Assembly: GCA_016771945.1 (NCBI GenBank)
Contig: QZLF01000003.1
Span: 682,001-746,000 of the forward strand
Direction of reading: 5' to 3'
Length of the DNA: 64,000 nucleotides
From: Candidatus Leucobacter sulfamidivorax
GTDB taxonomy: Bacteria > Actinomycetota > Actinomycetes > Actinomycetales > Microbacteriaceae
The notes below the pieces were generated by a model. That model saw nothing but the letters and a program-made list of their open reading frames with translations. It did not search any database and was not told the DNA's origin. Position numbers and translations under genes: made by a program. Positions 1-64,000 of this stretch are shown in pieces (the first letter of the stretch is position 1; each line of letters begins with the position of its first letter).

Positions 1-112
<112 letters not shown>

Positions 113-162
113 ACCGCTCGATCGACTCGGCGATCCGCCCCTTCCTCGCGTCGTCGACCGTG

Positions 163-1587
163 GTGCCTCATGTCAAGTTGATCGCGTAATCGGTGTTGTG
201 CCTCACATAGATTGATCGCATAACCCATTGCTCAGGCGGTGCGGAGTTTCACCCCACCGGTCTGGCGTTTGCGCCGGTTCTTCTTCGCGTCCTCGACCTC
301 GGCGGTGAGCACCTCGGTCTTCCACTTCGCCTTGGTGATGAGCATGCCCTGGTACCTCACGATGTCGCGGGTGAGTTCGACCGGGTTGAGTTTCATATAC
401 TGTGCCCGCAGCGCTCGTTCTTGCACGCGGGAGAGCACCCCTGACTCGAGAACCCGCTGGTACGGGGTCTTCGGCTTGTCATACACGCGCAGTCTCCGCC
501 CCTGCCCGTCACTTACCCAGCCGATGGGTTTTCTTGTCGGGGTGAAGAAGTTCATCTTCAGCGTCACTACCTGCCAGAGTTTGGCGAGCACCTCTCGCTC
601 GTCGGTGGTGTCGTATCGGTAGTAGAACCCGTACTTGCGGACGATGTGGTTGTTCTTTGATTCCACGACGGCTTGATCGTTCTTTTTGTACGGGCGCGAG
701 CGAGTGAAGAAGATCTTCCGCTCACCTGCCCACTCGACGACTTTGTCGTTGATGAACTCGCTCCCGTTATCGCAGTCCAGGCCCGCAATCCCGAACGGCA
801 ACGCGGCCTCGACCCGATCAAGGGCTGCGAGCATGTGCACTCGGGCGTTGTTGCGCAGCACTTCCAGGTGGGTCCATCCTGTCTCCACACAGGTGGCGGT
901 GAGGGTTCTCGCGAACTCGCCCTTCAACGTTGGCCCGCAATGCGCGACGGTGTCACACTCCATGAACCCGGGCTCGTGCTCTGCCTCGTCCCCGGCTTTC
1001 CTGATCGTGATCGAGGTGCGCAGCAGCGCACCAGAACGAGTCGCGGAGATCCCTTTCAGCTCGAGTGCGTTCCGGTGTTCGCGGAGGTATCGCTCGATCG
1101 TCGCCGCAGACATCCGGAGCAACTCGTCACGCACCCGAGCCGAGTACTCATGCTCACCCTCGCGCAGCTCGCCATGCGCTTCAAGCCGGCTAATCCATTC
1201 AGGGAGCATCGGTTTCATGTACTTCCCACACGGGTACATCATCACCCGCCACAACCACACCAGCACTCGTTTCGACGCGGCCGAATACTTCGTGGGACGG
1301 TGACGGCGTCGGTCGATCTTTGTGACGTTCTTCACCCCGAGCAACGGGTCAGTGAGATACCGTCTCGCAGTGACCCTGGAGACCCCGGTCGAGCTGCAGA
1401 AATGATCCAGAATCCCAGACTTCTCAGACCGTGTCGCAACTCGATACGCCTGCTTGAGTTGTTTCGTCACCTCGATACGAGTCGCCACCGACACCACACC
1501 CTTGTTCATACCTGCCGAGCGTAGGAAGTACGCGATCAAAGTATGTGAGGCACGACTTGGGCTACGCGATCAATAAACGTAAGGTAC
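163..1587 (-). mobile_element. Insertion sequence A: DDE integrase-core element with doubled terminal repeats
   Basis: Each end carries two tandem copies of a ~25-bp motif of the form TGCCTCA-N-TTGATCGCG: at 163-188 and 198-222 on the left, and inverted at 1529-1553 and 1563-1587 on the right. The inner pair, GTGCCTCACATA at the core, matches best. One transposase lies between the ends. The flanks share GTCGTCGAC (150-158 and 1588-1596), which would be a 9-bp target duplication if the left end starts at 159. Exact outer boundaries are therefore uncertain by about 4 bp. Confidence 0.85.
232..1509 (-). CDS. DDE transposase, integrase catalytic core (element A)
   Basis: Transposase of about 425 residues. 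The N-terminal third is a helix-turn-helix region for end recognition. The integrase core follows with D in ECDTVAHCG (about residue 186), D in DCDNGSEF (about 247) and E in VVESKNNH (about 283), giving DD(35)E spacing. An in-frame ATG at 1539 lies inside the inner terminal repeat, so I prefer the next ATG at 1509; a GTG at 1491 is also possible. It is a distant relative of the transposase at 4813-6006, sharing the TVAHCG, NGSEF and TPYQR blocks. No frameshift is seen. I do not assign an IS family name. Confidence 0.88.
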   Translation of the reverse strand: MNKGVVSVATRIEVTKQLKQAYRVATRSEKSGILDHFCSSTGVSRVTARRYLTDPLLGVKNVTKIDRRRHRPTKYSAASKRVLVWLWRVMMYPCGKYMKPMLPEWISRLEAHGELREGEHEYSARVRDELLRMSAATIERYLREHRNALELKGISATRSGALLRTSITIRKAGDEAEHEPGFMECDTVAHCGPTLKGEFARTLTATCVETGWTHLEVLRNNARVHMLAALDRVEAALPFGIAGLDCDNGSEFINDKVVEWAGERKIFFTRSRPYKKNDQAVVESKNNHIVRKYGFYYRYDTTDEREVLAKLWQVVTLKMNFFTPTRKPIGWVSDGQGRRLRVYDKPKTPYQRVLESGVLSRVQERALRAQYMKLNPVELTRDIVRYQGMLITKAKWKTEVLTAEVEDAKKNRRKRQTGGVKLRTA

Positions 1588-1633
1588 GTCGTCGACTTGA
1601 CACGCGGGGCAATGATTTGCAAAACTTCTCGTT

Positions 1634-1735
1634 ATGCATGACATTCAGCGAACCCAGTCCGCCAGTGAGGTGAACTTCGGGACGACCGGCATGATGATGG
1701 CCGGCAGCTGCGTCATGTGCTGTCGAATGCAGTAG
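1634..1735 (+). CDS. Possible 33-residue cysteine-rich leader peptide
   Basis: A short reading frame runs from ATG 1634 to TAG 1733-1735, between insertion sequence A and the winged-helix gene. Its C-terminus (MMMAGSCVMCCRMQ) is rich in Met and Cys, with three cysteines close to the stop. A hairpin follows about 50 bp later. Upstream peptides with terminal Cys codons are known as attenuation leaders in other actinobacteria, but nothing here links the downstream gene to sulfur metabolism. I see no strong ribosome-binding site, and the frame could be chance. Confidence 0.3.
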   Translation: MHDIQRTQSASEVNFGTTGMMMAGSCVMCCRMQ

Positions 1736-1783
1736 CACGAGGCGCTCTAGAGCAACACTCCTCTCTTCGTTGCGCGCCTTGTG

Positions 1784-1803
1784 CCGAGGTCGTCAGACCT
1801 CGG
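1784..1803 (+). promoter_or_regulatory. Hairpin in leader of the winged-helix gene
   Basis: CCGAGGT at 1784-1790 pairs with ACCTCGG at 1797-1803 across a 6-nt loop. It lies in the ~170-bp untranslated stretch between the small Cys-rich frame and the ATG at 1905. No T-run follows, so it may be an mRNA structure rather than a terminator. The rest of 1588-1904 shows nothing else I can support. Confidence 0.35.
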
Positions 1804-1904
1804 ATCCGCACACGCATCCAGCATTCACCCGGGGCATCGCCCCTCCGCACCGCCGGGCTCAGCTCCCGCCACGCAGGCACGACAGCACAAAGGACTTCAT
1901 CATC

Positions 1905-2600
1905 ATGACCATCCAGACCCTCTCCCAGGCCCGTCCCGATCTCACCGCCGAGCAGCCGGCGGCCCCCGCGCACACCGGCGAGCACCGCGTGCCGGAGGGC
2001 ACCGAGGTGCGCGGCTTCGCCCTCTACGTCGGCCTCTCCGACGACCGCATCGCCGACGGCGACCCGAAGCTCGGCGCCATCGTCTCCCAGATCAAGGAGC
2101 TTGTGGCGCAGCTCGCCCCCGCCGCCGAGACCTACGCCGCCGTGGCACTCGCCCCCGAGGGCGCCGGCGGCCGCGACGTGGACGTCGTGCGCCTCGCCCT
2201 CGGCGATCCCGCCGCCCGCGCCCGGCAGAAGCAGGAGGCCGAGGTCGAGCAGGATCGCGCCGCGAGCGGTGTGACCATCGACCTCTCGCGCAAGCGCGTG
2301 CTGCTCGACAACGTGCCGGCTCCGCTCACCTTCCGCGAGTTCGAGCTGCTGCAGTACTTCGTGCTGCGCGAGGGCCGCACGGTCAGCCGCGAGGAGCTCA
2401 TCGAGAGCCTCTGGGCCGACGCCGCGGCCGAGGAGGTGCCCAACGAGCGCACGATCGACGTGCACGTGCGTCGCCTGCGGGTGAAGCTCGCGCACTACCA
2501 GGACATCGTGCGCACCGTGCGCGGCACCGGGTACCGCTTCGACCGTCACGCCGACGTCTCGATCCTGCACACCTCCGCGCCCAGCCCCGACGTCTTCTGA
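1905..2600 (+). CDS. Winged-helix DNA-binding regulator (OmpR/PhoB-type C-terminal domain)
   Basis: A 231-residue protein. Residues ~125-220 form a Trans_reg_C winged helix: LTFREFELLQYFVLREGRTVSR, then ELIESLW, ERTIDVHVRRLRVKL and VRTVRGTGYRF, the usual recognition helix and wing of PhoB/OmpR proteins. The N-terminal ~115 residues are not a recognisable receiver domain: there is no phospho-acceptor Asp context, so this is an orphan regulator rather than a standard response regulator. The start is the ATG at 1905. The frame stays open upstream but without a better start. A GC hairpin follows the stop. Targets are unknown. Confidence 0.85.
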   Translation: MTIQTLSQARPDLTAEQPAAPAHTGEHRVPEGTEVRGFALYVGLSDDRIADGDPKLGAIVSQIKELVAQLAPAAETYAAVALAPEGAGGRDVDVVRLALGDPAARARQKQEAEVEQDRAASGVTIDLSRKRVLLDNVPAPLTFREFELLQYFVLREGRTVSREELIESLWADAAAEEVPNERTIDVHVRRLRVKLAHYQDIVRTVRGTGYRFDRHADVSILHTSAPSPDVF

Positions 2601-2617
2601 GCCGGAACCGAGCCACC

Positions 2618-2640
2618 GGGGGCGGGGCCTTCCCGCCCCC
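2618..2640 (+). terminator. GC hairpin after the winged-helix gene
   Basis: GGGGGCGGG (2618-2626) pairs perfectly with CCCGCCCCC (2632-2640) across a 5-nt loop, 18 bp after the stop codon. There is no T-tract, as is common for actinobacterial terminators. Confidence 0.6.
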
Positions 2641-2740
2641 GTCCACGGCTTTCACGGCGCGCAGGATTCCTACTATCCGAGGGGCCCGAGCTGCGGTAAC
2701 GTTTGTGCTAGATCAACCACCGCGGTAAAGGAGCACTCCG

Positions 2741-3340
2741 ATGACCACGTTGCCCCCCGAGGCGAACAACGAGCAGAATCCTGCGGACGGCCAGGTGCCG
2801 CCGCAGGGTCAGGTGCCGCCGCAAGCGCCGCCGTACCAGCCTCCGCTCGGAAACCCGCAGGCCGCGCCTCAGCAGCCCCCGGCGGGCGGATACCAGCAGC
2901 CTCCGGCCGGTGGGTACCAGCCGCCCCCTGCGGGCGCCTACCAGCAGCCCCCGCAGGGCTACCCGCAGCAGCCGGGCTACGCCCCGCAGGGTGCCCCGAC
3001 CGATCCCGCGAACACCATCACTCTCAACTACTGGCTGTCGGTGTTCTTCACCTGGATCCCCGCCCTCATCTTCTACATCATCGAGAAGGACAAGGGCGAT
3101 CAGCGCGCGAACGCGTTCCACGTGGCAAACCTCAACTTCTCGCTGCTGCGCACCGGCCTCGCGATCGTCGCGGTCATCCTGGGCCTCATCCCCTTCATCG
3201 GCTGGATCCTGGGCCTCATCGTCTGGCTCGCATACCTGGCGAGCTTCGTCTTCCACATCATCGCCGCGGTCTCGGCGCCTGACAACTACCGTCAGGGCAA
3301 GGAGCCGGGGTTCATCTTCAACCTGCCGATCATCAAGTAG
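2741..3340 (+). CDS. DUF4870-type membrane protein with Pro/Gln-rich N-terminus
   Basis: A 199-residue protein in two parts. Residues 1-85 are a low-complexity Pro/Gln/Gly/Tyr tail with repeated QQPPAGGY-like units. Residues ~90-190 match the DUF4870 pattern: NYWLSVFFTWIPALIFYII, then a charged KDKGDQRANAFHVANLNFS segment, then two more hydrophobic helices. Such tails usually face the cytoplasm and are thought to mediate protein interaction. A good AAAGGAG ribosome site precedes the ATG. The family has no assigned biochemical role. It stands alone, with its own hairpin terminator downstream. Confidence 0.85.
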   Translation: MTTLPPEANNEQNPADGQVPPQGQVPPQAPPYQPPLGNPQAAPQQPPAGGYQQPPAGGYQPPPAGAYQQPPQGYPQQPGYAPQGAPTDPANTITLNYWLSVFFTWIPALIFYIIEKDKGDQRANAFHVANLNFSLLRTGLAIVAVILGLIPFIGWILGLIVWLAYLASFVFHIIAAVSAPDNYRQGKEPGFIFNLPIIK

Positions 3341-3354
3341 GCGCTTCGGATTCC

Positions 3355-3385
3355 GGGCCCCGGTCGAGTCTCTCGGCCGGGGCCC
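3355..3385 (+). terminator. Hairpin terminator after DUF4870 gene
   Basis: GGGCCCCGG at 3355-3363 pairs with CCGGGGCCC at 3377-3385 across a 13-nt loop, 15 bp after the stop of the upstream gene and before the start of the next. Confidence 0.6.
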
Positions 3386-3481
3386 GCTCCGTGTCCGGGA
3401 CTGTGGGGATCCGCCATGCCGGCTCTGGGCGGAGCGCCGCACTGCGCCGTCGTGCCGCCGCATCGATATACCCTTGAGTTC

Positions 3482-4702
3482 ATGACCGCGCGCTGGCAGG
3501 AGGTGGCCGCCGCCACCGGACTCATGACCCCGGACGGCACCTCGCGACCCACGATCTTCGCCGAGATGACCGCCCTCGCCGTCCGCACCGGTGCGGCGAA
3601 CCTCGGACAGGGCTTCCCCGACGCCGATGGGCCGGAGTGGATCCGCGAGGCCGCCGTCGCGGCGATGCGCACGGGGCGGAACCAGTACCCGCCCGGGCGC
3701 GGCATCCCCGAACTGCGGCGGGCTGTCGCCGGGCACCAGCGTCGCCGCTACGGCATCGACCTCGACCCGGAGTCCGAGGTGCTCGTCACGGCGGGGGCCA
3801 CCGAGGCCATCGCCGCCGCGATCCTCGCGCTCGCCGGGCCCGGCGACGAAGTGGTGACGCTCGAGCCCTTCTACGATTCGCACGCGGCGGCGATCGCGAT
3901 GGCCGGCGCGCGGCACGTGACCGTGCCGCTGCTCGCGCAGCAGGACGGCTTCCGGCTCGACCTTGCGGCTCTCGCTGCGGCGGTGACGCCGCGCACCCGG
4001 GTGATCCTCGTGAACACCCCGCACAACCCCACCGGCACCGTGCTCACCGCCGACGAGCTCTCGGCCATCGCCGCCGAGGCCCGTCGGGTCGACGCGATCG
4101 TCGTGACCGACGAGGTCTACGAGCACCTCACCTTCGACGGGGCCGAGCACATCCCGATCGCGACGCTGCCCGGCATGCGCGAGCGCACGCTCACCATCTC
4201 GTCGGCCGGCAAGACCTTCTCGCTCACGGGGTGGAAGATCGGCTGGGCGAGCGGGCCTGCCGAGCTGGTCGAGGCGGTGGTCGGCATCAAGCAGTGGCTC
4301 ACCTACAGCGGCGGCGCCCCGTTCCAGCCGGCGGTCGCCCGCGGGCTCGAGAACGGGGACGCCGACATCGCCGCGCTGCGCGACTCGCTCGACGCCCGGC
4401 GCGAGCTGCTGATGCGAGGCCTCGAGAGCGCGGGGCTGTCGTTCGTGCGCCCCGCCGGCACCTACTTCGTGTGCGCCGACGCGACGCCGTTCCTCTCGCC
4501 GGACGCACCCGATGGGGCCGCCATCGCCCGCGCCATGCCCGAGCGGATCGGCGTGGCCTGCGTGCCTCTCTCGGCGTTCTGCGTCGAGGGCTCCCCGACC
4601 GCCGAACGCCTGTCGAACTGGCTGCGCTTCACCTTCGTCAAGGACGAGGAGACGCTGCGCACCGCGATCGAGCGCCTGCAACGGCTGGGCGCCGCGAGCT
4701 GA
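3482..4702 (+). CDS. PLP-dependent class I/II aminotransferase (MalY/KAT/DapC-like)
   Basis: Fold-type I aminotransferase of 406 residues. Visible signatures are NLGQGFPDADGPEWI near the N-terminus (substrate loop), NTPHNPTGTV (~residue 180), TDEVYEHLTFDG (PLP-ring Asp and Tyr) and SSAGKTFSLTGWKIGW, whose Lys forms the Schiff base. Relatives include kynurenine/methionine aminotransferases and succinyldiaminopimelate aminotransferase DapC; sequence alone does not settle which. The ATG at 3482 is chosen because the family N-terminus begins just after it, although the frame stays open further upstream. It is a single-gene unit followed by insertion sequence B, which begins about 47 bp after the stop. 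Confidence 0.88.
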   Translation: MTARWQEVAAATGLMTPDGTSRPTIFAEMTALAVRTGAANLGQGFPDADGPEWIREAAVAAMRTGRNQYPPGRGIPELRRAVAGHQRRRYGIDLDPESEVLVTAGATEAIAAAILALAGPGDEVVTLEPFYDSHAAAIAMAGARHVTVPLLAQQDGFRLDLAALAAAVTPRTRVILVNTPHNPTGTVLTADELSAIAAEARRVDAIVVTDEVYEHLTFDGAEHIPIATLPGMRERTLTISSAGKTFSLTGWKIGWASGPAELVEAVVGIKQWLTYSGGAPFQPAVARGLENGDADIAALRDSLDARRELLMRGLESAGLSFVRPAGTYFVCADATPFLSPDAPDGAAIARAMPERIGVACVPLSAFCVEGSPTAERLSNWLRFTFVKDEETLRTAIERLQRLGAAS

Positions 4703-4749
4703 CGCGGCGCGGCTTCCCTGCGCGGCTGCGACCCCGGAGCTCGATTGTC

Positions 4750-6106
4750 TTGCCTCACGTCAAGATGTCCGGGAGTGATTGAAACGTGCCTCACGAAAAA
4801 TGTCCGCGTCGCTCAGGCGGCGGGACGTGTGCCCTGTGTGCGGGCGGAGGCCAGCTCGATCAGCTGCTGCTGGATCTGATTGATCCGGCGAGTGATGCGC
4901 GCCGGGTTCAGCTTCGCATGCTCGCGCTCCAGTCGGGCGCGGGTCTTCTTGTCGAGGACGCCGGCATCGAGGAGCCGCTGGTACGGGGTGCGGGGTTTGT
5001 CATAGACCCGCTTCTTCCGGCCCGCGCTGGTGTGGGTCCAGCCGATCGCTTTCACGCAGGGCAGCAGGTGATTCTTGCGGTCCATCACGAGGACCCAGAG
5101 CTCGTTGAGCAGCGTCATCTCCGCTTCGGTCTCGTAGCGGTAGCGGAACGCGTGGCGGCGGACCCAGTCGCCGTTGCGCTGCTCAACGTGCGCGTTGTCG
5201 TTGTGCTGGTAGGGTCGTCCCCGGGTGACGGGGATCTCGTGCTTGTCGGCCCACGCGATCACGCCCCAGTTCATGAACTCGCTTCCGTTGTCGAAGTCGA
5301 CCCCCGCGACCGGGACCGGCGCGTGGGCGCGCATCCATTCCAGTGCGCCGTGGACGTGCACGTAAGCGTTGTTGCGGATCGTGCGCAGCATCGTCCACCC
5401 CGCGACCGGGTCGGTGCCGGTCAGTGTGCGCAGGAACTCGCCCTTGAGGGTGTGGCCGCAGTGCGCGACGGTGTCCAGCTCCAAGAACCCCGGGACGGTC
5501 AGCGGTGCGTCCATGCTGGTGCGCGTCGGGATCGAGGACCGCAGAATATGGCTCGGTTTGGTGCCCGACAGGGCGACCGGGTAGGCGGCATCCTTGTGGG
5601 GCTTCAGGTACCGGTCGATTGTCGCCGGCGACATCGCTCGCAGCTCATCGAGTACCTGATCGGTGACGCGCGGGGCCACCTTGCCAAGTTCACGGAACCG
5701 GACCAGGCGTTCCAGCGTGTCGTCCATGACTGCGGCGAGGTACTTCCCCGATGGCTGACCGGCCAGCCGCCACACCTCCTGCAGCACGACGAGCGCGTCG
5801 TACGAGTACTTCCGCGGCCGAGGCTTCCGTTCCTGTGCTCCCACGGACCCCTTCCGGGCGTTCGCGGCGCGGATCGCGCGGCGAGCGTGGTCCCGGGTCC
5901 ACCCCGTTGATGCGACCAGCGCGTCGAGGATCTCGCCCTTGCCCGCCTTGTCTGCTTTCGCGTACTCGCGGGCGAACTTCTTCGTCAGATCACGGCGCGC
6001 GGCCATCGGTAGCTCCCTGCTCACATGGTCAGGGAACCCGAATCGCTACGCGGACATTCTTATGTGAGGCACGCGCAGGCCTTCCCGGACCTTTTAGGTG
6101 AGTCAA
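4750..6106 (-). mobile_element. Insertion sequence B: second integrase-core element with doubled ends
   Basis: It has the same architecture as element A. The left end has TTGCCTCACGTCAAGATGTC (from 4750) and a second TGCCTCAC...ATGTCCGCG copy at about 4785-4807. The right end has inverted copies at about 6050-6073 and 6084-6106. The TGCCTCA half is shared with element A, while the second half (ATGTCCGCG against TTGATCGCG) is element-specific. The right outer end abuts GTCGTCGAT, almost the same octamer that follows element A. I see no clean target duplication. Confidence 0.82.
4813..6006 (-). CDS. DDE transposase, integrase catalytic core (element B)
   Basis: A transposase of about 397 residues. 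The N-terminal HTH region (GEILDALVASTGWTRDHARR) is followed by an integrase core with D in LELDTVAHCGHTLKGEF (about residue 178), D in VDFDNGSEF (about 239) and E in AHVEQRNGDWVRR (about 275), again DD(35)E. I choose ATG 6006 because a GGGAG ribosome site lies six bases before it; a GTG at 6024 is an alternative. It is intact, and related to but clearly different from the transposase of element A, so the two elements do not form a composite transposon. Confidence 0.88.
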   Translation of the reverse strand: MAARRDLTKKFAREYAKADKAGKGEILDALVASTGWTRDHARRAIRAANARKGSVGAQERKPRPRKYSYDALVVLQEVWRLAGQPSGKYLAAVMDDTLERLVRFRELGKVAPRVTDQVLDELRAMSPATIDRYLKPHKDAAYPVALSGTKPSHILRSSIPTRTSMDAPLTVPGFLELDTVAHCGHTLKGEFLRTLTGTDPVAGWTMLRTIRNNAYVHVHGALEWMRAHAPVPVAGVDFDNGSEFMNWGVIAWADKHEIPVTRGRPYQHNDNAHVEQRNGDWVRRHAFRYRYETEAEMTLLNELWVLVMDRKNHLLPCVKAIGWTHTSAGRKKRVYDKPRTPYQRLLDAGVLDKKTRARLEREHAKLNPARITRRINQIQQQLIELASARTQGTRPAA

Positions 6107-6151
6107 GTCGTCGATTTCCGGCCCGCGCGGGCGTGCCCTAGGATGGTTTGC

Positions 6152-6240
6152 GGAGACATGCCGGAGCGGCCGAACGGACTTCACTGCTAATGAAGGGTCG
6201 GGGTTAAACTCGACCGGGGGTTCAAATCCCCCTGTCTCCG
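6152..6240 (+). tRNA. tRNA-Ser (anticodon GCU)
   Basis: An 89-nt cloverleaf with acceptor GGAGACA/TGTCTCC, discriminator G and an encoded CCA at 6241-6243. The anticodon stem-loop is CTTCACTGCTAATGAAG with GCT at the centre. A long variable arm (GGTCGGGGTTAAACTCGACC) marks it as class II serine tRNA, and the T-arm is GGGGGTTCAAATCCCCC. It reads AGC/AGU codons. A strong terminator hairpin begins at the CCA. Confidence 0.96.
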
Positions 6241-6242
6241 CC

Positions 6243-6290
6243 ATGTGTGTAGGGGACTCCGCCTTCGGGCGGGGTCCCCTACACACATTT
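6243..6290 (+). terminator. Rho-independent terminator of tRNA-Ser(GCU)
   Basis: A near-perfect 21-bp stem: ATGTGTGTAGGGGACTCCGC... (6243-6263) pairs with its complement at 6268-6288 across a TTCG tetraloop, followed by TTT. Confidence 0.9.
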
Positions 6291-6398
6291 CAGGGCATCG
6301 CGGATGTGAACCTGTGGGTGGGCCCACGCCGCGAGAGGCCCCCGGCGTCGCGCAGCGACGTCTGGGGAGCGGCGGGGACAAATCCCCCTGCCTCCGCC
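6291..6398 (+). other. Degenerate tRNA-3'-end-like structured module downstream of tRNA-Ser(GCU)
   Basis: After the terminator lies a segment ending in GGGGACAAATCCCCCTGCCT (from 6375), a decayed copy of the tRNA-Ser T-arm and acceptor. It begins with CAGGG, which can pair with CCCTG of that end, and contains GCGGATGTGAACC, resembling GGGATTTTTGAGAACC in the two modules beside tRNA-Ser(UGA). Two hairpins lie inside: GTGGG/CCCAC (6314-6327) and CGTCGC/GCGACG (6346-6360). The order of parts is the same as in those modules. Function is unknown. Confidence 0.45.
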
Positions 6399-6425
6399 GC
6401 AGCTCGCTGCACACGACATCCGCCG

Positions 6426-6461
6426 TTGCACACGCGATATCCGCGTAGAACGCGTGTGCAA
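6426..6461 (+). repeat. Palindrome used as the target of the IS481-type element
   Basis: TTGCACACGCG (6426-6436) and CGCGTGTGCAA (6451-6461) form an 11-bp inverted repeat with a 14-nt loop, lying 3' to the LCP gene on the opposite strand. The right arm was duplicated when the element at 6465-7901 inserted, since the copy reappears at 7902-7915. Confidence 0.75.
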
Positions 6462-6464
6462 TGG

Positions 6465-7901
6465 TTGTGATGTCTCGGGACATCAGTGACAAATGTGTGT
6501 CAGGACATCGGTGACAGTTCTTGTCTCAACACATCGGTGACACTCCGCCGGTTCGGCCTGCTCAATCCGCGCCGTGCCCGCGTCTGGGACGCCGACCAGT
6601 GGACACATGCCGGACCCCGTTCCGCGGGATCTCGTACTCCACGAGCAGGTCTCCTCGCTCATCGAACAGCATCATCATGGTCTGATCCCAGACCGCGTGA
6701 ATAGTCTCACCGATCATCCACCTCGCGAGGTAGTAGAAGACTTTGTCGATCGAGACCCCACCATTGCTCTGAACCTGGGCCGTGGCCTCCCCGCCCGGGA
6801 CTCCCGCAGCCCCGTCCCCGACGCGTGGAATCCCGCCGACGGGTGGTGTCCCTGGAGGGCGCGGGGGCGGCGCGACCGGGGTCGCGTCCCACGCCTCACG
6901 CGGGGTCATCCGTCCGGGCAGCCCCTGATGGGGGCGTTGGGTGTTGTAGATCACGTCGAAGCGGTCGCATTGGGTCTGGAGCTCGGCGATGCTCTCCGCG
7001 AGGGGCTGCTGGTCCAACCATCGGAACAGGGTCTGATGGAACCGCTCGTTCTTGCCCTGCGTGGTCGGTTTCCCCGGTCTGCCGGTGATCGCTTCGACCC
7101 CGAGCGATGACGCGTACACGACGAGTTTCCCTTCCCACCCCCGCCGGGACGGGTTCAACGCGGTCCCGTTATCGGTGAGGAGTTTCTGCGGCACCCCGTA
7201 GCGGGCGATTCCTTTCTGGAACACGATGAGCGCGTCGTCCGCGGTCTCGGTCCGGGCGACATGGATCGCGGTCTGGGTCCGGGAATGATCGTCCTCGAGT
7301 TGGAAGATCACGCACTTCCGGCCGCGGGTGAGGACGTACTCGGCTGCGTCGAGTTGCCACAGGCAGTTCGGGGCGGGGTACACGAATCGTCGGTACGAGG
7401 CGCGGGGCTTCTTCTTCGGTTCGTTCCGGGAGACGCCCTCCTGACGGAAGATTCTCGCCAAAGACGCTTCCGAGGGGGTGGCTAGGCCCATCCGTCGCAT
7501 GGTCTCGTGCACGCTGATCGGGCCGTGGTCCAGGCCGGAGCGTTCGAGCGCGGCACGGGTCTGGAGTGCGTGTTCCCGGGTGGCGTCAGGGATCGTGGAG
7601 GGTGAGGTGCGTGGGCGGCGGGAGCGGGGTTCCAGGGCCGCGGACGGGCCCTGGGTTCGGGCGCGGTTCAGGATCTTGTAGAACACGTTCCTGGATATCC
7701 CGTGCTCGGCGCAGAACGAGGACACGGTCCCGCGTGGGGCGTCATCGGGCCAGGTACTGATCGCGAGGCGGACACGGGGATCGACGGGTTGATTTGTGCT
7801 CATCCCATCAATCTGTGGGGAGAAGTGTCACCACCAAGACCACTCGGAGTGTCACCGATGTGTTGATACAGAACTGTCACCGATGTCCTGCGACATAACA
7901 A
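6465..7901 (-). mobile_element. IS481-family insertion sequence with 14-bp target duplication
   Basis: The right end (inverted) and left end share TTGTNATGTC followed by repeated GGACATCGGTGACA-type units: three units on the left (about 6470-6540) and two on the right (about 7840-7897). Directly outside, CGCGTGTGCAATGG occurs at 6451-6464 and 7902-7915, a 14-bp target duplication (15 with an ambiguous T). The element is about 1437 bp and carries one intact transposase. The good duplication and intact gene suggest a fairly recent insertion. Confidence 0.9.
6562..7803 (-). CDS. IS481-family transposase
   Basis: 413 residues. An N-terminal HTH (FCAEHGISRNVFYKILNR and a second HTH_Tnp_IS481-like part) precedes the rve core: WQLDAAEY (D152), LLTDNGTAL (D211) and KPTTQGKNERFHQTL (E253), then the family marker YNTQRPHQGLPGRMTP. 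A Pro/Gly-rich linker and a ~70-residue C-terminal domain follow (FYYLARWMIGETIHAVW), probably an SH3-like wing. The ATG at 7803 is clear. The gene lies inside the terminal repeats and seems intact. Confidence 0.94.
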   Translation of the reverse strand: MSTNQPVDPRVRLAISTWPDDAPRGTVSSFCAEHGISRNVFYKILNRARTQGPSAALEPRSRRPRTSPSTIPDATREHALQTRAALERSGLDHGPISVHETMRRMGLATPSEASLARIFRQEGVSRNEPKKKPRASYRRFVYPAPNCLWQLDAAEYVLTRGRKCVIFQLEDDHSRTQTAIHVARTETADDALIVFQKGIARYGVPQKLLTDNGTALNPSRRGWEGKLVVYASSLGVEAITGRPGKPTTQGKNERFHQTLFRWLDQQPLAESIAELQTQCDRFDVIYNTQRPHQGLPGRMTPREAWDATPVAPPPRPPGTPPVGGIPRVGDGAAGVPGGEATAQVQSNGGVSIDKVFYYLARWMIGETIHAVWDQTMMMLFDERGDLLVEYEIPRNGVRHVSTGRRPRRGHGAD

Positions 7902-7958
7902 CGCGTGTGCAATGGTCGAACTCGGGTACATCGAGCTCGGGCGCCTCAGCGAGGCGGG

Positions 7959-9233
7959 CTAGTAGGTGGTGCGACCCGCGGAGCAGGTCTGGTTCGCAGC
8001 ACTCTGCCCCGTGATGTTCTCCGGCAGCTTCACCGGCCCCGATGGCGGCGCCTCCGTCTCCTCGACTGGCGCCTCCTCCGCAGGGACGTCCTCCGCCGGA
8101 ACCTCCGCGGGCACTTCGGCCGGCGCCGAGGTGTCGACGACCGCCTCACCGCGTCCCGTCACCTCGAAGGGCTGGCCGCTCGCCAGCACGTCGAACAGCA
8201 GCTGCGCGGAAGCGTAGTCCGGGGTCAGTCTGCCGGCCTCGTAGGGGTGGGAGAAGCTCGGGTACTGCACGAAGTTGATGCGCTCGAGGTCGATGTCCTT
8301 GACCGTCCCCGCGAGGGCCTGCATGAACTGCACCGTCGCCATGTTGCTCGAGAGCGTCATGTTCTGGATACCGGCCTTGGCGAGTCCGTACACCTTCACC
8401 GGGTTGCCGAGCGTGTCGGAGCTCTGCAGCTGGCGCACGAGCGCCGACATGAAGATCTGCTGGTTGCTGATGCGGCTCACGTCGCCGCCGTTGCCCACCC
8501 CGTGGCGGGTGCGCAGGAACTGCAGCGCGACGCCGCCGGCGAGGGTGTTGTCGCCGGGAGCGAGGTCGAGACCCGTGTACTCGTCGAAGATCGGCTCGGT
8601 CAGGCACACCGTGACACCGCCGATGGCGTTCGAGATGCCGACGACGCCGTCGAAGGTGATGAGGCCGGCATAGGGGATGTGCAGGCCGGTGAGATTCTCG
8701 ATGGTGAGCGCGACGCACGGCAGGCCGCCGTAGGACAGGGCCGTGTTCAGCATCTGCTCGCTCATCGCGGAGTAGTACCCACCGTCGGGGCTCGGGCAGC
8801 TCGGGATCGGCACCATGAGGTCGCGGGGGAAGCTCACCACGGTCGCGTTCTGGTGGTCGGCGGAGATGTGCAGCAGCAGGTTGACGTCGTTGAGCTCGCC
8901 CGTCTCGCCGTCGTTGAACTCGGAGCCCTCTTCACGGGAATCCGACCCGACGAGCAGGATGGTCAACGCGCCGTCCAGGGACTGGCTGCCGGCGGCGACC
9001 GCGTCCAGGGCTTCCTGCTCCTCTTCGCTGACGACGAGGTCGACGGTCTTCAGATCGCTCGCGAGTCCCCAGACCGCATAGGCGGCGACGGAGATCCCGC
9101 TCAGCGCCAGAACGATGACGCCGGTGAGCAGCACCTTGCCCGCATTGGCCCAGCCGTTCGACCGGCGAAGCCGGCCGTGACGCGCGCTCAGCGGGTTCAA
9201 GATCGCCTCGCCGTTCCCTCGCTCCATGCCCAT
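7959..9233 (-). CDS. LytR-CpsA-Psr (LCP) family cell-wall glycopolymer ligase
   Basis: 424 residues, membrane-anchored and extracellular. A cytoplasmic N-terminus of ~30 residues leads to one transmembrane helix (VLLTGVIVLALSGISVAAYAV, written here only in part of its span, ~33-54). The LCP domain follows from ~residue 88: LLVGSDSR, DVNLLLHI, FPRDLMVPIP, GVTVCL, LQFLRTRHG and SRISNQQ, with the conserved Asp and Arg residues that bind polyprenyl pyrophosphate. The C-terminal ~60 residues are Ala/Pro/Glu-rich. These enzymes attach teichoic-acid-like polymers or arabinogalactan to peptidoglycan. The gene stands alone; the palindrome downstream of it now carries the IS481 element. Confidence 0.92.
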   Translation of the reverse strand: MGMERGNGEAILNPLSARHGRLRRSNGWANAGKVLLTGVIVLALSGISVAAYAVWGLASDLKTVDLVVSEEEQEALDAVAAGSQSLDGALTILLVGSDSREEGSEFNDGETGELNDVNLLLHISADHQNATVVSFPRDLMVPIPSCPSPDGGYYSAMSEQMLNTALSYGGLPCVALTIENLTGLHIPYAGLITFDGVVGISNAIGGVTVCLTEPIFDEYTGLDLAPGDNTLAGGVALQFLRTRHGVGNGGDVSRISNQQIFMSALVRQLQSSDTLGNPVKVYGLAKAGIQNMTLSSNMATVQFMQALAGTVKDIDLERINFVQYPSFSHPYEAGRLTPDYASAQLLFDVLASGQPFEVTGRGEAVVDTSAPAEVPAEVPAEDVPAEEAPVEETEAPPSGPVKLPENITGQSAANQTCSAGRTTY

Positions 9234-9365
9234 CCTCAGTGTCGATCGATGATGCGCGCCCGTTCGGCGCGCTCCCCGACTTTACCGCGCACTGCTGGGC
9301 GACACCTGGAATGAGCCCGGCCGCGCCCTCAGCGCGGAATCGTATCGGGGGCTGAGCTCGAAGCG

Positions 9366-9390
9366 AGAGCCCCGCGATTCGCGGGGCTCT
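9366..9390 (-). terminator. Hairpin closing structured module 2
   Basis: AGAGCCCCGCG and CGCGGGGCTCT pair perfectly (11 bp) across a 3-nt loop, just 3' (minus strand) of the second tRNA-end-like module. An almost identical hairpin closes module 1 at 9525-9549. Confidence 0.6.
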
Positions 9391-9396
9391 CTGCGA

Positions 9397-9514
9397 GCGG
9401 AGGGTAGGGGATTTGAACCCCGGCCGCGCGCTTGGAGCGACGCATCGCGTCGCGCGCGCACGCCGCTGGGCCGCGCTCCGCGGCCCAGTTGGGGTTCTGA
9501 AAAATCCCCTCCCC
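9397..9514 (-). other. Structured tRNA-3'-end-like module 2
   Basis: Read on the minus strand it starts with AGGGGATTTTTCAGAACCCC and ends with GGGGTTCAAATCCCCT followed by ACCCTCCGC. AGGGGATTT (9510-9502) pairs with AAATCCCCT (9414-9406) and GGGGTT pairs with AACCCC, giving a two-part closing stem. Inside are CTGGGCCGCG/CGCGGCCCAG (9466-9488) and GCGACGC/GCGTCGC (9437-9453) hairpins. The 3' segment imitates the T-arm and acceptor of tRNA-Ser(UGA), which lies upstream at 9713-9800. It is not a tRNA: it has no anticodon arm. See findings. Confidence 0.55.
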
Positions 9515-9524
9515 GAAGTGAGCG

Positions 9525-9549
9525 AGAGCCCCGCGAATCGCGGGGCTCT
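9525..9549 (-). terminator. Hairpin closing structured module 1
   Basis: AGAGCCCCGCG and CGCGGGGCTCT (11 bp, loop AAT) lie immediately 3' of module 1 on the minus strand. It differs from the 9366-9390 hairpin only in its loop. Confidence 0.6.
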
Positions 9550-9555
9550 CTGCGA

Positions 9556-9672
9556 GCGGAGGGTGCGGGATTTGAACCCCGGCCAGGCGCTAAAGCGAAG
9601 CGCAGCTTCGCGCGCCGATGCCGCCGAGCGCGCCAGCGCGCTCGGTCACGGGTTCTCAAAAATCCCGCACCC
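9556..9672 (-). other. Structured tRNA-3'-end-like module 1
   Basis: On the minus strand it starts GGGTGCGGGATTTTTGAGAA and ends with GGGGTTCAAATCCCGCACCC followed by TCCGC. The first 13 bases (9672-9660) are a perfect complement of AAATCCCGCACCC (9573-9561). GGGTT/AACCC adds an inner stem. Two hairpins sit inside: CCGAGCGCG/CGCGCTCGG (about 9624-9645) and GCGAAGC/GCTTCGC (about 9592-9611). Its last ~20 bases equal the 3' end of the adjacent tRNA-Ser(UGA) apart from one base in the T-stem. Hairpin positions match those in module 2, but the hairpin sequences differ. Confidence 0.55.
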
Positions 9673-9680
9673 AGAGCGGA

Positions 9681-9708
9681 CGAAGGCCCCGCGTACGCGG
9701 GGCCTTCG
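9681..9708 (-). terminator. Terminator of tRNA-Ser(UGA)
   Basis: A perfect 28-nt palindrome, CGAAGGCCCCGCG/CGCGGGGCCTTCG with a TA centre, directly after the tRNA 3' end on the minus strand. Confidence 0.75.
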
Positions 9709-9712
9709 GAAG

Positions 9713-9800
9713 CGGAGGGTGCGGGATTTGAACCCGCGAGACGGGGTTACCGCCTGCTTGTTTTCAAGACAAGTTCCTTCGGCCGCTCGGACAACCCTCC
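9713..9800 (-). tRNA. tRNA-Ser (anticodon UGA)
   Basis: An 88-nt class II cloverleaf: acceptor GGAGGGT/ACCCTCC with discriminator G, anticodon arm CTTGTCTTGAAAACAAG with TGA, variable arm CAGGCGGTAACCCCGTCTC and T-arm GCGGGTTCAAATCCCGC. CCA is not encoded. It lies near serS (10716-11993), whose enzyme charges it. Confidence 0.95.
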
Positions 9801-9863
9801 GCCGTCGAGTGTAGTCGAGGCGAAGCGCGGAACAGGGAACAGGAGGAGAGGCGCGAAGAGCGC

Positions 9864-10712
9864 TCAGCCGAGCGGCCCGAGCTCGTCGGGGAAGCGGGTG
9901 TGCAGCGCGGCCGCCAGCCCGCCCTCGTCGATGCGGCCGGTCACGCGCCCGGCGGCGGCCTTCACCGCATCGACCGCCTGGCCCATCGCCACGGCGTCGC
10001 CGAAGCGATCCGCCCACCTGAGCATCTGGATGTCGTTGTTGCCGTCGCCCGCGGCGAACACCCGTGAGCGGTCGACGCCGAGGCGCTGCCGCACCACCTC
10101 GAGCGCGCTCTCCTTCGACACCCCCTCGGGGGCGATGTCGAGCCAGGCTGTGTAGCCGATCGCGTACGACACCCGCGTGAGGCCGAGCCGGTCGACGATG
10201 CGCAGGAACTCCTCGAGCGCGTGATCCGGCGACACGACCAGCAGGCGGGTGGCCTGCACCCCGAGCAGCTCCTCGAAGCGCACGAGGCGGCGGCGCGCGG
10301 GCAGCGTGCCGGCCGGGATCTCCTCGGTGTAGAGCAGCTCGCCGTCGACGGTCTCGAGCCCGTAGAGGGCGGTCACCAGGTGCGAGCGGATCCGGGTCAG
10401 CACCTCGGTCGCGTCGAAAGCCTCGACGAACTCGTGGCGGTAGGCGCGATCGGCGAGCGGATCACGCCGCAGCGTCACCGCGCCGTTGCAGCACACCACC
10501 CACTCGGGGCGGATGCGCAGCCGCTCGACGATCGGCAGTGTCGCGTCCACGGAGCGGCCCGTCGCGATCACGATCTCGTGTCCGACATCGGCGAGGGCGC
10601 GGATCGCGCCGCCCACCTCGGGGTCGAACGTCTCGTCGCGGTGCAGCACCGTGCCGTCGAGGTCGAGGGCGACGAGGTGGCGCTCGGCGGCGGGGATGGA
10701 GCGGACGGCCAT
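9864..10712 (-). CDS. Cof-type HAD-superfamily phosphatase
   Basis: 282 residues. Motif I is LVALDLDGTVLHRDE (~residues 13-27, nucleophile and acid/base Asp), motif II is IVIATGRS (~48), and motifs III/IV are GVSKES (Lys) with VFAAGDGNNDIQML (~215-230). The C2B cap between them is typical of Cof/YidA sugar-phosphate phosphatases. The ATG at 10712 overlaps nothing; serS stops 4 bp upstream at 10716, so the two are probably cotranscribed. The substrate cannot be told from sequence. Confidence 0.9.
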   Translation of the reverse strand: MAVRSIPAAERHLVALDLDGTVLHRDETFDPEVGGAIRALADVGHEIVIATGRSVDATLPIVERLRIRPEWVVCCNGAVTLRRDPLADRAYRHEFVEAFDATEVLTRIRSHLVTALYGLETVDGELLYTEEIPAGTLPARRRLVRFEELLGVQATRLLVVSPDHALEEFLRIVDRLGLTRVSYAIGYTAWLDIAPEGVSKESALEVVRQRLGVDRSRVFAAGDGNNDIQMLRWADRFGDAVAMGQAVDAVKAAAGRVTGRIDEGGLAAALHTRFPDELGPLG

Positions 10713-10715
10713 CGG

Positions 10716-11993
10716 CTACGCTCCCGCCGAGACGAGCGGCACGAGCACTTCGAGCCCGCCGAGATAGGGGCGCAGCGCCTCTGGCACGACGACGGAGCCG
10801 TCTGCTCGCTGGTGCGTCTCGAGGATCGCGACGAGCCAGCGCGTCGTGGCGAGCGTGCCGTTGAGCGTCGCGACGGGCGCCGTCTTGCCGCTCTCGGTGC
10901 GGAAGCGCGTCGCGAGACGTCGCGACTGGTAGGTCGTGCAGTTCGAGGTCGAGGTCAGCTCGCGGTAGGTGCCCTGCGTGGGGATCCACGCCTCGATGTC
11001 GTACTTCCGGGCTGCGGAGGATCCCAGGTCGCCCGCTGCGACGTCGATGACCCGGTACGAGAGCCCGAGGGATCCGAGCATCTCCTCCTGCCAGGCGACG
11101 AGCCGCTCGTGCTCGGCCTCCGCCTCATCCGGCGAGGTGTAGACGAACATCTCGAGCTTGTTGAACTGGTGCACACGCAGGATGCCACGGGTGTCCTTGC
11201 CGTGCGATCCGGCTTCGCTGCGGTAGCAGGTAGACCAGCCGGCGTAGCGGATCGGCCCGTCCGAGAGATCGATGATCTCGTCGGCGTGGTAGCCGGCGAG
11301 CGCGACCTCGCTCGTGCCGGTGAGGAACAGATCCTGCTCGGGCAGGTGGTAGACCTCGCTCGCGTGCTGGCCGAGGAAGCCGGTGCCCCGCATGATCTCG
11401 GGCTTCACCAGGGTCGGCGTGATGAGCGGGATGAAGCCGTTCGCGAGGGCGCGGTCGAGCGCGAGGTTCATGAGCGCGAGCTCGAGCCGGGCTCCGACGC
11501 CGCGCAGGAAGTAGAAGCGGGCGCCCGAGACCTTCGCTCCGCGCTCCATGTCGATGGCGCCGAGCATCTCGCCGAGCTCGAGGTGGTCACGGGGTTCGAA
11601 GTCGAAGCTCGGGATCGCGCCGACCTCGCGCAGCGTGACGAAGCTCTCCTCGCCGCCGGCGGGCACGCCCTCGATGACGACGTTCTCGATGCGCTCGGAG
11701 ACCCGCTCGAACTCGGCCTCGGCCTCCTTGGCCCGAGCCTCCGCCGCCTTCACACCGGCCGCGAGCTCCTGCGCCCGCGCGATGAGCGCCGGCTTCTCCT
11801 CCTTCGAGGCGGTCTTCACCTGAGCTCCGAACTCCTTCTGCTCGGCGCGCAGCGTCTCGAACTCTGCGAGCGAGGCCCGGCGTGCGGCGTCGGCGGCGAG
11901 GGCTTGATCCACCACCGCCTCGTCCTCGCCTCTCACGCGCTGCGAGCGCTTCACGGCCTCGGGATCGGTGCGGAGCAGGAGGGGATCGATCAC
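10716..11993 (-). CDS. serS: Seryl-tRNA synthetase
   Basis: 425 residues from a GTG start at 11993 ([18 protein letters not shown], the normal N-terminus). Residues ~30-105 form the antiparallel coiled-coil arm that clasps the long variable arm of tRNA-Ser. Class II motifs follow: motif 1 region [19 protein letters not shown], motif 2 [20 protein letters not shown] with the class II Arg, and motif 3 [26 protein letters not shown] is the serine/ATP pocket. It charges both tRNA-Ser genes in this window (6152 and 9800). The frame extends upstream, but that part is unlike the family. Confidence 0.97.
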
Positions 11994-11998
11994 GCCAC

Positions 11999-12658
11999 TC
12001 AGTCTATCGGCGCCTCGGATGGCGCGACCTGTGCGGCGCCCTTCCGCGGGCTCATCCCCTGCTTCTCGGGCGCCCGCAGGCTCTCCATCAGCGTCGTCAG
12101 CTCCTGCTCGAGATGAGCGGCTCGCGTGAACTCGGGCAGGAGCACCGCCGTCATCTGCCACCCCGCGCTGCTGACCACGATACGGTTGACCGCCGCGTCG
12201 ATATCCACGTGGCTGCCGAGCTCCCCGTCCTCCCGCGCCTCGACGAGGAACCTGTGGAACTCCCGGCGCCACATGAGATTGTTCTCGCGATGGATCGCGG
12301 AGAGCTCCAGGTTGTGCACCGCGTAGTTCCAGAACGCGATGACCGCTCGCGCCCGGAGCACCGCTTCGGAGCCGAACGGCAGGAGCGCTCTGAACATGCG
12401 CTCGAGCCCCTCCAGCCCTCGATAGCCCTCGACCTGCCCAGCCAGCCGCTCGTTCACCCCGGAGTAGAGCTGGGTCACGGCGGCCGCCAGGATGCTCTGC
12501 TTGTTGGGGAAGTACTTGATGATCACCCCGTGCGCGAAGCCGATCCGCGCGGCCAGCTCGCGCATGGTGACCCGCTCGAAGCCCTCCGCAACGATGATCT
12601 GGGTGATCGCCGCGGAGATCTCTCTGCGGCGCTCATCGTGATCGACGATCTTGGGCAT
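11999..12658 (-). CDS. TetR-family transcriptional regulator 1
   Basis: 219 residues from [11 protein letters not shown]; six further codons upstream are possible. The N-terminal DNA-binding helices are [38 protein letters not shown]. The C-terminal ligand domain has no named family signature. It is a paralog of the regulator at 36976-37572, with matching MPKIVDH, GFDRVTMRE and [11 protein letters not shown] blocks. A perfect 16-bp palindrome (GCCTCCATATGGAGGC) lies 59 bp upstream, and the same core precedes the adjacent transport/sulfatase operon. I infer autoregulation and control of that operon, with a sulfated or sulfonated substrate or product as the likely ligand. Confidence 0.9.
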
Positions 12659-12716
12659 GGACTGTGCGCTCCTCATTCACTGGCCGTTCCATTCTAGGGA
12701 GCGCAGGCTCGGTTTT

Positions 12717-12732
12717 GCCTCCATATGGAGGC
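12717..12732. promoter_or_regulatory. Putative TetR1 operator (perfect palindrome)
   Basis: GCCTCCATATGGAGGC is a perfect 16-bp palindrome in the 91-bp gap between the sulfatase stop and the tetR1 start. Its core CTCCANNTGGAG recurs at 18633, 18701 and, with one mismatch, 33827. Confidence 0.65.
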
Positions 12733-12749
12733 TTTCAGTGCGGGTGGGG

Positions 12750-15059
12750 TCAATCGGTCAGCTTCGCCACCGTCCTCCCGATCTCGTGGAGTACGGTGCG
12801 GTCGTACTGCGAGGGTGCTCCGGGGATGTAGCGGACGTTCAGCAGTTCGCCGCCGGTGAAGCGGTAGCTGCGGTGTTGTTCGTATAGGTTCCAGTCGATG
12901 GGTCCGCCGTAGTCGTAGCCGATGCTGATGCCGGTGAAGGGGGCCATGCCCAGGAGCATGGGCACGGAGGGGATCTCGGCATCGAGGGTGTCGTCGATGT
13001 CGAGGCGGATCCGCCACCTGAGTTCGGGGAGTTCGTCGACGTGGAGGGTGAGCCGGTGGGGGCCGGGGGTGAGGGCGGTGCCGGTGGCGCGGTGCATGTC
13101 GCCGTAGGCGTTGTAGGAGAGGAGGGGTGCGCCGTGGTCGATGGCGAGGAGGTAGCCGCCGCCCTGGTCGCCGTGAGCTACGAGCACGCCTGCTGCGTCG
13201 GTGCCGAGGACGGTGTCGATCTCGACGGTGAAGGATCTGAGTACGGTGAGTTTCGCGGAGCGGAAGCGTTCGAGCGGAGGACGGAACGGGGGCAGGGTGA
13301 CCGCCTCCGCGAGGCGCGCCTCCGTCACCGGACGATTCGCCCGCAGCGCGCCGTCATCGTCGAGGGGGAACACCGCGTTGCGCCACGCTTCCTGCCGCCA
13401 GCGCTCCGCCAGGCTGCTGGTCAGGCCCGGCTGCCGGTCCGCGAGATCGCGGGTCTCGCTCGGGTCGTCCCCGAGGTGGTACAGCTCCCACCGCCCGCCG
13501 CTGCCGCCCTCGTCGATCGTCGGCGGCTCGGGAGACACCGCCTTCCACTCCCCGTCGATCAGGGCGCGCCGACCCGCGCATTCGAAGTACTGGAGTTCCC
13601 GCCCGGGAGCCGCGACGTCTTCGAGCGCCTCGACGAAGCTGGCGCCATCGGGTGCCTCGGCAGGTGCACCGGCCCATTCCTCGGGAGGCGCGACCCTGAC
13701 GAGGTCGAGGATGGTCGGGGTGATGTCGGAGACGAAGACCGACTGATCGCGCAGGCCGCGCGCCTCCGTCGGCGCCGCCGGCCACGAGACGATGAGCGGC
13801 GCATGCACCCCGCCTTCGTAGGTGCTCGCCTTGAAGGATCTGAAGGGAGTGTTCGATACCCGCGCCCAGCCTTCCGGGTACTGGCCGAAGAGGCGGGGGC
13901 CGCCGATCTCCGCCGGATCGCGGGGCACATCCTTCACCCACCCCTCGGGCAGCTCCGCAGTGACGGCGAACTGCGCGAAGTAGCTGCGCGTACCGCCCGC
14001 CCCTCCCTCGGCGCTGCCTCCGTTGTCGCTCGCGAGCACGATCAGGGTGTTGTCGAGTTCCCCGATGGAGGCGAGGTGCTCTCGCAGCCGCCCGATGCTC
14101 TCGTCCACCTCGTGCACGGCTGCGGCATAGACCTCCATGTGCCTTGCGAACAGCAGGCGCTGCTCGGCGTCGAGATCGTCCCAGTCGGCGATGCTGCCGT
14201 CCTCGAACAGTTCCGCGTGATCCGGCACGATGCCGAGTTCGTGTTGTCTCTCGAAGCGTGCCTGGCGGAGGGCGTTCCATCCGGCCTCGTAGCTGCCGTG
14301 GAACTGCTGGATGTCGGTGTCTTTGGCCTGGATGGGTCCGTGGACGGAGGTGTGGGCGTAGTACAGGAAGAAGGGTTTCGCGGTGTCGTTGACGCGGAGT
14401 TCGTCGATCATGGTCAGGGCTTCGTCGGTGAGCTGGTCGGTGAGGAAGTACCCGTCGGGGAACTCGGGGATGTCGATGACGGAGTTGTCGCGGATGAGGC
14501 GGTGGGGGTGGTGGAGGGAGGTGAAGCCGTCCATGGACCCGAAGTACCGGTCGAAGCCGCGCTGCAACGGCCACGTGCGCCGGTCCGCCCCGTCGTGCAA
14601 CTGCGCTTCGGGGGTGAGGTGCCATTTCCCGACCATGAATGTCGCGTACCCGCCCGCGCGAAGTGATTCCGCGAGCGTGGGCGCGTTCCGCGGCAGTTCG
14701 CACGTGTACCCGGGGTAGCCCGGGTCGACGTGGGACACGAACCCGAACCCGGCCCGGTGGGGGTTCAACCCGGTGAGCAGGGCCGCCCGGGCCGGGGAGC
14801 AGAGGGGGGCGGTGCGGTAGTTCGTGAACACCCACCCGTCACCGGCGAGCCGGTCGATGTGCGGGGTGGGGATCTCCGAGCCGAAGGGGCCGAGGTCTGA
14901 GAATCCGAGGTCGTCGACGAGGACCACGATGACGTTCGGGGCGTCGGGTCTGGCCCGGACCGGTTCGGGCCACCACGGGGTGGACTGCGAGGTGAACTCT
15001 TCGGCGACACCGCCGAAATTCTCGTATCCGCGCCGCTCGCCCGGCACCTCAACACCCAT
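12750..15059 (-). CDS. Cytoplasmic type I sulfatase (arylsulfatase family), copy 1
   Basis: 769 residues without a signal peptide. Metal ligands are in VVLVDDLGFSD (D49, D50). The formylglycine signature is PLCSPARAALLTG (C87, a C-x-P-x-R site for the activating enzyme FGE). Further markers are MVGKWHL, DGFTSLHHPHR, ASDNGG (second metal site) and GGVHAPLIVSWP. Residues ~470-765 are a C-terminal region shared with copy 2. The enzyme hydrolyses sulfate esters. The lack of an export signal fits a substrate imported by the transporter encoded just upstream in the same operon (ATPase stop at 15061). The last ~170 codons are almost identical to copy 2 at 38928-41249. Confidence 0.92.
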   Translation of the reverse strand: MGVEVPGERRGYENFGGVAEEFTSQSTPWWPEPVRARPDAPNVIVVLVDDLGFSDLGPFGSEIPTPHIDRLAGDGWVFTNYRTAPLCSPARAALLTGLNPHRAGFGFVSHVDPGYPGYTCELPRNAPTLAESLRAGGYATFMVGKWHLTPEAQLHDGADRRTWPLQRGFDRYFGSMDGFTSLHHPHRLIRDNSVIDIPEFPDGYFLTDQLTDEALTMIDELRVNDTAKPFFLYYAHTSVHGPIQAKDTDIQQFHGSYEAGWNALRQARFERQHELGIVPDHAELFEDGSIADWDDLDAEQRLLFARHMEVYAAAVHEVDESIGRLREHLASIGELDNTLIVLASDNGGSAEGGAGGTRSYFAQFAVTAELPEGWVKDVPRDPAEIGGPRLFGQYPEGWARVSNTPFRSFKASTYEGGVHAPLIVSWPAAPTEARGLRDQSVFVSDITPTILDLVRVAPPEEWAGAPAEAPDGASFVEALEDVAAPGRELQYFECAGRRALIDGEWKAVSPEPPTIDEGGSGGRWELYHLGDDPSETRDLADRQPGLTSSLAERWRQEAWRNAVFPLDDDGALRANRPVTEARLAEAVTLPPFRPPLERFRSAKLTVLRSFTVEIDTVLGTDAAGVLVAHGDQGGGYLLAIDHGAPLLSYNAYGDMHRATGTALTPGPHRLTLHVDELPELRWRIRLDIDDTLDAEIPSVPMLLGMAPFTGISIGYDYGGPIDWNLYEQHRSYRFTGGELLNVRYIPGAPSQYDRTVLHEIGRTVAKLTD
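12785..13291 (-). repeat. Near-identical inverted repeat, arm 1 (sulfatase 3' segment)
   Basis: This 507-bp segment is the reverse complement of 40708-41214. By direct line-by-line comparison I count two mismatches, while the rest of the two sulfatase genes is clearly more diverged. Arm 2 is listed separately. Confidence 0.93.
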
Positions 15060-15060
15060 C

Positions 15061-15960
15061 TCAGCCGGCCTTTCTGATGAGTTCGAAGACCTCGGTGCGT
15101 AGCTCGGCGAATCCGGGCAACGACCGCGTCGTGATCTGGTCTCGCGGGCTGTCGAAGTCGATGTCCAGGATCCGGGTCACCCGGGCGGGCCGTTCCCCGA
15201 GGACGACGACCCGGTCTGAGAGGTACACGGCTTCGTCGATGTCGTGGGTCACGATCACGATCGTCATCCCGAACTGGTCCCGGATCTGCAAACACAGGTC
15301 CTCGAGCTCGAACCGGGTCTGCGCGTCGACCGACGCGAACGGCTCGTCCATCACGAGGACCTCGGGCCGGTACGCGATCGCTCTGGCGATCGCGACCCGC
15401 TGTTGCATGCCGCCGGAGAGCTGCCACGGGTACTTCTGCTCCGCCCCGGCAAGCCCGACCGCCTGCAACGCCGAGCTGATGCGTTCTTCCCGTTCCGCCT
15501 GGGACAAACGGAGGTGTTTCAGGGGGAGGCGCACGTTCGTGGTCACGGTGAGCCAGGGCATCAGCGAGCGGGTGTATTCCTGGAACACGAGCGCCATCTC
15601 TTCCGGCGGCCCCTCGATCGGTTTCCCATCGATGAGCGCGACCCCGGCCGTGATGGACTGCAGGCCGGTCAAACATTTCAGGAGGGTGGTCTTCCCGATG
15701 CCGGAGGGGCCCACGATACAGACCACCTCCCCGGCCTGCACATCGAAGGTGAGATCCGCGATCACGGGGACCTCGCCCTTCTTCGTGTCGTAGATCTTCT
15801 GCAGGCCCTGCACGCTCAGGCGCGGGGTGCCGGCGACCGCGGCCGCGGCAGTGGTGCCGGTGGTGCCGGTGGTGCCGGTGCTGGTGCTGGTGTTGCTGGT
15901 GGTGCTGGTGCCGGTGGTGCTGGTGGGGGTGTTGCCGGTGGTGCCGTTGGGGGTGGTCAT
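15061..15960 (-). CDS. ABC transporter ATPase, NitT/TauT (SsuB/TauB) type, transporter 1
   Basis: 299 residues. Walker A is GPSGIGKTT (~residue 85), the Q-loop is VFQEYTRSLMPW, the signature is LSGGMQQRVAIARA, Walker B is VLVMDEPFASVD, the D-loop follows, and the H-loop is IVTHDIDEA. This is the pattern of nitrate/sulfonate/taurine importers. The first ~35 residues are an unusual Thr/Ser/Gly/Asn tract (repeated TSTTGT units) absent from the paralog at 28144-29007. The ATG at 15960 overlaps the stop of the upstream permease by four bases (ATGA), and the sulfatase begins two bases past its own stop, so all are one operon. Confidence 0.94.
   Translation of the reverse strand: MTTPNGTTGNTPTSTTGTSTTSNTSTSTGTTGTTGTTAAAAVAGTPRLSVQGLQKIYDTKKGEVPVIADLTFDVQAGEVVCIVGPSGIGKTTLLKCLTGLQSITAGVALIDGKPIEGPPEEMALVFQEYTRSLMPWLTVTTNVRLPLKHLRLSQAEREERISSALQAVGLAGAEQKYPWQLSGGMQQRVAIARAIAYRPEVLVMDEPFASVDAQTRFELEDLCLQIRDQFGMTIVIVTHDIDEAVYLSDRVVVLGERPARVTRILDIDFDSPRDQITTRSLPGFAELRTEVFELIRKAG
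15845..15950. repeat. GGTGCCGGTGGT-type simple repeat in the ATPase N-terminus
   Basis: About 100 bp of GGTGCCGGTGGTGCTGGTG-type repetition encodes the Thr/Ser/Gly tract. The repeat unit is three or a multiple of three bases, so length changes would alter the linker without breaking the frame. Confidence 0.75.
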
Positions 15961-16793
15961 AGGTTCTTCTCCTGCTGACGGATCTGGATGTACCAGCGCA
16001 GCATGCTGCGCCGGAACAGGGTGAACAGCGCGGTCGCGACATACCCGAGGACCCCGAGCACGAGGATCCCGACCCACATGTCCGCGATCATGAACGACTG
16101 CTGCGCGATCAGCGTCGCCGCCCCGAGCCCGTTCGAGGAGCCGAGCATCTCGGAAGCGATCATCACGACGAACGCGACAATCAGGCTGACCTGCATGCCC
16201 GAGAGGATACGGGGCGAGGCTTCGGGGATCGCGACGGAGAAGATCCGGTCCCACCAGCTGAGCCGGTAGATGCGGCCCACGCTCACCCGGTCCGGGTCCA
16301 GGGCGTGGATGCCATCGATCGTGGAGATCAACACGGGAAAGAACGCGGACAGCGTGATCGAGAGGATACGGGTCTCGTTGCCGAACCCGATGAGGGACAC
16401 GAAGATCGGCACGAGCGCGACCGGGGGGATCGCGCGGAAGAAATGGATCGTGGGCTCGATCAGCCACGACAACCATTTCACGCTGCCCAGCACGATCCCG
16501 AACACCACCCCCAACACGGAGGCGAGCACGAAGGAGAGGATCAGGTTCCCGACCGAGGAGCCCACATTGCCCCAGAACACGGGCGTGCCCGCGAGAGCGA
16601 CCAGACGTTCCAGGATGGTCTTGAGCGGGGGGAAGAACGCGTTCGTGGAGCCCGCGGACGCGAACCACCACCACGCGAGCAGCAGGACCGGGACCAGGAC
16701 CTCCGCGCCGATGAGCACCCATTTGGGCATGCCCGTGCGGCGCTGCTTCCGGGCGAGGCGGGTGCGGACGGGAATGGAAGAGGTGAGAGTCAT
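15957..16793 (-). CDS. ABC transporter permease (SsuC/TauC type), transporter 1, second subunit
   Basis: 278 residues from the ATG at 16793. About six hydrophobic helices are seen, starting at VLIGAEVLVPVLLLAWWWF. The cytoplasmic coupling (EAA) loop lies around YRLSWWDRIFSVAIPEASPRI, with the typical G after EAxP. The family is the BPD_transp_1 permeases of nitrate/sulfonate/taurine import. A second, different permease precedes it, so the channel is probably a heterodimer, which is less common in this transporter class. The reading frame start overlaps the upstream permease stop by one base. Confidence 0.92.
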   Translation of the reverse strand: MTLTSSIPVRTRLARKQRRTGMPKWVLIGAEVLVPVLLLAWWWFASAGSTNAFFPPLKTILERLVALAGTPVFWGNVGSSVGNLILSFVLASVLGVVFGIVLGSVKWLSWLIEPTIHFFRAIPPVALVPIFVSLIGFGNETRILSITLSAFFPVLISTIDGIHALDPDRVSVGRIYRLSWWDRIFSVAIPEASPRILSGMQVSLIVAFVVMIASEMLGSSNGLGAATLIAQQSFMIADMWVGILVLGVLGYVATALFTLFRRSMLRWYIQIRQQEKNL

Positions 16794-17584
16794 CAGGCGC
16801 CTGCCTTCCGGTACTGGGGGTGCCAGTGCAACAGGCGGCGTTCGCCCCACTGGGACAGGCCCTGCACGATCAGGCCCAGGATGCCCAGGATCAGCACGTA
16901 CGCGAACAGTTCGTCCTGGTTGCCCGAGATCTGGGAGAGGAGCAGGGACTGGCCCAGGCCCGGGCCCCCGCCGAGCAGGCCCGCGACGACCGCGACCACG
17001 ACCGCGGTCGGCGCGGCAACCCTCACCGCGGTCCCGATATACGGGAGTGCGGACGGGAGGACGATGTTTGTCAGGATCGATCCTTTCCCGAGGCCGTAGG
17101 ACTGGCCGGTGGCGCGGGCCACGGGGTCGGTATCGAACACGCCCGCGGAGGTCTGTACCACGATCACGACGAAACAGCCGATGAACACGAGGAACACGCC
17201 CATGCCCGCGGTCGGGCCGAGGACGAGGACCACGACCGGGAGGATCACGATCGGGGGGATGGGCTTCAGGAACTCGAGCGGGACCCGGGTCGCGTGCATC
17301 GCCAAAGGAGACACCCCGATCGCGACCCCGAGGACGATGCCCGCGGCGGTGGCGAGGATGAGCCCGGTCAGGGCCATGTAGATCGTGTCCCAGGTCGCGG
17401 CCCACATGTCCGGGGTCGTGACCAGGCGGGCCAGCGCGGTCAGGGCATCGGTCGCGGCCGGCAACGGAGACGAAGCGAGCGGGCCCACCGACGCTGCAAG
17501 CTGCCACACACCCAAAGCGAGCAGGGCACCGGCCACGCCCACACCGTACTGAACCAAACGAGAACCTCGCGCGGACGCAGCCAT
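16793..17584 (-). CDS. ABC transporter permease (SsuC/TauC type), transporter 1, first subunit
   Basis: 263 residues from ATG 17584 (MAASARGSRLVQYG). The frame stays open upstream, but that part is the lipoprotein gene in another frame. About six membrane helices are seen, with an EAA-like loop at GQSYGLGKGSILTNIVLPSALPYI. It is closely similar in layout to the permease at 29899-30690, for example PLEFLKPIPPIVILP against VLEFLRPIPAIVILP. It follows the lipoprotein stop by two bases and belongs to the same operon. Confidence 0.92.
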   Translation of the reverse strand: MAASARGSRLVQYGVGVAGALLALGVWQLAASVGPLASSPLPAATDALTALARLVTTPDMWAATWDTIYMALTGLILATAAGIVLGVAIGVSPLAMHATRVPLEFLKPIPPIVILPVVVLVLGPTAGMGVFLVFIGCFVVIVVQTSAGVFDTDPVARATGQSYGLGKGSILTNIVLPSALPYIGTAVRVAAPTAVVVAVVAGLLGGGPGLGQSLLLSQISGNQDELFAYVLILGILGLIVQGLSQWGERRLLHWHPQYRKAGA

Positions 17585-17586
17585 CT

Positions 17587-18597
17587 CTAGCCCGAGAAGA
17601 CGAAGCCGCTGAGATCCAGCTCGGCGGGCAGGAAGCCGTACTGCGCCAGCTTCCGGTTCGCACGGTTCAGATCCTCGATCTCCACCTCGACCGGCCACAC
17701 GGGCGTTCCCACCTGATCGACGGTGAGGTCTACGCCGGTGCGATCGATACCGAGCTGGATGGCCTCCTCAGGATGCTCGGTGGCCCAGGCGTTCGATTTC
17801 GCGATCGCGCGCTGGAAGGCCGCCATTGCCTCCGACTTCGTCTCGACCGTGTTCGATCCGGCGAACCAATAGGCCATGGCCCCCTCCTCGAAGAAGCTAA
17901 CAGTCGGGGAGGCCAGCTTCATAGCTCCAGCCTCCCGCGCCTGTGCGGTGAACGGGCTCACTAGACCCGCCGCGTCGATCGTGCCCTGGTCCAGAGCTGT
18001 GACGGCCGAAGCGAGATCCAGCGCAACCCACTCGATCTCGTCCGAGCCCACACCGGCGTTCTCGAGTTCGATGGCGGTCACGATCTCCATCACGGCTTTG
18101 CGTGCCGGCACGGCGATCGTCTTGCCTCGGAGATCTTCCAACGACTCGATCCCGCTGTCCGCACCCACGAACAAGCCCGAGTCGTCGAACTTCTCCGGAT
18201 TCGGATCATTCGCCGCACCCGGCGGAAGACCGTTCGCCGACGCGACCACCTGCAGTTCGATGCCCTCGTTCATCGCGATCAGCACCGGGATGGTCGGCGC
18301 GTAGGCGATGTCGACCTGGCCGCTCTGCGCGGCCGCGAGCCCGGCGGGCGGGTTGGCCATGATGGAGAGCTCGAGCTCCAGCCCCTCCTCCTCGAAGAAG
18401 CCCTGCTCGATGCCTCCGTACAGGGCGCCGTCGAAGGTGAGACCCATGGTCATGACCTTGAGCGTGGTGAGCTCCTGCGCCGCTCCCTGGTCGCCGCTCT
18501 CCGTGCCCGCGTCGGATCCTCCGCCGGAGCAGGCCGTCAGCGCGAGCGCCCCGGCGATCGCAGCCGCTCCCAGCGCACGCATTCGATTCTTCATCAT
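17587..18597 (-). CDS. Substrate-binding lipoprotein, NMT1/SsuA/TauA type, transporter 1
   Basis: 336 residues. The lipoprotein signal peptide is MMKNRMRALGAAAIAGALAL with lipobox LTAC (Cys ~23). The mature domain is a type II periplasmic-binding fold: LKVMTMGLTFDGALYGGIEQ, GFFEEEGLELEL, QSGQVDIAYAPTIPVL and LRGKTIAVPARKAVME. Such proteins bring sulfonates, nitrate, thiamine precursors or aromatic acids to the transporter. AAGGAG precedes the first ATG. It is the first gene of the operon running to the sulfatase. Two CTCCANNTGGAG sites lie upstream. The closest paralog in the window is the orphan at 37798-38811. Confidence 0.92.
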   Translation of the reverse strand: MMKNRMRALGAAAIAGALALTACSGGGSDAGTESGDQGAAQELTTLKVMTMGLTFDGALYGGIEQGFFEEEGLELELSIMANPPAGLAAAQSGQVDIAYAPTIPVLIAMNEGIELQVVASANGLPPGAANDPNPEKFDDSGLFVGADSGIESLEDLRGKTIAVPARKAVMEIVTAIELENAGVGSDEIEWVALDLASAVTALDQGTIDAAGLVSPFTAQAREAGAMKLASPTVSFFEEGAMAYWFAGSNTVETKSEAMAAFQRAIAKSNAWATEHPEEAIQLGIDRTGVDLTVDQVGTPVWPVEVEIEDLNRANRKLAQYGFLPAELDLSGFVFSG

Positions 18598-18632
18598 CAG
18601 GACTCCTTTGTCTTCGTCGTTGGAGTTATTCC

Positions 18633-18644
18633 CTCCATATGGAC
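18633..18644. promoter_or_regulatory. CTCCATATGGAC operator-like site, proximal, before transporter 1 operon
   Basis: CTCCATATGGAC differs from the palindrome before tetR1 only in the last base of the core. It lies 36 bp upstream of the first ATG of the operon, where a repressor would overlap the transcription start or early leader. Confidence 0.6.
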
Positions 18645-18700
18645 AATAAAAAGCGTACAGTCGGGCTTTACACGAGAGGTAACGGAGCGGTAACGATTTC

Positions 18701-18712
18701 CTCCACTTGGAG
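18701..18712. promoter_or_regulatory. CTCCACTTGGAG operator-like site, distal, before transporter 1 operon
   Basis: A second copy of the CTCCANNTGGAG motif, 68 bp from the first. Two spaced copies before one operon suggest cooperative binding. The 250-bp gap to the divergent kinase gene is otherwise relatively AT-rich and promoter-like. Confidence 0.55.
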
Positions 18713-18852
18713 CGAATAAACACTCGGAGAGATGGGCTCCCCCGCTCCGAGGGCCGATTGCCGGGCCGCGTGGGTGTCTTGAGCCCCTGTGGCGCCACCG
18801 GCGGCGGGCGACGGCGCAGCGGGACGCGGCAGCCTCGCGGTAACGTGGATCC

Positions 18853-19884
18853 ATGGTCGACACCCCTGCCAGCCCGCAACCGCGCGCCGCAGTGGTGTAC
18901 CAACCGCACAAGACCGATCTCGTCGGCCTGAAGAGCGCCGTGCGGAAGCAGGAGCAGAGCTGCGGCTGGGCGCGCACCCGCTGGTACGAGACCGAGGAGG
19001 CGGACGCCGGGGTCGGCGCGACCCGGTGGGCGCTCGCCGAGGGCGCCTCGGTCGTGCTCGCCTCGGGCGGCGACGGGACGGTCCGCGCGGTCGCCGAGTC
19101 GCTGCGCGGCAGCGGCGTGCCGATGGCGGTCGTGCCGCAGGGCACGGGCAATCTGCTCGCGCGCAACCTCGGCATGCCGCTCGGCGACCTCGATGCGGCC
19201 GTGCGCGCCGCGTTCAGGGGCGCGAATCAGACGATCGACCTGGGCGTCGTCACCATCATCCGCGAGGACGAGAGCGAGAGCGAGCACGTCTTCCTCGTGC
19301 TCGCCGGCATGGGCCTCGACGCCCGGGCGATCTCAACCACCCGCTCGAAGCTCAAGAAGCGCATGGGCTGGCTCGCCTATGTCGACGCCGGCGTGCGCAC
19401 GATGATCAAGGATGCGCCCCTGCGCATCCGCTACTCGGTGAACGGATCGCCGAGTCGCGACCTTACCGTCTACACCGTCATGATCGGCAACTGCGGACTG
19501 ATGCCCGGCGGGGTACTGCTGATCCCCGACGCAGAGCTCGACGACGGGCTGCTCGACGTCGTCGCGCTGCGCCCCCTCGGCACCTTCTCGTGGTTGCGCA
19601 TCTGGCACAAGATCGGCTGGGAGAACGGGGTGCTGCGCCGCACCCGCACCGGCCGCCGCATGATCGACCTCGTGCACGACACGCGATCCGTCACCTATCT
19701 GCAGGCGAAGCGCTTCGCGCTCTCGGTCCGGGATCCCGAGCCGATCCAGCTCGACGGCGACGACTTCGGACTCGCACTCGCCGCGAGCGGGGCCGTGGAC
19801 CCGGGCGCGCTGATCGTGCGCGTGCTTCCGGAGTGGACCGCGGGTCGGGATGGGCGGATCAGCTCTCCCGCTGCCCTGAGATAA
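18853..19884 (+). CDS. Diacylglycerol kinase family lipid kinase
   Basis: 343 residues. The DAGK catalytic domain occupies ~10-140: AAVVYQPHKTDL, then ASGGDGTVRAVAESL (nucleotide-binding GGDGT) and VVPQGTGNLLARNLG (GTGN). The C-terminal lobe has VFLVLAGMGLDARAIS and NCGLMPGGVLLIPDAELDDGLLDVV, typical of YegS/DgkB lipid kinases. In actinobacteria such enzymes recycle diacylglycerol or phosphorylate related lipids at the membrane. The ATG at 18853 follows GATCC without a strong ribosome site. It is convergent with pheA, with a duplicated hairpin between them. Confidence 0.92.
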   Translation: MVDTPASPQPRAAVVYQPHKTDLVGLKSAVRKQEQSCGWARTRWYETEEADAGVGATRWALAEGASVVLASGGDGTVRAVAESLRGSGVPMAVVPQGTGNLLARNLGMPLGDLDAAVRAAFRGANQTIDLGVVTIIREDESESEHVFLVLAGMGLDARAISTTRSKLKKRMGWLAYVDAGVRTMIKDAPLRIRYSVNGSPSRDLTVYTVMIGNCGLMPGGVLLIPDAELDDGLLDVVALRPLGTFSWLRIWHKIGWENGVLRRTRTGRRMIDLVHDTRSVTYLQAKRFALSVRDPEPIQLDGDDFGLALAASGAVDPGALIVRVLPEWTAGRDGRISSPAALR

Positions 19885-20010
19885 CCGGCGCAGTGGCGCC
19901 GGGACGATTCTCCTTCAGAACGCTGACGCGTCCTGACCGGTGATGATCCGGCGCAGTGGCGCCGGGACGATCATCCTTCAGAACGCTTCCGCGTCCTGAC
20001 CGGTGAGAAT
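19885..20010. repeat. Tandem duplication of the pheA 3' end and terminator (2 x 63 bp)
   Basis: Units 19885-19947 and 19948-20010 match at 57 of 63 positions by my count. Unit 2 holds the last codons and stop of pheA; unit 1 is a copy lying beyond it. Each has the hairpin CCGGCGC/GCGCCGG (19885-19902, 19948-19965), which can act as a bidirectional terminator between pheA and the kinase gene. Confidence 0.88.
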
Positions 20011-20940
20011 CGTCCGAAGCCAGTCCCGCGCATCGCGGAAGGCGTCGTCGTCGTGCACGTCGTGCGTCGTCGCGGCGATCCGATCGGCTCGCGGGTAGGA
20101 GCCGAGGAAGACCACGCGCGGGCTGTAGCGCTTGACCCCGAGCAGCGCATCGGCGACGCGCTCGTCGCGCACATGACCCTCGGCGTCGATGACGAAGCGG
20201 TAGCGGCCCATACGATCGCCGATGGGGCGCGAGGCGAGCAGGGTGAGGTTGACGCCGCGCGTCGCGAACTGCTCGAGCAGTTCGAGCAGGGCGCCGGCGC
20301 GGTCGTCGGGCAGCTCGACGATGAGGCTCGTCTTGTCGGCCCCGCTCGGCTCGCCCACGGGCGTGGTGCGGCTCACCAGCACGAAGCGGGTGACCGCGTC
20401 GGGGTTCTCGGCGATCCCCTCCGCCAGCACCTCGACGTCGTAGTGCCGCTCGATGCCGGGCGGCGCGATGGCCGCGTCGATGCCCGAACCGGATGCGGCG
20501 AGCAGGTCCGCGACGGCCTGGACATTGGACGCGGCGGGCATGTGCTGGTGCCGGGGCCGCCGCTCGTCGAGCCAGGCGCGGCACTGGCCGTAGGCGACAG
20601 GATGCGCGGCGACCACGCTCACCTCGTCGATCCGGGTGCCGGGCCGGGCGACGAGCACGAAGCTCACCGGCACGAGGTACTCGCCGATGATCTGCAGGCC
20701 GGGGATCGTCGCGAGCGCGTCCTGGGCCACCGTGACCCCGCCGTCGATCGAGTTCTCGATCGCGATCATCGCGGCGTCGCTGACCCCGGAGACCACGTCG
20801 CTCAGCGCCTCGCCGACGTTCGCGACCGGCTTCCACTCCTGGTCGACCGCCTCGGGCACCTGCCGCAGCGCGGCCTCGGTGAAGGTGCCCGCCGGTCCCA
20901 GGTAGCTGTAGCGGCGGGTCGGTGCGGGGGTCTCGGGCAT
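19978..20940 (-). CDS. pheA: Prephenate dehydratase
   Basis: 320 residues. The dehydratase domain (~8-190) has YLGPAGTFTEAAL, AMIAIENSIDGGV, VAHPVAYGQCRAWL and AIAPPGIERHY, plus TRFVLVSR (the TRF motif). A C-terminal ACT domain (~205-290: TSLIVELPDDRAGALLELLEQF, GRYRFVIDAEGH) is the phenylalanine feedback site. It converts prephenate to phenylpyruvate. No chorismate mutase domain is present, as expected for actinobacteria, where it is a separate protein. It is a single-gene unit. Confidence 0.95.
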   Translation of the reverse strand: MPETPAPTRRYSYLGPAGTFTEAALRQVPEAVDQEWKPVANVGEALSDVVSGVSDAAMIAIENSIDGGVTVAQDALATIPGLQIIGEYLVPVSFVLVARPGTRIDEVSVVAAHPVAYGQCRAWLDERRPRHQHMPAASNVQAVADLLAASGSGIDAAIAPPGIERHYDVEVLAEGIAENPDAVTRFVLVSRTTPVGEPSGADKTSLIVELPDDRAGALLELLEQFATRGVNLTLLASRPIGDRMGRYRFVIDAEGHVRDERVADALLGVKRYSPRVVFLGSYPRADRIAATTHDVHDDDAFRDARDWLRTILTGQDAEAF

Positions 20941-21004
20941 GGGTCAAGCGTAGCGGGCGGGCGGGGAGGGGCGGGATCGCGCCCGCAACCCCTTCTCCTC
21001 CGGC

Positions 21005-21063
21005 GCAATGGGACGCGAATCGTCGTCCCGGGCGGACCCAGGCGACGATTCGCGTCCCATTGC
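21005..21063. repeat. Long perfect palindromic element (REP-like), copy 1
   Basis: GCAATGGGACGCGAATCGTC+G (21005-21025) is the exact complement of 21043-21063, a 21-bp stem with a 17-nt loop, in the pheA-pgm gap. A related palindrome (GCAAGGGGACGCGAAATGTC...) at 50949-50972/52216-52239 has been split by an IS30 element. Two copies with related sequence suggest an interspersed repeat rather than a simple terminator. Confidence 0.85.
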
Positions 21064-21074
21064 GGGAGACCGGA

Positions 21075-22787
21075 TCAGGCGAGCGCGCGAGCGACGAGGG
21101 ATCGCGCCTCCTCCTGCACGAGCGCCAGGTGCTCGTGCCCCCGGAACGACTCCGCGTAGACCTTCATGACGTCTTCGGTGCCGCTCGGTCGCGCGGCGAA
21201 CCAGGCGTGCTCCGTCTGCACCTTGATGCCGCCGATGGGCGCCCCGTTGCCCGGCGCGGTCGCGAGCACCGCGGTGATCGGATCGCCCGCGAGCTCGGCG
21301 TCGACGACCGCATCGGGCGAGAGCGCCGCGAGCGCGGCCTTCTGCTCGGGGGTGGCGGGCGCGTCGACGCGGGCGTAGGCCGGATCGCCGAAGCGCTCCG
21401 CGAGCTCGCGGTAGCGCTCCGAGGGCGACTGCCCGGTCACGGCCCGGATCTCGGCCGCGAGCAGCGCGAGCAGGATGCCGTCCTTGTCGGTGCTCCAGGC
21501 GCTGCCGTCGGAGCACAGGAACGAGGCGCCGGCGCTCTCCTCTCCCCCGAAGGCCAGCGACCCGCCCACGAGGCCCGGCACGAACCATTTGAAGCCGACG
21601 GGCACCTCGACGAGCTCGCGCCCGTGGGAGGCGACGACCCGGTCGATGATCGCCGACGACACGAGCGTCTTCCCGATGCCCGCGGAGACGGGCCAGTCGG
21701 GCCGGTGCGTCAGCAGATAGTCGATCGCGACAGCGAGGAAGTGGTTGGGGTTCATGAGGCCCGCATCGGGCGTGACGATGCCGTGGCGGTCGGCGTCGGC
21801 GTCGTTCGCGACCACGAGGTCGAAGTCGGAGCGGTAGGGCAGGACGGTCGCCATGGCGTGCCGCGAGGAGGGGTCCATGCGGATCCGCCCGTCCCAGTCG
21901 AGATGCATGAACCCCCAGCGCGGATCGACGCCGGGGCCGAGCACGGTGAGATCGAGTCCGTAGCGGTCGCGGATCGCCGCCCAGTAGGCGACGCTCGCCC
22001 CGCCGAGCGGGTGCGCGCCGAGGCGCACACCGGCCCGGGCGATGGCCGGCATGTCGATCACCCGGTCGAGCGCGTCGACGTAGCCGCCGAGGAAGTCGTA
22101 GGTGCCCGGCAAGCCGCTGGTGCGAAGCATCGCTTCGCGGGGCGACGGCGCCGAAGCCGCCTCGGCTTCGGCCGACGTGCGCAGCACGGAGGAATCCGTC
22201 TCCACCGGTTTCCGCCACTCGCCCGACTCCAGCAGTCGATTCGCGCGGCGCGCGATCCAGCCGGTGGCGTCCGCATCGGCCGGACCCCCGTGAGGCGGGT
22301 TGTACTTGAAGCCCCCGTCGCCGGGCGGGTTGTGGCTCGGCGTGACGACGATGCCGTCGGCGCGTTCGGGATCGTCCGCGGCACGATCACGGTTGTGGTC
22401 GAGGATGGCGCGACTCACGGCGGGCGTGGGCACGTAGGCCTCGTCTCCGCCGCCCGCGCTCTCGAGCACCCGGACTCCGGCCGCCGTGAGCACCTCGACC
22501 GCGACCCGGGCGGCGGGGGCGGAGAGCGGATGCGTGTCGGCGCCGAGGAAGAGCGGGCCCCGGATGCCCTGCTCGGCGCGGTACTCGGCGATCGCGGCGC
22601 TGATCGCCGCGATGTGGGCCTCGTTGAACGAGCCGTTCAGCGCGGTGCCGCGGTGGCCCGACGTGCCGAAGACCACGCGCTGCGCCGGGTCGGCCGGGTC
22701 GGGGACGATCCCGTCGAATGCGGCGAGCAGCGCCTCGAGGTCGACGAGGTCCCCGGGCTCGGCCTGCAGGCCTGCTCTCTCGTGCAT
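21075..22787 (-). CDS. pgm: Alpha-D-phosphohexomutase / phosphoglucomutase
   Basis: 570 residues from ATG 22787, preceded by GGGAGG at good spacing. FGTSGHRG is followed by the phosphoserine loop [19 protein letters not shown] (~residue 145), the metal loop [10 protein letters not shown], the sugar-binding GEESAGASF and the C-terminal phosphate site ARPSGTED. This is the long bacterial Pgm type (about 545-570 residues), interconverting glucose-1-phosphate and glucose-6-phosphate in the cytoplasm. No operon partner is seen; the divergent HAD gene starts 174 bp away. Confidence 0.95.
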
Positions 22788-22960
22788 GCCGTTCCTCCCT
22801 CTGCGCACTCGGCCTCGCCGTCGTGGGCGGCGATCTCACGAGCTGTTCGAACGCGCTGCGTTCCCACGACGCTCGTGCACCCCCAGTCTCTCAGCTTCCG
22901 CCCGGAACCGCGGTTCTCGCGAGTCACCCGTCGTTCACCTTCTCGGCCTACAGTGAAGGC

Positions 22961-23788
22961 ATGAACGCAGGAGAGGACGAGGAGACGGAGAGCACCGCAG
23001 GCGACGAGCCGGTGAACGACGGGCGAGCGCATATCGAATGCTGGCTCACCGACATGGACGGGGTGCTGGTGCGCGAGGATCGCGCCATCCCCGGGGCCGC
23101 GGACCTGATCCGCCATTGGACCCTGACCGATCGCCCCTTCCTCGTGCTGACCAACAACTCGATCTTCACCGCCCGCGACCTGAGCGCCCGACTCGCCGCC
23201 GCCGGGCTCGAGGTGCCCGAGGAGCGCATCTGGACGAGCGCGCTCGCGACGGCCGCGTTCCTGAAGCAGCAGCGTCCGGGCGGATCGGCCTTCGTGGTCG
23301 GCGAGGCGGGGATCCTCACCGCGCTGCACGACGCGGGCTTCGTCATGACGGAGACGGCGCCCGACTTCGTCGTGGTCGGCGAGACCCGCAACTACTCCTT
23401 CGAGGCGATCACCAAGGCGATCCGCCTCATCAACGCCGGTGCGCGCTTCATCTCGACCAACCCCGACGCCACCGGTCCGAGCCCCGAGGGGCCGCTGCCC
23501 GCGACGGGCGCGATCAACGCGCTCATCACGAAGGCGACCGGCAAGGAGCCCTACATCGTGGGCAAGCCCAACCCGATGATGTTCCGCTCGGCGCTCAACC
23601 GCATCGGCGCGCACTCGCACAACACGGCCATGATCGGCGACCGCATGGACACCGACATCGTCGCCGGCATGGAGGCCGGGCTGCACACGATCCTCGTCAT
23701 GACGGGGATCTCGGACGCGGCCGAGATCGAGCGCTTCCCGTTCCGTCCCGACGAGGTGCTGGGCTCGGTCGCCGAGCTGCTGCCCTGA
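22961..23788 (+). CDS. HAD-IIA family phosphatase (NagD-like)
   Basis: 275 residues. Motif I is [13 protein letters not shown] with the two catalytic Asp, motif II is VLTNNS, Lys is in [10 protein letters not shown], and motif IV is [21 protein letters not shown]2A cap lies between. This is the NagD/4-nitrophenylphosphatase group; in actinobacteria the substrates are sugar or nucleoside monophosphates. The ATG at 22961 gives a 20-residue acidic N-tail before the domain. The 160 bp after the stop hold no gene I can support. Confidence 0.9.
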
Positions 23789-23947
23789 GGACGACCCCGC
23801 TCAGCCCGTTCTCTCTTCCCTCTTCTCCCTTACCTTCCCGCAATGATGCAGTTGATGCTGTCTGGAAGCGACTGCGACGACAACAAGTGCAGCTTCGCGG
23901 CGCCGCGCGCTTCGGCGGGCTCAGGAGAGGGAGCCGAGGGATCGGCC

Positions 23948-25477
23948 CTACCGGGCGACGCCCAGTGCGCGGTAGCGGCGATGCCGCTGCACGCGCCGGT
24001 GCTCGGGGTTCTGCAGTTGCAGCCCCGCGAGCTCCTGCGCGATCGCGTCGCCCATACGGGCGCAGAACGCCGCCGGTTCGGCCGCGGCGTCGGGCTGCTC
24101 GGCCACGATCCGGTCCACGATCCCGTTCGCGCGCAGCCTCGCCGAGGCGACGCCCTGCTGCTCGGCGAGCTCCGGGGCGTGGGTGGTGTCGCGGTGCACG
24201 ATCGCCGAGGCCCCTTCCGGGGGCAACGGGGAGAGCCAGGCATGCTCGGCCGCGATCGTGCGATCGGCGGGCAGCAGCGCGAGCGCCCCGCCCCCGGTGC
24301 CCTCGCCCAACAGCACCGACAGCGTGGCGCCGCGGTGCATGGCGAGATCGGCGAGGCAGTGCGCGATCTCGGAGGCGAGACCGCCCTCCTCCGCGGTCTG
24401 CGAGAGCGCGGCGCCCGGGGTGTCGATCACCGTGACGAGCGGCAGCTGCAGCTCCTCGGCGAGGTGCATGGCGCGGCGGGCCGCGCGGAGCCCGCCGGGC
24501 CCGAGCGGGGCGTGGGAGCGCTGCGCGCGCCGATCCTGGCCCACCACGACCGCGGGGATGCCTCCGAAGCGGGCCAGGCAGAGCGCGAGGCCCGGATCCC
24601 GCTCGCCCTGGCCGGTGCCCGAGAGCGGCACGACGTCGGTCGCGGCGCGGCGCAGCAGCTCGCGCAGCCCGGGACGGCCGCGGTCGCGGGTGCGGATCAC
24701 CGAGTCCCAGGTGTCGGTCGAGCCCGCGGGGTCCTCTCCCGCCGTGCCCGCGGACCTCGAGCGCTCGACGAGCTCGGCGTGCGTGGGCCGCTCGAGCAGG
24801 CGGAGCGTGCGCGAGACGACCCCGCGCAGCTCGGCGGCGGGCAGCACTCCGTCGATGATGCCGTGCCTCGCGAGGTTCTCGGCCGACTGCACGCCGCTCG
24901 GGAACGGCTCGCCGTAGATCGCCTCGTAGACGCGCGGACCAAGGAAGCCGACGAGCGCGCCCGGCTCGGCGACGGTGACCTGCCCGAGCGAACCGAACGA
25001 CGCGAGCGCGCCGCCGGTCGAGGGGTGGCGCAGGTAGGTGAGGTACGGGAGGCCCGCATCCTTGTGGGAGGCGACCGCGGCGGAGATCTTGACCATCGCG
25101 ACGAACGCGACCGTGCCCTCCTGCATGCGGGTGCCGCCCGAGGCGGTGCTCGCGAGCACGGGCAGCCGCTCCGCGGTGGCACGCTCCATGGCCTCGACGA
25201 AGCGCTCGGCGGCGGCGACCCCGATCGACCCGGCGAGGAAGGAGAACTCGCACGCGATCAGCGCGACCCGGCGACCGTCCACGAGCGCCTCGCCCGTGAC
25301 GATCGACTCGTCCACCCCGCTCTTCTCCGCGGCTGCCGCGAGCTCCGCGGCGTATTCGGGCCCGAGGTCGGGCTCGACCGGCCGGGAGTCCCAGGACTGG
25401 TAGCTGCCCGGATCCGCGATCGACTCGATGAGCTCGTGCGCGGTGAGCCGGCCCGTGCGCGCGGGTGCGGCGCTCAT
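23948..25477 (-). CDS. Single-chain acyl-CoA carboxylase carboxyltransferase (fused beta/alpha)
   Basis: 509 residues. The N-terminal half is the AccD-like crotonase fold: ALVDGRRVALIACEFSFLAGSIG, TASGGTRMQEG and GVQSAENLARHGIIDGVLP. It has no zinc ribbon. The C-terminal half is AccA-like: MHLAEELQLPLVTVIDTPGAALS, IAHCLADLAMHRGATLSVLLGEGTGGGALAL and NGIVDRIVAE. It transfers carboxyl from biotin to an acyl-CoA; the biotin carboxylase/carrier subunit is not in the window. Its ATG overlaps the CaiB stop by four bases, so it is the last gene of the transporter/amidase/CoA-transferase operon. This placement suggests a catabolic carboxylation, but general fatty-acid synthesis is not excluded. Confidence 0.88.
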   Translation of the reverse strand: MSAAPARTGRLTAHELIESIADPGSYQSWDSRPVEPDLGPEYAAELAAAAEKSGVDESIVTGEALVDGRRVALIACEFSFLAGSIGVAAAERFVEAMERATAERLPVLASTASGGTRMQEGTVAFVAMVKISAAVASHKDAGLPYLTYLRHPSTGGALASFGSLGQVTVAEPGALVGFLGPRVYEAIYGEPFPSGVQSAENLARHGIIDGVLPAAELRGVVSRTLRLLERPTHAELVERSRSAGTAGEDPAGSTDTWDSVIRTRDRGRPGLRELLRRAATDVVPLSGTGQGERDPGLALCLARFGGIPAVVVGQDRRAQRSHAPLGPGGLRAARRAMHLAEELQLPLVTVIDTPGAALSQTAEEGGLASEIAHCLADLAMHRGATLSVLLGEGTGGGALALLPADRTIAAEHAWLSPLPPEGASAIVHRDTTHAPELAEQQGVASARLRANGIVDRIVAEQPDAAAEPAAFCARMGDAIAQELAGLQLQNPEHRRVQRHRRYRALGVAR

Positions 25478-26694
25478 GCTCCGGTCTCCTCGAGCCATTG
25501 CCGGATCGCGTCCCCGTCCGCGTCCAACACCGGCGGAGGCGCATGCCCGGTCCGCGACCGCTCCGTCTCACCCTCCGGGTCCACATCAAAGAACCGGATC
25601 GGCGGACCCGGCAACGAGATGCTCCCCAGCGCCTGGTGTTCCACCTCTACGACCAGCCCCTGGGAGTGGACCTGATCCCACCCGTACACCTCATCCAAGG
25701 AACGCACCTTCCCCGCCGGGATCCCCGCCACGGCAAGCTTGTCGAGCAGGACCTCCGCGTCATACTCCGCGAACGCCGCCTCGACGAACCGGATCGTGTC
25801 CTCACGGTTCGCGACCCGCTCAGGATTCGTGCCGAGCCCAGGAGTGTCCGGGTCCAGACCGAACGCGGCACAGAACCCCTGCCACAACTTCTCGCTGCCC
25901 ACACTGATCTGCACCGCCCCATCCCGACACCGGAACAACCCGTACGGGCAGATCGACGGATGATGATTCCCCTGCGCCCGCGGCACCTCCCCCGCAACCA
26001 GGTACCTCGTGCCCTGGAAGGCGTGCACCCCCACCAGCGCCGACAACAACGACGCACGCACCACCCGGCCGCGCCCGGTCGTGTGCCGTTCATGCAGGGC
26101 GGCGAGCACCCCGACCACGCCGTGGATGCCGCCGAGCAGGTCCGCGATCGGGGTGCCCACCCGCTGCGGATCCTCCGGCCCCGACCCCGTGATCGACATC
26201 AGGCCGGCCTCGCCCTGCGCGATCTGGTCATACCCCGCCCGGCCCCCTTCCGGACCGTCGTGCCCGAACCCCGAGATCGACAACTGGATCAGACCCGGGT
26301 TCAACTCCGCGAGCGTGGTCGTGCCGAACCCTAACCGGTCCATGACGCCGGTGCGGAAGTTCTCGATCAGCACATCCGCCCGCTTCAAGAGCTCGGTCAG
26401 CACGGCACGCCCGTCATCGGACTTCAGATCCAGGGCGATGGATTCCTTGTTCCGGTTGCACGACAGGAAGTACGTCGAATACGACCCCCCATCCGCCCCG
26501 TCCACGAACGGGGGACCCCAGGACCGGGTATCGTCCCCCGTGCCGGGGGTCTCGACCTTGATCACCCGGGCACCCAGATCCCCGAGCATCTGCCCCGCAT
26601 GCGGACCCGCCAGAGCCCTCGACAGGTCCACCACGAGCAGACCATCCAAAGACCCACCATTACCGATACCGCCGCCGCCCACGCCGTCACTCAT
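25474..26694 (-). CDS. CaiB/BaiF family (class III) CoA-transferase
   Basis: 406 residues. Family markers: LLVVDLSRALAGPHAGQMLGDLGARVIKVE, NRNKESIALDLKSDDGR, ADVLIENFRTGVMDRLGFG, and GYDQIAQGEAG containing the catalytic Asp (~residue 180). The enzyme moves CoA between carboxylic acids, activating an imported or hydrolysed acid as a thioester. It lies between the amidase and the carboxyltransferase, so a path amide to acid to acyl-CoA to carboxylated acyl-CoA is plausible (inference). Codon choice (many CCC, CAC, GGG) looks more like transporter 1 than like its immediate neighbours. Confidence 0.93.
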   Translation of the reverse strand: MSDGVGGGGIGNGGSLDGLLVVDLSRALAGPHAGQMLGDLGARVIKVETPGTGDDTRSWGPPFVDGADGGSYSTYFLSCNRNKESIALDLKSDDGRAVLTELLKRADVLIENFRTGVMDRLGFGTTTLAELNPGLIQLSISGFGHDGPEGGRAGYDQIAQGEAGLMSITGSGPEDPQRVGTPIADLLGGIHGVVGVLAALHERHTTGRGRVVRASLLSALVGVHAFQGTRYLVAGEVPRAQGNHHPSICPYGLFRCRDGAVQISVGSEKLWQGFCAAFGLDPDTPGLGTNPERVANREDTIRFVEAAFAEYDAEVLLDKLAVAGIPAGKVRSLDEVYGWDQVHSQGLVVEVEHQALGSISLPGPPIRFFDVDPEGETERSRTGHAPPPVLDADGDAIRQWLEETGA

Positions 26695-26719
26695 GCCCGC
26701 TCCACTTCTTCGTCCTCGC

Positions 26720-28147
26720 CTAGCCGCCGAAGCCCGGGTGCACCCGCGCCGCGCCGATCAGATCCTCCAGAGCCCGTGCGACCCGCAGCAGCAGCGCGTC
26801 CGCTCCGTGCGGCGCGACGACCTGGATGCCCACGGGCAGCCCGCCCGACGAGAAGCCGGCCGGGATCGAGATCGCGGGAACGTCCATGGCCGAGACGACG
26901 CACACCGAGCGCATCCAGCCGAGGTAGTCGGGCATCGGCACCCCGGCGACCTCCTCGGGGTAGCGCAGCGACGCGTCGAAGGGCAGCGCCTGCGCGGTCG
27001 GGGTGATCCACAGATCGTAGTCGTCGAAGTAGCGGCGCACCTCGCCCTCGAGGCGGGTGCGCGCGAGCGCGAGCTCGCGGATCGTCGCCGCGGTCTGGTT
27101 CGTGCCGAGCGCGACGTTCGCGAGGACCTCGGGCTTCACCCGGTCGGGCGCGGAGCGCACGAGCTCGCCCAGGCTCATCTCGTAGTCGAAGGCCCGGGTC
27201 TCGGTGAAGACGAAGTCGGCCTCGGCGATGTCCGGCGACGCGGTCTCGACGTGCGCGCCCGCGCCGGCCAGCGCGGCGACCGCGCGTGAGGCGACCTCCA
27301 CGACCTCCGCCTCGAAGGGCATGCCGAGGCCGGCGTCGGGCGCCCAGCCGATGCGCAGGCCGGCGACGCCAGAGCCGTCGACCCCGGCGAGGCCCGCGAG
27401 GAAGTCGACCCCGCGCTCCTCGATCGAGGTCGGCACGCGGGGATCGGGGCCCGAGATCGCGCTCAGCACGAGCGCGAGGTCGGCCGCCTCGCGTGCCATC
27501 GGACCGGTGCGGCCGAGCCAGGCCCAGGAGTTGACGCCGGGCGAGGGCACGCGCCCCCGCGAGGGCCGGAGGCCCAGCACGTTGCAGAAGGAGGCGGGGA
27601 TGCGCAGGGATCCGCCCATGTCCGAGCCGTCGCCCACGGGCTGGATGCCAGCGGCGACGGCGGCGGCGACCCCTCCGCTCGATCCGCCCGCGCTGCGGCC
27701 CGGGTCGTACGGGTTCGTGGTCGTGCCGTAGACCTCGTTGAAGGTGTGCGCGCCGGCGGCGAACTCGGGCACGTTGCTCTTGCCCGTCATGATCGCCCCG
27801 GCCGCGCGCAGCCGTCCCACGATGAGGCTGTCCTGCTGCGGAACGACGTGCTGAAGCAGCGGCGAACCCCAGGTGTTCGGCATGCCCGCGGTGTCGTTCG
27901 TGTCCTTGTTGGTCATGGGCACGCCGTGCAGGGGCCCGAGTGCCTCCCCCGCCGCCTGCCGCTCGTCGGCCGCGGTCGCGTCGGCCCAGGCCGCGTCGCG
28001 ATCCTCGAAGATCACGGCGTTGATCACCGGGTTGACCTCGTCGATGCGCGTCCAGTGGGCCTGCAGCGCTTCCCGGGCCGACACCTCGCCCGCGCGGATG
28101 CGTGCCGCGAGCTCCCGAGCCGACAGCCAGGTCAGTTCGTCGCTCAC
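26720..28147 (-). CDS. Amidase (amidase-signature family)
   Basis: 475 residues from a GTG at 28147 that overlaps the ATPase stop (GTGA). The Ser-cisSer-Lys triad is visible: Lys in GVPMTNKDTND, and the glycine-serine block PGRSAGGSSGGVAAAVAAGIQPVGDGSDMGGSLRIPASFCN with the cis-Ser and nucleophile Ser (~residue 175). Length is normal for the family. It hydrolyses an amide to acid plus ammonia in the cytoplasm. Its position directly after the transporter suggests the imported solute or its product is an amide. The bond attacked cannot be deduced further. Confidence 0.93.
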   Translation of the reverse strand: MSDELTWLSARELAARIRAGEVSAREALQAHWTRIDEVNPVINAVIFEDRDAAWADATAADERQAAGEALGPLHGVPMTNKDTNDTAGMPNTWGSPLLQHVVPQQDSLIVGRLRAAGAIMTGKSNVPEFAAGAHTFNEVYGTTTNPYDPGRSAGGSSGGVAAAVAAGIQPVGDGSDMGGSLRIPASFCNVLGLRPSRGRVPSPGVNSWAWLGRTGPMAREAADLALVLSAISGPDPRVPTSIEERGVDFLAGLAGVDGSGVAGLRIGWAPDAGLGMPFEAEVVEVASRAVAALAGAGAHVETASPDIAEADFVFTETRAFDYEMSLGELVRSAPDRVKPEVLANVALGTNQTAATIRELALARTRLEGEVRRYFDDYDLWITPTAQALPFDASLRYPEEVAGVPMPDYLGWMRSVCVVSAMDVPAISIPAGFSSGGLPVGIQVVAPHGADALLLRVARALEDLIGAARVHPGFGG

Positions 28148-29007
28148 TCCTCGCCCTCCGCTGCAGACGGCGCCGCTGCGCCCGATGCCGTCGCGACGGG
28201 CTGCGTCACGATGGCGCCCGCCCGGATGAGCTCGAAGATCTCGGTGCGCAGCTCGGCGAACTCGTGCAGCGCGCGCGTCGTGATCTGGTCGCGGGGCGCC
28301 GGCAGGTCGATGTCGACGATGCGGGTGACCACCGCCGGCCGGTGGCCGAGCACGACGACGCGATCGGAGAGGTAGACCGACTCGTCGATGTCGTGGGTCA
28401 CGAGCAGGATCGTCATGCCGAACTCGTCGCGGATCTTGAGGCAGAGGTCCTCGAGCTCGAAACGGGTCTGCGCGTCGACCGAGGCGAAGGGCTCGTCCAT
28501 GACGAGCACCTCGGGGCGGTAGGCCAGGGCGCGGGCGATGGCGACGCGCTGCTGCATGCCGCCCGAGAGCTGCCAGGGGAAGCGGTCGAGCGCGTGGTCG
28601 AGGCCCACCGAGGTGAGGGCGGTGCGCACGCGCTGATCCGCCTCCGCCTTGGGAAGCCGCAGATGCTTGAGCGGAAGCCGCACGTTCTTCTCGACCGTGA
28701 GCCACGGCATGAGCGAGCGGGTGTACTCCTGGAAGACGAGGGCCATCTCCTCGGGCGGCCCGTCGATGGGCTTGCCGTCGATGAGCGCCGTGCCCGAGGT
28801 GATCGACTGCAGGCCGGTCAGGCACTTCAGCAGGGTCGTCTTGCCGATGCCCGAGGGGCCGACGACCGAGACGATCTCGCCCGCCTCCACGTTGAAGGTG
28901 AGGTCGGCGATGATCTGCACCTGGCCGCCGCCGACGGTGTACGACTTGGAGAGGTGCTCGATGACGAGCTGGGGGGTGGATTCCGCCGTGAGCGGTTGGT
29001 TCGACAT
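28144..29007 (-). CDS. ABC transporter ATPase, NitT/TauT type, transporter 2
   Basis: 287 residues. Walker A is GPSGIGKTT, the Q-loop VFQEYTRSLMPW, the signature LSGGMQQRVAIARA, Walker B VLVMDEPFASVD and the H-loop LVTHDIDES. It is very similar to the ATPase of transporter 1 through the whole domain but has a short ordinary N-terminus and a ~20-residue Ala/Ser tail. I prefer ATG 29007 to the one 12 codons upstream because the family begins here. It overlaps the amidase start by four bases. Confidence 0.93.
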   Translation of the reverse strand: MSNQPLTAESTPQLVIEHLSKSYTVGGGQVQIIADLTFNVEAGEIVSVVGPSGIGKTTLLKCLTGLQSITSGTALIDGKPIDGPPEEMALVFQEYTRSLMPWLTVEKNVRLPLKHLRLPKAEADQRVRTALTSVGLDHALDRFPWQLSGGMQQRVAIARALAYRPEVLVMDEPFASVDAQTRFELEDLCLKIRDEFGMTILLVTHDIDESVYLSDRVVVLGHRPAVVTRIVDIDLPAPRDQITTRALHEFAELRTEIFELIRAGAIVTQPVATASGAAAPSAAEGEE

Positions 29008-29065
29008 GGTCTGTACTCTTCTCTGTTGCGGAAGCTGTTGCAAAGGGCGGATCGCCGGCCCGACC

Positions 29066-29896
29066 TCAGTCGGCCGACGCCGCTTTCTGGGCGCCGATGA
29101 ACCAGGAGAGGCCGCGGCGCCGCACCAGGGTGAAGACGAGGTTCACCAGGTAGCCGAGGATGCCGAGCAGGATGATGCCCGCCCACATCGCCTTCACCTC
29201 GAAGCTCTTCTGCGCGAGCAGGGTCAGCGCTCCGATGCCCCGCGCGGCGCCCATCATCTCGCTCGTGATCATCACGATGAACGCGACCTGCAGGCTGACG
29301 AGCGCGCCCGAGAACATCTGCGGCGAGGCCGACGGGATGTAGACCTGGCGCAGCCGCTCCCAGCGCGTGAGCCGGTAGACGCGCGCCGTCTCGAGCAGCA
29401 GCGGCTCCGTCGAGCGCACGCCGTCGATCGTGCTGATGAGCACGGGGAAGAGCGAGGCGAGCGCGATCGCGAAGATGCGCACCTCGTTGCCGAAGCCCAT
29501 GAGGCCGATGAAGATGGGCAGCAGGGCGACGGCCGGGATCGAGCGCACGAACTGCACGATCGGGTCGAGGATCCAGTACAGCGGCTTCACGAGGCCGAGC
29601 AGGATGCCGAGCAGCAGGCCGATGACGACCGCGATGAGGTAGCTGACGACGAGGTTCGCCATGCTCGGCACGATGTCGCTCAGGAACTTGTCGAAGATCC
29701 AGAGCTTCTGGAACTCGACGAGGATCTCGCTCAGCGGGGGGAAGTAGGGATTGGTCGAGTTCGCCGAGGCGAACCACCAGGCGACGAGCAGCAGGATCGG
29801 CACGCCGATCTGCAGCGTCATGAGGATCGGCTTGTCGCTGCGCGCCTTCTTGGCGCGCGCCTCGGTGCGGATCACGCGGGTGTCGGTGGTGCTCAT
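29066..29896 (-). CDS. ABC transporter permease, transporter 2, second subunit
   Basis: 276 residues with about six membrane helices (first ~27-46, ILMTLQIGVPILLLVAWWF). The EAA-type loop is YRLTRWERLRQVYIPSASPQM. It matches the transporter 1 permease at 15957-16793 in length and in the STNPYFPPL / STNAFFPPL external block. It starts two bases after the stop of the other permease and, with it, probably makes a heterodimeric channel. Confidence 0.92.
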   Translation of the reverse strand: MSTTDTRVIRTEARAKKARSDKPILMTLQIGVPILLLVAWWFASANSTNPYFPPLSEILVEFQKLWIFDKFLSDIVPSMANLVVSYLIAVVIGLLLGILLGLVKPLYWILDPIVQFVRSIPAVALLPIFIGLMGFGNEVRIFAIALASLFPVLISTIDGVRSTEPLLLETARVYRLTRWERLRQVYIPSASPQMFSGALVSLQVAFIVMITSEMMGAARGIGALTLLAQKSFEVKAMWAGIILLGILGYLVNLVFTLVRRRGLSWFIGAQKAASAD

Positions 29897-29898
29897 GA

Positions 29899-30690
29899 TC
29901 AGCCCTCCTTCCGGTATGCGGAGTGCCAGTGCAGGATCGTGCGCTCGGCGCGCCCCGAGAGGCTCTGCACGATGAGGCCCAGCACGCCCAGCACGAGCAC
30001 GTAGGCGAAGATGTCGTCGTTGCGGCCGGCGTACTGCGCGACCGTGAGCGACTTGCCGATGCCCGGCGCGCCGCCGAGCATGCCGGCGACGACGGTCATG
30101 ATGAGGGTGACGGGCGCGGCGACGCGCATCGCGGTGCCGATGTATGGCGAACTGCCGGGCAGCACGACCCGCCACAGGATCTCCCCCTGGCTCATCCCGA
30201 AGGAGCGGGCGGTGTTGCGCATCACCGGGTCGACCGCCTCGACGCCGGCCGCCGTCTGCGCGGTGATCGGCAGCATGACGCCGAACACGACGAGGAAGAT
30301 GCCCATCTCGGCGGTGGGGCCCAGCACCATGATGGCGAGCGGCAGGATGACGATCGCCGGGATGGGGCGCAGGAACTCGAGCACGACGCGCGTCGCCGCG
30401 TGGACGTACTTCGAGGTGCCGACCAGCACGCCGAGCGCGACGCCGAGCACCGCGGCGATCGCCCAGCCGAGCAGGGCGATGCCGAGGGTCTGCAGCACCT
30501 CGATCCAGAAGGATCCCTGGACCACCAGGTCCATGAGCGCGGCCCAGACGATCGGCACCGAGGGCAGCGCCTCGACCGTCGAGACCTGCGTGGATCCCCA
30601 CTGCCAGAGGGCCAGGAGGAGGACGATGCCCAGGGCACCGTAGAGCACGGGCTTGACCGGGAATGCACCGGCGCGACTCGTGGATTTCAT
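29899..30690 (-). CDS. ABC transporter permease, transporter 2, first subunit
   Basis: 263 residues, exactly the length of its counterpart in transporter 1. Helices begin at VLYGALGIVLLLALWQW. Conserved blocks are VVLEFLRPIPAIVILPLAIMVLGPTAEMG and ARSFGMSQGEILWRVVLPGSSPYIGTAMR (EAA loop). It lies 37 bp after the lipoprotein gene in the same operon. Confidence 0.92.
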   Translation of the reverse strand: MKSTSRAGAFPVKPVLYGALGIVLLLALWQWGSTQVSTVEALPSVPIVWAALMDLVVQGSFWIEVLQTLGIALLGWAIAAVLGVALGVLVGTSKYVHAATRVVLEFLRPIPAIVILPLAIMVLGPTAEMGIFLVVFGVMLPITAQTAAGVEAVDPVMRNTARSFGMSQGEILWRVVLPGSSPYIGTAMRVAAPVTLIMTVVAGMLGGAPGIGKSLTVAQYAGRNDDIFAYVLVLGVLGLIVQSLSGRAERTILHWHSAYRKEG

Positions 30691-30727
30691 GATGCGACCA
30701 CCGTCCTCCTCATGGCTCCTCGTTCGA

Positions 30728-31747
30728 TCAGTTCGCGTTCGGGGCGACGAGCTTCTCGAGGTCGGCAGGGCCGTCGAAGAAGCCGATGTCGACGAGCTTC
30801 TGATCGACGGTCTTCAGGTCGTCCATCTTGAACTCCGTCGGCCAGTACGACTTCGGCATGTCGGCGGGGGTGATGGTGAGGTCCGCGCGCGCGATGACGT
30901 GCTCCTGCGTCGCGGTGAGGTTCTCGTTGGCCCACGCCGCTGACTTCGCGATGGCGCGCTGGAAGCGAGCCACGGCCTCGGAGTTGCCGTCGACCCAGGA
31001 CTGGGTGCCGACCCAGGCGGTGGTGGCCGAGCCGGGCGGGAAGAACTCGACGCTCGGGTTCATGACGCGCTTGAGGCCCGCCTGATCCGCCTCGATCGTA
31101 TAGGGGCTCACGAGGAAGGCCGCGTCGAGCGTGCCGTCCTTGAGCGCGGCGACCGCCGGCACGAAGCCGAGGTTCTGCCACTGGATGTCATCGGTCTCGA
31201 TGCCGGCCTCGTGCAGCACCGAGGTGATGGTGCCGTCGGGCTGGCTCTTCAGCTCGGGCACGGCGATGCTGGCCCCGGCGAGGCCGGCGATGTCGGTGAT
31301 GCCGCTCTCCTTGCTGACGTAGACGCCCGAGGAGGTGAAGTTGCGGGCCTCGTCGACGGGCAGGCCCGCCGAATCGGGGTTGAGCCCGTCGGAGGGGGCC
31401 ACCATCACGAGCGGCATGTTCTGGCGCGAGGCCTGCAGCACCGAGATCGTGGGGGCGAAGGCCAGGTCGAGCTGGTTGGACTGCAGGGCGCTGAACGCGG
31501 TGGCGGCGTCGGGGATGTCGACGATCTCGATCTCGAGACCCTCCTCCTCGAAGAAGCCCTCCTCCATGCCGATGAACAGCGGCTCGGCCGCGATCGAGGC
31601 CTGCGACTGGACGCGGAGCTTGATGACCTCGTCGGCGGCGGGCTGCTCGCCGCCGCTGTCGCCCGAGGGCGCCTGGGAGCTGCAGGCGGCAAGGGTCACG
31701 GCCGCGACTGCGGCGAGGGCCGCGAGGCCGAATTTCCTGATCTTCAT
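30728..31747 (-). CDS. Substrate-binding lipoprotein, NMT1/SsuA type, transporter 2
   Basis: 339 residues. The signal peptide MKIRKFGLAALAAVAAVTL has lipobox LAAC (Cys ~21). The binding domain shows IKLRVQSQASIAAEPLFIGMEEGFFEEEGLEIE, LQSNQLDLAFAPTISVL and GASIAVPELKSQPDG. It is more distant from the other two binding proteins than they are from each other, so transporter 2 probably carries a different solute. It is the first gene of a seven-gene leftward operon ending with the carboxyltransferase. The divergent AsnC-type regulator starts 186 bp away and is the likely controller. Confidence 0.92.
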   Translation of the reverse strand: MKIRKFGLAALAAVAAVTLAACSSQAPSGDSGGEQPAADEVIKLRVQSQASIAAEPLFIGMEEGFFEEEGLEIEIVDIPDAATAFSALQSNQLDLAFAPTISVLQASRQNMPLVMVAPSDGLNPDSAGLPVDEARNFTSSGVYVSKESGITDIAGLAGASIAVPELKSQPDGTITSVLHEAGIETDDIQWQNLGFVPAVAALKDGTLDAAFLVSPYTIEADQAGLKRVMNPSVEFFPPGSATTAWVGTQSWVDGNSEAVARFQRAIAKSAAWANENLTATQEHVIARADLTITPADMPKSYWPTEFKMDDLKTVDQKLVDIGFFDGPADLEKLVAPNAN

Positions 31748-31932
31748 AATTTGAGTACACCTTTCGTGCGGAACGGTTCGGGGATCAACCGGATCCGACC
31801 GTGCGACTGCATTCCGGTGCTGTGAGGCAGGAATTCGTCACCGTTGATCGAATCAGCGATAACTCTAAGTCCGAACGAACGAATACGAACCTCATCCTTG
31901 CCAAAATGACGGAATCGGCTGATAATTCTGCC
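31748..31932. promoter_or_regulatory. Divergent AT-rich promoter region, transporter 2 operon / AsnC regulator
   Basis: This 185-bp gap is clearly less GC-rich than its surroundings (for example AATCAGCGATAACTCTAAGT and CTGATAATTCTGCC). It separates a leftward operon from a rightward regulator gene, the usual arrangement for local Lrp-type control. I cannot define the operator. Confidence 0.55.
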
Positions 31933-32922
31933 ATGTCCCTCACCTTCCCCCGCTCGGAGTCGCCCGTCGACGAACTCGACCGACGCATCATCGCCGCGCT
32001 GCAGGTCAACGGACGCGCCGGATGGAGGCAGATCGCCTCGGTCATCGGCGCGCCCGAGCGCACCGTCGCCGCGCACGGCGCCGAGCTCATCCGCAGCGGC
32101 AGGGTCGGCATCCACGGCTTCACGCTGCTGCCGACCGGCGGCAGGCTCGAGCAGATGATCGTGAAGCTGCGCTGCCAGCCGGGCATGAACCGGGTGATGG
32201 CCGCGGCGGCTGCCGACCGCCCCGGCACCGTGTTCACCTTCCTCACCACCGGCGAGATCGACTGCATCTGCGAGATCGTGAACGACCAGGACCGCAACTA
32301 CTCGATCCTGCTCGACGAGCTGCCGGGCCTGCCCGGTGTCACGAGCATCGACACCTCGACCGTCATCAAGCTCTACAAGGCGACGCACCAGTGGCTGCCC
32401 ACGATCCTCGACGACGATCAGGTCGCCGCGCTGCGCGACGCCTCCCAGCCCGAGGAGCTCACCGGGGCCATCGAACTGCCGCCGCTCAGCCGGGAGGAGC
32501 AGGAGATGGCGCGCGTCCTCGCCGAGGACGGACGGGCCACGATCGAGGAGCTCGCCCGCGCCACCGCGCTCTCGCCGGCCTCCGCCCGCAGACGCCTCGC
32601 GCACATGCAGGCGAGCGGACGCCTCTACACGCGCACGATCGTCGAGCCCGCGGTCATCGGCTACCCGATCGACGCGGTGCTCAGGATCCGCACCGTGCCG
32701 GGCGGCATCGACCGCGTCGCGCGCATCCTCGCCGATGTTCCCGAGATCCGCTATCTCGCCTTCACCACCGGCCGGCACCAGCTGCTCGCGGAGATCGCCT
32801 GCAGCAGCCAGGAGGCGCTGGCCGCCTTCCTCTTCCGCGACGACTGGACGGCCTACTCGCTCGAGGTCGACACCTCGCTCGTGATCCACGCGCTCAAGCG
32901 CAGCGGCAGACGTCGACCCTGA
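31933..32922 (+). CDS. Lrp/AsnC-family regulator with duplicated HTH-ligand unit
   Basis: 329 residues, about twice the usual AsnC length. Unit 1 has the HTH at ~15-60 (VDELDRRIIAALQVNGRAGWRQIASVIGAPERTVAAH) and a RAM-like region to ~150. Unit 2 begins ~180 with EEQEMARVLAEDGRATIEELARATALSPASARRRLAHM and a second ligand region (TVPGGIDRVARILADVPEIRYLAFTTGRHQLLAEI). Fused double AsnC proteins occur in actinobacteria. I choose ATG 31933; the frame is open for 44 more codons upstream, but they are AT-rich and promoter-like. It is the likely regulator of the divergent operon. Confidence 0.88.
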   Translation: MSLTFPRSESPVDELDRRIIAALQVNGRAGWRQIASVIGAPERTVAAHGAELIRSGRVGIHGFTLLPTGGRLEQMIVKLRCQPGMNRVMAAAAADRPGTVFTFLTTGEIDCICEIVNDQDRNYSILLDELPGLPGVTSIDTSTVIKLYKATHQWLPTILDDDQVAALRDASQPEELTGAIELPPLSREEQEMARVLAEDGRATIEELARATALSPASARRRLAHMQASGRLYTRTIVEPAVIGYPIDAVLRIRTVPGGIDRVARILADVPEIRYLAFTTGRHQLLAEIACSSQEALAAFLFRDDWTAYSLEVDTSLVIHALKRSGRRRP

Positions 32923-32972
32923 TCCGCGCCGGGCCGATCCGCCACCGCGCGATCCGCACCGGCGCCGATCCG

Positions 32973-33779
32973 CTACTCCTCGCGCCGCTTCCCGTCGCGC
33001 AGCGTCTTCACGAGCATCTGCACCAGGATGAAGACCAGCAGCAGCGAGAACGCGGCGTTGCCCCAGAACGGATCGATCTGGGCCGCGAGGATCGAGCCGA
33101 GCGGCGACAGCACGGCCGCCGCGATGCCGAGGATCAGCGCGGCGCGCAGGTCGATGTTGCTGCGGCGCAGATTGCCGAGCGTGCCCGAGATCGACCCGGG
33201 GATCAGCATGATGAGCGAGGTGCCCTTCGCGATCAGATCGCTCGCGCCGAAGAAGAACATCAGGATCGGCACGACGACCACCCCGCCGCCCACGCCGAGC
33301 AGCCCGGACAGGATGCCCGTCACGAAGCCCGTGAGCACCAGCAGCGCGCCGGTGAGCCAGTTCATGGCGATCACGTCGTCCCGCTGCGGCACCACGAACC
33401 AGAGGCTCACGATCACGCCGAGCAGGAACGCCATGAACATCCAGCGCAGGAATGCCGTGGGGACGCGGGAGAGCAGGTAGGCGCCCAGCTGCGCGCCGCC
33501 GATGATGCCCACCGCGAGGCAGATCGCCGCGATCCAGTCGACGTTGCCCTGCAGTCCGTAGCCGATGCCGCCGACGACGGCCGCCGGCAGGATCGCCGCC
33601 ACCGAGGTGCCCGCCGCGAGCCGCTGCGGGAACTTCAGCAGCAGCGTCAGCAGCGGCACGAGGATCACGCCGCCGCCGATGCCGAAGAGCCCCGAGAGCG
33701 CGCCCGTGGCCGCCCCGAGCAGGAGCAGCGGGACGAACCCGGGTCGCCGTCGCGCTGACATCATTCCGTCCGTCCCCAT
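32973..33779 (-). CDS. TauE/SafE-family sulfite/anion exporter
   Basis: 268 residues with about eight hydrophobic helices and two copies of the family motif: GALSGLFGIGGGVILVPLL (~20-45) and GILSGLLGVGGGVVVVPIL (~155-180). Members export sulfite, sulfoacetate or other sulfur-containing anions. Sitting between two sulfatase/sulfonate loci, it may remove sulfite or sulfate released during catabolism (inference). The ATG at 33779 is used; MMSARRR five codons later is possible. A CTCCA-type operator half-palindrome lies 48 bp upstream. Confidence 0.9.
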   Translation of the reverse strand: MGTDGMMSARRRPGFVPLLLLGAATGALSGLFGIGGGVILVPLLTLLLKFPQRLAAGTSVAAILPAAVVGGIGYGLQGNVDWIAAICLAVGIIGGAQLGAYLLSRVPTAFLRWMFMAFLLGVIVSLWFVVPQRDDVIAMNWLTGALLVLTGFVTGILSGLLGVGGGVVVVPILMFFFGASDLIAKGTSLIMLIPGSISGTLGNLRRSNIDLRAALILGIAAAVLSPLGSILAAQIDPFWGNAAFSLLLVFILVQMLVKTLRDGKRREE

Positions 33780-33826
33780 CCTCCGGGCTCGCTGCGGTCC
33801 GGCTCATTCACCACCCCTCCATTGTT

Positions 33827-33838
33827 CACCACTTGGAG
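33827..33838. promoter_or_regulatory. CACCACTTGGAG operator-like site before the exporter gene
   Basis: It matches 11 of 12 bases of the distal site at 18701-18712 (CTCCACTTGGAG). It lies upstream of the exporter start and downstream of the DUF3500 stop, where a promoter for the exporter is needed. Confidence 0.45.
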
Positions 33839-33923
33839 CGTTATCCTGCACGCCGACGCCCGACGCACCCGGATGGGCACGGATCCGGGTCCCGACGCCG
33901 AGTCGACGGATCCGCGCCGTGCC

Positions 33924-35153
33924 TCAGCCGCCGAGCGCCTGCCGCACCAGCGCGTGCCCGTAGTCGTTGCCGTTCGGGGTGCGCATGACGGTGTGGATGT
34001 GGAAGGGCTGCGGGGTCTCGTTCGAGAGGAACACGCCGCAGTGGTGGTCGAGCTCGACGATGACGACGGGGTTCTGCACCCGGCAGTAGTAGGGGTCGTC
34101 GGGGCCCGTGCCGCCCATCCAGGAGAACCAGGTGTCGGCCAGGTGCTCGCGGATCTCGCGCATCCGCAGGCGCGCCGGCCCCTCGGGCAGGATCGACACG
34201 AAGTCGGCCACCAGCGCCCAGACCGCCTCCTGCGCGGCCTCGCTCGCCTCGGCGATACGGACGCCCTCGATGGGGATCACGCGATTGTCCTGGAAGGCGC
34301 CGCCGAGGTGGCGCTCGTCGCCCGGGTGGATGCGTCCCTCGGGCAGCCCCTCGGTGAGGCTCTTGCTCGTCACGGCGACGCGCCGCTGCTCGTCGCTGAG
34401 CTCGGCCATGATGCGCCGGCCGAGCTCGATCCGCTCGGTGAAGGCGACGGTGCCCGCGTACGGACCCTCGTCGATCTCGTTGGGCTCGGCGCCGAGGAAG
34501 ACGGGCGAGACGACCATCTGCCCGTCCACGACGAGGCAGTTCACCGCGCAGTGGTGGCCGAAGAGCTGCCAGCCCCAGGGCGCCGTGAGGCTCGGCTCGC
34601 CGAAGACCGCGACGTTGTAGGAGTACTCGTTCAGGATGCCGGGGAGGCCCACGACGTCGCCGAGGAAGCCGTTGATCCGCATCATCGTGCGCACGTCGGT
34701 TGCGCCGCGCTCGCTGAGGCTCGCCTCGACGAGGCCGAGGAAGGCCTCGCGCACCGGCTCGGGCTGGAACTCGAGCCGCAGTCCGGTGTCGAACTGCAGG
34801 AACTCGGGGTTCGCCCAGTGGCGCCACTCGAGCGAGTCGATCGGGTAGGAGATGCGCTCGCGCTGCTCCACGTCGAGGGTCTCGAAGAGGCGCTCGGCCG
34901 CGGCCACCATCGCATCGACCGGCGCCGCGTCGGCGACGTCGGGGCGGCGCAGCGGGAAGAGGCCCGGGATGATCGCGCCGTCGGCGGTCACGCCGACGTA
35001 GGGCTCGTCGTAGAGCTTCCTCCACCCCTCGATCAGGCCGCCCGTGAAGTGGTGCTGCTCGGCGAACGGCACGTACTCGTAGGCGTCGAGCCCCTTGACG
35101 TCGGTGATGCGCGGGTGGTCTGCCGGGTACAGGTAGTCGCGGTATCCGCTCAT
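33924..35153 (-). CDS. DUF3500-family protein
   Basis: 409 residues, no signal peptide. Family-type blocks are PWGWQLFGHHCAVNCLVVDGQMVVSPVFLGAEPNEI in the centre, QNRVIPIEGVRI-like text, and a C-terminal QNPVVIVELDHHCGVFL / PFHIHTVMRTPNGNDYG part rich in His, suggesting a metal-binding enzyme. The biochemical role of the family is not established, to my knowledge. The gene overlaps the GntR-type regulator by four bases (ATGA), and a hydrolase of the FAH family is divergent, so the three probably form one catabolic unit. Confidence 0.85.
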   Translation of the reverse strand: MSGYRDYLYPADHPRITDVKGLDAYEYVPFAEQHHFTGGLIEGWRKLYDEPYVGVTADGAIIPGLFPLRRPDVADAAPVDAMVAAAERLFETLDVEQRERISYPIDSLEWRHWANPEFLQFDTGLRLEFQPEPVREAFLGLVEASLSERGATDVRTMMRINGFLGDVVGLPGILNEYSYNVAVFGEPSLTAPWGWQLFGHHCAVNCLVVDGQMVVSPVFLGAEPNEIDEGPYAGTVAFTERIELGRRIMAELSDEQRRVAVTSKSLTEGLPEGRIHPGDERHLGGAFQDNRVIPIEGVRIAEASEAAQEAVWALVADFVSILPEGPARLRMREIREHLADTWFSWMGGTGPDDPYYCRVQNPVVIVELDHHCGVFLSNETPQPFHIHTVMRTPNGNDYGHALVRQALGG

Positions 35154-35941
35154 CGCGGGTCCTCCTCTGGTGCTCGCTCGGTTCCAGGCGTCGCGGGCGT
35201 CTCCCCGACCTCGTCGGCGGATCCCGCGGCGCCGTCGTTGTGGATGCGCACCGCGGTGCGGATGCGCTCGGGATCCGCGGAGCGGATCGCCTCGACCAGT
35301 TCGACGTGCGCCGCGGAGCGACGCGCGATGTAGTCGGCGACGGTCTCGCCGACGCCCGTCTCGTCGTCGTAGCTGTGATCGCTGCGCACGAGATAGCCGA
35401 GGCAGCTCGCGTAGACGGCGCTCATCATCGTGTTCGGGCAGAGCTCGGCGATGAGCTCGTGCAGCCGCCAGTTGCGGTCGATGAACAGGTCGAAGTCGTC
35501 ACCGGCTCGCGCCAGCTCGTCGGCGGCGGCGGCCAGCCGCTCGCCGTCGGCGGACGTGCAGGCCGCGGCCGCCGCCAGGGCGATGGGCTCTTCGAGCGAC
35601 TCGCGCAGCTCGATGGCGTCCCGGACCGCGCGGTCGGAGCCGGCCGCGCCGAGCAGGGTGCGGCGCAGGCGCACGACAGGGGTCTCGGCCGCGATGAAGA
35701 GGCCGCCGCCGCGTCCGGGACGGATCTCGAGCGCTCCGCGCTCGCGCAGCAGCCGCACGGCCTCGCTCACCGTCGTGCGGGCGAAGCCGACCTCGGCTCT
35801 GATCTCGTCGAGCGTGCCGAGCCGGTCGCCCGGGCCGAGCCCCCGGGCGCGGATGTGCTCGACGAGCGTGTCGGCGAGCTGCTCGGCGCGCGATCGGGGA
35901 GGGATCACCGAGAGCGTGGCGAGGCTGGACTGCGCGGTCAT
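35150..35941 (-). CDS. GntR-family regulator, FadR subgroup
   Basis: 263 residues. The N-terminal winged helix (~20-85: ADTLVEHIRARGLGPGDRLGTLDEIRAEVGFARTTVSEAVRLLRERGALEIRPGRGGGLFI) is classic GntR. The C-terminal all-helical FCD domain has ELRESLEEPIALAAAAACT and DRNWRLHELIAELCPN, with a metal-binding Asp/His pattern. It precedes DUF3500 in one transcript and faces the FAH-family gene. A palindrome, AAGGTAT-N9-ATACCTT, lies in the divergent promoter and is its likely operator. Confidence 0.93.
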   Translation of the reverse strand: MTAQSSLATLSVIPPRSRAEQLADTLVEHIRARGLGPGDRLGTLDEIRAEVGFARTTVSEAVRLLRERGALEIRPGRGGGLFIAAETPVVRLRRTLLGAAGSDRAVRDAIELRESLEEPIALAAAAACTSADGERLAAAADELARAGDDFDLFIDRNWRLHELIAELCPNTMMSAVYASCLGYLVRSDHSYDDETGVGETVADYIARRSAAHVELVEAIRSADPERIRTAVRIHNDGAAGSADEVGETPATPGTERAPEEDPR

Positions 35942-35961
35942 ACCCGCTACTATAGACGCAT

Positions 35962-35984
35962 AAGGTATGTATGTTAAATACCTT
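35962..35984. promoter_or_regulatory. Putative GntR operator in divergent promoter
   Basis: AAGGTAT (35962-35968) and ATACCTT (35978-35984) form a perfect inverted repeat 20 bp upstream of the GntR start and about 70 bp upstream of the FAH-family gene, within an AT-rich patch. FadR-type regulators often bind such spaced palindromes. Confidence 0.65.
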
Positions 35985-36051
35985 TTGCGCCGCCTCGGTT
36001 CGCACCACCTTCGACACCCGGCGCCTGACCGCCACTAGGAGAGGAAGCCCC

Positions 36052-36942
36052 ATGCGTCTGATCGGCGTCGTCATCCCGCCCACCGAGGAGAACTGGCGCG
36101 AGCCCGACGTCTGGGTCGCCCGCACCGAGCAGCTCGACACCCCGACCGTGGGCACGGCGACGCTCGTCGCCCCCCTGCGGCGGTTCTGGGCCGATCCCGC
36201 CGGCGCGATGGCGAACCCCGACGGTCGCGAGGTCGAGGTCGGCGGCGATTCCGACGGCGGCGGCCTCGAGGTCGTGCCCCCGGTGCTGCCCGAGGCGCGG
36301 GTCGTCTGCGTCGGCCTCAACTACGCCGACCACATCGCCGAGGGCTCCTTCGCGAACGTCGAGCGCCCGCCCCACCCGACGCTGTTCGCGCGCTGGACCC
36401 GTTCCCTCACCGCCGGCGGCGTCAGCGCCCCGACCAACGCGAACGAGGGCGGCCTCGACTGGGAGGGCGAGATCGCCGCCTGGGTCGGCGCCCCGCTGCG
36501 AACGGCGACCGAGGACGAGGCGCGCGCCGCGATCCTCGGCTACTCGACCTTCAACGACCTCACCTCGCGCATCGCGCAGAAGCTCACCTCGCAGTGGATC
36601 CTCGGCAAAAACGGCGACCGCTCGGGCCCCATCGGGCCGCTCGTCACCGCCGACGAGGTCGGCGACCTGCGCGACGGGCTGCGGCTGCAGACCCGCGTCA
36701 ACGGCGAGGTCGTGCAGCAGTCGACGACCGACCTGCAGATCTACGAGGTCGCCGCGACCCTCGCGCACATCTCGCAGACCCTCACGCTGCAGCCGGGCGA
36801 CATCCTCTGCACGGGTACCCCGGCCGGCGTCGGCTACGCCCGCGACCCGCAGTGGCTGCTGCAGGACGGCGACGTGGTCGAGGTCGAGGTCGAGCGGCTC
36901 GGCGTGCTGCGCACGCCGATCGTCGGGCCTGAGGGGCGCTGA
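36052..36942 (+). CDS. Fumarylacetoacetate hydrolase family protein
   Basis: 296 residues. The FAH fold starts at ~75: RVVCVGLNYADHIAEG, LDWEGEIAAWVG (metal-binding Glu pair with a preceding Glu), YSTFNDLTSRIAQ, WILGKNGDRSGPIGP and PGDILCTGTPAGVGYARDP. The catalytic His and Glu/Asp metal ligands are present. Family members hydrolyse or decarboxylate beta-diketo acids late in aromatic breakdown. GGAGAGGAAG lies before the ATG. It is divergent from the GntR/DUF3500 pair and presumably coregulated. The exact substrate is unknown. Confidence 0.93.
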   Translation: MRLIGVVIPPTEENWREPDVWVARTEQLDTPTVGTATLVAPLRRFWADPAGAMANPDGREVEVGGDSDGGGLEVVPPVLPEARVVCVGLNYADHIAEGSFANVERPPHPTLFARWTRSLTAGGVSAPTNANEGGLDWEGEIAAWVGAPLRTATEDEARAAILGYSTFNDLTSRIAQKLTSQWILGKNGDRSGPIGPLVTADEVGDLRDGLRLQTRVNGEVVQQSTTDLQIYEVAATLAHISQTLTLQPGDILCTGTPAGVGYARDPQWLLQDGDVVEVEVERLGVLRTPIVGPEGR

Positions 36943-36975
36943 GCGCGCTCGGCTCACACGGGCCGTGCCTCGGCC

Positions 36976-37572
36976 TCAGTCGGCGCAGCGCAGTTCGGCG
37001 ATCATCTTGTCGATGCTGGCCCGCAGCTTCTCGTCGTTGGTGCTCTCGGGCAGGAGCACCGCCATCATCTGCCACCCCGCGTTGTGCACCGAGACCCAGT
37101 CGACGCCCTGCTCGATGTCGAAGTCCGGGTCGACCTCGCCGTCCTCCCGGGCCTGCAGCAGCAGGGTGCGGATGAGTGCACGGCGCCGTTCGATGTTGTC
37201 GTGGTGGATGTCGTAGAGTTCGGGATCCTGCGCAGCCCGATCCCAGAAGGAGAGCACGACGCGCGAGTTCTCGGACCCGACATCGTCGAAGGGCAGCAGC
37301 GCCTGGGACATGCGTCGGAGTGCCTCGAGTCCGCGCACTCCCTCGGTGCAGTCGAGCGTGCGCGCGTGGGACTCGTTGAAGACCTGCAGGAACGCCGCGA
37401 CGAGCAGACTCCGCTTGTCGGGGAAGTAGCGCGTGAGGGTGCCGTGCACGCAGCCGGCCTCGGCGGCGATCTCGCGCATCGTCACGCGGTCGAAGCCGTT
37501 CCGGATGATGATCTGGGTCACGGCCTTGGCGATGTGGTTGCGCCGCTCCTCGTGATCCACGATCTTCGGCAT
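36976..37572 (-). CDS. TetR-family transcriptional regulator 2
   Basis: 198 residues. DNA-binding helices: IAKAVTQIIIRNGFDRVTMREIAAEAGCVHGTLTRYFPDKRSLLVAAF. The C-terminal domain has GWQMMAVLLPES, like regulator 1, so they are paralogs. The recognition helix differs (CVHGTLTRY against FAHGVIIKY), matching a different operator: two copies of AATAGCCAATTGGCCGTTA lie between this gene and the divergent lipoprotein gene. It is convergent with the FAH-family gene. Confidence 0.92.
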   Translation of the reverse strand: MPKIVDHEERRNHIAKAVTQIIIRNGFDRVTMREIAAEAGCVHGTLTRYFPDKRSLLVAAFLQVFNESHARTLDCTEGVRGLEALRRMSQALLPFDDVGSENSRVVLSFWDRAAQDPELYDIHHDNIERRRALIRTLLLQAREDGEVDPDFDIEQGVDWVSVHNAGWQMMAVLLPESTNDEKLRASIDKMIAELRCAD

Positions 37573-37656
37573 AGTCGTCGCCTTCCTGTCCCCAACATCA
37601 TAGGGAGACCTCGATCACCGAACGTCGCGGACGCATCGACCGCGATCGAACTTTTT

Positions 37657-37675
37657 AATAGCCAATTGGCCGTTA
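37657..37675. promoter_or_regulatory. Putative TetR2 operator, copy 1
   Basis: AATAGCCAATTGGCCGTTA, centred on the palindrome GCCAATTGGC, in the AT-rich divergent gap between tetR2 and the lipoprotein/sulfatase locus. An identical 19-mer lies at 37724-37742. Confidence 0.7.
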
Positions 37676-37723
37676 TTGTTACCCGCTCGTTATCTTCGTC
37701 CACTGCGCAGGGGCTAGCGTTTA

Positions 37724-37742
37724 AATAGCCAATTGGCCGTTA
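37724..37742. promoter_or_regulatory. Putative TetR2 operator, copy 2
   Basis: Exact repeat of AATAGCCAATTGGCCGTTA, 67 bp from copy 1 and 55 bp before the lipoprotein ATG. The paired identical sites suggest control of both divergent transcripts. Confidence 0.7.
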
Positions 37743-37797
37743 AAAACCTCGGGATCCGTACCTGAGATCTCGATACCTCCCGGACGAAGGAGTCTGA

Positions 37798-38811
37798 ATG
37801 ATGAAACGCGCACGTCTCGCCGCCGGCACCGCCCTCGCACTGGCGGCAGCTCTCGCGGCAACCGGCTGCTCTTCAGGCGCCTCCGCGCCCGAGTCGAACG
37901 AGGCGACGACGAGTGAGGCCCCTCAGGAGCTCACCACCATCAAGGTCGCGACGACTCCGAACATCGTGATGGGCGCCCTCTTCCTCGGCATCGAGCAGGG
38001 CATCTTCGAGGAGGAGGGCCTGAAGGTCGAGACCACCGCCGTGGCGAACCCGCCCGCGGGCATCGCGGCGGCGCAGAGCGGACAGGTCGACTTCGCCTAC
38101 TCCCCGAGCATCCCGCTGCTGAACGCGCTGTCGCAGAGCGTGCCGGTGCGCGTCGTCGCTCCGGCCGACGGCTACGAGAGCGGCGCGATCGACTCGCCCG
38201 ATCTCGCGCAGGTCGACGACACCGGGTTCTATGCCGGTGCCGCGAGCGGGATCACCGAGCTCTCCCAGCTGGAGGGCAGGACCATCGCGGTCCCCGCCCG
38301 CAAGGCCCATCTCGAGGTGGTCATCACCGCCGCGCTGGTGGACGCCGGAGTCGATCCCAACAGCGTGAACTGGGTGGCCCTCGACTATGCTTCGGCGATC
38401 ACTTCACTCGGGAACGGAACGATCGACGCCGCCGGGCTCGCGAGCCCCTTCACCTTCCAGGCCGCGGAGGAGGGCGCCCACCTCCTCCTCTCGCCCTCGA
38501 TCGAGTTCTTCCGGGAGGGCGCGGTGGGCGTGTGGACCACCGGCACCACCACCGCGGACCAGAAGCCGGAGGTGATCGCGGCCTTCCAGCGAGCCATCGT
38601 CAAGGCGAACGCCTACGCCAACGAGAACCCCGAGCTCGCCATCGAGGCGGGCCTCGCGGCGGCCAACTCGACGCTCACCGCCGACCAGGTGAATCCTCCG
38701 TACTGGCCGACCGAGATGGACATCGATGACATCGAGCGGGTGAACGAGAAGCTCGTGAAACTCGGCTTCCTGCCGGCGAAGGTCGATCTCGACGGGCTCA
38801 TCATCGAATAG
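37798..38811 (+). CDS. Orphan substrate-binding lipoprotein, NMT1/SsuA type
   Basis: 337 residues. The signal peptide starts MMKRARLAAGTALALAAALA, with lipobox ATGC (Cys ~23). Blocks LTTIKVATTPNIVMGALFLGIEQ, FEEEGLKVETTAVANPPAG, AAQSGQVDFAYSPSIPLL and LEGRTIAVPARKAHLE are shared with the transporter 1 protein (17587-18597). No permease or ATPase genes follow; the next gene is sulfatase 2. It may feed transporter 1 with another solute. GAAGGAG precedes the start. Expression is probably controlled by TetR2. Confidence 0.92.
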   Translation: MMKRARLAAGTALALAAALAATGCSSGASAPESNEATTSEAPQELTTIKVATTPNIVMGALFLGIEQGIFEEEGLKVETTAVANPPAGIAAAQSGQVDFAYSPSIPLLNALSQSVPVRVVAPADGYESGAIDSPDLAQVDDTGFYAGAASGITELSQLEGRTIAVPARKAHLEVVITAALVDAGVDPNSVNWVALDYASAITSLGNGTIDAAGLASPFTFQAAEEGAHLLLSPSIEFFREGAVGVWTTGTTTADQKPEVIAAFQRAIVKANAYANENPELAIEAGLAAANSTLTADQVNPPYWPTEMDIDDIERVNEKLVKLGFLPAKVDLDGLIIE

Positions 38812-38927
38812 CCCCGAGGCGCGAACGCCGTGGCGGCCTGCTGCCCGAGGACATCTCGTCGCCACGGCGCTTGCCCCCCGCCAAAGAACCGAAGCCCCCG
38901 AATCGCAGAGAGCAGGCAGCGACCGAT

Positions 38928-41249
38928 ATGACAGCAGACGAAAGCCCCGCCTACTCCAGGTTCCAGGGCAAGGCTCGGGAGTTCGTCTCCGATTCCGAGC
39001 CCTGGTACCCGCCGCGCGCCTGCGCCGCTGCGGGCGCCCCGAACGTGGTCGTCGTGCTCGTCGACGACCTCGGCTTCAGCGACCTCGGCCCCTTCGGCGG
39101 CGAGATCGACACCCCGCACATCGACCGACTCGCCGGCGACGGCTGGGTCTTCACGAACTACCGCACCGCACCGCTGTGCTCCCCCGCGCGGGCCGCTCTG
39201 CTGACCGGCCTGAATCCTCATCGCGCCGGTTTCGGCTTCGTGGCGCACACGGATCCCGGCTATCCGGGCTTCACGTGCGAGCTGCCGCAGGACACGCCCA
39301 CGCTCGCGGAGTCTCTGCGTGCCGGCGGCTACGCCACCTTCATGGTCGGCAAATGGCACCTCACCGGCGAATCACGCCTCCACGACGCCGCCGACAAATC
39401 CTCCTGGCCCACACAACGCGGCTTCGACCGCTACTACGGACCCATGGACGGCTTCACCTCCCTCCACCACCCCCACCGCCTCATCCGCGACAACTCCGTC
39501 ATCGACACCCCCGAGTTCCCCGACGGGTACTTCCTCACCGACGACCTCACCGACCAGGCCATCGGCATGATCGACGACCTCCGCGCGAACGACACCGAGA
39601 AACCCTTCTTCCTCTACTTCGCCCACACCGCCGTCCACGGACCCGTCCAAGCCAAACAGGCCGACATCGAGAAATACCGGGGCCGCTACCAAGCCGGCTG
39701 GGACGCCCTCCGCGAAGCCCGCTTCACCAGACAACGCGAACTCGGCATCGTGCCGCCGGAGGCGCGGCTGCCCGAGGAGGACGGCGCGCGCGGTGGGCGG
39801 ATCCCGTCCTGGGACTCCCTCTCCCCCGAGCAGCAGCAGCTCTTCGCCCGCCACATGGAGGTCTACGCCGCGTGCGTCGACGAGGTCGATCAGAGCCTCG
39901 GCCGCGTGCTCGAGCGACTCGAGAAGCTCGGCGAACTCGACAACACGATCGTCGTGATCGCGAGCGACAACGGCGGCACCGCCGAGGGCGGCCCGACCGG
40001 GACGCGCAGCTACTTCGCGCAGTTCGTCGCAGGGCTGCCCCTGCCCGAGGACTGGGTGGCCGATGTACCGCGACCCCTCGAGCTCATCGGCGGGCCCCGG
40101 GTGCACGGCCACTACCCGGCGGGTTGGGCGCGGGTCTCGAACACCCCCTTCCGCTCCTTCAAGGGCTCGGTCTACGAGGGCGGCGTGCACGCGCCGCTCG
40201 TCGTCTCCTGGCCCGCGGGCCTCGGCACCCCGGCCGGTCCTCTCACGCGCGAGCAGACGGCCTTCGTCTCCGACCTCGCGCCCACGATCCTCGACCTCAC
40301 CGGCGTGCCGCCCCTCCGCGAGCGCGGAGGCCGGCCCACGGAGGCCTTCGACGGCGAGAGCCTGGCCGCCGCCCTGCGCGATCCCTCCGCTCCCGGGCGC
40401 TCGCGCCAGTACTTCGAGTGCGGCGGATCCCGAGCCCTCGTCGACGGCGAGTGGAAGGCCCTCGCGCCGCTCCCGCCGAGCGCCGCGGAAGGCGTCACGG
40501 GCGGCCCCTGGGAGCTCTACCGGCTCTCCGAGGATCCCACCGAGACCCGCGACCTCGCCTCGGCGGATCCCGAGCGCGTGCGCGAGCTCGCCGAGACCTG
40601 GCGCGCGGAGGCCTGGCGCAACACCGTGTTCCCCATCGCCGACGACGGCTCGCTCTTCTCCGTGCGCCCCACGACCGAGGAGCCGCTCTCCCGGCCCGTC
40701 GACCTCGCCCCGTTCCGTCCTCCGCTCGAACGCTTCCGCTCCGCGAAACTCACCGTACTCCGATCCTTCACCGTCGAGATCGACACCGTCCTCGGCACCG
40801 ACGCAGCAGGCGTGCTCGTAGCTCACGGCGATCAGGGCGGCGGCTACCTCCTCGCCATCGACCACGGCGCACCCCTCCTCTCCTACAACGCCTACGGCGA
40901 CATGCACCGCGCCACCGGCACCGCCCTCACCCCCGGCCCCCACCGGCTCACCCTCCACGTCGACGAACTCCCCGAACTCAGGTGGCGGATCCGCCTCGAC
41001 ATCGACGACACCCTCGATGCCGAGATCCCCTCCGTGCCCATGCTCCTGGGCATGGCCCCCTTCACCGGCATCAGCATCGGCTACGACTACGGCGGACCCA
41101 TCGACTGGAACCTATACGAACAACACCGCAGCTACCGCTTCACCGGCGGCGAACTGCTGAACGTCCGCTACATCCCCGGAGCACCCTCGCAGTACGACCG
41201 CACCGTACTCCACGCCATCGACGACGCGGTCGCCCTCATCGCCGATTGA
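38928..41249 (+). CDS. Cytoplasmic type I sulfatase (arylsulfatase family), copy 2
   Basis: 773 residues from ATG 38928; 19 more codons upstream are possible but poorly conserved. No signal peptide. VVLVDDLGFSD (D46, D47) and PLCSPARAALLTG (C84, formylglycine site) are intact, as are MVGKWHL, DGFTSLHHPHR, ASDNGG and GGVHAPLVVSWP. It is a paralog of copy 1 with a normal level of divergence except for the last ~170 codons, where the DNA is almost identical. It follows the orphan lipoprotein by 116 bp and precedes a family-5 binding protein. Confidence 0.92.
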   Translation: MTADESPAYSRFQGKAREFVSDSEPWYPPRACAAAGAPNVVVVLVDDLGFSDLGPFGGEIDTPHIDRLAGDGWVFTNYRTAPLCSPARAALLTGLNPHRAGFGFVAHTDPGYPGFTCELPQDTPTLAESLRAGGYATFMVGKWHLTGESRLHDAADKSSWPTQRGFDRYYGPMDGFTSLHHPHRLIRDNSVIDTPEFPDGYFLTDDLTDQAIGMIDDLRANDTEKPFFLYFAHTAVHGPVQAKQADIEKYRGRYQAGWDALREARFTRQRELGIVPPEARLPEEDGARGGRIPSWDSLSPEQQQLFARHMEVYAACVDEVDQSLGRVLERLEKLGELDNTIVVIASDNGGTAEGGPTGTRSYFAQFVAGLPLPEDWVADVPRPLELIGGPRVHGHYPAGWARVSNTPFRSFKGSVYEGGVHAPLVVSWPAGLGTPAGPLTREQTAFVSDLAPTILDLTGVPPLRERGGRPTEAFDGESLAAALRDPSAPGRSRQYFECGGSRALVDGEWKALAPLPPSAAEGVTGGPWELYRLSEDPTETRDLASADPERVRELAETWRAEAWRNTVFPIADDGSLFSVRPTTEEPLSRPVDLAPFRPPLERFRSAKLTVLRSFTVEIDTVLGTDAAGVLVAHGDQGGGYLLAIDHGAPLLSYNAYGDMHRATGTALTPGPHRLTLHVDELPELRWRIRLDIDDTLDAEIPSVPMLLGMAPFTGISIGYDYGGPIDWNLYEQHRSYRFTGGELLNVRYIPGAPSQYDRTVLHAIDDAVALIAD
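40708..41214 (+). repeat. Near-identical inverted repeat, arm 2 (sulfatase 3' segment)
   Basis: Reverse complement of 12785-13291, with two mismatches in 507 bp by my count (near 40772 and 40831). The arms are 27 kb apart and in opposite orientation. Confidence 0.93.
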
Positions 41250-41292
41250 CACCACCTCCCTCCCTCTCCCCTCCCGTACCGAAAGGAACACC

Positions 41293-42828
41293 ATGAAACG
41301 AACCATCGCCGCGATCGCCGGGGTGGCCGCGGCCGCCCTCGCGCTGACCGCCTGCTCCGGGGGGTCCGATACGTCGGCCCCCTCGGAGGACGGCGGCGCG
41401 CCCGTCACCCAGGAGCTCAAGATCGGCAACTTCCTCGATCTCACCTCCTGGGACACCGCTGTCGCCGACATCGGCTTCAACGGTCCGTACCTCTCGGCGG
41501 TCTACGACCCGCTCATCGCCCTCGACGGAGAGGGCGCGCCGCAGCCGGCGCTCGCGACCGACTGGGAGCTCTCGGACGATTCGCTGACCGTCACCCTCGA
41601 GCTACGAGACGATGCCGTCTTCTCGAACGGCGAGAAGCTCGACGCGGCCGCCGTCGTCGCGAATCTGGAGTATCTGAAGGACGGCGCGATCTCCCGCGAG
41701 GCGTACCTCAGCGTCGACCGCTTCGAAGCCGTCGACGACGACACGGTCGCCATCCACCTGAACGAGCGCGACGACCGCCTGCTCTACTTCATGGGCCTCG
41801 GCCGCAGCTACATGGCGGCCCCCGAGGCGATCGCCGCGGGCACCCTCGCCGACGCACCGGTCGGCTCGGGCCCCTACACGCTCTCCGATGCCACCGTGCC
41901 GGGCGCCGAGTACCACTTCGACAAGGTCGAGGGGCACTGGGCGGACGCCGACTTCCCCTTCCCGAAGGTCATCGTCTACCCGATCCTCGACCCCTCCGCC
42001 CGCAACAACGCCATGGAGGCCGGCCAGACGAACGTCACCTTCGCCGACGCCACCACGATCGAGATGGCGGCGCAGCACGGCTGGAACGTCGTCGACAAGG
42101 TCGCCGCGTGGGTGGGCCTCAGGATCAACGACCACACCGGCGATCAGCTCGCTCCGCTCGGCGACGTGCGAGTGCGACAGGCGCTGAACTACGCCTTCGA
42201 CGGCGAGGCGATCCTCGAGAACATCGCGAGCGGCTCCGGCGTCTACACGAACCAGTTCTTCGCCGCCGGCTTCCCCGGGCACGATCCCGCCCTCGACGGC
42301 CGCTACGCGCACAACATCGAGCGCGCCAAGGAGCTCATGGCCGAGGCCGGCTACGCCGACGGCTTCGACATCACGATGCCGGTCGCAGGGCCCTTCCTGA
42401 CCTGGCAGCCGACCGTGGACCAGGTCTTCCAGGAGCTCGGCATCCGGGTCACCTGGGACGAGTTCCAGATGCCCGACTACCAGGCGAACGCGCCGAGCTA
42501 CCCGATGTACATCGTGTCGCTCGCGGTCGATGCCGAGCCGGTCGCGACGATCGCGCGGCAGCTCACGGTGCCCCAGTGGTACATGCCCGAGCCCGACATC
42601 TCGGAGTTCCCGGATCTCCAGGCCCAGATCGACGCCTCGCTCGCGGCTCCGCGCGGCGACGAGCAGGTCGCCGAGATCAAGAAGCTGAACGGGATGCTCA
42701 CCGAGCAGGCCTGGCACGTGGTCTGGTACCAGTCGAAGAACACCTTCGTCTCCACGAGCGACATCGAGGTCACCCCGGTGACGGGCATGATGTTCCCGAC
42801 GCTGCGGCACATCCAGCCGGCCGGCTGA
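41293..42828 (+). CDS. ABC substrate-binding lipoprotein, family 5 (SBP_bac_5)
   Basis: 511 residues. The signal peptide MKRTIAAIAGVAAAALALTA ends in lipobox LTAC (Cys ~21). The mature protein has the large three-domain family-5 fold: YDPLIALDGEGAPQPALATDWELSDDSLTVTLELRDDAVFSNGEKLDAAAV, then GSGPYTL, VRQALNYAFDGEAI and AGYADGFDIT. This class binds peptides, nickel, or glycosides and other organics. No family-5 permease genes are adjacent, so it is an orphan. AAAGGA precedes the ATG. It lies 43 bp after sulfatase 2 and may be in the same transcript, delivering the sulfated compound or a product (inference). Confidence 0.92.
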   Translation: MKRTIAAIAGVAAAALALTACSGGSDTSAPSEDGGAPVTQELKIGNFLDLTSWDTAVADIGFNGPYLSAVYDPLIALDGEGAPQPALATDWELSDDSLTVTLELRDDAVFSNGEKLDAAAVVANLEYLKDGAISREAYLSVDRFEAVDDDTVAIHLNERDDRLLYFMGLGRSYMAAPEAIAAGTLADAPVGSGPYTLSDATVPGAEYHFDKVEGHWADADFPFPKVIVYPILDPSARNNAMEAGQTNVTFADATTIEMAAQHGWNVVDKVAAWVGLRINDHTGDQLAPLGDVRVRQALNYAFDGEAILENIASGSGVYTNQFFAAGFPGHDPALDGRYAHNIERAKELMAEAGYADGFDITMPVAGPFLTWQPTVDQVFQELGIRVTWDEFQMPDYQANAPSYPMYIVSLAVDAEPVATIARQLTVPQWYMPEPDISEFPDLQAQIDASLAAPRGDEQVAEIKKLNGMLTEQAWHVVWYQSKNTFVSTSDIEVTPVTGMMFPTLRHIQPAG

Positions 42829-42839
42829 TCCCCCGACCC

Positions 42840-42884
42840 ATCGCCCCCTTCGGCCCGCCTTCTCTCGGGGCCGGAGGGGGCGAT
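42840..42884 (+). terminator. Strong hairpin terminator after the family-5 lipoprotein
   Basis: ATCGCCCCC (42840-42848) pairs with GGGGGCGAT (42876-42884), with further GGCCC/GGGCC pairing inside; CTCTT follows. It ends the rightward sulfatase 2 transcript. Confidence 0.8.
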
Positions 42885-42935
42885 GCTCTTGCCGCCGCCG
42901 CGCTCGCGGCGCACCGGCCGCGTAGGCTTGCTGCC

Positions 42936-43780
42936 ATGGAGATGGCGGATCGCGGCAGCCGTGAGGAACTCGAGGAACTGGCCGGGCTCTTCGCCGCGGG
43001 CCCCGTCGCGATCCTCACCGGGGCGGGGATCAGCACCGACTCCGGCATCCCCGACTACCGGGGCGAGGGGAGCCCGCCGCGCAACCCGATGCGCATCGAT
43101 CAGTTCATGCACGATGAGGCATACAGGCGCCGGTTCTGGGCCGGCGCCCGGGTCGGGGCGCTGCGCACGGGCGGCATCGAGCCGAACCCCGGGCATTTCG
43201 CGGTCGCGCGCCTGGAGGGCGCGGGGCGGCTGAGCGGGGTCGTCACGCAGAACGTCGACGGCCTGCACGCGCGCGCCGGCACCGCGGAGCTCGCCGAGCT
43301 GCACGGCAACGGCGGTGTGATCCGCTGCGTGCCCGAGGGGCACCGCTTCACTCGCGCCGAGGTGCTCGCCTGGTTCGACGCGGCCAACCCGGGCTTCGCC
43401 GAGCGCAACGCCGACGCCGAGATCGCCCCCGACGGCGACGCCGCCGTCGCCGAGACCGCGGACGTGCGCGTGCCGATCTGCCCCGCCTGCGCGGTCTGCT
43501 GCGCCCGGACGTCGTCTACTTCGGCGAGCACGTGCCCACCGACGTCTTCGCGCACGCGGAGCGCATCGTCGCCGGCGCGGAGGGCCTCCTCATCGCGGGC
43601 TCCTCGCTCGCGGTCAACACGGGCATCCGCCTCGTGCACCGCGCCGAGCAGCGCGGCGTCCCGCTCGCGGTGATCAACCGCGGGCCGACGGCGGTGGATC
43701 GCCGGGCCTCCGTGGAGGTGCGCATCGAGGGCGGCACCACCGAGACGCTCACGGCGCTCGCCGAGCTGCTGGGCGTCTAG
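42936..43780 (+). pseudogene. Sir2-family NAD-dependent deacetylase with apparent one-base deletion
   Basis: The N-terminal part (from ATG 42936) has FAAGPVAILTGAGISTDSGIPDYRG, VVTQNVDGLHARAG and AELHGN (catalytic His), i.e. a full NAD-binding start of a sirtuin. At about 43489-43494 the frame breaks within the zinc-binding region: CPAC is followed by GCGGTCTG where one extra G would restore GGLLRPDVVYFGEHVP. The remainder (TDVFAHAERIVAGAEGLLIAGSSLAVNTG...) continues in another frame to TAG 43778-43780. Either a real frameshift mutation or a base missed in a GC run; two other genes in this window break the same way. The 3' end overlaps the convergent glycosyltransferase by 32 bases. Confidence 0.85.
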
Positions 43781-44921
43781 CCGGCACGGTGTCCGACACC
43801 CCACCCGGAGGCATCGCCGCGGCCGGCTCGTCCCGATCCGCGTCCGACCCCGCCCTGCCTGCCGCGAACACGACGCCCCGCTGCACCCGGTAGCTCGTGA
43901 GGAAGAGCACGAGCTCGGTCACGCCCTTCGCGGCCCAGAGCGGCACCCCCAGATCCTCGGTGAGGTAGGACATCCAGACGATGTTCGAGGCGAGCAGCAG
44001 CGACGCGAGCGCTGCGTACTGCGCGATCTGCCGACCGAGTCGCTCACGACCCCGGCGCATGAAGACGACGCGGCGGTTCACCCAGAAGTTCACGCCGGCG
44101 CTCAGCAGCCGCGCCGCGATGATCGAGGGCACGAGCAGGCCGGTGACCGCCTGCAGCACGAACAGGGCGACGGCGTCGATCGCGAAGGCGAGCAGCGAGG
44201 AGGCGGCGAAGACCGCCACCGGGAGCATGACCCGCAGCGAATCGATCACGGGCCGGAAGTGGCTCGATGCATTCCCCTCGAGGTATACGGTCTCGATCCG
44301 GCACTCACGGGCCGCGAACCCCGCCCGGCGCAGCCCCAGCAGCACGCGCTGCTCGTACTCGAAGCGCTCGCCCGGCACCTCGAGCAGCCACGGCAGTATC
44401 GCGGCGGGGATCCCGCGCAGTCCCGTCTGCGTGTCCGAGAGGGGCCACCCGGCTGCGAGCCGGAACAGCGCACGGGCGACCGCGTTCCCGATGCGGCTGC
44501 GCGCCGGCACCTCGCCGTCGAAGGCGCGGCAGCCGAGGATCATCGGCGGCACGACCTCGCCGGCCCCGGGCGCCGCCGAGTCGCCGGCCGCACCCCGCGA
44601 GGCCCGCAGCTGCTCGGCGATCCCGAGCACGTCGCCGACCGCGTGCTGGCCGTCGGCATCGGCCGTCACCACGTCCTCGCCCGGGTGCTCCAGCATCGCA
44701 TGGGCGAAGCCGGTCTTCAGCGCGACGCCCTTGCCCCGGTTGCGGTCGTGCCGCAGCACCTCGGCCCCCGCGGCCTCGGCCGCGGCGAACGCCCCCGCGA
44801 AAGCCGGGCCGGATCCGTCGTCCACGACCAGCACCCGCATGCGCGGATCCGCGGCGATCAGTGCCGTCACGAGCTCCGGCAGCCGCCCGCCCGGCTCGTA
44901 GGCGGGGATCAGCACGATCAC
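43749..44921 (-). CDS. Family 2 glycosyltransferase fused to GtrA-like membrane domain
   Basis: 390 residues. Residues 1-215 are a GT-A transferase: VLIPAYEPGGRLPELV, VLVVDDGSG, NRGKGVALKTGF, DADGQH and LSDTQTGLRGIP (DPM1/polyprenyl-phosphate sugar transferase type). Residues ~235-360 form four hydrophobic helices of the GtrA family: FAIDAVALFVLQ, AARLLSAGVNFWVNRRVVF and ELVLFLTSYRVQRGVVF. GtrA proteins are linked to flipping lipid-linked sugars, so synthesis and flipping may be joined in one chain. A disordered Pro/Arg/Ala tail closes it and overlaps the Sir2 reading frame. Confidence 0.93.
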   Translation of the reverse strand: MIVLIPAYEPGGRLPELVTALIAADPRMRVLVVDDGSGPAFAGAFAAAEAAGAEVLRHDRNRGKGVALKTGFAHAMLEHPGEDVVTADADGQHAVGDVLGIAEQLRASRGAAGDSAAPGAGEVVPPMILGCRAFDGEVPARSRIGNAVARALFRLAAGWPLSDTQTGLRGIPAAILPWLLEVPGERFEYEQRVLLGLRRAGFAARECRIETVYLEGNASSHFRPVIDSLRVMLPVAVFAASSLLAFAIDAVALFVLQAVTGLLVPSIIAARLLSAGVNFWVNRRVVFMRRGRERLGRQIAQYAALASLLLASNIVWMSYLTEDLGVPLWAAKGVTELVLFLTSYRVQRGVVFAAGRAGSDADRDEPAAAMPPGGVSDTVPARRPAARRAP

Positions 44922-44924
44922 GGC

Positions 44925-46001
44925 TCAGCCCGCCACATAGAGGATGTCGCTCGTGCCCCGCTCCCCGCCGTTCGACGGCTGGTTCACGACCTCGCCGTCG
45001 AAGAACATGGTCGAGGACCCGCCGCCGTCCAGGTTGTAGGCGGTCTCGGCGCCCAGGCTCGGCATGATCTCGGCGAGCTCCGTGAGCGTCGCGCCCCGGC
45101 TGTAGCCGGTCTCGCGACCGTCGACCACCACGAACACGAGATGGTTCTCGTCGATCACCCCGATCGCCGTGCGCGGCTGCTCACCCTGGATCGAGTGGTT
45201 GCCGAAGTTGGTGTCGACCTCGACCTCGTCGATGCCCGCGACCGCCTCGCCGTTCTCGACGAGCGCGGGCCCGAAGCTCAGGGTGTTCCAGACCCCTGCG
45301 GCGACGAGCTCCTCGGCGCTCGTCTCGGTCTCGTCGTAGATCCGCGCCGTGCCGTCCGCGTAGAGCGCGAGACCGGTGCGGGCCGGCTCATCGCGGTAGA
45401 CCACCCCGTTGCGGATCACGATCCCCGTGTCCCGGAACCCGTAGTAGTCGCCGTTGATCGCGAAGACCGCGCCGTTGGCCTCCGCGGTCTCGCTCGTGGT
45501 CGCGATGATGTTCTGGCCGAACTGGTTGTTGGCGAAGGCGGAGCGCAGCTCGGTCGCATCGCCGAGCGTCACCTCGGCGACGTAGTAGGTGACGGTATCG
45601 GCTCCGCTCCCGGTCGTCACGGTGCTGATCTCGACCGAGGTCTCGCCGTCGGTGTAACTGCTGCCCGAGATCGTGCCGGATCCCTCGGCCCCGGTCTCGC
45701 CTCCTTCGGCGGCCGTGCCGTCGGCGGAGCTCGAGGCGGTCGAGTTCGCCGCCTCGTAGCTCGCGACATCGGCGATCTGCACCTTCGGTACGAGGAAGCG
45801 ATCGGCCGCCCAGGCCGCGCCGCCGCCCAGCACGAGCGCGACGGCGACACCCGCGGCGATGAGCGCGTTCCTCACCGGGCGCCGGCGTCGGGGCGGGTCG
45901 ACGGGGTCGGGGCTCGGAGCGGCCGGTGGCGCGTGCGAGGCGTGGTCGGCGATGCCGGAGGGGGCGGGCGGCTGCTCGGGGCGAGGGTCTGCGTGTTCCA
46001 T
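44925..46001 (-). CDS. Phosphodiester glycosidase (NAGPA-domain) family protein
   Basis: 358 residues. The Pro-rich cytoplasmic N-tail of ~40 is followed by a transmembrane segment (~45-66, ALIAAGVAVALVLGGGAAW) and an external domain. NAGPA markers are GAVFAINGDYYGFRDTGIVIRNGVVYRD, RTAIGVIDENHLVFVVVDGR, GYSRGATLTELAEIM and YNLDGGGSSTMFFDG near the C-terminus. Homologs cleave N-acetylglucosamine phosphodiesters. The stop lies 3 bp before the glycosyltransferase start, so both may act on a surface glycopolymer. Confidence 0.9.
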   Translation of the reverse strand: MEHADPRPEQPPAPSGIADHASHAPPAAPSPDPVDPPRRRRPVRNALIAAGVAVALVLGGGAAWAADRFLVPKVQIADVASYEAANSTASSSADGTAAEGGETGAEGSGTISGSSYTDGETSVEISTVTTGSGADTVTYYVAEVTLGDATELRSAFANNQFGQNIIATTSETAEANGAVFAINGDYYGFRDTGIVIRNGVVYRDEPARTGLALYADGTARIYDETETSAEELVAAGVWNTLSFGPALVENGEAVAGIDEVEVDTNFGNHSIQGEQPRTAIGVIDENHLVFVVVDGRETGYSRGATLTELAEIMPSLGAETAYNLDGGGSSTMFFDGEVVNQPSNGGERGTSDILYVAG

Positions 46002-46114
46002 GCCTCCATGGATATGCGTCCACGCTATGAGCCGACGATGCCTCAGCCGTGAGGGCGGTGGATGCCGCCGTCCGGGGGAGGCGATTCACAGAGAGCGGCC
46101 GGCGGGCCAGAGCC

Positions 46115-47494
46115 TCACTCGTCTCGGGAGATGCGCGTCATGTCCTCTCGGGGCACGACCTTCACCCGGGTGCGCCCCTCGGCCTCGCCGAGCGAGAGCT
46201 CGTGCTCGTCGAGCCGATGCCAGCCCTCGATCGTCGTGTAAGGCACGCGCCGCTCCTCGAGCAGTGCCGGCACCGCTGCCGGGTCCGGATCGGCGGGGCT
46301 CCACCACGACTCGCGGTCCTCGAGGAGGCACTCGAGCGTCTCCATCGCATCGCTCTTCGTGTGGCCGATGAGGCCGACCGGGCCGCGCTTGATCCAACCC
46401 GTCGCGTACACGCCGGGCACGCGGTCGCCGTGCGCGTCGAGCACGCGGCCCTGCTCGTTCGGGATCACGCCCCGCTCGTCGTCGAAGGGGATCTCCTCGA
46501 GCGGCGAGCCGAAGTAGCCGACTGCGCGGTAGAGCGACTGCACGGGGATCGTCTCGAACTCGCCCGTGTCGATCACACCGCCGCGGCCGTCGGGCGCGGT
46601 GCGCTCGACGCGGATGCCCGAGACGCGGCCCGAGTCGTCGGCGACGACCTCGACCGGCTTCGACCAGAAGTGCAGGTGCAGGCGGCGCGACGACGGCTCC
46701 GCCTCGCCGCTCTCGCGGCGACGCTGCTCCTCGCGCCATGCGTTCATGATGCGGGTCATGACGACGACCTGCTTGTTCTTCGCGAGGGTCTCGTCGGCGT
46801 AGGGGTCGTCGCGGTCGAAGTCGCGCTCGTCGACCACCATGTCGACGTCGCGCACCTCCCCCAGCTCGCGCAGCTCGAGCGGCGTGAACTTCACGTAGGC
46901 GGGCCCGCGGCGGCCGAAGAGGTGCAGCTCCTCGATCGGGTTGGCCTTCAGCCCCTCGTACACGTTCGCGGGGATCTCGGTCGGCAGCAGGTCGTCGGCG
47001 TGCTTGATGAGCATGCGCGAGATGTCGAGGGCGACGTTGCCGTTGCCGATCACCGCGACGCTCCTCGCCTCGAGCGGCCACGTGCGGGGCACGTCGGGGT
47101 GGCCGTCGAACCAGCTCACGAAGTCGGCCGCGCCGTAGGATCCCTCCGCGTCGATGCCCGGGATCTCGAGCGAGGCGTCGCGGATCGCGCCGGTCGCGAA
47201 GATCACCGCGTGGTAGTGCCGCTGCAGGTCTTCGAGGGCCATGTCCTCGCCGTAGCGCACGTTGCCGAAGTAGCGGATGACGCCCGAATCGAGCACCTCG
47301 CGCAGCGCCGTGATGATGCCCTTGATGCGCGGGTGATCGGGCGAGACCCCGTAGCGCACGAGCCCGTAGGGCGCCGGCAGCTGCTCGAAGAGGTCGATCT
47401 CGACATCGAAGTCGCGCTCCGCCTTCACGAGCAGATCCGCCGCGTAGATGCCCGCGGGGCCCGCGCCGACGATCGCCAACCGCATCTTGCTCAT
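46115..47494 (-). CDS. fprA: FprA-type ferredoxin-NADP reductase (adrenodoxin reductase family)
   Basis: 459 residues. The FAD Rossmann motif is MRLAIVGAGPAGIYAADLL, with QLPAPYGLVRYGVSPDHPRIK; the NADP motif is SVAVIGNGNVALDISRML. The C-terminal block GVYATGWIKRGPVGLIGHTKSDAMET is characteristic of FprA/adrenodoxin reductases. It moves electrons between NADPH and ferredoxin in the cytoplasm. It lies 13 bp downstream of the polyprenyl synthase stop on the same strand, so it may share a transcript with the menaquinone genes. Confidence 0.94.
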   Translation of the reverse strand: MSKMRLAIVGAGPAGIYAADLLVKAERDFDVEIDLFEQLPAPYGLVRYGVSPDHPRIKGIITALREVLDSGVIRYFGNVRYGEDMALEDLQRHYHAVIFATGAIRDASLEIPGIDAEGSYGAADFVSWFDGHPDVPRTWPLEARSVAVIGNGNVALDISRMLIKHADDLLPTEIPANVYEGLKANPIEELHLFGRRGPAYVKFTPLELRELGEVRDVDMVVDERDFDRDDPYADETLAKNKQVVVMTRIMNAWREEQRRRESGEAEPSSRRLHLHFWSKPVEVVADDSGRVSGIRVERTAPDGRGGVIDTGEFETIPVQSLYRAVGYFGSPLEEIPFDDERGVIPNEQGRVLDAHGDRVPGVYATGWIKRGPVGLIGHTKSDAMETLECLLEDRESWWSPADPDPAAVPALLEERRVPYTTIEGWHRLDEHELSLGEAEGRTRVKVVPREDMTRISRDE

Positions 47495-47507
47495 TCCGTC
47501 TGTTCCT

Positions 47508-48563
47508 CTATCCCTCTCGACTCACGATCGACTCGGCCAGCCGCTCGAGACCTCGCTTCACCTCGGAGCGGGGCAGCACCTCGAGCGCCGAGACCGCCCC
47601 GGCCGCCCAGCGACGGGCCTCCTCCTCGGTGTCCCGGGTCACCCGGTGCGCCCGTAGCGCCTCGACCTCCGGATCGAGCAGCGCCGGATCCTCCCCGGCC
47701 TCGATGCGCGCGACACCGGTCTCTATGCGGGCGAGCAGATCCGCGGCCGCCGGGTCGTTGCCGGCCTCCCGGCGCAGCAGCAGCAGCGGCATGGTCGCCA
47801 CCCCCGCGCGCAGATCGGTGCCCGCGCGCTTGCCCGTCTGCTCGGCCTTCGGCGACAGGTCGATGACGTCGTCGACGAGCTGGAAGGCGACGCCCACGCG
47901 CTCGCCGTACTCCATCACCGCATTGGCGTACTCGGGTCGGCCGTTCGCGAAGAGCACGCCCATGCGCGCCGCCGTCGCGATCAGGGCGCCGGTCTTGTCG
48001 GCGAGCACCTGCAGGTAGTGCTCCATCGGGTCGTCGTCCGGGCGCGGCCCGACCGTCTCGTGCAGCTGGCCGAGGCAGAGGCGCTCGAAGGTGCGCGCCT
48101 GCAGCGCGATCGCCTCCTCGCCCATGCCCGAGACGAGGCTCGAGGCGCGGGCGAAGAGCAGGTCGCCGGCGAGGATCGCCACCGAGTTCGACCACACCGT
48201 CTGCGCGGCCGGCACCCCGCGGCGCAGCTTCGCGTCGTCCATCACGTCGTCGTGGTAGAGCGAGGCGAGGTGCGTGATCTCGATCGCCTGCGCGGCGCGG
48301 CGAACCATCTCGTTGGGGCCGTCGCCCAGCTCGCTCGCGAGCAGGGTGAGCAGGGGCCGGATCCGCTTGCCCCCCGCTTCCGCGAGGTAGCGCGCGGGCG
48401 CGTCGGCCACGTCCGAGGCGAAGCGCAGATGCTCGAGCAGTCCCTGCTCGACGAGCTCCATCTCCTGCTGCAGGCGCTTCGCGTGACGCCGATCCTGCGC
48501 GCCGCGGAAGAGCCGCAGCGGCAGTGCCTGGGTCGCGGTGTCCTCGGTGAGCGGACGGTTCAC
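47508..48563 (-). CDS. Trans-polyprenyl diphosphate synthase (menaquinone side chain)
   Basis: 351 residues from a GTG at 48563 that overlaps the menG stop (GTGA). First Asp-rich motif LASLYHDDVMDDAKLRRG (DDVMD), GGKRIRPLL substrate motif and second Asp motif FQLVDDVIDLSP are intact. The small-residue region before the first Asp motif (ITHLASLY) suggests a medium or long product, but exact chain length cannot be read by eye. Next to menG and the men genes it most likely supplies the polyprenyl tail used by MenA. Confidence 0.93.
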   Translation of the reverse strand: MNRPLTEDTATQALPLRLFRGAQDRRHAKRLQQEMELVEQGLLEHLRFASDVADAPARYLAEAGGKRIRPLLTLLASELGDGPNEMVRRAAQAIEITHLASLYHDDVMDDAKLRRGVPAAQTVWSNSVAILAGDLLFARASSLVSGMGEEAIALQARTFERLCLGQLHETVGPRPDDDPMEHYLQVLADKTGALIATAARMGVLFANGRPEYANAVMEYGERVGVAFQLVDDVIDLSPKAEQTGKRAGTDLRAGVATMPLLLLRREAGNDPAAADLLARIETGVARIEAGEDPALLDPEVEALRAHRVTRDTEEEARRWAAGAVSALEVLPRSEVKRGLERLAESIVSREG

Positions 48564-49309
48564 GATCCGCCTCCCTTCCCGGATGCCGTGCCCGTCGCGT
48601 CGCGCGGCGCGAAGCCGCGGTGCAGGGCCACGATGCCGAACGTCAGGTTGCGGTACGCGACGCGCTCGAGACCGGCCTCGCGCATCCAGCGGGCGAGCTC
48701 GTCCTGCGCGGGCCAGGCCTCGATCGACTCGTTGAGGTAGCGGTACGCGGCGCGCGCCTTCCCGTTGACGATGCCGGCCACGAGCGGCATCACATGCCGC
48801 GAGTAGAGGAAGAAGGGCACGCGGATCGCCGCCGCCGGCGGGCGCGAGAACTCCGCGATCACGATGCGGCCGCCCGGCTTCACCACCCGGCGCATCTCGG
48901 CGAGGGCCTGCCGCGGGTCGGCCACGTTGCGCAGCCCGTACGAGATGGTCGCCGCGTCGAAGCTGTCGTCGTCGAAGGGCAGATCCATCGCATCGGCCTG
49001 CACGAACTCGATGAGCGGATCGCCCGCGTGGCGCTCGCGCCCGACCGCGAGCATGCCCTCGGAGAAGTCGGCGGCGACGACCTCGGCCCCGTGCCTCGCG
49101 ATCGCCGCGCTCGAGGTGCCGGTGCCGGCGGCGAGGTCGAGCACGCGCATGCCCTTCCGGGGCTGCAGCGCCCGCGTGGTCTGCAGCCGCCACAGCCGCG
49201 TCTGACCGGCCGAGAGCACGTCGTTGAGCAGGTCGTACCGCGGCGACACCTCGTCGAACATCGTCGAGACTTCGGCAGCCAGCTTCGTGGCGGTGTCGGG
49301 GCGGGTCAC
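48560..49309 (-). CDS. menG: Demethylmenaquinone methyltransferase
   Basis: 249 residues from a GTG at 49309. UbiE/MenG signatures: VSPRYDLLNDVLSAGQTRLWR, VLDLAAGTGTSSAAIARHGAEVVAADFSEGML (SAM site), DAMDLPFDDDSFDAATISYGLRNV and AEMRRVVKPGGRIVIAEFSRP. It methylates demethylmenaquinone in the last step of menaquinone synthesis. It is followed directly by the polyprenyl synthase gene. Confidence 0.95.
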   Translation of the reverse strand: MTRPDTATKLAAEVSTMFDEVSPRYDLLNDVLSAGQTRLWRLQTTRALQPRKGMRVLDLAAGTGTSSAAIARHGAEVVAADFSEGMLAVGRERHAGDPLIEFVQADAMDLPFDDDSFDAATISYGLRNVADPRQALAEMRRVVKPGGRIVIAEFSRPPAAAIRVPFFLYSRHVMPLVAGIVNGKARAAYRYLNESIEAWPAQDELARWMREAGLERVAYRNLTFGIVALHRGFAPRDATGTASGKGGGS

Positions 49310-49325
49310 CCCACCATGCTAGTGG

Positions 49326-49480
49326 TGTGTCCCGGGAATGGGTGCCTGGCGAGGATGTGCCCCGGGGCCGTGATCGCAAGGCGGAGGAGGGAGGCGATGC
49401 AGTAGACATCGTTGACCGACGACAACGAAGCGAGCACGATCCCGGGGTGCACCGCAGCAGGTACTCATTCCCGGGACACA
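49326..49480. mobile_element. Small non-coding MITE-like element
   Basis: TGTGTCCCGGGAATG (49326-49340) and CATTCCCGGGACACA (49466-49480) are perfect 15-bp inverted ends. The arms stay imperfectly complementary for another ~25 bp (GGTGCCTG against CAGGTACT and beyond). The 155 bp between menG and menF hold no gene. Size and ends fit a non-autonomous transposon mobilised by an element elsewhere. I see no clear target duplication. Confidence 0.7.
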
Positions 49481-49570
49481 TCACGGGTCGCTCGCGTTCG
49501 AGGGCCGGCCGGGAGCCGGCCGCGGGTCCGGTGCCGATGCGGAGCGGCCTGGGGAGCGGAGTAGATTGGC

Positions 49571-50890
49571 ATGGTGGACAGTGGATCGGCGCCCCGGCTC
49601 TTCGCCGTCAGCCGACCCCTCGCCGAGGTGCCGGGCACGGACGAGCTGCTCGCTCTGGCCGACCCGCGGAACCCCCTCGTGTGGATGCGGGGCGACCGCG
49701 GCTGCGTCGGCATCGGCGAGGTGCTGCGGCTGGGCTTCGGCGGCCCCGAGCGCTTCGCCGAGGCGGCGGCGGCCTGGCGGGGCATCGCGGCGCGGGCGAG
49801 CATCGACGACCCCGTGGGACTGCCAGGCACGGGCCCGCTGGCCTTCGGGGTCTTCGCCTTCGCCGACGGCAGCGAGGCGGCGAGCGCGCTCGTCGTGCCC
49901 CGGCTGATCGTCGCGCGAAACGGCGGCAGAGCCTGGCTGACCGAGGTCTCGACCGAACCGCTGCACGGCGAACCTGCGCTTCCCTCGAACGCGGATCGGG
50001 CCGGCGCGGATCGGGCCGGCGCGGATCCGATCGAAGCGGGTCCAGCCGGCGGCTCATGGACCGGGGTCGGGCTGCCCATCGACTCGCCCGATCCCGAGTA
50101 CCTCACAGGAGTCGCCGAGGCCACCGCCCGCATCGAACGCGGCGGGGTGGAGAAGATCGTGCTCGCCCGCAGCGTCGCAGGGCGGATCGGCGCCTCGGAC
50201 GACCTCCGGGTGCCCGTGGGCCGGCTCGCCTCGCGCTACGAGGACTGCTGGACCTTCGCCGTCGACGGCATGATCGGCGCGAGCCCGGAGACCCTGGTGC
50301 GCCGAACCGAGGGCGTCGTCTCGGCGCGGGTGCTCGCCGGCACCCGCGGCCGGAAGGCGGACCCCGCCGCGGACGCCCGCGCGCGCGACGAGCTGCTCGC
50401 GAACCCGAAGGAGCAGCACGAGCACGCCTTCGCGGTGCAGAGCGTCGTGACGGCGCTGGGCCCGCACGTGCGCGACCTCGAGTGCAGCGAGCAGCCCTTC
50501 GCGCTCGAGCTGCCGAACGTGTGGCATCTCGCCACGGACCTCACGGCGGTGCCGAGCAGGGAGGCCTCGTCGCTCGAGCTCGTCGAGGCGCTGCACCCGA
50601 CCGCCGCCGTGGCGGGCACCCCCACCAGGGTCGCCGTGGCGGCCATCGCCGAGCTGGAGCCCTTCGATCGCGAGCGCTACGCCGGCGCGGTCGGCTGGAT
50701 CGACGCCGCCGGCGACGGCGAGTGGGTGATCGCCCTGCGCTGCGCACAGGTCGGCGCGCCCGAGGCCGACGGCTCCCGGACGGTCACCGCGTACGCCGGC
50801 GGCGGCATCCTCGCCGACAGCGACCCCGAGCGGGAGTTCGGCGAGACGGTCTCGAAGTTCCGTCCCGTGGCAGAGGCCTTCGCTCCCTGA
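49571..50890 (+). CDS. menF: Isochorismate synthase
   Basis: 439 residues. The C-terminal chorismate-binding domain (~175-435) shows GVEKIVLARSVAG, GASPETLVRRTEGVVSARVLAGTRGRKADPA, NPKEQHEHAFAVQSV, LPNVWHLATDLTAV, LHPTAAVAGTP and DRERYAGAVGWIDAAGDGEWVIALRCAQV. The presence of PTAAVAGTP and YAGAVG identifies the isochorismate/salicylate synthase group. It makes isochorismate for MenD. It contains a short GADRAGADP repeat in the linker at ~140. It starts ATG 49571 and is separated from menD by the IS30 insertion. Confidence 0.92.
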   Translation: MVDSGSAPRLFAVSRPLAEVPGTDELLALADPRNPLVWMRGDRGCVGIGEVLRLGFGGPERFAEAAAAWRGIAARASIDDPVGLPGTGPLAFGVFAFADGSEAASALVVPRLIVARNGGRAWLTEVSTEPLHGEPALPSNADRAGADRAGADPIEAGPAGGSWTGVGLPIDSPDPEYLTGVAEATARIERGGVEKIVLARSVAGRIGASDDLRVPVGRLASRYEDCWTFAVDGMIGASPETLVRRTEGVVSARVLAGTRGRKADPAADARARDELLANPKEQHEHAFAVQSVVTALGPHVRDLECSEQPFALELPNVWHLATDLTAVPSREASSLELVEALHPTAAVAGTPTRVAVAAIAELEPFDRERYAGAVGWIDAAGDGEWVIALRCAQVGAPEADGSRTVTAYAGGGILADSDPEREFGETVSKFRPVAEAFAP

Positions 50891-50948
50891 GCCTCCGCAT
50901 TCCGCCTTCTCCCCCTCCCTCGCACGCTCGCCGATCTCGGCCGATCTC

Positions 50949-50972
50949 GCAAGGGGACGCGAAATGTCGTCC
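50949..50972. repeat. Split REP-like palindrome, left arm
   Basis: GCAAGGGGACGCGAAATGTC followed by GTCC is the exact complement of 52216-52239. The IS30 element lies in what was the loop. It is related to the intact palindrome at 21005-21063. Confidence 0.85.
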
Positions 50973-50985
50973 CGCGGGCCGCGGG

Positions 50986-52202
50986 TTCTAGTGGTGGTTG
51001 CAACACCTGATCATTGGAGGGTGTTGGTTGAGATGAGTCCGAAGTTTTCCGTTGCGATGCTTCCTGATGTTGTTCACCGGTTATGGGATCTCCGGCAGCA
51101 GGGTTTCACTGCTGATGAGATCGGCGCGGATATCGGATGGAGCGCGTCAGCGGTCCGCACGCATATTCGCGAGCATGGCGGGGTCAGACCCCGGTGGGGG
51201 CGGGAGCTACGGGGTCGGTTCTTGTCGTTCGAGGAACGTGTCGAGATCCAGTCGCTCAGGCGTGCAGGTTGCGGGGTGCGTGAGATCGCCCGGGAACTGG
51301 GTCGTGCCCCGTCAACGATCTCGCGAGAACTGACCCGGCATTGGCATCACCGACGCTACCGGGCGACGACCGCTCATGCGCGGGCCTTTGAGAACGCGCG
51401 CCGCCCGAAGCCGAGTAAGCTCGCGATGCACCCCGAGCTGCGAAGTTTCGTGCAGCGAGAACTCGAGTTGAAACGGTCACCGGAGCAGATCTCGGGGCGG
51501 TTACGCCGAGAGTTCCCCGACCAGCCGGAGATGCGCGTGTCACCCGAGACGATCTACCAATCGGTGTATCTGCTCGCCCGTGGCGGGTTGAAACGAGAAC
51601 TCGAGAAGCGGCTGCGTACCGGCCGGGTACTCCGCCGGCCGCAGCGTCGTGAGGGTGAGCGTCGGGGCCGGATCCAGGGGATGACGCTCATCGCTGACCG
51701 GCCGCCAGAAGCGGCTGATCGTGCGGTTCCTGGGCATTGGGAGGGAGACCTCATCATCGGGAAGGACGGGCGTTCGGCGATCGGGACGGTCGTGGAACGC
51801 CGGTCGGGGTATCTGTTGCTGGTTCGGGTGGATGCGGAGAAGCACCGGGTCGACGCGGTCCGGGACGGGCTCATCGAGAAGTTGTCCGTGCTGCCGGATC
51901 GGATCCGGCGCACCCTGACGTGGGATCAGGGCAGCGAGATGCGCAGGCATCGCGAGGTCGCGGTCGCGGCGGATATCGATATTTATTTCTGTGATCCGCG
52001 CTCGCCCTGGCAGCGGCCCACGAATGAGAACACGAATGGGTTGCTGAGGCAGTATTTCCCGAAAGGGACGGATCTGTCCGTGTTCAGTCAGGAAGATCTT
52101 GATTATGTTGAGTGGGAGATGAACGATCGGCCCAGGAAACGGCTCGAGTTCGCGAAGCCGGCTGAAGTTATCGCGGAAGTGTTGTTGCACTGACCACTTG
52201 AA
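50986..52202 (+). mobile_element. IS30-family insertion sequence inserted in a palindrome loop
   Basis: The ends TTCTAGTGGTGGTTGCAACA (50986-51005) and, inverted, TTCAAGTGGTCAGTGCAACA (52202-52183) match at most positions. The element of ~1217 bp carries one intact transposase. It lies between the two 24-bp arms of a palindrome. No clean target duplication is visible, so boundaries may be off by a few bases. Confidence 0.88.
51033..52193 (+). CDS. IS30-family transposase
   Basis: 386 residues from ATG 51033. The N-terminal HTH pairs are LRQQGFTADEIGADIGWSASAVRTHI and FEERVEIQSLRRAGCGVREIARELGRAPSTISRELTR (the IS30 marker). The catalytic core is GHWEGDLIIG (D239), LTWDQGSEM (D298) and PTNENTNGLLRQYFPKGTD (E332), the DD(33)E spacing of IS30. 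It is intact. A GGAGG lies upstream at 51016-51020; a GTG or TTG a few codons earlier cannot be excluded. Confidence 0.95.
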   Translation: MSPKFSVAMLPDVVHRLWDLRQQGFTADEIGADIGWSASAVRTHIREHGGVRPRWGRELRGRFLSFEERVEIQSLRRAGCGVREIARELGRAPSTISRELTRHWHHRRYRATTAHARAFENARRPKPSKLAMHPELRSFVQRELELKRSPEQISGRLRREFPDQPEMRVSPETIYQSVYLLARGGLKRELEKRLRTGRVLRRPQRREGERRGRIQGMTLIADRPPEAADRAVPGHWEGDLIIGKDGRSAIGTVVERRSGYLLLVRVDAEKHRVDAVRDGLIEKLSVLPDRIRRTLTWDQGSEMRRHREVAVAADIDIYFCDPRSPWQRPTNENTNGLLRQYFPKGTDLSVFSQEDLDYVEWEMNDRPRKRLEFAKPAEVIAEVLLH

Positions 52203-52215
52203 TCCGCCGGCACCC

Positions 52216-52239
52216 GGACGACATTTCGCGTCCCCTTGC
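52216..52239. repeat. Split REP-like palindrome, right arm
   Basis: GGACGACATTTCGCGTCCCC plus TTGC, exact complement of 50949-50972. Without the ~1.2-kb insert the two arms would form a 24-bp stem between menF and menD, both of which point towards it. Confidence 0.85.
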
Positions 52240-52283
52240 GGACGTGGGCCGGAGGATGCGGGCGGGTGACGGCGCAGCGCCGC

Positions 52284-54212
52284 TCAGCGGGCGAGCGGGA
52301 CTTCGACGAGGGTGGGGCCCGTGACCGGCTCGGTGAGCAGGCGGGCGAGCTCGCCCCGGGTGGCCGCACTGCGGTGCTCCCAGCCGTAGGCGGCGGCGAG
52401 GGATGCGAGGCCGATCCGCTGCGGGGTGTACATGACCCGGTCGAAGGCGTCGACGGGCGCGGAACCCGCGGCCTCGAGCGTGTCGAAGATGGTGCCGCCG
52501 CCGTCGACGCCGACGAAGAGCTCGATGCGCGGACGGTCCTCGCCCTCGGGCAGCAGCAGCGATCCGGCGTCGTGCAGCAGGGCCAGGTCGCCGAGGATCG
52601 CCCGCGTCACCCCCGCCGCCTGCGTCGGGTCGTCGGCCGCCTGGCTGCTCACCGCGACGCCCAGCGCTGTCGCGACGGTGCCGTCGATACCGGCGAGGCC
52701 GCGATTCGCCCGCACCTCGAGCGGCCGCGGCGGCGCGAGCCCGTCGAGCACGCGCACCAGCCGGGAGGACGCCAGCACGACCCGATCGTGCGGCCAGCTC
52801 GCCCGCCAGACGCTCTCGACCAGCAGCTCGCGGCTCACCGGTTCCCTGAGCGCCGCCACCTCGGCGCGGGCGTAGGCGCTGAGCTGCTTGTATCCGGACT
52901 CCCGCACGCCGTCGAGGTCGGGTTCGTGCACGGTGGATCGCCGCTCGCGCAGCTCGCGGTCGGCCACCACCCAGGCGCCGAGCCAGCGGCGCATGACCGC
53001 GCGGTCGTGCGAGTCGGAGACCCGGGCCGCGCGCACGACACGGGCCCGCCGGCTCGGATCGTAGTGCTCCACGCCGTCGCCGGCGTGCGGATCGACCACG
53101 ATGGCCTCGACGTCGTCGCGCCGCAGCAGCGCCGGGATCTGCCGGGTGAGCGTCGGGTGGCCGAACACGATGGCGCGCTCGATCAGCCCGCCGATCGCGG
53201 GGTCGTCGACGAGCGTCGCGTAGGCGGCGATCGCCTCGCGCCCGAAGCGGGCGCCGCTCACGACCTCGGCGAGCAGCGGCAGCCCCGCCGCGTGCGCGAA
53301 GGCCTCGGCCTCGGGGCCCGCACCCACACCCGCGATCACGACGGCGAGCGCGTCGCCGTCGTGCACGTAGATCTCGTCGGGCTCCCATTCGAGGCGGAGG
53401 ACCCAGCCCTCGGGGCGCTCCTCGGGCTCGGGGCGACTCGCCTCCCGCGGCGGGCGCAAGGCGCTCGTCGCCTCCGCCCGCGCCCGCATCGCGGCGAAGA
53501 GCGCGGCCGGCGCCATGGGGCCCGCACCGAAGTCGAGCGCCGTCCCCGCGGGCCAGCCCGAGAGCGGCTCGCGGAAGGCGAGATTCAGCTGCACCGGCCC
53601 GGCCGGCGCACCGCCGATGCGGCCGAGTGCGGCGCCCATCGCGCGCCGGGCGAGCGACGCGGGATCGTCCCGGCCGGCGACGTCGGCGGGATCGGCGAAG
53701 GCGTCGCCGACGCCGTCGCCGGGGCCGGCGGGATCGGCACCGCCGGAGCCCGCCAGCACCGCTTCGACGTCCACGTCGACCGAGAGCCGCGCCGCTGCGC
53801 CGAAGAGCCCCGCCTGACGGGTGGTCTGATTGCTGCGGATGCCCCGCAGCTCGACCGGGCGATCCGCCGTGAGCGCGATGAAGGGCACCCGGCCCTCGTG
53901 GGCCTCGAGCACGGCGGGCAGCAGATTCGCCACCGCCGTGCCGCTCGTCACGACGACGGGGGCGGGCACGCCCGTCTCGAGGGAGACCCCCAGGGCGAAG
54001 AACGCCGCCGAGCGCTCGTCGGTGCGCACGTGCAGCCGCACCGCACCCGCTCGCTCGGCCTCGGCCGCGGCGAGCGCGAGCGCCTGCGAGCGGGAACCCG
54101 GGCAGACGACCACATCGCGCACGCCGAGCCGCACGAACTCGGCCAGCAGCGCGACCGCGTAGGCCGACGAGGGAGCGATGCCGTCAGGAAGTTGCTCCGC
54201 GCGGCCGCTCAC
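52284..54212 (-). CDS. menD: 2-succinyl-5-enolpyruvyl-6-hydroxy-3-cyclohexene-1-carboxylate synthase
   Basis: 642 residues from a GTG at 54212 that overlaps the upstream stop (GTGA). MenD signatures: VVCPGSRSQALALAAAEAE near the N-terminus, RTDERSAAFFALGVS, VTSGTAVANLLPAVLEA, FIALTADRP and NQTTRQAGLFG. The C-terminal ThDP-binding region includes RGLAGIDGTVATALGVAV and ELFVGVDGGGTIFDTLE. The enzyme uses thiamine diphosphate to join 2-oxoglutarate and isochorismate. Length is slightly above the ~550-580 usual, because of an insert near residues 120-200. Confidence 0.94.
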   Translation of the reverse strand: MSGRAEQLPDGIAPSSAYAVALLAEFVRLGVRDVVVCPGSRSQALALAAAEAERAGAVRLHVRTDERSAAFFALGVSLETGVPAPVVVTSGTAVANLLPAVLEAHEGRVPFIALTADRPVELRGIRSNQTTRQAGLFGAAARLSVDVDVEAVLAGSGGADPAGPGDGVGDAFADPADVAGRDDPASLARRAMGAALGRIGGAPAGPVQLNLAFREPLSGWPAGTALDFGAGPMAPAALFAAMRARAEATSALRPPREASRPEPEERPEGWVLRLEWEPDEIYVHDGDALAVVIAGVGAGPEAEAFAHAAGLPLLAEVVSGARFGREAIAAYATLVDDPAIGGLIERAIVFGHPTLTRQIPALLRRDDVEAIVVDPHAGDGVEHYDPSRRARVVRAARVSDSHDRAVMRRWLGAWVVADRELRERRSTVHEPDLDGVRESGYKQLSAYARAEVAALREPVSRELLVESVWRASWPHDRVVLASSRLVRVLDGLAPPRPLEVRANRGLAGIDGTVATALGVAVSSQAADDPTQAAGVTRAILGDLALLHDAGSLLLPEGEDRPRIELFVGVDGGGTIFDTLEAAGSAPVDAFDRVMYTPQRIGLASLAAAYGWEHRSAATRGELARLLTEPVTGPTLVEVPLAR

Positions 54213-54586
54213 TTGGCACCGGCGGGCGGCTCGTCGCTCTCGGCCCCGTCCCCGCGCGGATCCTCCCCCGGAAAGGTCTCCTCGTCGAGCTCGCGCAGGC
54301 GCTCCTCGAGCTCGCGCATGTGCTCGTCGAGCTCGGGTCCACCCATGCGGGTGCCGCTGAAGCGCGGGTCGTCGTCGGGACGGCGCGGCGGCGCGGCGGG
54401 CACCGGACCCTTGCCGATGGTGAACCACAGGATCCCCCCGACGACCGGCAGCAGCACCGTCAGCACGACCCACACCGGCTTGCTCACGCCTCGCGAGCGC
54501 GCGGGGTCGCTCATCGCCGCGTCGACGAGCGAATAGAGGGTGAACGCCACCGCGATCACGATCCCGATGATGAGGAAGCGGATCAT
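54209..54586 (-). CDS. Small membrane protein with PLDc_N domain
   Basis: 125 residues. Two hydrophobic helices (MIRFLIIGIVIAVAFTLYSL, and KPVWVVLTVLLPVVGGILWF) make a PLDc_N (phospholipase D N-terminal) type module of the kind found alone in many actinobacteria. A charged cytoplasmic C-terminus follows (ELDEHMRELEERLRELDEETF, likely short coiled coil). It overlaps menD by four bases. The role is unknown. Confidence 0.85.
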   Translation of the reverse strand: MIRFLIIGIVIAVAFTLYSLVDAAMSDPARSRGVSKPVWVVLTVLLPVVGGILWFTIGKGPVPAAPPRRPDDDPRFSGTRMGGPELDEHMRELEERLRELDEETFPGEDPRGDGAESDEPPAGAK

Positions 54587-54690
54587 GTCTCAATGGTACC
54601 CGCGCCTCCTGAGGAGCGCCGGGCCCGTCGGGCTCCTCGCGCCCGCCGCATCCAGGACTCGCCCCAGGAGCGCCGGGTAGACTCGCCCGC

Positions 54691-54990
54691 GTGAACACCC
54701 GGACCGCCTGGCTCGTCTATTCCGCGCTGCGGATCGTCTTCTTCGCGGTCCCCTTCCTCGTGCTCTACTTCATGGGCTGGCACTGGCTGCTCGCAGCGGT
54801 CGTCGCCACCCTCGTCGCGGTGTCGCTCTCGGTGATCTTCCTCTCGAAGCAGCGCCAGACGGCGGCCGAGAGCATCCAGGCCTGGCGCGATCGCGATCGC
54901 ACCGCCGACGACGTGGTCGAGGACGCGGCGGTGGACGGTGCCGCGAGCACCGAAGCCGACCCGACCACGGATACCACCACGAAGGACTGA
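54691..54990 (+). CDS. DUF4229 small membrane protein
   Basis: 99 residues from a GTG at 54691. Two membrane helices (LVYSALRIVFFAVPFLVLYF and LLAAVVATLVAVSLSVIFL) are followed by KQRQTAAESIQAWRDRD, the DUF4229 pattern, and an acidic Thr/Asp tail. It is typical of actinobacterial menaquinone neighbourhoods, with no assigned function. It is convergent with the glycerate kinase gene. Confidence 0.85.
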   Translation: MNTRTAWLVYSALRIVFFAVPFLVLYFMGWHWLLAAVVATLVAVSLSVIFLSKQRQTAAESIQAWRDRDRTADDVVEDAAVDGAASTEADPTTDTTTKD

Positions 54991-54994
54991 CCGC

Positions 54995-56089
54995 TCAGGC
55001 CCCGAGCGCGCGGGCGGCCTCGCGCCCGGCGGCTTCGAGCCAGCGCGCCGGCTCGGCGAGCGCGGCGTCGGCGGATCCGGCGAGATCCGCGAGCGCGGCG
55101 CTCCAGCACCCCGGGTCGTGCGCCACGAGCCCGGCGATCACCCCGGGCACCGCCCCGGCCTCCCGGCAGAGCCCGAGCGCGTTCCCCACGACCTTCCCCG
55201 TGAGCGACTGCTCGTCGAAGCGCCCCTCGCCCGTGAGCACGACCTCGGCGCTCGCGACCGCGGCGGGCAGGCCCGTGTGCTCGGCCACGTAGCGCGAGCC
55301 GGCCTCGATCCGCGCGCCGGACCCCGCCCGCGAGGCCCACGCGGCGAGACCGTAGCCGACGCCCCCGGCGGCACCGGCGCCCGGGGTCTCGGGGTCGAAG
55401 CCGAGCAGGCGGGCGGCCTCGTCCAGGCGCGCCTCGAGCCGGGCGATGTCATCCGGATCCGCCCCCTTCTGCGGCCCGAAGACAGCCGCGGCGCCGCGCG
55501 GTCCGAGCAGAGGCGCGTCGACGTCGGTGAGCAGGATCACCCCGCCGGGCGGCGGCACGCGCGCGCCGATCGCCTCGAGCGCGGGCAGGCCGGCGTCGGT
55601 CGAGGCGGATCCGCCGAGCGCCACGACGAGGCGCCGCGCATCGGCGCCGGGATGCGGCGCGACGGTGTCGGAACTCTGCGCGGCGGAGCCAGAGCGCCGC
55701 GCGAGGGCGTCGAGCGCCGCCGCGATGACCTCGCCGAGTCCGCGCGAGGTGGCGCCGAGCGGGTCGAGCCGGCCCATGAGCGGCAGGCCCGACATCTGGG
55801 CGAGCTCGACCGCCGCGGTGCCGTCCGGCAGCTCGAGCCACTCCCCGGGCACGGGCCGTCCATCGGGTCCGGTGACGAGGCCGGCGGATCGTCGCACGCC
55901 GCCCGGGTTCGCCGCTTCGAGCGCGTCGAGCGTGCCCTCGCCCCCGTCGGCCTGCGGCAGGAGGATGAGCTCGTCGCCCGGTCGCGACGAGGCCCAGCCG
56001 CGCGCGATCGCCTCGGCGGCATCCGCCGCCGAGATCGACCCCTTGAACGAGTCCGGCGCGATGACGACCCGCACGGGCGCCCGGCTCAC
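54995..56089 (-). CDS. Glycerate 2-kinase (GlxK/GarK family)
   Basis: 364 residues. Conserved blocks: VVIAPDSFKGSISAADAAEAIARGW (substrate/ATP loop), LLPQADGGEGTLDAL, VALGGSASTDAGLPALEAIGA, GAAGGVGYGLAAWA and VLTGEGRFDEQSLTGKVVG. It phosphorylates glycerate, feeding glyoxylate-derived carbon to glycolysis. It lies between DUF4229 and menA without a clear functional link, 30 bp after menA stops. Confidence 0.94.
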   Translation of the reverse strand: MSRAPVRVVIAPDSFKGSISAADAAEAIARGWASSRPGDELILLPQADGGEGTLDALEAANPGGVRRSAGLVTGPDGRPVPGEWLELPDGTAAVELAQMSGLPLMGRLDPLGATSRGLGEVIAAALDALARRSGSAAQSSDTVAPHPGADARRLVVALGGSASTDAGLPALEAIGARVPPPGGVILLTDVDAPLLGPRGAAAVFGPQKGADPDDIARLEARLDEAARLLGFDPETPGAGAAGGVGYGLAAWASRAGSGARIEAGSRYVAEHTGLPAAVASAEVVLTGEGRFDEQSLTGKVVGNALGLCREAGAVPGVIAGLVAHDPGCWSAALADLAGSADAALAEPARWLEAAGREAARALGA

Positions 56090-56119
56090 GGTGCCGATCC
56101 GATCAGCCGATCCGCCATC

Positions 56120-57073
56120 TCAGAAGGCGAAGGCGGCGCCGAGCAGCGCGCCGTAGGCGAGCGCGCCCAGGCTCGTGAGCGCGAGGGAGAGCACGAGCTC
56201 GCGGGCGCTGCGCGCCCAGAGCACGATGACGCAGGCGGGCACGATGAGGATGAGCGCGAGCCACACGAGCACCATGCCCGGGTACGCAGGGCTGTAGATG
56301 GCTGGAACGGCGAAGGGCAGCAGCGCGCAGACGACGAAGAGGACGCGCGAGGCGCGGTCCCCGATGCGCACCGAGAGCGTGCGCTTGCCGGCGGCGCGGT
56401 CGGTCTCGATGTCGCGGGTGTTGTTCGCGACGAGCACGGCCACGGCGAGGAGGCCCACGCCGATGCTCGCGATCCACGGCTCCTGCGCCTCGAGATCGCT
56501 CTGCAGCCTGACCGTGCCGACGGTCGCGACCGGCCCGAAGAAGATGAGCACGGCGACCTCGCCGAGGCCCGCGTAGCCGTAGGGCCGCCTGCCGCCGGTG
56601 TAGAACCAGGCGGCGAGGATCGCGACGACGCCGATCGCGAGGAACCACCACCGGCCGCTCAGCACGACGGCGACGAGACCGCAGACCACGGCCAGGGCGA
56701 AGAAGACGAGCGCGGTGGCGAGCACCCGCTTCGGGTTCACGAGCCCCGATCCGGTCAGCCGGGTCGGGCCCACCCGATACTCGTCGGTGCCGCGGATGCC
56801 GTCCGAGTAGTCGTTCGCGTAGTTCACGCCGATCTGCAGGAACACCGCGACGCCGAGGGCGAGGAGGCTCAGCGTCCACGAGAAGCTCTGCAGCATGTGC
56901 GCGAGGCCTGCACCCACGAGCACGGGCGCGACCGAAAGCGGCAGGGTGCGCAGCCGCGCGCCGCCCACCCAGTCGCGCCAGGTGATGCGGCTCGGCCCGC
57001 CGGCGGCGGCCAGCCGCTCGGCGGCGGCGCGCTTCGCGGGGTTGCCCGAACGGCGCGGATCGTACTGGTTCAT
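56120..57073 (-). CDS. menA: 1,4-dihydroxy-2-naphthoate polyprenyltransferase
   Basis: 317 residues from ATG 57073 (the frame extends ten codons upstream). UbiA superfamily membrane protein with about eight helices. The first Asp motif is NYANDYSDGIRGTDE and the second is NNTRDIETDRAAGKRTLSVRIG, both MenA-like. RITWRDWVGGARLRTLPLSVAPVLVG is the conserved N-terminal segment. It attaches the polyprenyl chain to dihydroxynaphthoate, its product then being methylated by MenG. Confidence 0.95.
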   Translation of the reverse strand: MNQYDPRRSGNPAKRAAAERLAAAGGPSRITWRDWVGGARLRTLPLSVAPVLVGAGLAHMLQSFSWTLSLLALGVAVFLQIGVNYANDYSDGIRGTDEYRVGPTRLTGSGLVNPKRVLATALVFFALAVVCGLVAVVLSGRWWFLAIGVVAILAAWFYTGGRRPYGYAGLGEVAVLIFFGPVATVGTVRLQSDLEAQEPWIASIGVGLLAVAVLVANNTRDIETDRAAGKRTLSVRIGDRASRVLFVVCALLPFAVPAIYSPAYPGMVLVWLALILIVPACVIVLWARSARELVLSLALTSLGALAYGALLGAAFAF

Positions 57074-57237
57074 GCGGGTTCGCTCCTTGCTCCTGCTCCG
57101 CACACGATCCTACGACCTGGGCGCGGCGCCCGGCCCCGACTCCCCTCTCGAACAGTTGTCACGGATGTGTCGCAAACGGTCGCGTACTGCACATCCGCGC
57201 CAACTCCCCGGGTGAGGGACGAGCACGGCAGGGCGGA

Positions 57238-58469
57238 TCAGCGCGCGGCGCCCGCCTGGCGGAAACTGCGGCGCAGCTCCGCCATCCAGCGCTCGACGGC
57301 GGGGAGGTCGGGCTTGCCGCCCGGCAACCGCGGCAGCGCGTCGGTCTCGGTGGCCCAGTCCGGTGCGGCGGCCGCGCCGAGGCGATCGCGGATCGCGGCG
57401 CGCACCCCCTCGAAGCCCGCGGCGCCCGGCTCGGTCTCGACGACCAGGCCGACCCGCTCGCCCCACTCGGGATGCGGCACTCCGATCGCCACCGCGCTCG
57501 ACCACCCCGGCTGCTCCCGGGCGACGCGCTCGACCTCGTCGAGCGAGACGTTCACGCCGCCCGAGACGATGACCCGGTCGAGGCGTCCGGTCACCTGCAG
57601 CGCCCCGCCGAGCAGCGCACCGCGTCGCCGGTGCGGTACCAGCGGGTGGCCGGATCCGCCCCCCGATCCGCCCCCGGATCGGCGACGAAGCGCGAAGCGG
57701 TGAGCCCCGGATCCCCGACGTAGCCGAGCGCGAGCGCCGCGCCCGTGAGCTGCACCTCGCCGTCGCGGATGCGCACCCGGGTGTCGCCGATCGGGACGCC
57801 GTCGTAGACGCACCCGCCGGAGGTCTCGGTCATGCCGTAGCTGCGCCTGAGCGCGACGCCGAGCTCGTGCGCGCGCCTGCGCATCGGCATCGGGATCGCC
57901 TGACCGCCGACGAGGACGGCCGCGAAGCCGCGCAGCACCTCTGCCGCGACCGGATCGGCCTCGGCGAGCCCGAGCAGCCGCCCGAACTGCACGGGCACGA
58001 GGGAGAGGTAGCGGCGCGGGTGCGGCATCGCCTCGGCCCGCTCGAGCAGCCGCTCCTGCGCCGAGCCCGTCGAGGCATCGAAGGAGCCGTCGCCCGACGT
58101 GTCGCAGAAGACCGGCTCGATGCCCGCGACGATGCCGCGGACGAGCATCTGCAGGCCCGAGATCAGGTGGCCGGGGAGGGTCAGGAGCCACTGTCCGGCC
58201 CCGCCGAACGCCTCGTGCGTGGCCTCCGCACTCGCTCTGAGGGAGGCGGCGGAGAGCGCTACCGCCTTGGGGACCCCGCTCGAGCCCGAGGTGCGCACGA
58301 CCACCGCGGTCCCCTCGGGCAGAGGCGCCGCACGCAGAAGCTCGATCTCGGCGGCGTCGACACCCGGTCCGAGAGGCAGGATCGGCGCCCCGCCGGCGAG
58401 CGCGTCGGCGAGCGCCGCGAGCAGCCAGGCCCGGTCGTCGACCGGCACGATGCGCAACCCTGAACTCAC
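57238..58469 (-). pseudogene. menE: o-Succinylbenzoate-CoA ligase, interrupted by an apparent one-base deletion
   Basis: From a GTG at 58469 the AMP-ligase domain reads VVVRTSGSSGVPKAVALSAASL (P-loop), LPGHLISGLQML, LVGGQAIP, SYGMTETSGGCVYDG and ATRWYRTGDAV. At about 57614-57618 the frame breaks; one extra base after GCGGTGCG would join it to LLGGALQVTGRLDRVIVSGGVNVSLDEVERV, PHPEWGERVGLVV and LPRLPGGKPDLPAVERWM, the MenE C-terminal domain ending at 57238. All catalytic parts are present across the two frames. MenE is normally needed for menaquinone, so a missed base is at least as likely as a true mutation. It also contains FDASTGSAQE, part of a known short repeat. Confidence 0.85.
58050..58076. 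repeat. Decayed short palindromic repeat (STSSGQA-type) inside menE
   Basis: CCTGCGCCGAGCCCGTCGAG (from about 58054) resembles the complement of the repeat at 59152-59172 (CCTGCCCCGAGCTTGTCGAG) at most positions. It encodes FDASTGSAQE in menE. Confidence 0.5.
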
Positions 58470-58505
58470 CGTTTCAGCGTATCGCGCGGCACCTAGAATG
58501 GAGGG

Positions 58506-59747
58506 GTGAGCCATATCTCCCGCCTGTCCAAGAAGATCGCCGCCATCTCCGAGTCCGCGACGCTGAAGGTCGACGCGAAGGCCAAGGCCCTCCAGGCCGC
58601 CGGCCGCCCCGTGATCAGCTACGCCGCGGGCGAGCCCGACTTCCCGACGCCGCCGCACATCGTCGACGCGGCACGCGCGGCCCTCGACGATCCGAAGAAC
58701 TTCCGCTACACCCCGGCGGTCGGCCTGCCCGAGCTGCGCGAGGCGATCGCGGCGAAGACGGCGCGCGACTCGGGCTGGGCCGTGCCGGCCTCGCAGGTGA
58801 TCGTGACGAACGGCGGCAAGCAGGCCGTCTACCAGGCGTTCCAGGTGCTGCTCGATCCGGGCGACGAGGTCATCGTGCCGGCGCCGTACTGGGTCACGTA
58901 TCCGGAGGCGATCCGCCTCGCCGACGGCGTGCCCGTCGAGGTGTTCGCGGGCGCGGATCAGGGCTACAAGGTGACCGTCGAGCAGCTCGAGGCCGCCCGC
59001 ACCGAGCGCACCAAGGTGCTGCTCTTCTGCTCCCCGTCGAACCCGACCGGCGCGGTCTACTCGCCGGAGGAGACGCAGGCGATCGGCGAGTGGGCCGAGG
59101 CCAACGGGCTGTGGGTCATCTCGGACGAGATCTACCAGAACCTGACCTACCCCTCGACAAGCTCGGGGCAGGCGGGCGATCAAGGATCGCCCCGCGTGCG
59201 CGCCGTCTCGATCGTCGAGGCCGTGCCGGCGCTGCAGGATCGCGCGATCCTCGTGAACGGCGTCGCCAAGACCTACGCGATGACCGGCTGGCGCGTCGGG
59301 TGGCTGCTCGGCCCGGCCGATGTCATGAAGGGCGCCGCCGACCTGCAGTCGCACCTCTGCTCGAACGTCAACAACATCGCGCAGCGCGCCGCCATCGAGG
59401 CGCTGAACGGATCCCAGGAGGCGGCGGAGCAGATGCGTCTCGCCTTCGACCGCCGCCGCGCGCTCATCGTCGAGGAGCTGAGCCGGGTGCCGGGCTTCGT
59501 CTGCCCGACCCCCGAGGGCGCCTTCTACGCCTACGTCGACGCGAACGGCGCACTCGGCAAGAGCTACCGCGGCGTGACGCCGACGAACACGCTCGAGCTC
59601 GCCGACCTGCTGCTCGACGAGGCCGAGGTCGCGGCCGTGCCCGGCGAGGGCTTCGGCCGCAGCGGCTACCTGCGCTTCAGCTACGCGCTGGGCGACGAGG
59701 CGATCGTGGAGGGCATCCGCCGAGTCCAGGCGCTGCTCTCGGAGTAG
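58506..59747 (+). CDS. Aspartate aminotransferase (class I)
   Basis: 413 residues. [78 protein letters not shown] and [14 protein letters not shown] (Schiff-base Lys) are those of the Thermus/Bacillus-type aspartate aminotransferase. It transaminates aspartate and oxaloacetate. Between TYPS and VRAVSIVEA lies a 13-residue insertion ([14 protein letters not shown] region) produced by a short repeat, at a surface position right after the PLP-binding Tyr segment. Divergent from menE. Confidence 0.93.
59152..59192. repeat. Short interspersed repeat inserted in frame in the aspartate aminotransferase gene
   Basis: CTCGACAAGCTCGGGGCAGG (59153-59172), encoding STSSGQAG, is the core of a short repeat family that recurs in many bacterial genomes and encodes STSSGQA, FDKLRA-type or FDASTGSA-type peptides depending on frame. 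CGATCAAGGATCG (59178-59190) follows as a second small palindrome. Confidence 0.75.
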
Positions 59748-59898
59748 CCGAACCCGGCGGAGGTTGGCTCGCCGCTCACAGGGGCCTGTCGCTGGGTATC
59801 CGGGAAGTTCTCCACAGATTTGGGGCAAGCCGAAATCCGATGCGTCTGCTCCCGCAGAATGAGTGGAACACCGCCGCTCCCAGTGCGAGAATGGAGCG

Positions 59899-60477
59899 AT
59901 GAGCATGGAGATGCTGGTCACCGTGGTCGGTCTGGCAGCGACCGTCATCACGCTCTACGTGCTGCTGCGCAAGTCGATGCGCGAGGGTTTCGACAGGATC
60001 GACGCCCGGTTCGACAAGTTCGAGGCGCGTACCGACTCCCGGTTCGAGAAGGTCGAGACCAGCGCTGACACCCGGTTCGACAAGATCGAGACCAGCGCCG
60101 ACACCCGGTTCGACAAGATCGAGACCAGCGCCGACACCCGGTTCGACAAGATCGAGACCAGCGCCGACACCCGCTTCGAGAAGTTCGAGACCAGCGCTGA
60201 CACCCGGTTCGAGAAGTTCGAGGCCCGGTTCGACAAATTCGAGGCGAGCGCCGACACCCGGTTCGAGAAGTTCGAGGCCCGGTTCGACAAGGTCGAGGAA
60301 AGTATCGACGCTCGATTCGAGAAGGTCGACGCCCGGTTCGAGAAGTTCGAGGCGAGTGCCGACGCCCGGTTCGACAAGATGTTCCGGGAACTCAGCGCCA
60401 TCCGGGCAGATATCGTCGACCTGAAGGTCGATGTGGCCAGGCTCGAGGGACCGCGGCCGAGCCTGATCGTCTCCTAG
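59899..60477 (+). CDS. Membrane-anchored coiled-coil protein with 11-residue repeats
   Basis: 192 residues from ATG 59899. One N-terminal membrane helix (~3-22, MLVTVVGLAATVITLYVLL) is followed by a long run of hendecad units such as ETSADTRFDKI, EASADTRFEKF and shorter EARFDKF units (~30-165), then a small C-terminal helix (ELSAIRADIVDLKVDVARLE). Position-specific F and I/V and the charge pattern indicate a right-handed coiled coil, probably a rigid oligomeric rod in the cytoplasm. The DNA has 33-bp tandem repeats that could expand or contract in frame. Function is unknown; no operon partner. Confidence 0.8.
   Translation: MSMEMLVTVVGLAATVITLYVLLRKSMREGFDRIDARFDKFEARTDSRFEKVETSADTRFDKIETSADTRFDKIETSADTRFDKIETSADTRFEKFETSADTRFEKFEARFDKFEASADTRFEKFEARFDKVEESIDARFEKVDARFEKFEASADARFDKMFRELSAIRADIVDLKVDVARLEGPRPSLIVS
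60049..60213 (+). repeat. 33-bp tandem repeat encoding the hendecads
   Basis: About five copies of GAGACCAGCGCCGACACCCG-GTTCGACAAGATC (33 bp) with few differences, the central copies being almost identical. Recent copy-number change is likely. Confidence 0.88.
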
Positions 60478-60547
60478 TCCCAAGTGCTGCCGGCCCGTCC
60501 CTCCATCGCCGCCCGCGTGAGCGCGCGATCGCGCAGGGGAGACCGGA

Positions 60548-61331
60548 TCAGGAGGCCGAGGCCTGCGGCGCCGGCGCCCCGCGCCGCTCGGGGTCGTAGC
60601 CCGCGTCGATGAGCGAGAGCGCCCGCTCGGTCTGCGGGGCGATGTCGAGCATGTCGGAGTTCAGGCCGAGATCCCGATCCACATGCAGCGCCATGGAGTG
60701 CGCCGCGTTGCGGACATCGCGATCCTCGATCGCCCGCAGCACGGCCTCATGGTCGAGCAGCATCGTCTCCCGCGTGGCGCCCATGAACACGCGTCCCTCG
60801 GCGCTGGCGCGCTGCAGCACCATCATCACGCCCCGGTAGAGGTCCAGCAGCAGCTTGCTGCCGCTCGCCTCCACGATGAGCAGGTGGAAGGAGCCGGGTG
60901 TGGCCCCGCGGTCGCAGCCGCCCGGATCCGCCGCGCCGGCCTCCCGCGCCTGCTCGAGGGCCGCGCGCAGCAGCGCGATCTGCTCGTCGCTGCGGTGGAT
61001 CGCCGCCGCCTGCGCGGCCTCGATCTCGAGCGAGCGGCGGTACACCAGCACCTCCTCTAGATCGTGGTCGGCGAGGAACTCGGCGAGCACCGAGCTCAGG
61101 GGTGCGGGCTCGCACGAAGGTGCCGACGCCGGGCACCGTCTCGAGCATGCCGAGGGTCGCGAGCGAGCGCACCGCCTCGCGCACGGTCGACTTGCCCACG
61201 CCGATGAGCTCCATGAGCTCGGGCTCCTTGGGGATGAGGTCGCCGACCGCCCACTCCCCGTGCAGGATCTTCTCCCGCAGGTAGTCGAGGGTGTCCCGAG
61301 CCTTCTGCGAGCCGCGCATCGAGTTGGTCAT
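60548..61331 (-). pseudogene. GntR/FadR-family regulator, interrupted by an apparent one-base deletion
   Basis: The N-terminal winged helix from ATG 61331 reads ARDTLDYLREKILHGEWAVGDLIPKEPELMELIGVGKSTVREAVRSLATLGMLETVPGVGTFVRARTP. At about 61099-61102, in a run of four C/G, the frame breaks. The FCD domain continues in another frame: LAEFLADHDLEEVLVYRRSLEIEAAQAAAIH, FHLLIVEASGSKLLLDLY and LDHEAVLRAIEDRDVRNAAHSMALHVDRDL, ending at 60548. One added base restores a normal ~260-residue FadR-type regulator. Either a recent mutation or a homopolymer sequencing error. Confidence 0.85.
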
Positions 61332-61426
61332 GAAGCCGCTCTCCGAGGAATGCCGTGATTACTGTGCCACTATAGCGACGGCGGCGGCGCGAACGCCCGC
61401 GGGGCTGCGCCGCCGACGCCGACCGC

Positions 61427-62419
61427 CTACCCGAGGCCGCCGACCCACTCCTTGAGCTTCGCGAGCCCGTCCACCGTCGCGGTCAGCCCGAGCGCCTGCA
61501 CCTCGCGCCCCTGCACGAGCAGGGTGCTGCCGGCTCCGGGCAGCGCCGCCACCGCGGGATTCCCGAGCATCTCGGCGAAGAGCCGGTCGCCGCTGCCGTT
61601 CATGTCGATGAGCAGGATGCCATCCGGATCGGCCTGCACGATCTGCTCGACCGAGATGGGCCCGGTGATCTCGATCCCCAGGTCGTCGCTCGCGCTCCTC
61701 GCCCCGGCGAGCTCCAGCAGCTCGAGCGGGAAGGCCGCCCCGGCGGTGACGAAGGGCCGTCCGGCCTGGTTGGTGAGCACGAGCACCCGCGGGCTGCTGG
61801 AGGAGGAAGAGCCGGGATCGGCGCTGAGCCCCGATTCGAGCTCGCCCTGCAGCGCCGCGGCCTCGTCGTCGGCACCCGTCGCCTCGCCGATGAGCCCGAC
61901 GTTCACCGACACGCTCTCGATGTCGGTCCACGATTCGGGCAGCAGCAGCGAGGGCACCCCGGCGGAGAGCAGCACCGAGCCGATCGTGGTCTCGGCGCCG
62001 TGGCGGGGGCTCATGATCACGAGATCCGGCTGCAGCTCGATCACGGTCTCGGCGTCCAGCTCCATCGCGACGGGGATCGTGTGGGGCACCGCCGCCATCT
62101 CCTCGAGGTGGCCGCCGAGCGCGGGGTTCGTGACCGCCTCGGGCACGAGCACGAGGCGATCGGCCAGGCCGAGGGCGGCGACGACCTCCGCGCTCTCGTA
62201 GTCGAGCGCCGCGATGGACTCGGGGGCGGCCTCGAGCCTCAGCTCGGAGGCAGCGCCCGAGGCGCCCGCCGGCACCTCGATGACGCGGGGGAAGCCGCCC
62301 GGCTGCTCGGAGGCGGTCGGCTCGGACTCGGCGGGGGAGGCTCCGGCGCCCGGCGAGGCGCAGGCCGCGAGCGAGAGCGCGGCCGCCGCCGCGAGGACTG
62401 CGAGGAGGTGTCGTTTCAT
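61427..62419 (-). CDS. Siderophore/haem-type substrate-binding lipoprotein (FecB/HmuT-like)
   Basis: 330 residues. Signal peptide MKRHLLAVLAAAAALSLAAC with lipobox LAAC (Cys ~20). The mature Peripla_BP_2 fold has PESIAALDYESAEVVAALGLADRLVLVPEAV, ELQPDLVIMSPRHG, GVPSLLLPESWTDIESV and an interdomain helix. A six-Ser linker lies at ~205. It is encoded 59 bp after the ATPase of the same leftward operon. It binds haem, an iron-siderophore or cobalamin outside the membrane; the haem type (HmuT) looks likeliest from the helix-rich layout, but this is not certain. Confidence 0.9.
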   Translation of the reverse strand: MKRHLLAVLAAAAALSLAACASPGAGASPAESEPTASEQPGGFPRVIEVPAGASGAASELRLEAAPESIAALDYESAEVVAALGLADRLVLVPEAVTNPALGGHLEEMAAVPHTIPVAMELDAETVIELQPDLVIMSPRHGAETTIGSVLLSAGVPSLLLPESWTDIESVSVNVGLIGEATGADDEAAALQGELESGLSADPGSSSSSSPRVLVLTNQAGRPFVTAGAAFPLELLELAGARSASDDLGIEITGPISVEQIVQADPDGILLIDMNGSGDRLFAEMLGNPAVAALPGAGSTLLVQGREVQALGLTATVDGLAKLKEWVGGLG

Positions 62420-62478
62420 GGGGTTCCTTATCTATGGTCGCGCTCACCGCGCGGTCGGGCGATGGTTCGGGTGCGGGG

Positions 62479-63291
62479 TCAATGCTCCGCGTGAGTGAGG
62501 AAGCTGCGACCCTGCGGAGTCGTGTGGATCGCGGTGCGCACGCCGTAGGCGGCGTGCACGAGCTCGGGCCGCAGCACCTCGACCGGATCGCCGGAGTGGG
62601 ATCCGCCCTCGGGATCGAGCAGGAGGATCTTCGTGCAGGCATTGAGCGCGAGGCTCAGATCGTGCAGCGCGGCGATGACGATCCGTCCCTCGTTGCCCAG
62701 GCGGCGGAGGGTCTGCTCGATCACGCGCTGGTGGAACAGGTCGAGCGCCGAGGTCGGCTCGTCGACCACCACGACGGGCGTCCGCTGCGCCAGCACGCGG
62801 GCGATCTGCGCGAGCTGGCGCTGGCCTCCCGAGAGCGAGCCGAAGCTCCGCTCCGCGAGCTCGCCGATGCCGAGCTCGCCGAGGGCCTCCTCCACGGCCG
62901 CGGCCGGATGGGACCGCCCCGAGGAGTGGGCCCCGACCTGCACGAGCTCCCGCACCCGCAGCTCGTCCGGGGCGCGCAGATCCTGCGACAGCAGCGAGAC
63001 GATCCGGGCCCGCCGCCTCGGGCCGAGCCCCGAGAGGTCCGCGCCTCCGTAAGCCATGCGCCCGTAGCTCTGCACGCCGGAGTGCGCGATGGCGCCGAGC
63101 AGCGAGGACTTGCCCACGCCGTTCGGTCCGACGACGCCGAGCACGGTGCCGGCCGGCACGCTGAGCGTGAGGGGCCGGCTCAGCGCCCGCCCGTTCCGCC
63201 GGGCCCCGAAGGAGACCAGGTCGAGCGGCTCCGCCAAGGTCGATGCGAGTATCGGCGCAGCCGCCTGCGCGTACGCGTCCGTGAGTGTCAT
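62479..63291 (-). CDS. ABC transporter ATPase, FecE/HmuV type
   Basis: 270 residues. Walker A GPNGVGKSSLL, Q-loop LSQDLRAPD, signature LSGGQRQLAQIARVLAQ, Walker B VVVVDEPTSALD and H-loop ALHDLSLALN. This is the iron-complex/haem/B12 importer class. The ATG at 63291 overlaps the permease stop by four bases (ATGA). It has a 30-residue extra N-terminus (MTLTDAYAQAAAPILASTLA). Confidence 0.93.
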   Translation of the reverse strand: MTLTDAYAQAAAPILASTLAEPLDLVSFGARRNGRALSRPLTLSVPAGTVLGVVGPNGVGKSSLLGAIAHSGVQSYGRMAYGGADLSGLGPRRRARIVSLLSQDLRAPDELRVRELVQVGAHSSGRSHPAAAVEEALGELGIGELAERSFGSLSGGQRQLAQIARVLAQRTPVVVVDEPTSALDLFHQRVIEQTLRRLGNEGRIVIAALHDLSLALNACTKILLLDPEGGSHSGDPVEVLRPELVHAAYGVRTAIHTTPQGRSFLTHAEH

Positions 63292-64000
63292 TCGGCCCTC
63301 TTCCGCAGCAGGAGCACCAGGAATATCGGCGCGCCGACGAAAGCCGCGACGACGCCGGTCTGCACGACGGCCGGCGCGAAGGCCGTGCGGGCGATCGTGT
63401 CGGCGAGCACCATGAACAGAGCGCCGCCGAGGGCCGAGAGCGGCAGCAGCGTCCCGTGGGAGGCTCCCACGATCAGGCGCATCGCATGGGGGACGACGAG
63501 CCCGACGAAGCTGATGATCCCGCTCACCGCGACGGCGGCCCCGGTGACGAGCGAGGCCACGAGCAGCAGCACGAGACGCTCGCGGCGCACGTGCACGCCC
63601 GAGGTGGCGGCGATCTGCTCGCCGAGGGCCAGCGCGTCGAGGGCGCGGATGCGGAGCGCGAACCACGCGCAGCCGAGCAGCACGGGCGGCGCCGCGAGCA
63701 GCACGTGGCGCCAGTCGCGCAGCTCGAGGTCGCCCGCGAGCCAGAACATGGCGCTGCGCACCAGCGCGTCGTCCGCGGCATTGGCGATCAGGATGCTGAT
63801 CAGCGCGCCCGCGAGCGCGCTGATGGAGACGCCGACGAGGATGATGGTGGGCGCTCCGAGGTCCCTGCGAGTCTGCAGCACGAGGTGCAGCACCAGCGCC
63901 ACGGCGGCCGCCCCCGCGAAGGCGGCGAGGGGGATCCCCCACTGGCTCGCGCCCGAGAGCCCGAGGGTGATCCCGGCGACCGCGCCGACGGCGGCGCCGG
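63288..64000 (-). CDS. FecCD-family permease, C-terminal part (cut by window edge)
   Basis: The frame runs in from the right edge (QWGIPLAAFAGAAAVALVLH...) to the stop at 63288. FecCD markers include TIILVGVSISALAGALIS, MFWLAGDL, LALGEQIAATSGVHV, SGIISFVGLVVPHAMRLIVG (coupling region, close to the family consensus GFVGLVVPH) and LLPLSALGGALFMVLADTIAR. It is the channel subunit of the importer with the ATPase and lipoprotein that follow. An internal GTG/ATG should not be taken as the start. Confidence 0.93.
   Translation of the reverse strand, partial: GAAVGAVAGITLGLSGASQWGIPLAAFAGAAAVALVLHLVLQTRRDLGAPTIILVGVSISALAGALISILIANAADDALVRSAMFWLAGDLELRDWRHVLLAAPPVLLGCAWFALRIRALDALALGEQIAATSGVHVRRERLVLLLVASLVTGAAVAVSGIISFVGLVVPHAMRLIVGASHGTLLPLSALGGALFMVLADTIARTAFAPAVVQTGVVAAFVGAPIFLVLLLRKRAE

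Follow-up and report, generated by a model that had tools for sequence, protein, structure and literature searches.

On the minus strand of the window, by which we mean the whole stretch of 64,000 nucleotides analysed here, a seryl-tRNA synthetase gene and a HAD-family hydrolase gene are followed by the tRNA-Ser(UGA) gene, a terminator-like hairpin, two structured modules and a LytR-CpsA-Psr gene. The arrangement of tRNA, terminator and two modules had been proposed in a preliminary description of this DNA, and it was borne out by ARAGORN, Rfam and a repeat search (Table 1). A T-arm/acceptor sequence of 25 nt occurs three times in the window, with starts at 9396, 9555 and 9711, and thus at a spacing of 159 and 156 nt. 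The first strand of each module is complementary to the T-arm copy that closes the module, over 13/13 nt in module 1 and 12/13 nt in module 2, so that the tRNA-like pairing described earlier stands. The two closing hairpins are also nearly identical, as had been noted: among the three terminators of the locus, the second and third share 91% identity, compared with 68% for the first and second. The bulge on the 3' side of H2 in module 1 reads TTTA, which is one nucleotide shorter than in most of the aligned copies.

Table 1. Features of the tRNA-Ser(UGA) locus and its two modules, in sense order.
Feature	Position	Strand	Basis
tRNA-Ser(UGA), target gene; T-arm/acceptor is the copied part	9712..9800	-	ARAGORN and Rfam
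First terminator-like hairpin, mirror centre	9681..9708	-	sequence, inverted repeat I1, fold
Module 1 first strand (whole)	9650..9672	-	complementarity, fold, bulge scan
Module 1 inverted T-arm/acceptor copy	9660-9672	-	13/13 nt complementary
Module 1 first-strand bulge TTGA, 4 nt	9656-9659	-	fold with single 4-nt bulge; bulge scan
Module 1 outer arm GAACCC	9650-9655	-	
Module 1 hairpin H1	9624..9645	-	fold; family covariation in helix 2
Module 1 hairpin H2	9580..9623	-	fold; alignment A2; helices 3 and 4
Direct tRNA T-arm/acceptor copy closing module 1	9555..9580	-	repeat family D2
Terminator-like hairpin 3' of module 1	9524..9550	-	
Module 2 first strand (whole)	9491..9514	-	complementarity, fold, bulge scan
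Module 2 inverted T-arm/acceptor copy	9502-9514	-	
Module 2 first-strand bulge TTCA	9498-9501	-	
Module 2 outer arm GAACCCC	9491-9497	-	
Module 2 hairpin H1	9466..9488	-	fold; family covariation
Module 2 hairpin H2, 5-nt 3'-side bulge TCCAA	9421..9465	-	fold; alignment A2; covariation
Direct T-arm/acceptor copy closing module 2	9396..9421	-	repeat search; same-genus tRNA-Ser(UGA) genes
Terminator-like hairpin 3' of module 2	9365..9391	-	

Both modules fold far better than shuffled sequences of their own, with z-scores of -6.24 for module 1 and -6.40 for module 2 and with none of 200 shuffles as good. They had been described as neither tRNAs nor members of a recognised RNA family, and the searches agree: tRNA is the sole Rfam family above gathering score in the window, and relaxed thresholds add three sub-threshold matches to the tRNAs. 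Two tRNA genes are called in the whole window, and none inside the modules. Elsewhere in the window, the tRNA-Ser(GCT) gene at 6152-6243 is flanked by two integrase-core (rve-type) transposase-like ORFs on the minus strand, at 4813-6024 and 6562-7803, the first of which scores under the Pfam cut-off.

A diverged tandem duplication was considered as the origin of the module pair and rejected. In a comparison of 27 copies, the H1-H2 cores of the two window modules are 68% identical, while the nearest relative of the module 1 core is a copy elsewhere in the same genome (82%) and that of the module 2 core is the tRNA-Thr module of another genome, G029 (86%). The modules are best read as two separate insertions from different subfamilies into one target, since each core is nearer to a copy elsewhere than to its neighbour. 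The right-hand module 2, or its T-arm copy, may be the older of the two, because the rightmost T-arm copy, AAATCCCCTACCC, is identical to the T-arm of 14 of the 15 same-genus tRNA-Ser(UGA) genes read, while the T-arm of the window's own gene, AAATCCCGCACCC, agrees with the copy in module 1. Tandem arrays at other sites are made of units that are 95.7-100% identical; these near-identical arrays would have arisen by later, ordinary tandem duplication.

The modules belong to a dispersed family. BLAST with the window region returned partial copies elsewhere in its own genome, and the same kind of search over 60 genomes returned copies behind other tRNAs. An alignment was built from 18 modules, representing nine tRNA kinds by anticodon together with three loci where no tRNA is called nearby (L031, L039, L045). 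The core that they share consists of H1 and H2, the latter built from a 7-bp inner stem, an outer stem and, between them on the 3' side, a YYYRA-like bulge of 4-5 nt. RNAalifold reports 12 of 31 pairs changed on both sides. For the structure as drawn, 94.9% of the cells are paired, and 12 pairs, or 57 cells, carry changes on both sides; none of 500 shuffles reached the pairing, double-change or covariation figures, and 4 of the 500 reached the value observed for further pair types. The covariation across the family is real. The compensatory change that had been noted between the two window modules is thus a true property of the family, but the two modules are not a single duplicated unit that has drifted, given their 68% identity.

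A covariance model made from the 18 copies was used for a genome search with strict filters, in which matches were listed at E <= 0.001. It found matches in 30 of 54 Leucobacter genomes, 16 of them in the genome of the window; a locus-level search with the model covered 88 loci and thereby a part of these genome-wide matches. Covariation and copies elsewhere, on both of which the preliminary description had let its reading depend, are therefore both present. Outside the genus, among 199 genomes drawn from the bacterial family, four matched weakly. One of the four, G174, clearly shows mirror and direct copy in an array behind tRNA-Gly(UCC); behind tRNA-Gly(CCC) it carries a core with a direct copy.

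The copies have a marked polarity with respect to their neighbours. For this count we used the 96 of 132 matches with E <= 5e-6, with arrays counted unit by unit; tRNA-linked copies are favoured in it, as a query that contained the tRNA supplied some of the loci. A tRNA or tmRNA on the same strand lies upstream within 230 nt of 36 of the 96 copies (Gly 13, Ser 7, Thr 6, Arg 3, Val 3, Leu 2, Met 1, tmRNA 1), a same-strand tRNA lies downstream of two, and none of the 96 has a tRNA or tmRNA on the opposite strand within 230 nt. The remaining 58 copies have no tRNA or tmRNA near. Several of these sit, in sense orientation, at the 3' ends of htpX- and fabG-type genes, as named by NCBIfam with the HtpX models below their cut-offs and a FabG subfamily above its cut-off. 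The fabG site is occupied in three genomes, one of them G029 (L252), at the same boundary and with different mirror centres. A small tRNA-targeting mobile element had been among the options raised at first; the structured, dispersed nature of the family and its frequent position 3' of tRNAs agree with it, but the copies behind htpX and fabG do not fit a restriction to tRNAs. The original observation is real, and more general than first seen.

Several single copies deserve a description of their own. In G029 (L. massiliensis) a copy lies 3' of the tmRNA gene (L124, 725-1293), overlapped by a tRNA-Ser(ACT) call of ARAGORN that is doubtful. In G137 (L221), an array of related hairpins with a period of 114 nt is found upstream of a tRNA-Leu instead of behind it. 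The window itself holds a weaker copy at 22101..22173 on the minus strand (38.1 bits, E 1.6e-5), which is in frame inside a phosphoglucomutase ORF (21075-22808, minus strand). This ORF scores above the cut-off of the pgm equivalog TIGR01132, and at the place of the copy its product has extra residues relative to the closest solved structure, PDB 9vfy.

Most of the well-preserved copies examined behind a gene carry the 3' end of their own target twice, once in mirror image and once directly. In sense order, the outer arm of the target (a) and an inner sequence are followed by a centre, which is often the terminator hairpin, and by the inverted inner sequence. Then come a bulge of 4-6 nt, the inverted outer arm, H1, H2 and a direct copy that restarts at a. 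The copies used for the comparisons were chosen by hand: 21 for the own-flank test, 14 and 13 for the pairing test, 53 for the mirror scan and 27 each for the folds and for the core comparison given above. In 18 of the 21 copies, what follows the core agrees more closely with the copy's own upstream flank than with any of 20 other flanks; L004, L052 and L093 are the exceptions. Nine nucleotides of the first strand, compared with the upstream flank alone, give a weak match, with a mean of 12.7 versus 10.1, and are unbeaten in 4/21. In the 14 non-tRNA sites, 68 of 84 outer-arm positions pair with the right end of the same copy, versus 42.1 when right ends are permuted (0/20000); in the 13 tRNA/tmRNA sites the figures are 71 of 78 versus 63.1 (2/20000). 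These results are partly favoured, as the copies were found by a model that rewards outer pairs.

The mirror itself, defined as 6+6 nt with at most one mismatch per half, was found in 37 of the 53 copies, several of which carry two mismatches, and 31 of these 37 have a bulge of 4, 5 or 6 nt. When the upstream sequences were shuffled, a mirror appeared in 135 of 419 cases, with the bulge spread over 0-9 nt and 42 of the 135 at 4-6 nt. No 6+6-nt mirror was seen in the remaining 16 copies. To these belong three of the four tested htpX copies as well as two Ser copies, L039 and L086; the two Ser copies fold with an internal loop of 4 versus 8 nt, a loop also present in L010, which passed the scan with two mismatches. 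When the tRNA/tmRNA copies were folded from the T-arm to the outer arm, 21 of 27 had 4-6 nt bulged out on the 3' side with nothing opposite, and in the same 27 copies the loops around the terminator are mostly symmetric. The bulged mirror is similar in form to H2. By eye, the folds of many tRNA copies show a mirror that starts immediately past the terminator hairpin. Two copies, L200 and L209, break off shortly behind H1 or inside it and lack the right copy, endings which point to a fixed left end and a variable right end.

Related loci without the core show the state of the target on its own. For htpX, where 27 of 32 loci were readable and the mirror was judged by eye together with the covariance model, the core is present in six loci (L151, L152, L158, L162, L115, L133), directly after the stop codon in five of them and about 24 nt later in L133, and absent from 21. 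An inverted CCGCCCAT-type arm after the stop codon was seen by eye in occupied loci only; in L155, CCGCCC lies a few nucleotides past the stop codon. For fabG, the model found the core in three of the 27 loci given to it (L246, L252, L269); among the 26 of 30 loci that were read, two core-bearing loci have the mirror with a 5-nt bulge, 23 have no mirror, and L267, which has no core, shows a chance mirror match with a 3-nt gap. Behind tRNA-Ser, 17 of 30 loci were read, two of them chosen because they are occupied, and neither mirror nor core was seen in any of the 15 same-genus tRNA-Ser(UGA) loci read. Behind tRNA-Gly(UCC), six of 42 loci read have a mirror, with a 5-nt bulge in L186, L195 (the place of L051), L200 and L209 and without a bulge in L184 and L238; the other 36 have none. 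Since related loci that have no core also have no mirror, the mirror arrives together with the insertion.

The explanation that we find most likely, and hold with moderate confidence, is a non-autonomous mobile hairpin element, common in Leucobacter, that would insert by foldback copying; that the family is mobile and mirrors its targets we hold more firmly than this explanation as a whole. From the anatomy of the copies, we infer the following mechanism. At the end of a gene or past it, often just past a terminator-like hairpin, a single-stranded 3' end would fold back and, as it is lengthened, acquire a mirror-image copy of the gene's own end. The extension would continue onto the H1-H2 sequence of the element, and the strand would then rejoin the target where the same segment starts, which would yield the direct copy, with the left copy leaving the tRNA or protein end intact. 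Either DNA at a replication fork or a terminated transcript could provide the strand; RNA is hinted at, since the mirror begins about where a transcript would end. It is worth pointing out that the left and right terminators differ at some loci, including module 1 of the window, which a simple one-step copy leaves unexplained and which counts against foldback copying. So do the 16 copies without a mirror, the positives with two mismatches, the matches among shuffled sequences and the weak agreement of the first strand with the upstream flank.

Two enzyme families were considered as general mobilisers and rejected. The Y1 transposase (PF01797) is found in none of the 54 genomes, in a search that matches 5 of 14 control genomes. 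Reverse transcriptase (RVT_1, PF00078) is found in 8 of the 54, which include the copy-rich G068 as well as G064, G007 and G008; it is absent from the copy-rich G000 (the genome of the window), G029 and G075, although these are draft genomes and the absence is uncertain to that extent. As reverse transcriptases are rare and Y1 transposases absent, a host polymerase or some other enzyme is favoured.

Host processes alone might also be at work. Quasipalindrome template switching and slippage on existing hairpins might produce the mirrors, with the core spreading passively and no machinery specific to it, and this is the rival to be taken most seriously, unlikely as we consider it. The mirror is mostly in register with the terminator, most genomes contain no candidate enzyme, and template switching can make and maintain RNA hairpins, according to one report (PMC8794818). 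However, the recurrent H2-like bulge of 4-6 nt and the constant, related core suggest that the element is recognised.

A retro-element, whose RNA or target transcript would be reverse-transcribed, inserted and truncated at one end, seems to us improbable. It would account for the fixed left boundary, the variable right end and the truncated single copies L200 and L209, as well as for a mirror that starts just past the terminator hairpin in many tRNA copies, but the scarcity of RVT_1 in the genus, and its absence from three of the copy-rich genomes, speaks against it.

A somewhat lower probability still is given to a functional 3'-end RNA, that is, a processing or regulatory RNA (a decoy or a 3' trailer) selected behind tRNAs, whose first strand pairs with the tRNA 3' end. 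The strong folds, the covariation and the frequency of copies behind tRNAs would all be expected of such an RNA, and the rtT repeat of E. coli is annotated as an sRNA. Yet the family is patchy in the genus (30/54 genomes), with most tRNA-Gly(UCC) loci lacking the mirror (36/42), and weak copies exist, one of them in frame within a gene. The regulatory decoy suggested in the preliminary description gains no support in particular, as a terminator-like hairpin usually precedes the modules, and copies with the same anatomy are likewise placed behind htpX and fabG. As for remnants of phage or integrative-element attachment sites at tRNA 3' ends, attachment classically takes place at tRNA T-arms and at tmRNA, and the core is flanked by direct T-arm copies, but this reading, including its earlier form as scars of one element, is very improbable: the family has its own dispersed, covarying core at unrelated sites, protein-gene ends among them, and target-specific inverted copies that att sites are not expected to give; the module has no match among 50,697 phage and 72,556 plasmid records at blastn sensitivity; and no integrated element bounded by the modules was seen in the window.

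The mobile hairpin element that we favour can be compared with several known systems. REP and BIME sequences are mobilised by RAYT (TnpA-REP, Y1) transposases and have repeats in alternating orientation. The Leucobacter copies are likewise short, dispersed hairpins without coding capacity, but their arrays run head to tail in one orientation, no Y1 transposase is found in the 54 genomes, and the target is copied both directly and in mirror image. MITEs are small, non-autonomous, dispersed elements with constant terminal inverted repeats and flanking target copies. The Leucobacter element resembles them in size, in being non-autonomous and dispersed and in its flanking target copies; its terminal inverted repeats, however, are derived from the target and differ by site, as seen in the pairing of the non-tRNA copies, and its target duplications are long and variable. 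Rickettsia palindromic elements are small and can sit in frame in genes, as does the copy in the pgm ORF of the window; the likeness is one of description and not of sequence, and we know of no target mirroring in them. Integron attC sites act as a folded single strand whose arms are separated by a short unpaired stretch. The Leucobacter arms are split in a similar way and have a similar length, but the bulge is on one strand only, the arms are specific to the target, and direct target copies are present.

Part of the design recurs in two families that have no such bulge. A second Leucobacter family differs in its core, and its inverted T-arm is free of a bulge; it is found behind tRNA-Gly and one tRNA-Ala at seven loci in six genomes (L276-L281, L286), that of the window's genome being L277 (G000 C2:102364-102489); a tally by genome gives 10 of 54, four of them matching over 25-60 nt only. 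In E. coli K-12, three units of 178 nt lie behind tyrV, each with an inverted T-arm copy of 22 nt that is 86% complementary to tRNA-Tyr (locus L220, 1287066-1287236 and neighbours), and the array ends in a partial unit. The hairpin part of rtT is present in 4692 of 5426 E. coli genomes, at a median of three places; two genomes without rtT have a different gene beside the tRNA and are not clean empty sites. By eye, a AGCGAGAGA stretch is common to rtT and the bulge-less Leucobacter family. The rtT/RttR repeats of the tyrT operon (RF00391) are like the Leucobacter element in their tandem units behind a tRNA, the copy of the tRNA 3' end, the GC hairpins and the inverted T-arm, and unlike it in their 178-nt unit and in lacking a 5-nt bulge, a comparison confined to the tyrT site. 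One report describes rtT as similar to BIME-type attenuators and as a sequence that could act in the stringent response (PMC2965389), and another lists rttR as containing a REP (PMC12306157). The RtT model (RF00391) has no match in the window at gathering score, and none in L238, L184, L010, L041 or L144 at E <= 0.5. The two designs are common in part, which we offer as a likeness and not as a claim of homology.

A wider proposal is more tentative, and we put it forward as a possibility that is rather less than even: an undescribed form of bacterial mobility, in which insertion at a 3' end would copy the target twice, directly and as a mirror whose bulge, fixed in size, imitates the element's own hairpin, while leaving the target whole, and in which the bulge-less second family and tyrT/rtT would be products of the same process. 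A literal-term search of the full-text literature, which is weak evidence of novelty, returned no description of a target-mirroring, tRNA-associated element. To that extent, the Leucobacter element appears to be a variant among the small palindromic elements of bacteria, with an insertion signature new to the literature searched.

Bacterial genomes commonly carry small palindromic repeats, and for many of these the means of spread is unclear. In the present family each insertion records its own history, in the form of the mirror copy, the bulge, the core and the direct copy, and related species show what the sites look like without it, so that the mechanism can be tested from genomes alone. 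A shared process, if true, would explain the origin of the tyrT/rtT repeats of E. coli. The family also suggests how an element can enter essential tRNA genes and still leave them intact.
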